This document shows, piece after piece, positions 1 through 24,502 of a DNA stretch of 24,502 nt. The notes below the pieces were generated by a model. The model saw only the letters and a program-made list of their open reading frames with translations. It was not told the DNA's origin and did not search any database. A program made the position numbers and the translations under genes. Source of the stretch: a virus; the IMG/VR virus record IMGVR_UViG_3300034111_000733, positions 1-24,502 of that record, one strand, 5' to 3'. Position 1 is the first letter of the stretch. Every line of letters starts with the position of its first letter.

Positions 1-1
1 T

Positions 2-94
2 GGAGGTGGTGGCGGTGGCGGTTCTGGTGGAACTACCGGTGGCGCTGGAGCAGCCGGTGGCGACGGGCGCGTTATCATTGTCACTTACTTCTGA
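2..94 (+). CDS. Glycine-rich fibre/tail protein, C-terminal fragment
   Basis: The window opens inside this gene. Only the last 30 codons are visible, ending at TGA 92-94. They are a Gly-rich run followed by a short beta-strand end, GRVIIVTYF. The same architecture (Gly-rich repeat, then a G-V-hydrophobic strand before the stop) closes the complete protein at 1833-2546, which ends GVLVVRYLYQ. Phage fibre and structural proteins often end in such glycine-rich domains. The next gene starts 2 bases after the stop. The missing N-terminus prevents a more exact call. Confidence 0.7.
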   Translation, partial: GGGGGGGSGGTTGGAGAAGGDGRVIIVTYF

Positions 95-96
95 AA

Positions 97-453
97 ATGA
101 ACTGGGTAAACTTAATCACAAACCAATGCTTTTTCGGTCAGCAAATGCCAGAGGGTTTGGATTGGCAGCAAATCACCACAGAAGAGTTTAACTCACTGCG
201 TGCATCAGGCTGGAACCCTACTGAATATGTTCCTCCATACCGCGTAAGTAAGGACACGATCACCAGCCGCGTCCTCGACGCTGGCAAGATCCCAGATCTG
301 ATGGCCGTCATTGCCGGTTTGAACGCCGAAGAACAATTTCTTTGGACTAACTACGCTTGGTTCTGGAATACAAATCCCACCGCTATCGCCATCTGCCAGC
401 AGCTAGGACTCGACCCTGCGGTGATCCTAGCTCCCGACCCATATCTGACCTAA
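97..453 (+). CDS. Hypothetical protein in tail module (118 aa)
   Basis: I do not recognise a family. It starts at ATG 97, 2 bases after the fibre fragment, and its stop TAA shares one base with the next ATG (TAATG), so it lies in a translationally coupled string. The protein is soluble-looking and rich in Trp and Tyr (positions 65-118 include EEQFLWTNYAWFWNTNP). It has no signal peptide, membrane segment or catalytic motif that I can see. The position right after a fibre gene would suit a fibre chaperone or a small virion protein, but that rests on context only. Confidence 0.75.
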   Translation: MNWVNLITNQCFFGQQMPEGLDWQQITTEEFNSLRASGWNPTEYVPPYRVSKDTITSRVLDAGKIPDLMAVIAGLNAEEQFLWTNYAWFWNTNPTAIAICQQLGLDPAVILAPDPYLT

Positions 454-839
454 TGAAGCGCATCCTCGCCTCGTTCCTGCTAGTTGCTACCGCGTTCGCC
501 CAGACGGGCGACACGCTGACCGTTAACACCGGCCAACAGATGGCGTTCTCGGCCACGGCTGAGGGCACGCCGCCGCTTACTTGGCAATGGCTCAAGAACG
601 GCGTGGCGATCGCCGGGGCTACCAATGCCAGCTACACCATCGCCTCTGCCGCGACCACCGATTCCGGCACATATCGGGCTCGCGCCACCAACTCGGCCGG
701 CAACGCCGAATCAAACGCGCTGACGATCAACGTCGTTGTGCCGGTGATCGCGCCCAAAAATGTTGTGGCGAGTGTGGTTGTGACGACCCCCACGCAGGGG
801 GGCAATTCTGGCAACAAGCCCCGCGCTCCGCGTGATTGA
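453..839 (+). CDS. Secreted Ig-like domain protein (128 aa)
   Basis: ATG 453 overlaps the previous stop as TAATG, which fixes the start, although the frame is open further upstream. Residues 1-16 (MKRILASFLLVATAFA) form a classical Sec signal peptide with a likely cut at AFA|Q. Residues about 20-100 form one Ig-like fold: WQWLKNG carries the core Trp, and DSGTY is the typical Tyr-corner strand, followed by NSAG. This wording is typical of Ig-like domains in Verrucomicrobiota secreted proteins (established pattern). The C-terminal tail is basic and unstructured. Phage Ig domains usually sit on virions without a signal peptide, so export to the periplasm or cell surface is unusual. Neighbouring lysis-type genes suggest a late envelope role, but surface binding or superinfection exclusion are alternatives. 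Confidence 0.8.
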   Translation: MKRILASFLLVATAFAQTGDTLTVNTGQQMAFSATAEGTPPLTWQWLKNGVAIAGATNASYTIASAATTDSGTYRARATNSAGNAESNALTINVVVPVIAPKNVVASVVVTTPTQGGNSGNKPRAPRD

Positions 840-1059
840 GCTGGCCTCCCTCATAGTAGCCCTAGGAAAGGCCATTCCTTTCGTTTCTAGGCTACTTACC
901 GAGGTGGAGCGCATCAGGGTAGCCCAAACCCATAATGCCATCGATAAAGCCATTACAGAGGCCCGCAAAGGGCCTTCTGTGTGTCCTAGCCCTTCTTGCC
1001 CTCTCCGGGTGCTACACCACGGGGCAGGTGGACAGGTTCCTGAAGCACCCCGAGTTTAA
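832..1059 (+). CDS. Small helical protein overlapping the lysis lipoprotein gene (75 aa)
   Basis: GTG 832 overlaps the end of the Ig-like gene by 8 bases. Residues 2-20 (IELASLIVALGKAIPFVSR) are hydrophobic to amphipathic. A charged helix follows, with AIDKAITEARKG near residue 47. I recall phage proteins of this shape (hydrophobic N-terminus, then a DxAIxxARxG helix) directly upstream of small lysis lipoproteins. The last 40 or so codons share DNA with the lipoprotein gene in another frame and look like low-quality protein, as expected for the outer gene of a nested pair. It could be an inner-membrane spanin-like partner, but it is much shorter than Rz. Confidence 0.55.
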   Translation: MIELASLIVALGKAIPFVSRLLTEVERIRVAQTHNAIDKAITEARKGPSVCPSPSCPLRVLHHGAGGQVPEAPRV

Positions 1060-1138
1060 GGCGGCGGCTCAGTTTGCCCCCAACTTCACCTCGGAAGTGC
1101 TTCACGCTTTGGCAGAAGCGGAGAAAAAGTCGTGGTAG
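935..1138 (+). CDS. Lysis-associated lipoprotein, Rz1-like (67 aa)
   Basis: The protein begins with a short basic segment, then a hydrophobic stretch (LLCVLALLAL) and a clean lipobox, LSGC, with Cys at residue 26. This predicts a signal-peptidase II lipoprotein with a mature part of about 42 residues. The mature part is a short helical domain (FLKHPEFKAAAQFAP, then LHALAEAEKK). Small outer-membrane lipoproteins encoded inside or overlapping a partner gene in another frame are the classical arrangement of o-spanins, and here it overlaps 832-1059 by 125 bases. A holin-like gene follows 10 bases later. No Shine-Dalgarno sequence is seen before ATG 935, so translation may depend on the upstream gene. 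Confidence 0.7.
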   Translation: MPSIKPLQRPAKGLLCVLALLALSGCYTTGQVDRFLKHPEFKAAAQFAPNFTSEVLHALAEAEKKSW

Positions 1139-1148
1139 GATAGGCCAG

Positions 1149-1295
1149 ATGCTCCAAGCCAAGGACTACATCGTTGCCGGGACACCAGTAATGGCGTCCG
1201 TCACCCTTGGTCAGGTCAATCAAGTGGCAGCTCTTGTGGGCACCCTTCTTGGAATTGCATACCTACTCTGGAAATGGCGGAGGGAGGCCAAGTGA
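1149..1295 (+). CDS. Holin-like small membrane protein (48 aa)
   Basis: ATG 1149 is preceded by AGGA with 8-base spacing. Residues about 25-42 form one transmembrane helix (VAALVGTLLGIAYLLWKW), followed by a basic tail, RREAK. The N-terminal half is weakly hydrophobic. Small phage proteins with one membrane span and a positively charged C-terminus beside a lysis lipoprotein are commonly holins or holin-like. Its stop TGA overlaps the next GTG start (GTGA). The call rests on topology and context, not on a recognised family. Confidence 0.65.
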   Translation: MLQAKDYIVAGTPVMASVTLGQVNQVAALVGTLLGIAYLLWKWRREAK

Positions 1296-1543
1296 AGAAG
1301 GCGGATATGCCCTGCAACCAGCCGATGAAGAGCTGGAGGCCGGGGAAGAAGAAGGTGGTGAAGGCTTGTGCGAATGGACAGGAGAGGATCGTCCATTTCG
1401 GTGATAGCTCGATGAAGGACTTTACCCAGCACCGCTCCAAGGAGCGCCGTAAGTCCTATTGCGCCCGTTCCGGTGGGATTAAGGGTGGGGAAGGCAAGCT
1501 CTCTGCCAACTACTGGGCGCGTAAGGTGCTTTGGTCCTGTTAA
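1292..1543 (+). CDS. Conserved small basic phage protein (83 aa)
   Basis: I choose GTG 1292 because it overlaps the holin-like stop (GTGA) and has a strong GGAGG a few bases upstream. The resulting start, MKKADMPCNQP, fits a widespread small phage protein with the line KADMPCN-P-R-x-G-KKKVVKAC, then HFGD and YWARKVLW near the end. The family is highly basic with a conserved Cys pair (residues 8 and about 26) and is of unknown function. It is commonly encoded near tail or structural genes. An upstream ATG at 1274 is in frame, but its extra residues (AEGGQ) come from the ribosome-binding site. Confidence 0.8.
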   Translation: MKKADMPCNQPMKSWRPGKKKVVKACANGQERIVHFGDSSMKDFTQHRSKERRKSYCARSGGIKGGEGKLSANYWARKVLWSC

Positions 1544-1547
1544 TCCT

Positions 1548-1673
1548 ATGAAGAAATCATCCGGTTGTAAGCATCGCAAAGGTCACGAAAAGAACGAGTC
1601 CAAGAAGGAGCGTATGATGGAATACGGCTCTATGAAGACTCGTAATTACGGTACTTCCCGCAAGAAGCGGTAA
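1548..1673 (+). CDS. Very small basic protein (41 aa)
   Basis: ATG 1548 lies 4 bases after the previous stop. The product is almost entirely charged, Lys/Arg/Glu/His-rich with one Cys, ending GTSRKKR. There is no membrane segment. It belongs with its two neighbours as a set of three tiny basic proteins between the holin-like gene and the second glycine-rich fibre gene. They could be nucleic-acid binding or minor virion proteins, but nothing in the sequence decides this. The next ATG follows 2 bases after the stop. Confidence 0.6.
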   Translation: MKKSSGCKHRKGHEKNESKKERMMEYGSMKTRNYGTSRKKR

Positions 1674-1675
1674 TT

Positions 1676-1816
1676 ATGCCCCTCACCAAGAAGGGGAAGA
1701 AGATTATGGCCTCGATGCAGGCCGAGTACGGTAAGGAGAAGGGCCAGCGGGTGTTCTACGCTGCCGCCAACAAGGGCACGATTAAGGGTACGGATTTCAA
1801 GCGGAAGCGGCGGTAA
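1676..1816 (+). CDS. Conserved tiny phage protein, MPLTKKGKKI type (46 aa)
   Basis: The sequence MPLTKKGKKIMASMQAEYG, then KGQRVFYAAANKGTIKG, matches a tiny protein family I have seen repeatedly in phage and metagenomic phage contigs (start MPLTKKGxKI, core VFYAxxNKG). It is basic, has no membrane segment, and its function is unknown. It starts 2 bases after the preceding tiny gene and ends 16 bases before the fibre gene. Short length alone would make it doubtful, but the recognisable line supports it. Confidence 0.75.
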   Translation: MPLTKKGKKIMASMQAEYGKEKGQRVFYAAANKGTIKGTDFKRKRR

Positions 1817-1832
1817 GTGGTAGGATAGGTGT

Positions 1833-2546
1833 ATGCCTGTCCTGTCCACAGTTGGTGCTGCCTCTTTGCGGGCGTTTGGGGCCTTCCGTCAGGGGACGGC
1901 GGCTGGGTTCATCTCAGCCACGGGCGGGACGATCACCACTAGTGGGGATTACAAATACCACACATTTACGTCTTCGGGGACGTTTTCAGTAGCCTCGGTG
2001 CCTTCCGGCAGGACGATTGACTACATCCTCGTTGCTGGTGGCGGTGGTGCCGAGTCAAATGCCGGTGCGGGCGCTGGTGGCGTCGTTGAGAGGCTTACCC
2101 AGTCCATTAGCTCTGGGTCGTTTGCCGTTACGATTGGCACCGGAGGTGCGGTTGGCGCTTCTGGCAACAATTCGGTTTTCAACGGCCAAACCGCTCTTGG
2201 TGGCGGGCGCGGCAACTCTTCCGGCATAGGCGCTTCTGGCGGCTCTGGCGGCGGTGGTAGCACCGGAGGCGGCGTTGCCCTTCAGCCAACGTCTGCCTCT
2301 GGCGGATATGGACACGCTGGCAACATCGGCAATGGCGGCGGCGCCGGAAGTGCGGCTGCCAGCAACAATAGCGGCGACCCCTACTTCAGCGCCACCTTCA
2401 ATGAAAGCTATGCCGATGGCGGGCCTACCGACGCCATCCACGAAGGACCCGGATACATTGGGTCTGGTGGCGGGTACAATACAAACACGGGCATTTCTTA
2501 TGCTGGCGCGAATGGCGTCTTGGTGGTCCGCTACCTCTATCAATAA
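1833..2546 (+). CDS. Glycine-rich tail fibre-like protein (237 aa)
   Basis: ATG 1833 has AGGA 7 bases upstream. An N-terminal segment (MPVLSTVGAASLRAFGAFRQG) leads to a beta-rich stretch near residues 38-60 (YKYHTFTSSGTFSV). From about 65 to the end it is a glycine-rich domain with repeated GGGG and GSGG loops, closing with GVLVVRYLYQ. This is the general pattern of phage glycine-rich appendage domains, which form polyglycine-II-like or loop-rich tips that contact the host surface. It resembles the fragment at the window start, so the tail module carries two such proteins. The stop overlaps the next ATG (TAATG). Confidence 0.75.
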   Translation: MPVLSTVGAASLRAFGAFRQGTAAGFISATGGTITTSGDYKYHTFTSSGTFSVASVPSGRTIDYILVAGGGGAESNAGAGAGGVVERLTQSISSGSFAVTIGTGGAVGASGNNSVFNGQTALGGGRGNSSGIGASGGSGGGGSTGGGVALQPTSASGGYGHAGNIGNGGGAGSAAASNNSGDPYFSATFNESYADGGPTDAIHEGPGYIGSGGGYNTNTGISYAGANGVLVVRYLYQ

Positions 2547-4723
2547 TGGCACGCTATTCCAAGTTTGGGGCATTAGACTCGGCCATTGTTGACGATGGTG
2601 ATGTAGGCTTTACGCGGGTCAATAACCGCCTCCGTCCTGACCAGTTGAAGGGCGGAGAGGTCTATTCCAGCATCAATGGGCGGATGGACATCGAGGGGGC
2701 TTGGCAGACCCGTAAGGGGTTGGAGAGCTTCGGTCCCACCCTTACTGCCAATACGGAGTCGATCCGGCTTACGTCCCCCGCTGTCTGGTATCTGTACGCC
2801 ACGGCCAGCATCTCTTCGGCTAGCCGCTCTGGCACCACCGTAACGGTTAATACGGCTACGAATGCCTTCGTCACCAGCACATTGGTGAACATTGCTGGCG
2901 TTAGTGGAACGGTCGATCCCACGGGCAATCGGGTGATCACGGTCGTCAGCACCACCCAATTCACCTTCACCATCCCCGGCGCTACGGGAAGTGAGACCTA
3001 CACCGTCAGCTCTGGGGTGGCGGGTCCGGCCAAGCTTACGGCTACGGCTACGACGGGCGTTTACGGCTCTTGCCTCTTCTCCGACCCTTCCAGCCAGAAC
3101 GCCAACTACATCATCCGGGCGACCAATCAGAACGCCATTGCCACCCCTGCTAGTGGCGGGTCTTCGGTGACGATTGCCTATCCGGCTGGCGTATCCATCT
3201 CCTCGGCTGTGGAACTCCTGCAATGCTTCGACAAGGTGCTGATGTTCCGCGAGGGGGAGACGGCTTTGGAGTGGAACGGAGACCTTTCGGGCAGTCCGGC
3301 CTTCACGGCGGTGGCTAGTGGGTTGTATACCCAGCCCGTCTACTTCGATGCGGCGGGGAATGCCTCCATCACGGATGGCGTGGTCACGATCACGGCCAAC
3401 TCCCACGGGCTGTCGGTGGGCGACACGGTGTACGTCATCGACCGAGCGTCCTCCGAGCTTCAGGAGGGCGACTTTCCCTACACGGTGAGCGATGTACCTA
3501 CGGCCAACAGCTTCAAGTTCCTTGGGCAGGTTCCGGACATTGCCTCGGATCGGATCGTAGTCTCCAAGAAAATTAGTTCTGGGAAGGGCTTCATCCATAT
3601 GCCCGCGCCGGGATGGGGTTACTACCATCAACGTCGTCTGTGGGTGCCTTACTGGTACGAGCCGGGTGCCGGTTCCTATACTGACAGAAATGTCAGGGAT
3701 GAGATCATTGCCTCCGACATTCTGGATAGCGACACCTACGACCGCATCCAGAACCAATATCGGATCACGGCTGGTGTAGCCGACTACGTTGTCGGGCTTC
3801 AGGCGTTTGCCGAGGACAACCTCCTCGTCTTTAACCGCAATTCCATCCATCTGGTGAGGGGAATCAGCGGATCGGTGGCTGACACGGCTGTTCAGATGAT
3901 TACGTCTGAGGTCGGATGTGTGGCCCGCCGGTCCATCCTCCAGATCGGGAATCAGGTTCTGTTCCTCTCCGACAATGGGGTATATGCCGCGGCCTTCGGT
4001 GACCTTTATAACCTAAGAGGTGCAGGCGTACCTTTGTCGGAGCCTATTGCGGCTACGATTCAGCGGATTAACAAGGACTACGCGGATAGGGCGGTCGCGG
4101 CCTACTTCAACAACCGCTACTACCTCGCGGTGCCGTTGGACGCCTCCACGACCAACAACGCCATCCTCATCTACAACTTCCTGAATCAGGGCTGGGAGTC
4201 GTTGGATACGACGGGGCAGACGGGTTGGGAGATCGACAACTTCATCGTCGCGGACAACAGCGGTCTGGCCTCCCTGTACACCATCAGTCCCAGCGGTTCG
4301 ATCCACGAAATTGACGCCCGGGAGGACGGGAATGACAATCTGTCCCTATTTGCCGGGATCAGCCCCGCCATCTACCCCATCTCCAGCAGCGTCACCACCC
4401 GTCAGTACGCCTACGGGGTGATGGACCGCAAGAAGTTCAATTCCTATGAGTTCCATATTGAAAGCTCTGCTTCGGAGTCCTCGAACGCGACGTTCTCGGC
4501 GGAAGTGGAGAATCCCGATGCCATTGTTGATCTTGGCACTCTCTCAAGCCTCCTTGGCTCCAATCTGGCGGTAGCCGAAGATGCGTCGCTGCGTGGTAGA
4601 ATCGGAAACAAGCGCGGCTATGGCATCCAGATGACGGTGGCCCCTACCAATGGGCGACCGAAGTTAAGGGCCGTAAAGGTGCAGGCGATGATCACCGACC
4701 CAACTATCTCTCAAGCCTCCTAA
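2546..4723 (+). CDS. Tail nozzle / DNA-stabilisation beta-propeller-like protein (725 aa)
   Basis: The N-terminus contains VYSSINGRMDIEGAWQTRKGL, close in pattern to the NGxxxxxxGxxxRxG line near the start of short-tail nozzle proteins (T7 gp12, P22 gp10-type). Residues about 80-190 insert an Ig/FN-like beta domain with many Thr and Val. Residues about 410-560 have the blade-like line FAEDNLLVFNRNSIHLVRG, then EVGCVARRSILQIGNQVLFLS, then DNGVY and FNNRYYLAVP. That pattern is common in tail-hub propellers, where EVGC and LSxxGVY recur. The size is near the roughly 790 residues of T7 gp12. It should form the distal tube that DNA leaves through. Start ATG 2546 overlaps the previous stop. Confidence 0.7.
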   Translation: MARYSKFGALDSAIVDDGDVGFTRVNNRLRPDQLKGGEVYSSINGRMDIEGAWQTRKGLESFGPTLTANTESIRLTSPAVWYLYATASISSASRSGTTVTVNTATNAFVTSTLVNIAGVSGTVDPTGNRVITVVSTTQFTFTIPGATGSETYTVSSGVAGPAKLTATATTGVYGSCLFSDPSSQNANYIIRATNQNAIATPASGGSSVTIAYPAGVSISSAVELLQCFDKVLMFREGETALEWNGDLSGSPAFTAVASGLYTQPVYFDAAGNASITDGVVTITANSHGLSVGDTVYVIDRASSELQEGDFPYTVSDVPTANSFKFLGQVPDIASDRIVVSKKISSGKGFIHMPAPGWGYYHQRRLWVPYWYEPGAGSYTDRNVRDEIIASDILDSDTYDRIQNQYRITAGVADYVVGLQAFAEDNLLVFNRNSIHLVRGISGSVADTAVQMITSEVGCVARRSILQIGNQVLFLSDNGVYAAAFGDLYNLRGAGVPLSEPIAATIQRINKDYADRAVAAYFNNRYYLAVPLDASTTNNAILIYNFLNQGWESLDTTGQTGWEIDNFIVADNSGLASLYTISPSGSIHEIDAREDGNDNLSLFAGISPAIYPISSSVTTRQYAYGVMDRKKFNSYEFHIESSASESSNATFSAEVENPDAIVDLGTLSSLLGSNLAVAEDASLRGRIGNKRGYGIQMTVAPTNGRPKLRAVKVQAMITDPTISQAS

Positions 4724-4724
4724 T

Positions 4725-5420
4725 ATGCCTGTCCTTTCCAAAGGCACCACTTTTGCCACGGGCGATGCCCCTACGGCTACCACCCTGAACAATCTGGTGG
4801 ACAACGCCACATTTGCGTCCGGGGCGGTGGATGGAGCGACCACCCAGCTTTCGGGTGGTGCGGTGATTGTGAAGGACGGTGGTATTACCGCTGCCAAGCT
4901 GTCTACCGGAGGCCCTACTTGGACCTCTGGAGGGGCTCTGACGGCTACTTCAATCCAAAGTACCCCTATTGGCTCTTCTACGGCCTCTTCCGGGGCGTTT
5001 ACGACCCTTTCGGCGTCTGGCACTACCTCCATCTACGAAGTGCTGGAAAAGGCTTCTATTGCGGCTACTTCGCTTACGGGGACCGTTAACTACAATGCCT
5101 TGGATGGGGCGGTGCTGTATTGCACCTCAAATGCATCTGGCAACTGGACGCTGAACGTGCGTGGGGATGGTTCGACCACCCTTAACAACGTGATGGCGAC
5201 GGGGGACAGCCTGAGCTTGGCTGTCTTGGTCACTCAGGGTTCCACGGCTTACTACCAGTCCGGCTTCCAGATTGACGGGTCCAGCGTGACTCCCAAGTGG
5301 GCGGGTGGCACGGCTCCGACTGCGGGCAATGCGTCTAGTGTGGACGCCTACACCCTCACCATCTTTAAGACGGGTTCGGCTACCTTCACCGTCTTCGCCA
5401 GTCAGACCAAATTCGCTTAA
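4725..5420 (+). CDS. Fibre-like virion protein with conserved C-terminal domain (231 aa)
   Basis: The N-terminal half is low-complexity Thr/Ser/Ala/Gly with the line SKGTTFATGDAPTATTLNNLVD, seen in phage fibre shafts. The C-terminal half (about 105-231) matches a domain I recognise from marine and cyanophage structural proteins: NYNALDGAVLYCTSNASGNW, then LAVLVTQGSTAYY, then IDGSSVTPKW-GG-AP-GNASS, ending TFTVFASQTKFA. That domain is a small beta fold of unknown exact role. The protein starts MPVLS, like the fibre protein at 1833. It begins 1 base after the nozzle gene and ends 2 bases before the next gene, so it is part of the same late transcript. Confidence 0.75.
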   Translation: MPVLSKGTTFATGDAPTATTLNNLVDNATFASGAVDGATTQLSGGAVIVKDGGITAAKLSTGGPTWTSGGALTATSIQSTPIGSSTASSGAFTTLSASGTTSIYEVLEKASIAATSLTGTVNYNALDGAVLYCTSNASGNWTLNVRGDGSTTLNNVMATGDSLSLAVLVTQGSTAYYQSGFQIDGSSVTPKWAGGTAPTAGNASSVDAYTLTIFKTGSATFTVFASQTKFA

Positions 5421-5422
5421 TT

Positions 5423-7129
5423 ATGGCCGACCCACTAGAGGACCTTAATCTCATTGGTGTAAACAATCCCCGCACCAACTACAACCCCACGGGTGGCGTA
5501 GTGCAGTTGCCGGGGCAAGGCGGGGCTCCCGGTCCGTACACGGTTGATCCGGGCGCTGCGATCAGTTCCTACGTCAACGCCTTTACCCCGGAGTTGATGG
5601 CGAGCATTTTGGGGCTGGAGCGCAGCTATGGCCCCCAGTTCACGGAGCTGGATCTGGCCGCTCTTCGGCAGAGGGTCGGCGGCACGCTCCCGCTGATTAA
5701 GGAGATGACCACGGCGGCTGGTGAGGTTGGCCGTGGAGAGACCAATTTAGAGCGGAACTTCAACATCGACCAGCTTAACCAGCTTGGTTACCCGACTCTG
5801 GACGCCTTCCTCAAGGCGAATCCGTATCTCAAGTCGGCTATGGATCGCTCGGATGCCCTTGGCGGAGTGTCCACGAATGCCGCCATTGATGCGCTTTCCC
5901 GTAATCTTCTGGGCGGGGCTCCGTCGGCTCAGAACCTTACTCCCCAGACCATTGCTGCCCAGCAGCTTCAGCTTGGTGGCACTCTGACTCCCCAGCAGGT
6001 GCAGGCGGAGCGGATTGCTGCGGAGCGGATTGCGGCGGGTCAAATTGCGGCGGAACGGGTGGGTGCGGGGGCTCTTGGCGAGTCCCTTTACCAGCAGGCT
6101 TTGAACGCCCAGCAGCAGAGCCCGCTTTCGCAGGCTTTGCAGGCTCGTGGTCTGTCGATGGCGATGACCCCCGGTCAGCTCTCCCCCGAGGAGATTCGGG
6201 CGGCTACGCAGGGCACCCGTGAGGGGTTTGCCTCGTCCGGTCGTCTGATGGACAATGCGGCCATTACGGGTGAGGCCCTTGCCCGTGCGGGGGCTGCGCG
6301 TGAGCGGTCGATGCAGGACATCGCTGCTGCCCAGCAGATCAACCAGCAGCTTCTTGGAGCCCAGCAGCAGGGTCAGGCGTTGGCTACGGATGTTCTGCGG
6401 GCTGATATTCAGCGCCAGCAAGCCAATGTGGGCAATCAGCTTCAGGCTGGTCAGTTCAACGTGGATGCGGCTCTGCGGGCTTCTCTGGCTAATCAGCAGA
6501 CGGGCCTTACGGCCAGTCAGGCTAATCAGGATGCGTTCCTGCGTGCGGCGCTTGCTAACCAGCAGGCCAATATGCAGGCCGACCAGTTCAACATCACGAA
6601 CCTTCAGGATGTTGGCCGGTTCAACATTGGTACGGGCTTGCAGACGAGCACGTACAACGCGGATGCGGCAAATCGGGCGGCTGAGGCCAATCGGGCGTTC
6701 AACTACACGGCGAATCAGGACTACCTCCGCAATCTGGGCTTGTTGGGTCAGACGACTTCTGCGATGCGCGAGGCTGATCGTGCGTACAACCTCAATCAGG
6801 TTGGCACGTATGGCAACGTGACGAACGCCGCCCTGAATGCGGTGAACTTCAACGCTCCTGCTCCGGGCGTGAATACGGGCCTCAACTACTTCACAACTGG
6901 TGGCAATGTTCCGAGTGCAAATCGGTTTGACCCGAATGCTGGCGTGAATCTGGCGGCTACTACTGCCGCCAATCTGAGCAATTACGGGGCTAACATTTAT
7001 AGCGCAAATCAGACTAGGGCTGCGGCTGAGGCTGCTGCGGCAGCTACCCGTTCTGCTGGCAAGACAAGCCTATTCGGCTCATTGCTAGGAGCCATACCGG
7101 GCATTGGCGGGTTGTTCAAGAAGACCTAA
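5423..7129 (+). CDS. Gln/Ala-rich ejection-type virion protein (568 aa)
   Basis: Residues 1-60 are Gly/Pro-rich. Residues about 60-160 are globular (ELDLAALRQRVGGTLPLIKEM). From about 175 to 470 the protein is a long helical, Gln/Asn/Ala-rich segment with tandem repeats (AERIAAERIAAGQIAAERV) and repeated ANQQ/QANQD units, which suits an extended coiled rod. The last 17 residues (SLFGSLLGAIPGIGGLFKK) are glycine-rich and hydrophobic, like a membrane-active tip. Genes of this type sit between tail and large internal-virion genes in many uncultured podoviruses. I infer a DNA-ejection or internal-core role; a tail-needle role is the alternative. Confidence 0.65.
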   Translation: MADPLEDLNLIGVNNPRTNYNPTGGVVQLPGQGGAPGPYTVDPGAAISSYVNAFTPELMASILGLERSYGPQFTELDLAALRQRVGGTLPLIKEMTTAAGEVGRGETNLERNFNIDQLNQLGYPTLDAFLKANPYLKSAMDRSDALGGVSTNAAIDALSRNLLGGAPSAQNLTPQTIAAQQLQLGGTLTPQQVQAERIAAERIAAGQIAAERVGAGALGESLYQQALNAQQQSPLSQALQARGLSMAMTPGQLSPEEIRAATQGTREGFASSGRLMDNAAITGEALARAGAARERSMQDIAAAQQINQQLLGAQQQGQALATDVLRADIQRQQANVGNQLQAGQFNVDAALRASLANQQTGLTASQANQDAFLRAALANQQANMQADQFNITNLQDVGRFNIGTGLQTSTYNADAANRAAEANRAFNYTANQDYLRNLGLLGQTTSAMREADRAYNLNQVGTYGNVTNAALNAVNFNAPAPGVNTGLNYFTTGGNVPSANRFDPNAGVNLAATTAANLSNYGANIYSANQTRAAAEAAAAATRSAGKTSLFGSLLGAIPGIGGLFKKT

Positions 7130-7146
7130 GCTTAAACTCAAGGACT

Positions 7147-8556
7147 ATGTTCACCTTTGGCTCACAGGTAAATCCCTCCCTGTTGCGGCAGGACTTCTCG
7201 CCCATCCTTCAGGCCGCGCAGGCGCAGGCTCAGGCTACCCAGCAAGCTGCCGCCATCCGAGCCCAATCACTTGCCCAGCTTGGCTCCACCGTAGCCAAAG
7301 GCATCGAGACCTACACTCAGAATCAGGAGAAAAAGAAGCAGGAGGCTGCGGCCACCGATATGGTGGCTGGCATCTTCAAGGCTAATCCGTTCCTTGCCAA
7401 GAGCTTTAACCTTCCTACAAACCAGAATGGTGAGTTCGACAAGGGAGCTTTGAAGGAGTTTATCAAGGTGTCTGGTGGGCCGGGACAAGCTGTGCAGCTT
7501 GCGTCTGGTCTGGAGCAGATGAGCCGCACCCGTCAGCAACAGGAACAGGATGCAAGGATGCAGGCGATGAAGCTTGCTGAATTGGATCGTCAGGTTGTTG
7601 GGCGCGAGACTCTTAATCGGGCGCTGTCCGCCTCTCCTGCCCAGCAGGCTATTTCTGCTGGAGCTTCGTTTGAGAGGCTGCCGACTGGGGCTGGAGCGTT
7701 TCTTCCGCAGGGTCCGCGCAATACGGCTGAGTTCATTTCCCGCGCTCAGAGTTCTGGCGCTCCTACCGATCTGTGGTTGCCGCAGGCCATTCAGTATTCT
7801 CAAATTGAAGAGAATGTGGCGAAGGCTGGGCCTAAGCCCGAGCAGGGGTTTGCCACTCCCGAGGAGGCCCTTAAAAAGGCGTCCGAATTGGCTAAGGGTC
7901 GTGTTGGAGTTACTCCTACGTTCAGCGTTGTTCAAGGTCGTTACTACCCGACCTTCCGCGAGCAGGAGCCCGGAGCCTATGAGAAGGAGGCTGATAGGTT
8001 GGCGGCGCAGGCTGCTCAAAAGCGGCTGGAGCAATTTACCTCCGACTACGATAATGCCATCGCCGCTGGCAATTCGGCCACGATGATCTTGGAGGGTCTG
8101 GATGCTGGCAAAACTACCGGCATCTTCCGTCCAATGGTTACTTTCTTGAAGCGCGTCGCTGAAGGCGCTGGCGTCAAGGATCTGGGCGTCGCTGAGGATG
8201 AGCTTATTAACAAGGGTATTGCTGGGCAACAGGCGACTCAGATTTCGTTGTTGGCTCGCGGGCTTGGCTCAATGTCCAATGCTGACCGCGAGTTCTACGT
8301 TGCGACCACCCCTTCCATCACGGACTCGACCCTTGCAAATAAGTACTTTGCCGAGATGGCAAAGGAGAATGAGAAGTTCGCCAAGCAGGACCGTGCTCTT
8401 GTTCGCGAAATGCAACGGCAAAGGCCCCCTGTGCCAACCGAAGAGATCGTCCGTACCATTGAGGAGTTGCGCGAAAACCGGAATGTCGCCCGCGATGTCT
8501 ATCGTCGCGTGATTGGCGGTGGCGCTAGTTCTAACGCCAGTAAGTATATCCCGTAA
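7147..8556 (+). CDS. Internal virion protein, gp15-like candidate (469 aa)
   Basis: ATG 7147 is preceded by AAGGA at good spacing. The N-terminus (VNPSLLRQDFSPILQAAQAQAQ) leads to a long Ala/Gln coiled region, a charged segment (NQEKKKQEAA) at about 59-68, and mainly helical sequence up to the end. There is no signal peptide and no enzyme motif. Its place between a Gln-rich ejection-type protein and a 1021-residue protein mirrors the order of the three ejection proteins of T7-like phages (14, 15, 16). That order, not sequence identity, is the main reason for the call. Its stop overlaps the next ATG (TAATG). Confidence 0.6.
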   Translation: MFTFGSQVNPSLLRQDFSPILQAAQAQAQATQQAAAIRAQSLAQLGSTVAKGIETYTQNQEKKKQEAAATDMVAGIFKANPFLAKSFNLPTNQNGEFDKGALKEFIKVSGGPGQAVQLASGLEQMSRTRQQQEQDARMQAMKLAELDRQVVGRETLNRALSASPAQQAISAGASFERLPTGAGAFLPQGPRNTAEFISRAQSSGAPTDLWLPQAIQYSQIEENVAKAGPKPEQGFATPEEALKKASELAKGRVGVTPTFSVVQGRYYPTFREQEPGAYEKEADRLAAQAAQKRLEQFTSDYDNAIAAGNSATMILEGLDAGKTTGIFRPMVTFLKRVAEGAGVKDLGVAEDELINKGIAGQQATQISLLARGLGSMSNADREFYVATTPSITDSTLANKYFAEMAKENEKFAKQDRALVREMQRQRPPVPTEEIVRTIEELRENRNVARDVYRRVIGGGASSNASKYIP

Positions 8557-11500
8557 TGGCCTATACCACTCAACAGCTTACTATCGCCATTCAACGGGCC
8601 AAAGCCGACAATAATGATGCGGCTGTAGAAGAGCTTTCTGCCCTTCTAGCGCAGGCTCAAAAATCTGCTACTGCGCCTGCTCCAGTAGCTGCCCCGGTTG
8701 AGGCGCAAATGCCTGAGCAAGGTAGCAGCTTTCGGCCTCCAGCTTCTGCGTTTTCCGCTGCCCGTCCTGATGTTGCCGGGGCTCAATTCCAGCCTCCTGA
8801 AGGGTTGCGCCAGTTCCTCTATTCTTCGCTTGAGACGGTTCCGCCTGCGCTCGCTTCGATGCGTCTTGCTGCTAGCACTACCCCGCAGGGAATGGCGGCC
8901 AACGTGCTGGCAACGGGCCTTACTGCTGGGCTTGCCCAACTTAGCTCCATTGGGCTTCGGGGCGGGGATGTGACTTCACCCGAATCTTTGGGTAAGGCTG
9001 CTAAGGCTAGCATTGAGTTTGGTCCTCCGGGGCCGATTTTGGGCGGTCGCGCCTTTCTTGGTCTTCAGGGTGGGTTCTCTAAGGCCGCTCAGTCTGGCAT
9101 TTTGGCAGGAACGGCGGCTGCTACTGGAGCTGGTGCGGAACAGATGGTTAGCGGTAAGAACATCACTCCTGAAAAGAACTGGGAAAACGCAGTTCTTCCG
9201 TCTCTTACTTCAGCTAGCTTGTTCGGGCTTGGTCAGGCTGGTGGCAGACTGTACGAGTTTGGCTCACAAATCGCGGCTAGGCGTTCTTTCTTCCAGTCGC
9301 TCGGCATTAAGAATCCGACCCTTGCCGCTATTATGCCGGAACGATTCGGCGTTGTAGAGTCTGCCGGACAGTACACGGACCCAGCCCTTGCTGCTCAACG
9401 TGCTCAGATGGAGGAAGACGCTTCGTCTATGGTTATGGGCAAGTTCCAAAACGGAAACTTTGCCTCTAACGAGCAAGTAGCCAACCTCATCAATCCGCAG
9501 ATTGCCGCGATTCGGGATGCCGATAACTTCGTAAAGGCTGCCAATGCCACCTACGAACAGGCTAACGCTGCTTATTTAGCGGCGCAGGCCAACACTCAGT
9601 TGAACCCTGTTCAGAAGGCTACTGTCCTTCAGGATGCCAAAGAACAGGTCTATCGCGCTGTTCAGGATCAGGCTTCGGCAATCCTAAATCGCCGCAAGAT
9701 CAACCCTGTTGAGATGAGCGGTCAGGCTGAAGAGGTTTCTGGTGTTCTTCAGAACCTGATGACCCTTCGCAGCAATGTTGCGAAGGATAAGTATGCTCCG
9801 TTGCGTTCCATTGGTGCCGTTTTCTCGGTGGATGAAATTGAGGATGCGGCTCGTAAGGGTATGGGCGCATACGCCGACACGGAGCAGGGTAAGGTGATTC
9901 TTAAAGGCATTCGCGGCTACACCGGTGACGGGGTTCAGGTGTCCCCTGAGCGCGTAAACCCGGAAGCGGCTTTTGATCCTACCGCTCCGATCACCCTGCC
10001 TTCTGACACACGGTTCGACCTTGAGGCCGTTCGCCAGATGCGCGCTGACATTTCCGAGATCATTGATGCTCAAGAAGCGGGCTTTCAAGGCAAGATGGAA
10101 CGTGAGGCCAGTAAGGCTTATGCCGCCATCAACGATCGGGTTCGTGAGCGCCTAAAGGGTATCGGTACTGAGACTTTGGCTCAACAATGGGATGCGGCTC
10201 GTGATTACTGGGCAAGCACGTTCCGCGCAATGGAGAGCGATGACAGGGTTCTCCGTATGCTCGTTAAGGGCAAGGCTACGACCGACGATATTGGCTTAAT
10301 TGCATCCAAGCTAGTTGGAGCGGATGCTGGGACCATCAAGGCGCTCAATGGGTTTGTCGATGTCGTGTCTCAGTCCGATCCGGTTCAGCGAGACCTTACG
10401 TTGTCTGCCATTGGTTCTGCGGTCTCTAACAACCTGATGTTCAAGCATACATTGGCTGACGGAGGGACCAACTGGAATGGGCTCTTTGACGAGGTTCTGC
10501 GCTATTCTGGAGTTCAGGGCGTAGAACGCATCTTCCCGGTGGCGAAGCTTGGACTCGGAACCCGTCAGCAGATTCAGCAGAATCGGGCTGTTGTTCGGGA
10601 CTTTAAGGATCGCGGACTGACGGATACGGCTATTACTGAGGCGTTCAATAGCCCGCTGTTCCAAGAGGCGGTGGCCGCTGGTTCTTCTGGCACTAAGGCT
10701 CTTACAAGGAGTCTTGCTGAGGCCGAGTTTCGTCAGCGTGTTTTGACGGCTCAGGGACTAATAGCTGCGGGACTTACCGCCAAGGCTAATGCTGAGTTTT
10801 CCAAGGCTAATCAGGCCCTTCAAGTAGCTGGTCTTAGCAAGGATCAGGCACGGCAGCGGGTTCAAGAATTGCAACTGGACCCGGCCTATCGGGTACTTAG
10901 CGGTCAACTTGAGCTAAGTAAGGCTCCTGAAGTTACTGCTGGCCGGATTGGCGATCTCTTGCTCAAGGCGGATGAGCCCACAGCTAGGATGTGGGTCAAT
11001 CATCTCAAGAAGACTGACCCCAACGCCTTTGATGTCATCGCCACGAATACTCTTGGCAACTTCTTAGAATCTAACCTTAAGTCGGCTGGTGCAGTTACCC
11101 GGGCTGGATTTGAAGGCGATCCACGGGTTGTCGATTTCACCAAGCTTCGCACGCAATTCAGCATTCGGAATAGCGACTACGCTAAACTTCGGGCCATTTT
11201 GCCGGACGATACGATGGCCCGTCTTGATGCTATGCCTGCCGTCGTTCGCCTGATGGACGACGCCTTAAACTCAAGGCCCGTCTCCGATAGTTCCATTCGG
11301 CGTATGGCCCAGATTCTTGGCTTAGGGCTTGGTTTTGTCCAAGACATCCCGGCTGGCAAAATTCCTATTGAAAGGTTTGGCAATCGTCGTTGGTTTGAGA
11401 AGTTTGGCGATATTGTCGCCAACGGTTCCTACAACTTGGTTGCCAAGCAGCTCCTGAACCCGGAAAGCAACATTGTTGGCTTTGGGGGTAGCTACGCCGA

Positions 11501-11621
11501 CTTTGTTAGCCGCCTCCCCACCCAGCAGGCCACCATCCTCCTCTTCGACAAGAAGCTGGCGGATCAGATGGCTCGGCAAGATGAGCGGGATCGGGCTAAA
11601 CAAGGTCAGCCCACTCGCTGA
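8556..11621 (+). CDS. Large internal virion / ejection protein (1021 aa)
   Basis: This is the largest gene of the window and the last on the plus strand. Residues about 5-35 are the short helical hairpin LTIAIQRAKADNNDAAVEELSA-type unit, seen at the start of many large phage virion proteins. A Pro/Ala linker (36-60) follows. Residues about 100-200 are Gly/Ala-rich and partly hydrophobic (AGTAAATGAGAEQ) and may contact membrane. The remainder is helical and charged. I see no lysozyme or peptidase active site, so if it is the gp16-equivalent it lacks an obvious transglycosylase domain. It likely travels in the capsid and is ejected with the DNA. Its 3' end overlaps the convergent gene at 11596-11847 by 26 bases. 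Confidence 0.65.
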   Translation: MAYTTQQLTIAIQRAKADNNDAAVEELSALLAQAQKSATAPAPVAAPVEAQMPEQGSSFRPPASAFSAARPDVAGAQFQPPEGLRQFLYSSLETVPPALASMRLAASTTPQGMAANVLATGLTAGLAQLSSIGLRGGDVTSPESLGKAAKASIEFGPPGPILGGRAFLGLQGGFSKAAQSGILAGTAAATGAGAEQMVSGKNITPEKNWENAVLPSLTSASLFGLGQAGGRLYEFGSQIAARRSFFQSLGIKNPTLAAIMPERFGVVESAGQYTDPALAAQRAQMEEDASSMVMGKFQNGNFASNEQVANLINPQIAAIRDADNFVKAANATYEQANAAYLAAQANTQLNPVQKATVLQDAKEQVYRAVQDQASAILNRRKINPVEMSGQAEEVSGVLQNLMTLRSNVAKDKYAPLRSIGAVFSVDEIEDAARKGMGAYADTEQGKVILKGIRGYTGDGVQVSPERVNPEAAFDPTAPITLPSDTRFDLEAVRQMRADISEIIDAQEAGFQGKMEREASKAYAAINDRVRERLKGIGTETLAQQWDAARDYWASTFRAMESDDRVLRMLVKGKATTDDIGLIASKLVGADAGTIKALNGFVDVVSQSDPVQRDLTLSAIGSAVSNNLMFKHTLADGGTNWNGLFDEVLRYSGVQGVERIFPVAKLGLGTRQQIQQNRAVVRDFKDRGLTDTAITEAFNSPLFQEAVAAGSSGTKALTRSLAEAEFRQRVLTAQGLIAAGLTAKANAEFSKANQALQVAGLSKDQARQRVQELQLDPAYRVLSGQLELSKAPEVTAGRIGDLLLKADEPTARMWVNHLKKTDPNAFDVIATNTLGNFLESNLKSAGAVTRAGFEGDPRVVDFTKLRTQFSIRNSDYAKLRAILPDDTMARLDAMPAVVRLMDDALNSRPVSDSSIRRMAQILGLGLGFVQDIPAGKIPIERFGNRRWFEKFGDIVANGSYNLVAKQLLNPESNIVGFGGSYADFVSRLPTQQATILLFDKKLADQMARQDERDRAKQGQPTR

Positions 11622-11847
11622 TCCGTTCGAACCACCCCGGTTCCAGCCAGAACCGTTGTCCGTCCGTAGGGCCGGACCATATCTCCCCTAGGTAGGTAGG
11701 TTGGCCCGCGTCTGGGTGCGGGGCTGTACCCACAAGTGTGAACTTATGCCTTTTGACCGGCATTACGGTGAGCCCTTCCTTGGACTCCACCAGAACCCCT
11801 TCTACGTGGGGTTTGAACTGGTAGAGCGGCTCTAGTACGTCTTGCAC
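11596..11847 (-). CDS. Hypothetical protein, last gene of the minus-strand block (83 aa)
   Basis: Start GTG 11847 is supported by AAGGGG 7 bases upstream. The product (MQDVLEPLYQFKPHVEGVLVESKEG at the start in two parts, C-terminal GWFERISEWADLV) is a compact, soluble-looking protein with no motif I recognise. It overlaps the end of the plus-strand virion gene tail-to-tail by 26 bases and is separated from the phosphoesterase gene by 44 bases. No intrinsic terminator is evident in the convergent zone. Confidence 0.65.
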   Translation of the reverse strand: MQDVLEPLYQFKPHVEGVLVESKEGLTVMPVKRHKFTLVGTAPHPDAGQPTYLGEIWSGPTDGQRFWLEPGWFERISEWADLV

Positions 11848-11891
11848 GGCAAAACCCCTTAAAATCGACTCTAGGGCCTTCTGTGAGCGTT

Positions 11892-12749
11892 TTAGGCGGT
11901 GCCCCGGATGCGTAGTTCGATGTGGTCCTCGCCACCCACCCGTACCCGGACTGGGGTGATTTCGAACTCAATCCACCCCAAGGAGGCGGGAGCACGCCCA
12001 GCATCGACGTTATAGCTCACCTTCCCGGACTCGTAAGCCTTGAGGAAAGATCCGGTGCGGCCACCCCAAATGGCACGTTCACGGATGACAGGCTCCTTCT
12101 TGGCCCCACGCTTTAGCTGGAGGCGGGGGAACAAGGGCAGACAGCCCTTCCCGTGGGTGTGCCCCATCAGATAGATGTCGGCCTCCGTCCACGGCACCAT
12201 ATCCTGAACCGACTTGAACTGCCCGCCAATGGTAGCCCCGCCTCCCCTGCCGTGATGGGCAAAGATGGTCAGCATATGGCTGCGATTGCCGCGTTTACTC
12301 TTTAGGGTTATACCGACAATGGCAGACACCCCCAGAAACTTTGTGCCCAGAGCCGCCGCAAGTAGATGATCGGTAGTGTTGCCGTCACCAAGATCAAGAT
12401 AGTGATTGCCGCCAAGAAGGCCAATGCAGCGCCCACGCATAAACTGCAACTCATTAGCAAGAGTCCGAGTAACGCCCTTATAAACATCTTTGAGAGTGTT
12501 CTTTGTAGTGTCGTGTAGAGGGCCGAGGACCATCCGTTCCGAGGTGCTCATCCCGTCCGTGTAATCTCCCATCCCGAGGAAGATGGCGTTCTTCTTGGAT
12601 TTGGCGTAGGCCAAGAACTCCCGCCAATGCCCATCCGCGAACATATCGGAATCGCGGTGAACATCCCCGAAGGGAATCAGGGTGAAGGGCTTGTTCTCCT
12701 CGATCTCCAGATCGACGAAGTGTCCGTAGAATTGGCCGCAGGTCTTCAT
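11892..12749 (-). CDS. Calcineurin-like metallophosphoesterase (285 aa)
   Basis: All five metal-binding blocks of the calcineurin-like phosphoesterase fold are present in order: GDVH at 28-31, GDYTD at 61-65, GGNHY at 113-117, AHHG at 164-167 and GHTHG at 196-200. The family cleaves phosphodiesters or phosphomonoesters with two metal ions. In phages such genes lie in nucleic-acid metabolism clusters and may act as nucleases, as SbcD does, but the substrate cannot be read from sequence. It has no signal peptide, so it acts in the cytoplasm. ATG 12749 overlaps the stop of the HNH gene (ATGA), showing translational coupling, and it lies behind an A-rich leader. Confidence 0.85.
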   Translation of the reverse strand: MKTCGQFYGHFVDLEIEENKPFTLIPFGDVHRDSDMFADGHWREFLAYAKSKKNAIFLGMGDYTDGMSTSERMVLGPLHDTTKNTLKDVYKGVTRTLANELQFMRGRCIGLLGGNHYLDLGDGNTTDHLLAAALGTKFLGVSAIVGITLKSKRGNRSHMLTIFAHHGRGGGATIGGQFKSVQDMVPWTEADIYLMGHTHGKGCLPLFPRLQLKRGAKKEPVIRERAIWGGRTGSFLKAYESGKVSYNVDAGRAPASLGWIEFEITPVRVRVGGEDHIELRIRGTA

Positions 12750-13099
12750 TTCTTGTTAGCCTTCCTTATCTCACGTTGCTGTGCGGTGACCTGTGAGTGG
12801 CACGCCGTACATAAAAGACGGAACCCTGCGGCCTCGACAAAAAGCCGGGAGACGTACTCATCCCATCCTCGGAATCCGCGTACAGGGTCCACGACGGGCT
12901 CGATGTGATCAATATGGGTTTCTGAATTCCCAACGACCTTTTTGCAGGAGGCGCAGACGTACTGATTTCGTCCAATTCTCGCAGCCTTGCGGCAAGAATG
13001 CTTAGGCCCCCATCGCCCAGAAGCCCTACGCAATGCAGATGTAACGAAGCTACGGAATCTAGCTGGGGTCCATTGTCCATCGTTGTGGGGCTTCAACAT
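12746..13099 (-). CDS. HNH-type zinc-binding nuclease-like protein (117 aa)
   Basis: Two CxxC knuckles (residues 49-52 and 97-100, the second followed by His101) frame the line THIDHIEPVVDP at 61-72, the usual HNH beta-beta-alpha metal site with HIDH. The N-terminal RRASGRWGPKHSCRKAAR is basic and probably contacts DNA. The order Cys pair, DH, Cys pair is typical of small phage HNH endonucleases. It overlaps the PD-(D/E)XK gene by 7 bases upstream and the phosphoesterase by 4 bases downstream. Phage HNH proteins act in packaging, homing or recombination; its place here among nucleases favours DNA metabolism. Confidence 0.75.
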   Translation of the reverse strand: MLKPHNDGQWTPARFRSFVTSALRRASGRWGPKHSCRKAARIGRNQYVCASCKKVVGNSETHIDHIEPVVDPVRGFRGWDEYVSRLFVEAAGFRLLCTACHSQVTAQQREIRKANKK

Positions 13100-13554
13100 T
13101 TCATTAAAGAGAGTGGTAGGTAGGCGTTGTCTCGCATTGCCGTGCCTCCATTGCAGGTGGCCTGCGTTGACGTTCGCTCCACCTTAACATCGACTGTCCA
13201 CTCCCCCTGACTATCGCACACCTTCCACCAGACCGTCTTGGTCTCTGGGATCAAGTAGACGAGTAGCAGGCCGGGGCAGCGGAGTGCCTTGGCTACTGAC
13301 CTAAGCTTCTCCAGCTTAGAGAAGGTGACTAAGTAGGAGCCGAAGCCGGAAAGCTGCTGATGGGTGAGATTGCGGGTTTTCACCTCCGCGACCCCTACGA
13401 TGGACGAGCGCCAGAGGATGGCGTCCACATCCGCATCCGAGGTGTCGGTGGTAGTGGCATAGCCCACCTTCTTGGCCTCACAGAACGATTGCAGACACAG
13501 ATGCTGGTAGCTGATGTACCGGCGTCCATTCTCCGTGTTGCAATCGAGGCTCAT
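13093..13554 (-). CDS. PD-(D/E)XK nuclease-like protein (153 aa)
   Basis: The core DADVDAILWR at 41-50, followed by GVAEVKTRN at 54-62 and Gln67, reproduces the D...(D/E)-x-K active site with a downstream Gln, as in Holliday-junction resolvase and restriction-like nucleases. An N-terminal helix with YQHLCLQSFCEAKKVGY fits the usual helix before the first catalytic Asp. The C-terminal half shows the beta strand LLLVYLIPETKTVWW. The protein is small, so a structure-specific endonuclease is more likely than a processive exonuclease. ATG 13554 overlaps the previous stop as ATGA. Confidence 0.7.
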   Translation of the reverse strand: MSLDCNTENGRRYISYQHLCLQSFCEAKKVGYATTTDTSDADVDAILWRSSIVGVAEVKTRNLTHQQLSGFGSYLVTFSKLEKLRSVAKALRCPGLLLVYLIPETKTVWWKVCDSQGEWTVDVKVERTSTQATCNGGTAMRDNAYLPLSLMKC

Positions 13555-13808
13555 CCTATCGTCCTCCGAATGACCTCATTGCCCAGCCATAGAACACAGG
13601 CGTGGATGTGTTTACACCTATCTCTATCCGTCTGGGGGTACTCAGCATTCTTACCTTCTTTCAGGCGGGGCTGGCATCTGGTTTCCCAGTCCCGGCAGGT
13701 GCATTGACCCCTCCCTCTGTGGAGGGAGAGGTCGATGACGTAGAACTCCTCCTCCTTCGACTCCGAAGTTACGTGGAAGAGAAGCTGGCCTCTGTGCTCA
13801 ATCGTCAC
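13551..13808 (-). CDS. SWIM-type zinc-finger protein (85 aa)
   Basis: From GTG 13808 the protein reads MTIEHRGQLLFHVTSES, two beta strands, then CTCRDW at 36-41 and CKHIHACVLWLG from 65. The spacing C-x-C-xn-C-x-H is the SWIM zinc finger, a small DNA- or protein-binding module. I prefer GTG 13808 over the in-frame GTG 13838 because AGAGG lies 7 bases upstream of it and the overlap with the preceding small gene is then only 11 bases. The gene is coupled to the PD-(D/E)XK gene by ATGA, so the two may work as a pair on DNA. Confidence 0.7.
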   Translation of the reverse strand: MTIEHRGQLLFHVTSESKEEEFYVIDLSLHRGRGQCTCRDWETRCQPRLKEGKNAEYPQTDRDRCKHIHACVLWLGNEVIRRTIG

Positions 13809-13962
13809 GGAGGGCCTCTGACCTGATACGTTCACCACGAGCTTGGGTGAACTTGTGATAACGCTCCATTGCCCGGAACTGTTCTACGGGGTCTTCTTCA
13901 GCCCCAATGTCGTTGACCAGCTCTTCCATCAATCGCTCTTCAAGTGTCTCTAGCTTTCGCAT
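13798..13962 (-). CDS. Small charged helical protein (54 aa)
   Basis: This short gene reads MRKLETLEERLMEELVNDIG, then AEEDPVEQFRAMERYHKF and a basic end. It is a highly charged, helical protein with a possible two-helix hairpin. It fills what would otherwise be a gap between the HNH gene (overlap 23 bases) and the SWIM gene (overlap 11 bases with the preferred start). No Shine-Dalgarno sequence precedes ATG 13962; the leader is A/C-rich, as for several other genes here. I recognise no family. Confidence 0.6.
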   Translation of the reverse strand: MRKLETLEERLMEELVNDIGAEEDPVEQFRAMERYHKFTQARGERIRSEALRDD

Positions 13963-14224
13963 ATAGGTAGTTGTGTTGTGTCGCCCATTTAGGATCGGCG
14001 TGAATTAAGTTATGACAGGGGCGACAGACTGCCATAAAGATACGAGTGTCACAGAGCTTCCCCCCACGCCCAAGAGGAAGCTTGTGGTGAATGTCCTGTG
14101 CGTCGCTTCTCTGACAACACTCACAGGACGGGTTGACTGACAAATACTCAGCCTTCAGCTCCCGGTAGAGCTTCAGGGCTTCCTGCCTTTTCCGGCTTAC
14201 TTTTCTTAAAGGTGAGCGTCGCAA
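13940..14224 (-). CDS. HNH endonuclease (94 aa)
   Basis: The N-terminus MRRSPLRKVSRKR is the basic lead typical of small phage HNH proteins. CxxC at 34-37, DIHHKLPLGRGG from 44, CRPCHNLIH at 67-75 complete a textbook HNH site with two zinc knuckles. The start is TTG 14224: the conserved basic lead begins right there and no ATG or GTG is available. The gene overlaps the preceding small gene by 77 bases, which is long but both frames look coding. Likely a nicking or double-strand nuclease acting on phage or host DNA. Confidence 0.8.
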   Translation of the reverse strand: MRRSPLRKVSRKRQEALKLYRELKAEYLSVNPSCECCQRSDAQDIHHKLPLGRGGKLCDTRIFMAVCRPCHNLIHADPKWATQHNYLYAKARDT

Positions 14225-14354
14225 GTTTGTCGTGGAGTTTCCAGAGCTGTTTAGCAGTCTGGGGGTTGAAGGCTTGAGCCATCCCAGCGCGCATTGCTAC
14301 GCACTTACGGATGTTCTGCCAGTCGCCCACACTAAGACCGGGGATCGTAGGCAT
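14148..14354 (-). CDS. Small hypothetical protein (68 aa)
   Basis: ATG 14354 is preceded by GGAGGT with 6-base spacing, one of the best ribosome-binding sites of the window, which fixes the start inside a longer open frame. The product MPTIPGLSVGDWQNIRKCVA continues with a helical middle (QTAKQLWKLHDKLATL) and a Pro/Gly/Ala tail. It overlaps the exonuclease gene by 23 bases and the HNH gene by 77 bases. No family recognised. Confidence 0.65.
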   Translation of the reverse strand: MPTIPGLSVGDWQNIRKCVAMRAGMAQAFNPQTAKQLWKLHDKLATLTFKKSKPEKAGSPEALPGAEG

Positions 14355-15111
14355 TCTTGTACCTCCAGATTTGGGCTGCGGAGCAGAACAGTTCAAACGC
14401 CTCGCGCATCTCCGCCGCTGAGTACTCAACGACCTCGATACGTCCGGGTTCCGTGGTGGAGATGTAGACGTTGTAGCCTACGGAGTTCTCCTTGATGGGT
14501 CCACCATTGCACCAGTACGCAACGTGGTAGGCCGCGATCTGGGGGATGTGGCCGAATTTAGGAGTGATGGGCTCGCCGGGAGTGGTCTTCGTGCTTTTAA
14601 AGTCCAAGATACCGCACAGCATTCCCTTGGTCACCGCGAGGTCTGTGGTCCCCGCGTACCCGTACTCGTGTGAAACAACGGTCACCTCAGAGTCCGCGAT
14701 GTCCAGCCCCAGCTCCTTCACCTTGTTGATGGCGTTCATAGCCATATCCAGCTCAGGGCCAGCGTGAGGAACAGGCTGTCCCTTCAGGTCTGCCTCGATG
14801 TTGGCGTGGATGCGGGTCCCCAGCTCGGCAGCGCCGGAAACCTCGTCCAGAGCCTTGGAAAGGGCACTAGCGACGTATTCCTCCATCTGCTCATCTCCGA
14901 TGGGAGGAGCGTGAAAGCAGTACTCCGCGACCTTGCCCATCTTCCAGCGGTTCAAAGCTGGGTTGTCGATGACCGACAGGATGCCGGTGATGGACGGAAG
15001 GAGCCCCTGCTCCTTCGCGTCCCGAATCGTGGTGGCCCGGAAGGGATTCTTGGCCCCTTTCTTGGTTGGCTGCGTGTGTGCAGCCGCGCCTTCCGTGGTG
15101 TACCAATGCAT
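14332..15111 (-). CDS. RecB/Cas4-like PD-(D/E)XK exonuclease (259 aa)
   Basis: The motifs come in the order of the RecB/Cas4 exonuclease family: GTRIH at 98-102 (motif with metal-binding His), GTTDLAV at 154-160 (catalytic Asp), GILDFKSTK at 167-175 (D-x-K pair) and QIAAYHVAYW at 191-200 (motif with Gln and Tyr). I see no cluster of four Cys for a Cas4 iron-sulphur centre, so it is nearer to phage RecB-type nucleases. With ERF next door it should supply the resection partner of a two-component recombination system: exonuclease makes single strands, ERF anneals them. ATG 15111 shares one base with the previous stop (TAATG). Confidence 0.8.
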   Translation of the reverse strand: MHWYTTEGAAAHTQPTKKGAKNPFRATTIRDAKEQGLLPSITGILSVIDNPALNRWKMGKVAEYCFHAPPIGDEQMEEYVASALSKALDEVSGAAELGTRIHANIEADLKGQPVPHAGPELDMAMNAINKVKELGLDIADSEVTVVSHEYGYAGTTDLAVTKGMLCGILDFKSTKTTPGEPITPKFGHIPQIAAYHVAYWCNGGPIKENSVGYNVYISTTEPGRIEVVEYSAAEMREAFELFCSAAQIWRYKNAYDPRS

Positions 15112-15329
15112 CAGAGTTCGTCCGTGGAGGACGGCTTATTGGTGGGACGGGGCTCCGAGATGGACAGGGACAGGAACTTGCCGCCAGTCTTGCCCTCCTT
15201 GAGCCACCCGGCGAGGCGATAGTCCTTGCCGTTGACATTGAGCTTTCCGGTGTAGTCCGGCTTGTTGGAGCCCTCCTCCTTGTTGGTGTCGCGGAAAAGA
15301 ACGCCCTTATTGGTGTTGTCGTAGGTCAT
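15111..15329 (-). CDS. Small conserved recombination-module protein, possible ssDNA binder (72 aa)
   Basis: The line YDNTNKGVLFRDTNKEEG, then PDYTGKLNVNGKDYRLAGW, then GKFLSLSISE matches a small phage protein commonly found beside annealing proteins and exonucleases. Its strand pattern fits a small beta-barrel, possibly an OB-like fold, so binding of single-stranded DNA is a reasonable inference but not shown. It lies between ERF and the exonuclease, 30 bases after ERF, and starts behind an A/C-rich leader with no Shine-Dalgarno sequence. Confidence 0.75.
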   Translation of the reverse strand: MTYDNTNKGVLFRDTNKEEGSNKPDYTGKLNVNGKDYRLAGWLKEGKTGGKFLSLSISEPRPTNKPSSTDEL

Positions 15330-15359
15330 ATTATTGTTGGTTGTGGTTTGGGTTACGGG

Positions 15360-15803
15360 TCAGAAAGGATCGTCCTTCTGGACGGGCTTGGGAACGTAGT
15401 TCTTGATGACGGGGTTGGGCCGAGCAGCCTCACCGTCGTCGTCTTCCTGCGTGATGCACAGGAATGCGGCGAGGGCGTAGCGACGGAGATAGGTCGTCGC
15501 AGAGCCGACTCCTTGCGGGTCAGCCTTGGGAAGCGGAGAGCTAGCCGTGTCCTCGATCCATTGCCCGGAGGTGTGCAGCAGGCGGGTGGTCAGATGCACC
15601 CGATCCCCGCCATCTCCGAGGGTCTGGAGGACCACGATCCCCGCCTTGTTGAGCGGAGCCTTGGTGGCCTCGATGACGCTCCCGAGGGAGGCGTAACTAT
15701 TCTTGAAGTGCGGGTTCTTGGCGTCCTTAGACGCATTCTCAACCTCGCGCTGAGCAGCCAACAGGGCCGCGCTGATCAGGTCAATTTTGTCCGAAGTTTT
15801 CAT
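15360..15803 (-). CDS. erf: ERF-family single-strand annealing protein (147 aa)
   Basis: Residues 29-40 (KNPHFKNSYASL) and 95-111 (DPQGVGSATTYLRRYAL) are the two signature lines of the ERF superfamily, known from phage P22. These proteins form rings on single-stranded DNA and anneal complementary strands, which drives recombination and genome circularisation. The length, about 150 residues plus a short flexible tail, fits the core ERF domain. The tail ends QKDDPF, an acidic-aromatic C-terminus of the kind that single-stranded DNA proteins use to bind partners. ATG 15803 lies inside the preceding gene (23-base overlap). Confidence 0.85.
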   Translation of the reverse strand: MKTSDKIDLISAALLAAQREVENASKDAKNPHFKNSYASLGSVIEATKAPLNKAGIVVLQTLGDGGDRVHLTTRLLHTSGQWIEDTASSPLPKADPQGVGSATTYLRRYALAAFLCITQEDDDGEAARPNPVIKNYVPKPVQKDDPF

Positions 15804-15975
15804 CTGTGTTTAGCAGTTCGTCAGTTTCGCGGAGCCAAAGCATCGCCATCTCGGCAACTTCAGCCTGCTCTTGGCAGGTCGGTTCTTCAAAGCGGTTAAG
15901 GAAGCCGCTGATGACTAGCGCAGCTTTAGCGAGCTGCGTCTCGTAGTCGTTTCGTGTGAGTTTCATTTTTATCAT
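15781..15975 (-). CDS. Small helical hypothetical protein (64 aa)
   Basis: The product is MIKMKLTRNDYETQLAKAAL followed by a two-helix, mildly acidic sequence with EEPTCQEQAEVAEMAML and LRETDELL. No membrane segment or motif. Two in-frame ATGs (15975 and 15966) are possible; both sit within the end of the preceding gene, overlapping it by 41 or 50 bases. It overlaps the ERF start by 23 bases. It could be an ERF partner because of the coupling, but that is context only. Confidence 0.6.
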   Translation of the reverse strand: MIKMKLTRNDYETQLAKAALVISGFLNRFEEPTCQEQAEVAEMAMLWLRETDELLNTDENFGQN

Positions 15976-16108
15976 CTTTATCTCGCTTCTCTTGTGGTGG
16001 ATTCTTCTGCGGAAGGGAAGCCTTTTCTTTGCCGAAAACTCTATCCCAGCCAGTACGAAAGGCTTCCGAGTGATTATTTCTAGGCGAATCTCCTTTGCCT
16101 GCGCTCAT
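15926..16108 (-). CDS. Small phage protein, MSAGKGDSPR type (60 aa)
   Basis: The start MSAGKGDSPRNN, followed by FRTGWDRVFGK, matches a recurring tiny phage protein (M-S-x-GKGD-x-PR ... WDRIFGK) of unknown function. The C-terminal half is strongly charged with many Lys, Asp and Glu. ATG 16108 overlaps the helicase stop as ATGA, so it is translated with DnaB. A role next to the replication fork is possible from position alone. Confidence 0.75.
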   Translation of the reverse strand: MSAGKGDSPRNNHSEAFRTGWDRVFGKEKASLPQKNPPQEKRDKDDKNETHTKRLRDAAR

Positions 16109-17439
16109 CGTTGTAGTTGGTTGAACTTGGTGGTCGGGCGATTGAAAACCATCCTGATGCTCGCGCAGCCGTTGTCGCGGCCCTTCGCCTGAACGATCTC
16201 CACCTCTAAATTCTGCACGGTCTGATCGTTGAGGGTTTGCGTCCCGCCCTCGGAGTTCTCGGTGGGCAGGTGAATGAAGATTACTCTGTCCGCATCCTGC
16301 TCGATGTTGCCCGATTCCCGTAGGTCCGAGAGGCGGGGAATGCGGTTCTCTCTCTCCACTTCCCGGCTCACCTGAGCCAGCAGGATCACGGGGATGCCCA
16401 TCGAGACGGCCAAGTCCTTGAAGGCTAGGGTCGTCTGTCCGATAGCAATGTCCCGCGTCTCTCCCTTGCCGTGCGGGGGCACGTAGAGCTGGAGGTAGTC
16501 GATCACCACAGCCTTCACCTGCATAAACGCCTTGCAGGCTTCGATGCGGGCGGCGATCTGGGAGGGGTTCCGGTCCGAGTCAAAGATGTGCAGGCGCTTC
16601 GACAGGTTGGTCTCAATGTCCTTCAAGGCGTTCTCGAAGGCTTTGATCTGGTGCTGGGAGGCTTGCCGGGATTCAATGGCTCGGACGGAGACGCCCGACA
16701 TCATCCCAGCCAGCCCTTTGCAGACCTTCTTCACCGGCATCTCACGCGAAAAGAGCAGCGTGTCGCCATATCGGGACGCAAAGTGGCGGCAGATGTCGCG
16801 GGCCATCGAGGACTTTCCGACACCCGGACGGGCGGCGATGACGATCAGTTCACCACCAGTCGCGGCACCTAGCTCCTTGGTCATATCCGGCCAAGGCCAA
16901 GTCATTCCAGTCTGCTCGGCTTCCCCGGAGAGAAGCTTGGCAATATCAGCCATCACCTGACTCGCGGCGTCCTTCAGGCTTACCTGCGTAGCCGTCTGGT
17001 TCCTGATCGCGAGAACCTTGCTGATCTTGGCGACGAACTCATCCACCTGTGGCTTCCCGGCTAGGGCCATTTGCGTGGTCTCTGAGGCCACCACAGCCAA
17101 TTCCCGCGCCTGATACGCATCCCGGAGGGCATCTAGGCTATACGCGAACGCTAGCGGCGTAGGCGAGGCTCCTGAGATGTCCGAGAAGTTAACCAGTCCC
17201 CCGCATCGCTTGAGGTCAGGATCGGTCTTCTTCAATTCAGCGCAGATGATGTGCGGCTCCAGTCCAATCCCCCGGATGTGGGCCTCGTTGACCTGTTTCC
17301 AGATCACTTTGGCGAATGCGTTGTAAAACCAAGCCTCTGTGACTTTGTAGTCCAGAGCTTTGAGGAGGGCCGATGGACCCTCGTTCATCACTACCGAAAG
17401 GACGATCCTCTCAGCTTCCTCATTGTGCGGGAGTTTCAT
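16105..17439 (-). CDS. dnaB: Replicative DNA helicase, DnaB-like (444 aa)
   Basis: Residues about 1-110 match the DnaB N-terminal domain (NEEAERIVLSVVMN start, WFYNAFAKVIW helix). The RecA-like C-terminal domain shows Walker A ARPGVGKS at 203-210, catalytic Glu in SREMP at 231-235, Walker B VVIDYLQLY at 311-319, the sensor line LLAQVSRE at 353-360, LRESGNIEQDAD at 373-384 and the arginine-finger region KGRDNG at 419-424. It should form a hexamer that unwinds the fork, loaded by the initiator encoded at 20585-21160. ATG 17439 has an A-rich leader; the stop couples to the next small gene. Confidence 0.95.
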   Translation of the reverse strand: MKLPHNEEAERIVLSVVMNEGPSALLKALDYKVTEAWFYNAFAKVIWKQVNEAHIRGIGLEPHIICAELKKTDPDLKRCGGLVNFSDISGASPTPLAFAYSLDALRDAYQARELAVVASETTQMALAGKPQVDEFVAKISKVLAIRNQTATQVSLKDAASQVMADIAKLLSGEAEQTGMTWPWPDMTKELGAATGGELIVIAARPGVGKSSMARDICRHFASRYGDTLLFSREMPVKKVCKGLAGMMSGVSVRAIESRQASQHQIKAFENALKDIETNLSKRLHIFDSDRNPSQIAARIEACKAFMQVKAVVIDYLQLYVPPHGKGETRDIAIGQTTLAFKDLAVSMGIPVILLAQVSREVERENRIPRLSDLRESGNIEQDADRVIFIHLPTENSEGGTQTLNDQTVQNLEVEIVQAKGRDNGCASIRMVFNRPTTKFNQLQR

Positions 17440-17581
17440 TTTGTATCTTTCTGCGTGCTAGGATGTGTTTGTATTCCTCGTTAGTGAGGTAGTGTCTCTG
17501 GTAGCCCATCGTGGTGATGCGATGGGATACGGTTTTCGGATCAATCTGCCGGAACTCAGCCCGCAATTCTTTGAGGGTCAT
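17420..17581 (-). CDS. Small helix-turn-helix-like protein (53 aa)
   Basis: MTLKELRAEFRQIDPKTVSH followed by RITTMGYQRHYLT has the shape of a small helix-turn-helix: helix, turn near DPKT, recognition-like helix. The tail EEYKHILARRK is basic. ATG 17581 is the only standard start left in frame once the upstream gene ends. AGGA touches it directly, closer than ideal, so the true start may be further upstream, where the frame stays open. It overlaps the helicase start by 20 bases. It may bind DNA, for instance as a small regulator or helicase accessory. Confidence 0.55.
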   Translation of the reverse strand: MTLKELRAEFRQIDPKTVSHRITTMGYQRHYLTNEEYKHILARRKIQNETPAQ

Positions 17582-17600
17582 TCCTGATCGTAGCGCGTTT

Positions 17601-17798
17601 TCAAACTTTATCCGTAAAGATAGCGTCGAGTTTGGCGATCTGTGCCACGCTGAGGTGTTGGAAGACTTCGGGGTCTCGGACGAAGGCTGTGAGGGCATAT
17701 ATTTGTGTTTCTAATTGGGCGGCGAACTCGGCTTTGACTTTGGCCGGTCTGCCGCATTGCAGGACATCAAGCTGGGCTTTTTCTGTTAAGGGAGTCAC
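17601..17798 (-). CDS. Small hypothetical protein (65 aa)
   Basis: GTG 17798 has AGGAGG with 7-base spacing and overlaps the previous stop as GTGA; the start is therefore well supported. The product (MTPLTEKAQLDVLQCGRPAK, then VFQHLSVAQIAKLDAIF) is mostly helical. Part of it (QCGRPAKVKAEF) is basic. No family recognised. It is one link in a string of small coupled genes leading to the helicase. Confidence 0.7.
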   Translation of the reverse strand: MTPLTEKAQLDVLQCGRPAKVKAEFAAQLETQIYALTAFVRDPEVFQHLSVAQIAKLDAIFTDKV

Positions 17799-18007
17799 GT
17801 AACTAACCTCCTATCCACGCCCCGCTTGTCGGCAATGGCGATTCGCTCGGCCTCAGTTGCCCATATGAGCTTTAGTCCGATGCGTCGTCGCTGACGTTTA
17901 ATCGCACGCCATCCGCAATGGAGGTCTGCGATGATCTCCTTGACCATCTGCATTTGCATAAGGCGGCGCTCTATCTCCTGAGCCTTGGGATGCATTGGGT
18001 AGCTCAC
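17795..18007 (-). CDS. Small basic helical protein (70 aa)
   Basis: I place the start at GTG 18007, which overlaps the preceding stop (GTGA) and has AAGGAG 5 bases upstream. The product is MSYPMHPKAQEIERRLMQMQ, then a region rich in Arg and Lys (WRAIKRQRRRIGLKL), and ends RRLVT. It looks like a small helix-turn-helix or nucleic-acid-binding protein, but I cannot name a family. Sequence upstream of this start in the same frame is Arg-rich shadow coding and is excluded. Confidence 0.7.
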   Translation of the reverse strand: MSYPMHPKAQEIERRLMQMQMVKEIIADLHCGWRAIKRQRRRIGLKLIWATEAERIAIADKRGVDRRLVT

Positions 18008-18453
18008 GGCTGCTCCTTTCGTGCGGCGTCGATGGCGGCGCGTTCCTCCGGCGTCAGGAGCGCCAGCATCTCCTCTGCGCCGTCGTTGATTTGGCTCAAA
18101 ACCGTCTCTGCATTGTCGCCATCTAGGTTGCTGCGATCTTCTGCCACCACGGCCTCGTCGATGAACTCTTTCCATCGCCTTAGAAGTTCAGTCAGCCGCT
18201 CCTTATCCGCCCGCAGCCGAGCAATTTCCCTCTCGTAAAAACCGGTCTTAACTTTGAGGTCATTGATTTCCTCGCACGCAATCCGCAGGTGATTGCGTTT
18301 TGCCTCAATCTCGTACTCCAGTTGCCTTCTGAGATCGATGCACTCTGCGATATACCAGTCGATGTCGCGCTGGTTTGGTTTTGTCGTTGGGAGTGTCATT
18401 TGATGTAATGCTTTGGCGTGTCGATTAGCCTCGGCGATCAGGTGGTCGCTCAC
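18004..18453 (-). CDS. Coiled-coil hypothetical protein (149 aa)
   Basis: GTG 18453 has AAGGAGG 9 bases upstream and overlaps the previous stop (GTGA). Residues about 35-95 form a strong coiled coil (LRRQLEYEIEAKRNHLRIACE, in part, and YEREIARLRADKERLTELL). The protein ends ERAAIDAARKEQP. The last 9 residues return in the gene at 19058-19411, and the underlying DNA is a 26-bp exact repeat. No enzyme motif. It is probably a structural or regulatory oligomer of early function. Confidence 0.7.
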   Translation of the reverse strand: MSDHLIAEANRHAKALHQMTLPTTKPNQRDIDWYIAECIDLRRQLEYEIEAKRNHLRIACEEINDLKVKTGFYEREIARLRADKERLTELLRRWKEFIDEAVVAEDRSNLDGDNAETVLSQINDGAEEMLALLTPEERAAIDAARKEQP

Positions 18454-18836
18454 GTTGGCGTGCCTCCTTCATTGAGGTGTTGACGCATTATGGCGTCGGC
18501 TCCCCATTCTTTTTCTAGTTTTTCGCGTAGTGCAGAAGCTCGAAAGGACAGCTCGTCTACGTTTACCCCCATCATCTCAATAAATGCTAAAACCTGCTCT
18601 GGCGTCATCGCATCTACAGCATTCTGAATTTCTGCTGTTTCGACATCTTCGCAAGCACTCTCCAACTGTTCCATTGCGCGATTAGTCTTTTCAAACGCAC
18701 GCGCACGCGTGGTGGTTGTCAGTTCGTCCCAGCAGCGGATAGCGTGACGGGCGCGCACTTTCAGCAAAAGAACTGAATCAGTGGGTCCGCTCTTCGTGTC
18801 GTTGTCGGATGTTTCGTCGGATTGGTCTTCGCTCAT
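18450..18836 (-). CDS. Acidic hypothetical protein (128 aa)
   Basis: An acidic, disordered N-terminus (MSEDQSDETSDNDTKSG) precedes a helical body with LLLKVRARHAIRCWDEL and ALREKLEKEWGADAIM. No membrane segment, Cys cluster or catalytic motif. ATG 18836 lies 3 bases after the upstream stop without a Shine-Dalgarno sequence; the leader is A/T-rich. Its stop overlaps the next GTG. Confidence 0.65.
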   Translation of the reverse strand: MSEDQSDETSDNDTKSGPTDSVLLLKVRARHAIRCWDELTTTTRARAFEKTNRAMEQLESACEDVETAEIQNAVDAMTPEQVLAFIEMMGVNVDELSFRASALREKLEKEWGADAIMRQHLNEGGTPT

Positions 18837-18839
18837 AAA

Positions 18840-19061
18840 TTACGCTTTTAGTTGTTCAATTATTCGGCGCAGCTCTTCATTGTCTTCTTCGAGAACTCTT
18901 TTTTCTTCTGTCAGTCCAGAGATGACGTCGCTCAAATCAGAGATAGTTTGATCGAGCTCAATAATGATGCTTTGCAGATTTGAAAAATGCTGAGCAGCTT
19001 CGGCTGCCGCTTGCTCTGCTAGGCTTATTTCACGATCTTGAGTTGAGTTTGTGTTTCTCAC
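18840..19061 (-). CDS. Short coiled-coil protein (73 aa)
   Basis: GTG 19061 overlaps the preceding stop (GTGA) and shares the AAGGAG ribosome-binding site that lies in the 26-bp repeat. Nearly the whole product is one coiled coil, with heptads running from LQSIIIELDQTISDLSDVIS to EEDNEELRRIIEQLKA. Isolated coiled coils of this size in phage early regions may be oligomerisers or partner-binding inhibitors, but nothing specific is visible. Confidence 0.7.
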   Translation of the reverse strand: MRNTNSTQDREISLAEQAAAEAAQHFSNLQSIIIELDQTISDLSDVISGLTEEKRVLEEDNEELRRIIEQLKA

Positions 19062-19411
19062 GGCTGCTCCTTTCGTGCGGCGTTGATTGCGGCCCGCAGC
19101 GCGGCGTTTTCGCGCTCCAGTTGTTTCACCTTCCCGACTAGTGGAGCCACACACGTGCAATGCTGCTCGTCGGATCGATGATCCAATGCGTGCAATACCG
19201 CATTCTCCCAGTCCGCTATTTTTTCACGTAGGGCCTCGTTCTCCGCGAACATCAACTCGCTCTGCCGCTGGCCCTCACACTCCCGGCCATCACAGGTTTC
19301 GCACAGCCAGCCCGTGCGAGCGTTGTCCAATTGCCGTTGGAGCTCGTCCACCTGAGCCTGCACCTTGTAGTAGGCTGAGATGGCGATCATATCGCCGTGC
19401 TCGTTAATCAA
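19058..19411 (-). CDS. Coiled-coil protein with Cys clusters (117 aa)
   Basis: I choose TTG 19411: GGAGG lies 6 bases upstream and the start overlaps the previous stop (TTGA), as at neighbouring junctions. An in-frame TTG at 19438 would add 9 residues but has a poorer ribosome-binding site. Residues about 16-35 and 60-110 are coiled coil. Between them CETCDGREC, and later HCTC, could form a zinc site. The C-terminus ENAALRAAINAARKEQP shares its end with the protein at 18004-18453. Confidence 0.65.
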   Translation of the reverse strand: MINEHGDMIAISAYYKVQAQVDELQRQLDNARTGWLCETCDGRECEGQRQSELMFAENEALREKIADWENAVLHALDHRSDEQHCTCVAPLVGKVKQLERENAALRAAINAARKEQP

Positions 19412-19599
19412 GACACACCTCCAATCTGCTTCATCCAATGGACCGCCCGCAGGGCGCTTTGGCGCATCATCTGCCGGGAGCCCTGCCGGAGGGTTTCGCG
19501 GGTTTCGGTTTGGGCCATCAGTCGGTGGGCTTCCGCCCGTCCGAGGAAGTAGGCGGTCATTGCCAAGGGGCTGTAGAGGGCTGGTCTCTTAGTCTTCAT
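19408..19599 (-). CDS. Small basic hypothetical protein (63 aa)
   Basis: ATG 19599 follows a long A/C-rich leader without Shine-Dalgarno. The product (MKTKRPALYSPLAMTAYFLG, then basic helix ETRETLRQGSRQMMRQSALR) has many Arg and Met and ends KQIGGVS. Its start region overlaps the DUF6378-like gene by 11 bases. It has no motif that I recognise. Two internal segments are helical and amphipathic. Confidence 0.6.
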   Translation of the reverse strand: MKTKRPALYSPLAMTAYFLGRAEAHRLMAQTETRETLRQGSRQMMRQSALRAVHWMKQIGGVS

Positions 19600-19903
19600 T
19601 GTGTGCTGGTTTCTGTGTTTGGTTTCCTACGACGGGGCGTTTTCCCGTCGTCATCCATTGAAGGCACAGGAGATACCCGTGCGCGTCAATCAAATTGTCG
19701 TCCTTCGGCTTATGTGCCTGTCTCCTAAGCTTTAAGGCCGTCATCATCAGCGGAACATCCTCTGCGGTGATGGGGCTGGTGAGTCGGGTATTCAGCAGTC
19801 CCGTCCACATCGCCGCAATCCCGCTGAAGTCCTGATCCGGCGTTCCATACGAGTCATTCCTATCGCCGGTGATCAGTCGAATTGCTTCCTCTGCGTGATT
19901 CAT
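19589..19903 (-). CDS. DUF6378-like phage protein (104 aa)
   Basis: The line AIRLITGDRNDSYGTPDQDF, then IAAMWTGLL, then ITAEDVPLMMTALKLRR and DNLIDAHGYLLCL matches the phage family known as DUF6378: G-DR-x-xYG-P near the start, a W in the helix, then EDV..MM..LK..R and a DN..D..GY end. The fold appears all-helical with conserved acidic residues like those of MazG-type pyrophosphatases, so a nucleotide-related role is possible, though unproven. ATG 19903 overlaps the preceding small membrane gene (ATGA). Confidence 0.8.
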   Translation of the reverse strand: MNHAEEAIRLITGDRNDSYGTPDQDFSGIAAMWTGLLNTRLTSPITAEDVPLMMTALKLRRQAHKPKDDNLIDAHGYLLCLQWMTTGKRPVVGNQTQKPAHNED

Positions 19904-20001
19904 TCGAAGTCCTCCCGGTCAGGACCATTCTCGCTTTGAATCACGATTCCTACGACAATTCCAATCAGGAATCCGAGTCCGGTGCATATTAGTGTCATCA
20001 T
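19900..20001 (-). CDS. Tiny single-span membrane protein (33 aa)
   Basis: The product begins MMTLICTGLGFLIGIVVGIV and ends in a polar acidic tail (QSENGPDREDFE). Residues 3-21 make one transmembrane helix with small residues (GxxxG-like GLGFLIG). The stop overlaps the next ATG (ATGA), and the start ATG follows the A-rich leader AACAAAACAG, the same style of leader as other genes here. No family is known to me. The start could be either of two adjacent ATGs (20001 or 19998). Confidence 0.6.
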   Translation of the reverse strand: MMTLICTGLGFLIGIVVGIVIQSENGPDREDFE

Positions 20002-20015
20002 CTGTTTTGTTGGGT

Positions 20016-20588
20016 TTAACTGACTTTGTATTTCCCGGTGAACTCCAAGGCGAGCTTGAAGTCCTCCAGTAAAACCTTTTCTCCGACCATCCGCGAGAAC
20101 CAGCCCGATTCAAGAGGCAGGCTTTGACCTAGGGCTTTGGCGGTCGGGTGCGTAATGCCGTAGCGGTGCGTCCGGCACAATTCCAGCAGTTGCTTTGTGA
20201 GCACGATCTTGCCCTCAGCATCTGCGGCAGGAAGCGCGGGAAAATCGACCTGATGCTTGGCCCTTTTAGGCTTCGGAGGCGTTGGCATCTTCGGTGCCTG
20301 CTGCTCCTGATGCGGCTTCCCGTGGAACACGCTGTGGCAGCGATGGCACATACAGATCAGGTCGTCCAAATGCTCCAGTTCGTAGCCGCGATGCTCATAG
20401 GTGCGGTGATGCGCGGCGAGGTCCATCTGGCTGTTGCAGACTTGGCAACGATGCCCGGCGCGAGCCTTTACGTGCTTTGACACCAAAGCCCAGTACGGGG
20501 TCTTCAGGTAGTCAGCGTAAGGCATATGAGGCCCCGGACCTTTAGGGAGCGGCGGGTAATACCGCATAAATGCGCGTTGCTTGCTCAT
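20016..20588 (-). CDS. HNH-domain protein with C-terminal extension (190 aa)
   Basis: Residues about 27-90 form an HNH domain: YLKTPYWALVSKHVKARAG leads to CQVC at 48-51, AAHHRTYEHRG at 58-68 and CHRCHSVFH at 81-89, with the His-His and the second zinc knuckle in place. A Pro/Lys linker (95-112) joins a C-terminal helical part (115-190). It is coupled to the initiator gene by ATGA, an order in which such nucleases may nick near the origin or act in recombination. The C-terminal part is not recognised. Confidence 0.8.
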   Translation of the reverse strand: MSKQRAFMRYYPPLPKGPGPHMPYADYLKTPYWALVSKHVKARAGHRCQVCNSQMDLAAHHRTYEHRGYELEHLDDLICMCHRCHSVFHGKPHQEQQAPKMPTPPKPKRAKHQVDFPALPAADAEGKIVLTKQLLELCRTHRYGITHPTAKALGQSLPLESGWFSRMVGEKVLLEDFKLALEFTGKYKVS

Positions 20589-21160
20589 ACGGCAGTCGGA
20601 AACGGGAAGCGAGTGCGCCCGCCATACGGGTTGATCACGGTGGCGTATCCGTCTCCCTTTAGCTCGACCCGGTAATCGTGGTATGCGTTGGGGCTTAGAG
20701 TGGGCTTCAGCGTGCGAAGCATAGCTGCGTGCGCTGCGCCCTTATGCAGCACTCCAAGGTTCTCATCCTTGGGGAGACTATGCATATGGTGCATACCAAG
20801 GTTAGTATTCTTAGTATTATCTAAGTTATGTACCTTGGTGTGCATATGGTGCATACGTAGTTCTACGCCATTAAGGGTAAGAACGTAGGCGTTGGACCTA
20901 GCACTATTTCCCGGCTTAACCCTTATCAGCCCTTTGTCCTTTAAGGACTTAAGGGCGGCAAAGACCGCCCGCACCGAGAGATTAGCCTTCTCAGCAATCG
21001 TCGCGGATGCAGGGTTGCATAGGCCCGTCTGCGCGTTGCGGCAGCGCCAGAGGTAGGAGAGCACCCAGCCTTCTTGCGGGGTAAGCCCGAAATCGAACAG
21101 CCAAGCCGGGATAAACGGCTCACGGCCAGCACACACATCTGTTGAGTAGGTTGTTGTCAC
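20585..21160 (-). CDS. Winged-helix replication initiator-like protein (191 aa)
   Basis: Residues about 26-81 form a winged helix (LTPQEGWVLSYLWRCRN, then ATIAEKANLSVRAVFAALKSL, then KGLIRV), the HTH_36-type domain common at the N-terminus of phage initiators. A low-complexity linker with two MHHMH blocks (103-107, 123-127) follows. The linker DNA contains an origin-like repeat array, as in lambda O, where iterons lie inside the initiator gene. A helicase gene downstream fits the role. The start is uncertain: GTG 21160 has no good Shine-Dalgarno, and GTG 21136 behind an A/C-rich leader is an alternative. A terminator hairpin lies directly upstream. Confidence 0.7.
   Translation of the reverse strand: MTTTYSTDVCAGREPFIPAWLFDFGLTPQEGWVLSYLWRCRNAQTGLCNPASATIAEKANLSVRAVFAALKSLKDKGLIRVKPGNSARSNAYVLTLNGVELRMHHMHTKVHNLDNTKNTNLGMHHMHSLPKDENLGVLHKGAAHAAMLRTLKPTLSPNAYHDYRVELKGDGYATVINPYGGRTRFPFPTAV
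20781..20856. other. Origin-like repeat array inside the initiator gene
   Basis: The 16-mer tgcatatggtgcatac occurs exactly at 20781-20796 and 20841-20856, a 60-bp period. Each copy holds two TGCATA hexamers 9 bp apart. Between them an 8-bp inverted repeat (accaaggt at 20795-20802, accttggt at 20832-20839) encloses a 29-bp stretch, 20803-20831, of which 23 bases are A or T. That stretch is crossed by a tandem ttagtatt (20802-20809, 20811-20818). Iterons plus an AT-rich unwinding segment within an initiator gene is the lambda-type origin plan. Function is inferred. Confidence 0.6.
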
Positions 21161-21168
21161 AAGCAAAA

Positions 21169-21196
21169 GGCCCGCCAAGTGTGTGCTTGACGGGCC
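21169..21196 (-). terminator. Intrinsic terminator/attenuator before the initiator gene
   Basis: On the minus strand an 11-bp stem (one U-G pair) encloses the 6-base loop CACACA and is followed at once by TTTT. It lies 8 bases before GTG 21160. Transcripts arriving from the transglycosylase gene would meet it before the initiator. Confidence 0.75.
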
Positions 21197-21243
21197 ATTG
21201 CTTGAACAACCCACCCGAGGATCAGTCGGGCGAAATAGATTTC

Positions 21244-21259
21244 TCAGGCACACACCTGA
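21244..21259 (-). promoter_or_regulatory. Leader hairpin with loop complementary to the terminator loop
   Basis: The minus-strand sequence TCAGGTGTGTGCCTGA folds as a 5-bp stem with loop UGUGUG. That loop is the exact complement of the CACACA loop of the terminator at 21169-21196. The rest of the 21161-21419 leader holds no convincing gene; the long open frame there reads like non-coding sequence. Confidence 0.5.
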
Positions 21260-21419
21260 TAACGAGACCTTACCATACAGACGGTTGACATCAAGCTTTA
21301 GATGCGTGATTTTGCCTTTAAGCGTGCAAACCTCTGAAGACCAGCTAGATATGTTCGAAGAAAGTTCTAAGAGGGTGAAGGTTTTAACGGTAATAACAGC
21401 TAAAAAACCCGTCATCACC

Positions 21420-21842
21420 CTAGCGTCTCAGGTCACGCTTCCCTCGGTCAGCCAGCCATTTACGGCTGTTAGGGTGAGCCCAACCGAGACTTGGATCATT
21501 CACCATTGATTCAACCTTTAAGGCATATTTCGTGGATATGCCCTTTAAGGCATATTTGGAGTTAGGGCCGTGCCGCCAGATGTTGGCCCGGGTTTGAGGG
21601 GTGTCGGGCAGCCGGTGCCGCGCCACCCACCTGTCCGTGTAGAGCTGAAACAAACGGAAAGACCCGTCGAGCGAGGATCGGTCCTTTAAGGAGGCTTGGT
21701 GGCCCCAGTTTTGAATGTCCTTAACTACGGCAGGCTGGATTTGGGCCGGGCCTACGGCGGAGCCATTGCGGGCGTTCAGGTCGCCGCTGGATTCCATCTG
21801 AACAATTGCGAGGAATAGGATCAGGAGTTGGGATTCGGTCAT
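21420..21842 (-). CDS. SLT-type lytic transglycosylase / endolysin-like (140 aa)
   Basis: From ATG 21842, LLILFLAIVQMESSGDLNAR holds the catalytic Glu at 17 in the M-E-S-S-G line, followed by GPAQIQP at 31-37, FRLFQLYTDRW and the late motif RANIWRHGP. This is the lysozyme-like transglycosylase fold, which cuts the glycan strand of peptidoglycan. There is no signal peptide, so release would need a holin. The frame stays open to TTG 21935 and would add 31 residues made mostly of a hexapeptide repeat. Two further copies (SLKDRS; KYALKGIST with KYALKVES) interrupt the body between conserved motifs. The start is therefore uncertain. Confidence 0.7.
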   Translation of the reverse strand: MTESQLLILFLAIVQMESSGDLNARNGSAVGPAQIQPAVVKDIQNWGHQASLKDRSSLDGSFRLFQLYTDRWVARHRLPDTPQTRANIWRHGPNSKYALKGISTKYALKVESMVNDPSLGWAHPNSRKWLADRGKRDLRR

Positions 21843-21851
21843 AAATGCGGG

Positions 21852-21908
21852 GGATTCACCCTTTAAGGCGGATTTGCGCTTTAAGGGGGATTTGTCCTTT
21901 AAGGAGCT
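21852..21908 (-). repeat. Three tandem 18-bp TTAAAG units, related copies nearby
   Basis: Read on the minus strand, each unit is xCC TTA AAG nnn nAA TCC, coding S-(S/P/A)-L-K-x-(K/E). Single copies lie at 21683-21691 and as a 27-bp-spaced pair at 21515-21530 and 21542-21557 (both plus-strand cctttaaggcatattt) inside the transglycosylase gene. The Leu and Lys codons are always TTA and AAG, while neighbouring codons vary. Confidence 0.8.
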
Positions 21909-21954
21909 TTTCCCCAATAGGCGCTCGCCCGGCAAGCCTCTTCCCGGCGCACGG

Positions 21955-21976
21955 GTACGTACAGGGCACTACGTAG
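21955..21976. promoter_or_regulatory. Paired TACGTA palindromes, operator-like
   Basis: Two perfect 8-bp palindromes, gtacgtac (21955-21962) and ctacgtag (21969-21976), are separated by 6 bp. They lie upstream of the transglycosylase gene in a stretch without genes. A related TACGTA/ACGTAT inverted repeat lies upstream of the last minus-strand unit at 24480-24497. Confidence 0.45.
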
Positions 21977-22165
21977 GGGAAAGACCCTAGGCGTGCACTG
22001 GGGAATGTTGCCCAGTTCCGGAAATCGCCAGAAAGGGCCTTTGCTTGCGTTTCTAGCCACTTTGATGCGCTGGGGCTATGGTGACACTCCCCGCGTTCCT
22101 AGGGCCCCGCAAAACGCAAGGAAACGCGCAAGGGAATGCGAGGATCGCCGCAAATAGGCGCGGAA
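21977..22165. other. Gene-free stretch upstream of the transglycosylase unit
   Basis: I find no convincing gene on either strand here. It should hold the promoter of the 21842-to-11596 unit, but no clear -35/-10 pair is visible. It contains the first CCCCGCAA word (22105-22112) and several CGCAAGG words shared with the following block. Confidence 0.4.
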
Positions 22166-22191
22166 AAGCCGCCCCGGTAAAAGGGCGGCTT
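22166..22191 (-). terminator. Intrinsic terminator of the accessory minus-strand unit
   Basis: A perfect 9-bp stem (AAGCCGCCC / GGGCGGCTT) with an 8-base loop is followed on the minus strand by a run giving UUUUCC. It stands 17 bases after the stop of the last gene, 22209-22457. There is no T-run on the plus side, so it works for the minus strand only. Confidence 0.85.
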
Positions 22192-22208
22192 GAAGAACGA
22201 GGCTTGGA

Positions 22209-22457
22209 TTAGCCGCGCAAGGTAACCGTCAAGTGCACGTTGCGTCCTGTAGTTTCGCCGGCCCCGGTACGGTAGCCGACAAACGCTTGCCACTCTGCAA
22301 CGCGACCGTCAAACGATTGGCCGTTGCAATTTAGTAGACGTACATAGGCCCAACGTCCGAATAGCGTCCGAGCCTCGCGCAGGGCGAAAACCTCGGCAGC
22401 GTCGCGCATCGACTCGGCATTTACCGGACGGCGTCCGGCTGTAGTGTATTTATGCAT
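22209..22457 (-). CDS. Accessory protein, KYTTAGRR type (82 aa)
   Basis: The start MHKYTTAGRRPVNAESMRDA, then AEVFALREARTLFGRWAYV, then AFVGYRTGAGETTGRNVHLT resembles small proteins I recall from plasmid and phage accessory clusters (GRR-NAESM-AAE, EAFIGY, TTGRNV). The function is unknown. ATG 22457 has no Shine-Dalgarno but an A-rich leader (CTAATAAAACA). It is the last gene before the terminator at 22166-22191. Confidence 0.7.
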   Translation of the reverse strand: MHKYTTAGRRPVNAESMRDAAEVFALREARTLFGRWAYVRLLNCNGQSFDGRVAEWQAFVGYRTGAGETTGRNVHLTVTLRG

Positions 22458-22476
22458 TGTTTTATTAGTTAATTGT

Positions 22477-22569
22477 TTACCCTAACAAGGCGAGCCCCGC
22501 CCCGTAAAGCAGGAAGCCCGCGCAAACGAGTAGCCAAAGGGCCGTCGCGAGGAAATCGCCTTTTTTCAT
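22477..22569 (-). CDS. Tiny single-span membrane protein (30 aa)
   Basis: MKKGDFLATALWLLVCAGFL followed by LYGAGLALLG is almost entirely one transmembrane helix behind a short basic start. ATG 22569 overlaps the stop of the preceding gene (ATGA), which supports real translation despite the length. No family known to me. Such peptides may modulate membrane proteins of the host. Confidence 0.6.
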   Translation of the reverse strand: MKKGDFLATALWLLVCAGFLLYGAGLALLG

Positions 22570-22895
22570 CGGCGGACCCCCCCAGCGACAAAGTAGGCGT
22601 GGCGAAGAAACCATCGGGCCCTTTCGTGATCCCCGAAACGCCTCCAAGCACGCAAGGCGTCGGCAAGTAGCTTACGGGCCCGCGGCCCGCCTCCGTGGCG
22701 TACCAAGGCCCCGCAAGCCTCGCTTTCTAAGGCTTTGCACATATCTCGGGGAAGAGTAAGGCAACGGGCCCGGTAGCTTTGGGCCTCGGCTTCGCTCGAA
22801 AACGTAGCAAGCGGCCGAACCCCAAAGGTTCGCTGCCCTTGCCAGACTCCGAAAACGCAAGGCGCGTTTTCCCGGTAAATTGCGGCGATTTTCAC
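22566..22895 (-). CDS. Hypothetical accessory protein (109 aa)
   Basis: I take GTG 22895, which overlaps the previous stop as GTGA, since upstream sequence in frame is Arg-rich shadow coding. The product starts MKIAAIYRENAPCVFGVWQG, then VRPLATFSSEAEAQSYRARC, and ends in basic helices (RARKLLADALRAWRRFGDHERAR). The middle may be a small beta-alpha fold. No motif recognised. Its stop couples to the membrane peptide gene. Confidence 0.65.
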   Translation of the reverse strand: MKIAAIYRENAPCVFGVWQGQRTFGVRPLATFSSEAEAQSYRARCLTLPRDMCKALESEACGALVRHGGGPRARKLLADALRAWRRFGDHERARWFLRHAYFVAGGVRR

Positions 22896-23398
22896 GGGAT
22901 GAGGACAAAAGTAAATTCCGCCACGTCTCCCCGCAATCCGCCAGAGTCTGGCTTGCCAAAAAAGGACTCCCCGCAATCGTGAAAAGTCCAAAGGCTCAAA
23001 CCCTCGGCTTTCAGGAACGCTTCGACTTCCTCGCCTTCGCCGTCCTCGCTTTCGTCGCCGTTTGCTAAGTAGCACGCCCAACTTGCGGGGAGAGTGTACC
23101 GGCGGAGCGTATCGCTTTCTGGTTCGCGGAATAAGCCATTATCGGCAATTTCCCAACCCGGAGGAACGGCGAACAAATCGCCTTCCTCGCTTTGGTGCAG
23201 CGAGTAGCAAGTCCCCGCAACCGTGATTTCGCCAAAGCGCAAGGCTTCCTCCCAAGCCTCCCAATAGGATTCGTGATCCGGCCCGGCGCGAAGGATTGCC
23301 AAGTCCTCCGCAGGGATCCCCGCAATCCCGCCGTAAGCGGCAAACCGTTGGGGAACGTAAATTCCCCGCAACCCGTTAAGCAAAAGAAAGGGTTTCAT
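22892..23398 (-). CDS. Acidic accessory protein with LPASW...NGD...GDV domain (168 aa)
   Basis: The N-terminal half starts MKPFLLLNGLRGIYVPQRFA and includes PDHESYWEAWEEAL. The C-terminal half, about residues 100-168, has LPASWACYLANGDESED, then EVEAFLKAEGL and CGESFF, then GDVAEFTFVL. I recognise that order (LPxxWxxxLxNGD, acidic stretch, C, F, GDVxxxTF) from small proteins of plasmid and phage accessory clusters, of unknown role. The protein is strongly acidic, which would suit a DNA-mimic or partner-binding role, but that is speculation. ATG 23398 has no Shine-Dalgarno. Confidence 0.7.
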   Translation of the reverse strand: MKPFLLLNGLRGIYVPQRFAAYGGIAGIPAEDLAILRAGPDHESYWEAWEEALRFGEITVAGTCYSLHQSEEGDLFAVPPGWEIADNGLFREPESDTLRRYTLPASWACYLANGDESEDGEGEEVEAFLKAEGLSLWTFHDCGESFFGKPDSGGLRGDVAEFTFVLIP

Positions 23399-23407
23399 CG
23401 GTAGGGA

Positions 23408-23845
23408 TTAGGCAAACCAACGCTTCGCGAGGCCCCGCCCAAAGGTACGAAAGGCAGCTTGCCTTAGCTGCGCCGCGCTTAGGTTAACCCCGGACGCCCA
23501 ATAGCGCCAAAGGACGGAGGCAAGGGCAGAACAAACCGCCGCCCGATACTCCGTGGCGAAGTATTGCCCCGCCGTGTAATTCAGGGCCCCGCCTTCATAC
23601 GACAAGCGACCGCCCCCCGTCAAAGGACGCGCAAGGCTTTCAGCGTCAATCCCCGAGGCTTCAACGTACGCCAGCAAAGCTCGCGCATCTCGCCCTTGCT
23701 GCCCAATAAGGCGACGGTCCGCTTGCAAGGCGCGCCAGCCGTCCAAGTCTGCACGGCCCGGAGAGACGTAATTGTTTACGTCAATGCCGGAACGCTGCGC
23801 CACAAAGGCGCGCAAATCACTAATAATGTCTTCTTTGGTCTTCAT
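23408..23845 (-). CDS. Conserved accessory protein, RAFVAQRSGID type (145 aa)
   Basis: The line IISDLRAFVAQRSGIDVNNY, then YTAGQYFATEYRAAVCSALAS, then FRTFGRGLAKRWFA agrees with a family I recall from plasmids and phages (LR-F-xQRPG-x-x-x-NY ... L-Y-TGQY-x-TEYRxA--xVLAS-LW ... FGRGx-RRWF). The function is unknown. The fold looks all-helical. ATG 23845 follows an A-rich leader (AACAAAACTAGA). It is often found in host-range or anti-defence regions, so an early host-takeover role is a fair guess. Confidence 0.75.
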   Translation of the reverse strand: MKTKEDIISDLRAFVAQRSGIDVNNYVSPGRADLDGWRALQADRRLIGQQGRDARALLAYVEASGIDAESLARPLTGGGRLSYEGGALNYTAGQYFATEYRAAVCSALASVLWRYWASGVNLSAAQLRQAAFRTFGRGLAKRWFA

Positions 23846-23862
23846 TCTAGTTTTGTTTATGG

Positions 23863-24102
23863 TTAACTAACAAAGGGTTGAAAGTCGCTTGCGTAGGCTT
23901 CGAAGGCTTCCGCAGTCCATTCGGAAAAGGTTAGGTCCGAAAGCTTGGCGCACGTAACGGGCCATCCAACTTGCTTTGTTTCGTCATCGGCCCGGCAGAA
24001 AATCGCCAAGGCTTGGCTTCGTATATGGCAAACGGTCAAAGGCAACCCTGCATCACGCAAGGCGCGATTAATGGCACGTAGTGTGCGGCGCTTTTGTTTC
24101 AT
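23863..24102 (-). CDS. Small hypothetical protein (79 aa)
   Basis: From ATG 24102 it reads MKQKRRTLRAINRALRDAGL, then ALAIFCRADDETKQVGW, then FSEWTAEAFEAYASDF. A basic helix comes first, then an acidic, aromatic C-terminal half. The upstream in-frame extension looks non-coding. The leader (AACAAGACAAGCGAACGA) is A-rich. It ends 17 bases before the next ATG. No family recognised. Confidence 0.6.
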   Translation of the reverse strand: MKQKRRTLRAINRALRDAGLPLTVCHIRSQALAIFCRADDETKQVGWPVTCAKLSDLTFSEWTAEAFEAYASDFQPFVS

Positions 24103-24133
24103 TCGTTCGCTTGTCTTGTTGACTAACAAATGC

Positions 24134-24229
24134 TTAGAACGCATAGGCAAGGCCCAAGCCGAGCCCCGCAATCAAAAGGACATAAAGCAGGACATCGGCA
24201 AGGGTGAGGTGTTCGGATTCGTGTTTCAT
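24134..24229 (-). CDS. Tiny single-span membrane protein (31 aa)
   Basis: MKHESEHLTLADVLLYVLLI followed by AGLGLGLAYAF: a charged N-terminal dozen residues and then one glycine-rich transmembrane helix to the end. ATG 24229 overlaps the preceding stop (ATGA). Together with the peptide at 22477-22569 it forms a pair of single-span miniproteins in one unit, each coupled to the soluble protein encoded before it. Confidence 0.6.
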   Translation of the reverse strand: MKHESEHLTLADVLLYVLLIAGLGLGLAYAF

Positions 24230-24408
24230 TCTTCGCCCTCCACTTCCTCGGTTTCCTCCACTTGCGGCCGTGAAGCTTCAAAGGCGAGCCGCGCAAGGCG
24301 CTCGCGCTCCCGCTTGGATTCAAGCCGAGACTCGTCAGCCGGAGTCCAAGGCGTTTGCCGTGACTTAGCCTCGGCGAAAGCCTCGGCGAGTGTTACTTTG
24401 GTTTGCAT
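24226..24408 (-). CDS. Charged helical protein, first gene of the accessory unit (60 aa)
   Basis: From ATG 24408 the product is MQTKVTLAEAFAEAKSRQTP, then WTPADESRLESKRERERLAR and an acidic end (VEETEEVEGEE). It is all-helical, with a basic middle and an acidic tail. The start follows the A-rich leader GAAACAAAACAAAGAA, with a promoter-like element further upstream. Frame sequence before it is excluded because it covers that promoter. No family recognised. Confidence 0.6.
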   Translation of the reverse strand: MQTKVTLAEAFAEAKSRQTPWTPADESRLESKRERERLARLAFEASRPQVEETEEVEGEE

Positions 24409-24450
24409 TTCTTTGTTTTGTTTCGGCTCGGGTATCCCAAGCGCGCCGAG

Positions 24451-24480
24451 AAGATAACAGAAGCGAGCGCGGAAACGCAA
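24451..24480 (-). promoter_or_regulatory. Sigma-70-like promoter of the accessory unit
   Basis: On the minus strand TTGCGT (24480-24475) and TATCTT (24456-24451) are spaced by 18 bp, with TG one base before the -10 (extended -10). The start codon of the first gene is 42 bases downstream. The match is moderate, and host consensus is unknown. Confidence 0.45.
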
Positions 24481-24497
24481 TACGTAGAAACACGTAT
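24480..24497. promoter_or_regulatory. Inverted repeat next to the promoter, operator-like
   Basis: The 18-mer atacgtagaaacacgtat has perfect 6-bp arms (ATACGT / ACGTAT) around a 6-base centre. It abuts the -35 element of the promoter at 24451-24480. It shares TACGTA with the palindromes at 21955-21976. Confidence 0.5.
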
Positions 24498-24502
24498 TTG
24501 AA

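Follow-up and report, generated by a model that had tools for sequence, protein, structure and literature searches.

This analysis indicates that a compact DNA element, consisting of two exact iterons around an AT-rich core and located within the gene of an O-like initiator protein, is probably the replication origin bound by the very protein encoded there. The window, i.e. the whole stretch of DNA that was analysed, is a complete IMG/VR record of 24,502 bases and represents a linear, probably incomplete, phage genome, for which the element is likely to be the origin or a principal one. This view builds on the anatomy of the element, constraint at the DNA level, the instability of the core, the O-like winged-helix membership of the protein and the occurrence of iterons in the corresponding position of distant homologues, all of which were observed directly.

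The element contains two 16-bp repeats, TGCATATGGTGCATAC, at 20781-20796 and 20841-20856, which are 100% identical, lie 60 bp apart and are each built as TGCATA-TGG-TGCATA. On the minus strand they read GTATGCACCATATGCA, with iteron 1 at 20841-20856 and iteron 2 at 20781-20796, both being invariant in 13 aligned genes. An 8-bp inverted repeat, whose arms ACCAAGGT (20795-20802) and ACCTTGGT (20832-20839) are also invariant in relatives, encloses the core at 20803-20831, a candidate DNA unwinding element in which 23 of 29 bases are A/T, which contains a tandem ttagtatt and which shows one substitution among relatives. In the linker of the minus-strand gene the repeats translate as MHHMH, twice. 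The repeats with their 60-bp period and paired TGCATA hexamers, the inverted repeat, the composition of the core with its tandem octamer and the repeated peptide had all been described in the original prediction, and all were found as described. Exact 16-bp repeats no more than 200 bp apart number just two in the window, and of 60 sequences of 24.5 kb simulated with a Markov model, 1 had any such repeats; the repeat pair is not due to chance. A scan allowing 3 mismatches found no third iteron copy in the window. Next to the element (20743-20775, minus strand, after it) there is a CCAAGG-N7-CCTTGG inverted pair together with a degenerate third iteron-like stretch, AGTGCTGCATAAGG; the CCAAGG/CCTTGG arms differ in L013 and L089-L091 and the inner arms do not.

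The gene that carries the element (20585-21160, minus strand) encodes an O-like replication initiator of 191 amino acids, with matches to HTH_36 (PF13730, E=1.3e-7) and to phrog_391 (E=1.4e-9). The latter, annotated as 'replication initiation O-like', is the best of the eleven PHROGs matched; ten of these carry a DNA metabolism annotation, and nearly all are described as replication initiation. A longer open reading frame extends to 21418, and the GTG at 21160 is the likely start because relatives align from codon 1 and because an intrinsic-terminator-like hairpin (21169-21196, minus strand; an 11-pair stem followed by a T tract) lies just upstream, ending about 10 bases before this codon. In the AlphaFold model a winged helix reaches to approximately residue 96 and is followed by a linker of low confidence and, at the C terminus, a small unit of a helix plus strands; the model is poor overall (pLDDT 60), its best PDB matches by E-value are spurious, and the winged helix alone was used. 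This domain (approximately residues 16-96; 20873-21115, minus strand) shows predicted helices and wing strands and gives weak Foldseek matches to MarR-type regulators, to the DnaD N-terminal domain 2v79 and to 4pql, the N-terminal domain of a DNA-binding protein. PF13730, phrog_391 and the winged-helix model all indicate a winged-helix/HTH domain of the O-like families, and the iterons lie inside the gene after this DNA-binding domain, in the segment that codes for the mostly unstructured linker (approximately residues 99-131; 20768-20866, minus strand), which agrees with the winged-helix gene and linker position originally predicted. It had also been predicted that this gene lies upstream of a DnaB gene, and this is correct as to order and direction, although the DnaB-like replicative helicase (16105-17439, minus strand; PF03796, E=4e-48) is some 3.1 kb downstream rather than adjacent. 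Genes for an Erf annealase and an exonuclease are likewise downstream of the initiator in the same direction. The immediate neighbour is an HNH endonuclease gene (20016-20588, minus strand; phrog_119, E=3e-8), which overlaps the end of the initiator gene, and no P-like helicase loader was found beside the initiator among the open reading frames profiled, which include part of the small ones.

Homologues of the initiator in viral contigs are all close (>91% identical), and a tblastn search at E 1e-5 in 50,697 phage records gave no match. At relaxed E-values the search returned weak matches only (E of 0.009 or worse) to distant HTH_36 initiators, among which a small set of three independent groups has iterons in the linker. 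For example, the initiators of Pseudomonas phages phi2 and MD8 carry seven iteron copies, mostly with 17-bp spacing, in the segment that follows the winged helix, and since 17 bp is not a multiple of 3 it is the DNA, not the peptide, that is repeated there. The same post-winged-helix segment contains four iterons 22-23 bp apart in the initiator of Caudovirus D_HF5_3, whose unit TGCAAAATCTGCA has the TGCA-N5-TGCA layout also seen in TGCACCATATGCA of the window, and four units of approximately 20-25 bp in that of Rhodobacter phage RcDormio. All of these resemble the window in combining the winged-helix class with tandem iterons in the linker after the domain, and differ from it in having arrays of 4-7 iterons, other iteron sequences and weak whole-protein similarity, as well as, in phi2 and MD8, a P-like loader next door. 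A sequence that differs while its position is kept is the pattern of initiators that would each recognize their own cognate origin. The matches in Dulem virus 31, Lietuvens and EBPR podovirus 2 show no comparable linker array and were not counted as homologues, and Rhizobium PPF1 has a short tandem with 12-bp spacing; should a true initiator be among these, it might serve as a counter-example. In genome contigs the initiator was not found, and DnaB matches there are at most 33% identical, so that no host was assigned.

This comparison also bears on the proposal that the repeats are an operator, by means of which the winged-helix protein represses or roadblocks its own gene while replication starts elsewhere. 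Such a role would be compatible with a winged-helix protein and dyad repeats, and a sigma-70-like match is present in the element on the same strand, about one being expected by chance in the region. However, there is no need for an operator to enclose the genome's least stable DNA, the closest families of the protein are replication initiators and the linker iterons of the homologues differ in sequence, which makes this proposal improbable.

The instability of the core is pronounced in nearest-neighbour calculations, in which no 40-mer of the record is less stable than 20793-20832 (0 of 24,463 windows of that size), and the same segment ranks first in the relatives G020 (31 kb) and G021 (24 kb). 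Of seven initiator-type loci, six have their weakest 40-mer at the core, and in the seventh a single other site surpasses it; if 60-bp stretches are compared instead, the core comes second in the window, after 23814-23873. It is notable that the least stable 40-mer should lie in coding DNA of a region with 55% GC, and the iterons are thus accompanied by adjacent AT-rich, easily melted DNA. Cumulative GC skew, which had been put forward as a check on the predicted origin, shows no clean minimum at this locus in the window and seven long relatives; it is uninformative here and lends the origin no support.

Another candidate for the true origin is an array of a 17-18-bp repeat, CCTTAAAGG(RCRAATCC), located upstream of the next gene, in which case the linker element would do something else. 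The array occupies approximately 21849-21911, with more copies at 21515, 21542 and 21683. Eight of the 13 CTTTAAG sites of the window fall in 20939-21903, a total of 13 being reached by 0 of 100 shuffles, and most close relatives, of either slot type described below, have tandem copies upstream of the slot. Against this, the copy number varies and the array is sparse in G012, G011 and G018, the six weakest 40-bp sites of the window do not include it, and its sites are also scattered through coding DNA. We therefore give little credence to an origin at the array, which is possibly more like a set of operator sites of the early operon. Tandem repeats of CCTTAAAGG with trailing RCRAATCC (minus strand) are also seen at 21504-21557, 21683 and 20938; as a set, with the array, they lie upstream of and inside the next gene, the likely true start of which is near 21843.

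The 60-bp period of the iterons is divisible by 3, so the reading frame alone cannot distinguish a DNA repeat from a protein repeat, and a synonymous-site test was used for this purpose. Thirteen homologous initiator genes, including that of the window, were aligned and collapsed to 8 distinct sequences (haplotypes). In linker codons 100-129, none of 26 degenerate codons shows a synonymous change, compared with 40 of 95 (42%) in the flanking codons 63-99 and 130-188 (Fisher P=5.8e-6) and 48 of 153 in the remainder of the gene (P=1.4e-4). Divergence resumes on both sides of the linker, and the pattern is thus not explained by one recent transfer of the entire gene. It is therefore the DNA, and not the peptide alone, that is under constraint, as the original prediction had anticipated from the repetitive linker, and the linker peptide is, as part of the origin explanation, likely to be a by-product of the conserved DNA. 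The repeats are kept in all 13 initiator genes, and no relative combining a conserved initiator with a linker lacking the repeats, the finding that had been named as contrary to an origin, was encountered among the aligned initiator genes. A scan for the two-iteron pattern likewise found the double repeat in every initiator-type contig that covers the linker. Its extra match, in one unrelated record with 9-bp TGCACCATA repeats, looks like a separate, coincidental array, and a scan with a single-iteron 14-mer was dropped as too unspecific. The iteron-like repeats of this record, IMGVR_UViG_2974705677_000001, are tandem and clustered (L347 13545-13627, L355 113-195).

L089-L091 have the sole base change in the element, a nonsynonymous G to T (K to N) that raises the A/T content of the core, disrupts a potential inner hairpin and lowers the stability of the core (from -1.08 to -1.05 per step). 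This substitution would suit an unwinding element better than a hairpin, and it speaks to the suggestion that the element acts as an mRNA or single-stranded DNA hairpin, for instance as a priming or processing signal, and not through iterons. The entire element of about 78 bp is indeed a quasi-palindrome, and its 86-nt strand folds as single-stranded DNA far better than shuffles (z=-4.6); nevertheless, the iterons are near-palindromic themselves and direct repeats of this kind yield much of the fold for free, while the one substitution disrupts the inner CTTAG/CTAAG stem with no compensation, and a hairpin role is accordingly very improbable. Least probable is that the Met/His repeats are a protein feature, such as a metal-binding site, with the DNA conserved merely via the peptide, given that the frame-keeping period and the exact repetition of MHHMH are set against the lack of synonymous change in the linker and against other HTH_36 initiators that have unrelated peptides at this place and yet have DNA repeats there.

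The origin reading is strengthened by comparison with phage lambda, in which four iterons followed by a 40-bp A+T-rich region lie inside gene O (PMC5043065) and in which two iterons plus the AT region constitute the minimal unit competent for unwinding (PMC7466680). Lambda O/ori-lambda and its lambdoid counterparts share with the window an initiator with a DNA-binding domain and a location of iterons and AT-rich region in the middle of the gene (PMC5043065, PMC7466680). However, lambda has four near-palindromic 19-bp iterons (six in Stx phages) on one side of an AT region of about 40 bp, whereas in the window two 16-bp iterons flank a 29-bp core, and an array of at least four iterons beside an AT region is not present. 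Lambda also uses the P helicase loader, while the phage of the window encodes its own DnaB. The idea that the window follows the lambda plan with other sequences thus holds for intragenic iterons with an AT-rich region and fails for their arrangement. Given that the lambda-type array defines the lambda arrangement and not every intragenic origin, the window is a variant of the known lambda-like intragenic origin and not a member of the lambda type. With regard to mechanism, we infer that the winged-helix protein would bind both 16-bp iterons, that binding on both sides would strain and open the AT-rich core between them, and that the phage DnaB would then be loaded at the opened core, directly or via a partner, to give origin activity. 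It counts against the origin reading that there are only two iterons, set around the core rather than arrayed beside it, that GC skew lends no support, that the initiator homologues in viral contigs are all close and supply 8 haplotypes for the synonymous-site test, and that relatives with near-identical DnaB live without the gene and the element, which are thus not universally required in the group. If the reading is right, a compact example of two iterons around a core would be added to the lambda-type intragenic origins, and a practical rule would be to seek iterons in the linker-coding segment of HTH_36 initiators.

The relatives without the gene reveal that the initiator and its element occupy an exchangeable slot (20018-21279, minus strand), the flanks of which align to these relatives while the slot itself does not. 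When relatives were collected with DnaB as bait, contigs whose DnaB is 92-97% identical and whose flanks align (to window positions up to 20017 and from 21279 on) were found to lack the initiator and to have in the slot about 450 bp with no credible gene. Here a structured RNA of approximately 330 nt takes the place of the initiator (L004 4641-5000, L007 3991-4370, L026 3447-3800 and L030 2977-3300). Among the fetched contigs the initiator is present in 15 besides the window and the RNA-like segment at 21 loci, the two never occurring together; a search with a conserved pattern added eight contigs, again without the initiator. The RNA-type records, among them G012 and G014 with terminal direct repeats, have neither HTH_36 nor phrog_391, and a covariance model of the first 132 positions of the RNA matches RNA-type records only. 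On the DnaB tree the two slot states require 7 changes, compared with 7.3 for shuffled labels, and at least 3 of these changes are forced by well-supported branches; the states are scattered at random, which points to frequent recombination at the slot, and the initiator type as one recent acquisition by one lineage was rejected on the same count. The prediction of an origin in the initiator gene is supported for the initiator-type phages and does not extend to the many close relatives that have a structured RNA instead. The HNH endonuclease may drive the exchange at the slot; its gene is missing from the initiator-type loci L003, L016, L017 and L029. The hairpin with T tract upstream of the initiator has a counterpart at the same place in RNA-type relatives.

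In an alignment of 16 sequences the RNA has 44 predicted pairs, 14 of which show double compensatory changes; 97.3% of cells are paired, with a covariation score of 0.316 compared with 0.141 for shuffled and at most 0.08 for slid alignments. Rfam gave no match on the RNA segment at E up to 1, and no tRNA or tmRNA was found. The covariation identifies a conserved structured RNA in contigs that have no initiator. A sub-threshold Rfam match, to anti-hemB, lies elsewhere in L019. A short motif present in two copies in the RNA varies in concert between phages, being GGTCAG twice, AAAAAGGGGTAGTA twice or AGCGCAA twice, and such paired changes would be expected if both copies bind one partner. Unstable AT-rich DNA is found at or just after the 3' end of the RNA, where it is the first-ranked 40-mer in G012 and G014 and the second in G011 and ranks lower in G018 and G005; this region is partly intergenic, which makes its low stability less surprising.

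Taken together, the observations are most simply read as an origin slot. We tentatively propose, as a reading that falls short of being likely, that the slot is an interchangeable origin, filled either by an O-like protein with intragenic iterons or by the structured RNA with AT-rich DNA, swapped repeatedly and with one per genome; as part of this reading, and with equal reserve, the RNA would represent a previously undescribed class of phage replication RNA. It is from mutual exclusion alone that we infer that RNA and initiator would be functionally equivalent, and it is also possible that the slot is a variable site with unrelated cargo. There is some precedent for an interchangeable slot. 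Mycobacteriophage prophages carry either RepA or a non-coding RNA region, the latter being needed for replication (PMC7157519), and the cluster A parABS prophages thus resemble the group of the window in having an initiator gene in some members and a non-coding RNA region without the gene in others (PMC7157519). In cluster A, replication has been demonstrated for both types, which serve the prophage state beside parABS (PMC7157519), while in the group of the window the exchange takes place at one slot of the early replication operon and involves a strongly covarying RNA with a putative function in replication. Likewise, lactococcal c2-type origins depend on a non-coding transcript, PE1, and the origin region at the start of the early operon, of which there are several types, supports plasmid replication without phage proteins (PMC7150918). 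The c2-type phages, whose origin is a non-coding transcript region, resemble what is proposed for the RNA-type relatives, but no exchange with a protein initiator is described there (PMC7150918). If the RNA truly does the job of the initiator, this would be a second case, beside the mycobacteriophage prophages, of an exchange between protein and RNA initiation in related phages; near-isogenic phages could then be compared directly, and an unclassified phage RNA with good covariation would gain a function.

As a separate observation on these relatives, a ThyX-like gene in G005 (18306-20009; the record of L012) seems, as judged by eye, to be split by a long insertion that keeps the frame and has an HNH-like motif; the insertion may be an intein, and in G012 and G014 the gene is without it.

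Follow-up and report, generated by a model that had tools for sequence, protein, structure and literature searches.

Six copies of the sequence xCC TTA AAG lie in one minus-strand reading frame of an uncultured phage, and what keeps them there is the question raised by this locus. They were noted in the window, by which we mean the whole stretch of 24,502 nucleotides analyzed here (IMG/VR record IMGVR_UViG_3300034111_000733), in a preliminary description that read them as a DNA-level repeat tolerated as in-frame peptide insertions in a transglycosylase gene. The underlying observations were reproduced: the six copies share one frame in the window, the first three are spaced 18 bp apart and two others form a pair 27 bp apart, an identical 15-mer occurs at 20933-20947 and 21891-21905, and a further copy lies in the non-coding leader, with CTTTAAG at 21316.

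The window was compared with two groups of relatives. The first clade, or window clade, comprises the window and 32 IMG/VR loci whose gene product is 74-98% identical. The second clade, picked up by a pattern search for the array of repeats, has a gene product 57-66% identical, and the DnaB proteins of the two clades share about 54% identity. Ten viral contigs of 34-36% GC (L142, L137, L141, L138, L139, L155, L143, L145, L134, and L136) carry a pair of CTTAAAG units 18 bp apart, one of the two being CTTAAAGAATCAATC (CTTAAAGAGTCAATC in L143), and gave no match to the lysozyme-fold gene; they probably belong to a separate group of phages that the search pattern happened to match. In the phage collection, no match was obtained by blastn with the region 20580-22200 or by tblastn with the lysozyme-fold gene product, and a search of the genome contigs collection for a host returned no match. 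One virion protein showed 36% identity to a protein of Phage C75C1.

The repeat is a 17-bp DNA element confined to one cluster

Contexts in and around the gene were gathered at the 33 window-clade loci with TTAAAG as the only criterion; the 100 unique ones gave the consensus CCTTAAAGGNNNAATCC and defined the repeat unit as a 17-bp DNA site, 5'-CCTTAAAGG-N3-AATCC-3' on the minus strand. The second conserved half, AATCC, which was absent from the preliminary description, sits 3 bp past the core and is 82-98% conserved per base in these contexts, as against at most 68% for the three spacer bases. By eye, roughly one helical turn separates the two halves and CCTTtAAGG forms an odd-length palindrome, so that the unit looks like a putative bipartite protein-binding site, and we infer that it is bound by a sequence-specific protein.

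The window contains 13 CTTTAAG where 2.3 are expected, a number reached by none of 100 shuffles. On the plus strand, those belonging to the sites of Table 1 start at 21516, 21543, 21684, 21861, 21879, and 21897, with one more in the leader (21316) and one in the initiator gene (20939), and nowhere beyond the listed sites did the family weight matrix score above 15 bits in the whole 24.5 kb. In the 19 first-clade records including the window there are 110 occurrences of CCTTTAAGG, and 109 of them lie in the cluster in a single orientation, when the initiator-gene copy is treated as a member of the cluster; the lone outlier is G017:1237. The reversed control pattern occurred three times in the same records. 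The repeat is a DNA element composed of an array and scattered copies, with one cluster per record in one orientation. In 5' order on the minus strand, the cluster region of the window runs from the array (21904-21852) through the lysozyme-fold gene, site 4, and a terminator-like hairpin to the O-like initiator gene; terminator-like hairpins in the region are present in a number at chance level.

Table 1. Features of the repeat cluster and its surroundings, in positions of the window (scores are from the weight matrix)
Feature	Positions	Strand	Remarks
Array copy 1, CCTTAAAGGACAAATCC	21888-21904	-	Score 27.6; 15-mer identical in initiator gene
Array copy 2, CCTTAAAGCGCAAATCC	21870-21886	-	Score 27.2
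Array copy 3, CCTTAAAGGGTGAATCC, just upstream of ATG	21852-21868	-	Score 27.4
Site 1, in gene, codons 51-56, CCTTAAAGGACCGATCC	21675-21691	-	Score 22.2; TTA in 24 of 24 unique sequences
Site 2, in gene, codons 98-103, CCTTAAAGGGCATATCC	21534-21550	-	Score 23.1; TTA in 27 of 30, both clades
Site 3, in gene, codons 107-112, CCTTAAAGGTTGAATCA	21507-21523	-	Score 25.7; TTA in 30 of 30, both clades
Site 4, non-coding DNA behind gene, GCTTAAAGGCAAAATCA	21307-21323	-	Score 17.3; same offset 26 times in window clade
Core-only copy in initiator gene, CCTTAAAGGACAAAGGG	20930-20946	-	Score 12.9; 13 same-offset copies in relatives
Predicted lysozyme-fold (SLT-like) gene, 140 aa	21420-21842	-	Conserved ATG at 21842, conserved length
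Non-coding DNA upstream of array	21905-22208		Short repeat families TACGTA, CCTGTAC, TAGGGTnTTTnCC
O-like replication initiator gene (HTH_36)	20585-21160	-	PHROG 391 'replication initiation O-like' 1.4e-9; HTH_36 6.8e-8
Terminator-like hairpin between site 4 and initiator gene	21169-21196	-	11 pairs, T-rich tail
DnaB-like helicase gene, same leftward set	16105-17439	-	PHROG 19 2e-65; Pfam DnaB_C 4e-48

The sites overlap a gene for a predicted lysozyme-fold protein

The product of the gene carrying sites 1-3 is predicted to have a lysozyme-like fold. A structure model built from 17 sequences reached a pLDDT of 92.8; this model used a second, more diverse alignment, a first model with a pLDDT of 49.7 having been set aside. 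Its best PDB matches were lytic transglycosylases and lysozymes, at E values of 0.01 and above with probability near 1, and three viral predicted structures matched at E values of 2e-4 to 8e-4, one of them named as an SLT-domain protein. The Pfam SLT profile scored 11.6 bits, below its cut-off of 21.3. Glu17 is invariant in the 17 sequences, and we take it to be the candidate catalytic Glu of an SLT-type lytic transglycosylase. On the predicted fold, the earlier naming of the gene as a transglycosylase appears reasonable.

Codons within the gene preserve the sites

In the window gene, the sites fall at codons 52, 99, and 108, and all three of its Leu-Lys pairs are written TTA AAG, as compared with 1 of 31 in the 26 other ORFs, where TTA makes up 22 of 525 Leu codons (4%). 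Resampling of synonymous codons in this gene produced three copies in 6 of 20,000 trials. Among the 24 unique full-length gene sequences obtained from the 33 window-clade loci, the Leu column was TTA in 24, 22, and 24 sequences at sites 1, 2, and 3, respectively, and every other Leu column varied to some degree. The counts for both clades in Table 1 (n = 30) add to these 24 the 6 unique diverged sequences out of 7. Over the 12 site codons, synonymous diversity was 0.071 (degeneracy-stratified permutation p = 0.0008). The gene overlapped by the repeat therefore keeps codons that preserve the 17-bp site. These locked codons, together with a copy that reads GFK rather than LK in an opposing ORF of some relatives, bear out the earlier view of a DNA-level repeat.

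Homologues with the same residues in unrelated codons had been named beforehand as the sign of selection on protein, and this was seen in part, mainly at site 2, the sites being otherwise locked. At site 2, Leu-Lys was encoded by CTA AAG in 2 of the 24 window-clade sequences, by TTA AAA and CTA AAA in 2 of the 6 diverged sequences, and by CTG AAG in L200; at site 3, TTA AAA occurred in 1 of the 6. Since Leu-Lys persists at site 2 even in L106, L107, L132, L144, and L200, whose codons no longer spell the site, it seems to be partly kept at the protein level too, and the protein would appear to tolerate or prefer Leu-Lys at this position.

The positions of the sites are kept in the first clade, where relatives carry them at 151, 292, and 319 bases from the ATG and then at 519, behind the gene. 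Single losses were found, among them those of site 1 (L126-L128 and L124) and of site 2 (L106 and L107). In L144 the sites lie at 321, 372, and 498 from the homologous start (3818), matching L132. In L198, site 3 reads Arg-Lys and a full site occurs further on, in a C-terminal extension. In L200, neither position 2 nor position 3 carries a site, and the 3' end of the gene contains four related units with a spacing of 17-18 bp. In the more distant L194-L196 (51-54% identical), CTTAAAG is absent from the loci and the positions of sites 2 and 3 do not read Leu-Lys; these homologues align gap-free over residues 1-115, which indicates that sites 1-3 arose by substitution. Comparison with homologues, proposed earlier as a check for insertions, thus found none at sites 1-3; the sole insertion-like case is a 24-residue stretch bearing an extra copy in L146, L040, and L086. 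Judging from these sequences, the sites appear to come and go at the DNA level and the protein to follow. In L044, a 567-aa ThyX-like ORF extends from +2410 to +4113 relative to site 2; it contains what we take to be an intein-like insertion, which starts CVSGNTKITL and ends VTHN before S.

The array lies in non-coding DNA and in three downstream contexts

The conserved start of the protein is the ATG that follows the array (21842 in the window), and the three tandem copies lie ahead of it. The array holds 2 to 5 copies, and its spacing in window-clade relatives is 17, 18, or 19 bp. By hand count, the copies next to the ATG are all in one phase at 7 of 33 loci and the frame is broken at 25 of 33; at one locus a single exact copy is left, and at 5 of the 33 the array is placed further upstream of the gene. 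Since a spacing of 17-19 bp mostly breaks the frame, the array is non-coding, and the single phase reported for the repeat, correct in the window, is no general property. An in-frame insertion cassette is ruled out by this spacing and by the gap-free homologues that lack the sites.

Three different downstream contexts were found. At most window-clade loci the array sits directly before the ATG; in this clade about 12-40 bp lie between the two, and no promoter was seen there. In the second clade, arrays have 3-5 copies, mostly 17-18 bp apart, and lie more than 1 kb upstream of the lysozyme-fold gene; in L086, L146, L153, and L162 the array is followed by a promoter-like TTGACT-16-TAAGGT, and the genes that come after include one of the DUF932 family. 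In L119, L127, and L110, opposing ORFs lie between the array and the gene, and the extra copy at the end of the opposite-strand ORF is the one that reads GFK.

The non-coding DNA upstream of the array contains repeats that differ between relatives (window 21905-22208; L101, L108, L127, L144, and L153), with families made up of TACGTA about 10 bp apart, TAGGGTnTTTnCC 29 bp apart, and CCTGTAC; an AT-rich CTATAGCTATGCAAA repeat is present upstream of the array in L153 and L162.

The cluster as a candidate replication origin

That the cluster stays while the downstream gene, the promoter, and the neighboring initiator change points to a cis-acting structural element. As in an origin built of iterons, several direct repeats are found in a single place and orientation, and the genes that follow on the same strand are replication genes, namely a DnaB-like gene, an Erf-like gene (read from the sequence), and in some records an O-like gene. 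The second clade (57-66% identical) also keeps the array, which we counted in favor of an origin. Because the cluster has the form of iterons and stands ahead of the replication genes, we favor reading it as the iterons of a phage replication origin, to which we give about an even chance. A protein would then occupy the array together with the copies within and beyond the lysozyme-fold gene, and the resulting nucleoprotein complex would open neighboring DNA and assist in loading the DnaB-like helicase of the phage. The gene, as part of the origin region, would be forced to use TTA AAG for Leu-Lys and TCC for Ser at the sites.

Base composition was compared at 14 loci of our choosing. Among 9 second-clade loci, 8 had a 100-bp segment near the array whose GC content ranked within the lowest 1% for the locus; the exception was L067, whose contig ends in the array. 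Strongly AT-rich DNA beside the array was found in none of the five window-clade loci tested. The second-clade result speaks for an origin and the window-clade result against one. GC skew is extreme near the cluster in the window but elsewhere in a 39.4-kb relative.

The O-like gene behaves as a presence/absence module beside the cluster (window 20016-21160) and was found in 11 of 26 records, the 15 without it including the 39.4-kb record and some short fragments. On this count, the O-like protein is unlikely to be the sole binder, and the putative binder would be another phage protein or a host factor. An HTH protein encoded before dnaB was considered as a shared binder and rejected, as its versions in the two clades are not alignable (hhalign probability 0.3%). 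That the cluster is the origin of a new sequence family lying in a lysozyme-fold gene, with a conserved binder other than the O-like protein and the O-like gene as an optional add-on, is a speculative and rather unlikely extension. The O-like gene carries a 16-mer, TGCATATGGTGCATAC, twice, 60 bp apart (20781-20796 and 20841-20856), which reads MHHMH and could be a second set of sites, and it is followed by an HNH-like ORF (read from the sequence) in several records. Elsewhere in the window, two unrelated small minus-strand ORFs (18004-18453 and 19058-19438) share the tail ARKEQP, GCACGAAAGGAGCAGCCGTGA, which ends CAG CCG TGA; similar tails recur in relatives. This tail contains AAAGGAG, which resembles a Shine-Dalgarno sequence, and a GTG that overlaps the stop, and it may therefore serve the start of the next gene.

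The same cluster could instead be an operator array through which a phage or host regulator controls the leftward early operon, the copies in the gene acting by looping or blocking. Every copy points the way the gene is transcribed and a promoter-like sequence follows the array in the four second-clade loci named above, as such an array would have it; however, the short stretch from array to ATG in the window clade shows no promoter, opposing ORFs separate array and gene in three loci, and conservation extends to copies as far as 350 bp into the gene and 200 bp beyond it. A fixed place relative to a promoter was not found, given the three contexts (the promoters being predicted by sequence), which disfavors a simple operator, and we regard this explanation as possible but doubtful. 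If TerS, the small terminase, or a partition protein bound the repeats, the cluster would be a packaging or partition site; this would fit the conservation of TerS, which, like the site, is well kept between the clades (72% identity). No ParA/ParB-type gene turned up in searches that were aimed at other genes. However, a pac or cos site is expected in or beside the TerS gene, as in SPP1, where excerpts of one report place pac over that gene (PMC6316719), whereas the array lies about 2.4-3.1 kb from it in the three records showing both; this explanation is improbable.

Closest to the preliminary description would be a neutral or selfish short repeat spread by slippage or copying and tolerated in the protein. 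Variable copy number in the array and copies in new places, such as the 24-residue insertion and the 3' end of the L200 gene, speak for it, but the spacer varies within units while AATCC is constant, the codons are locked over two clades, and copies occur in a single place and orientation, so that we find it quite improbable. Selection on peptide or RNA rather than DNA, for which the Leu-Lys kept at site 2 under changed codons and the position of all copies on the sense strand of the gene could be cited, is in our judgment very improbable, as the array is outside coding DNA, one copy in an opposing ORF reads GFK, and codon use at the sites is locked. A known RNA element was also discarded, as an Rfam search gave no match in the window, L144, L146, and L153.

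Comparison with known origins and implications

Among the literature matches listed, no description of the 17-bp site was found in work on iterons, terminase/pac, or DUF932, and texts holding either 9-mer of the site were unrelated by title; an origin combined with a lysozyme gene gave no literature match. The bacteriophage P4 ori/crr and iteron plasmids place one repeat family in separate blocks around a gene. The cluster resembles them in having repeat blocks on both sides of a gene and differs in that no P4 alpha-like or RepA-like binder was identified here. In lambda and Stx phages, as excerpts of one study describe, the origin consists of iterons inside the O gene with an adjoining AT-rich tract, and synonymous changes were used to test iteron function (PMC7466680). 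Likewise, several repeated sites here lie in coding DNA next to replication genes, but their sequence is unrelated by eye, they extend over about 600 bp, they occupy a lysozyme-fold gene and not the initiator gene, and the window-clade loci tested show no such AT-rich tract. Phage SPP1, in the excerpted portion of its literature, has direct repeats plus an AT-rich region at oriL and oriR, with oriL inside gene 38, the gene of its own origin-binding protein (PMC6316719). Both systems set a precedent for an origin within a gene. The cluster shares with SPP1 the direct repeats, a position inside a gene (as for one SPP1 origin), and a DnaB-family helicase, whereas the O-like gene is optional here and oriL, in the same excerpts, lies in the gene of the binder.

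Because the probable landing sites of a replication protein overlap the gene, part of its wording would serve two purposes. The locus offers a case of overlapping codes in which a DNA site holds the codons of a gene, with matching codons in two clades and with distant homologues that lack both. It also provides this uncultured phage family with a testable candidate origin and a defined 17-bp bait for the putative binding protein. If the cluster is indeed an origin, the overlap would physically tie replication control to the gene for a cell-wall enzyme.
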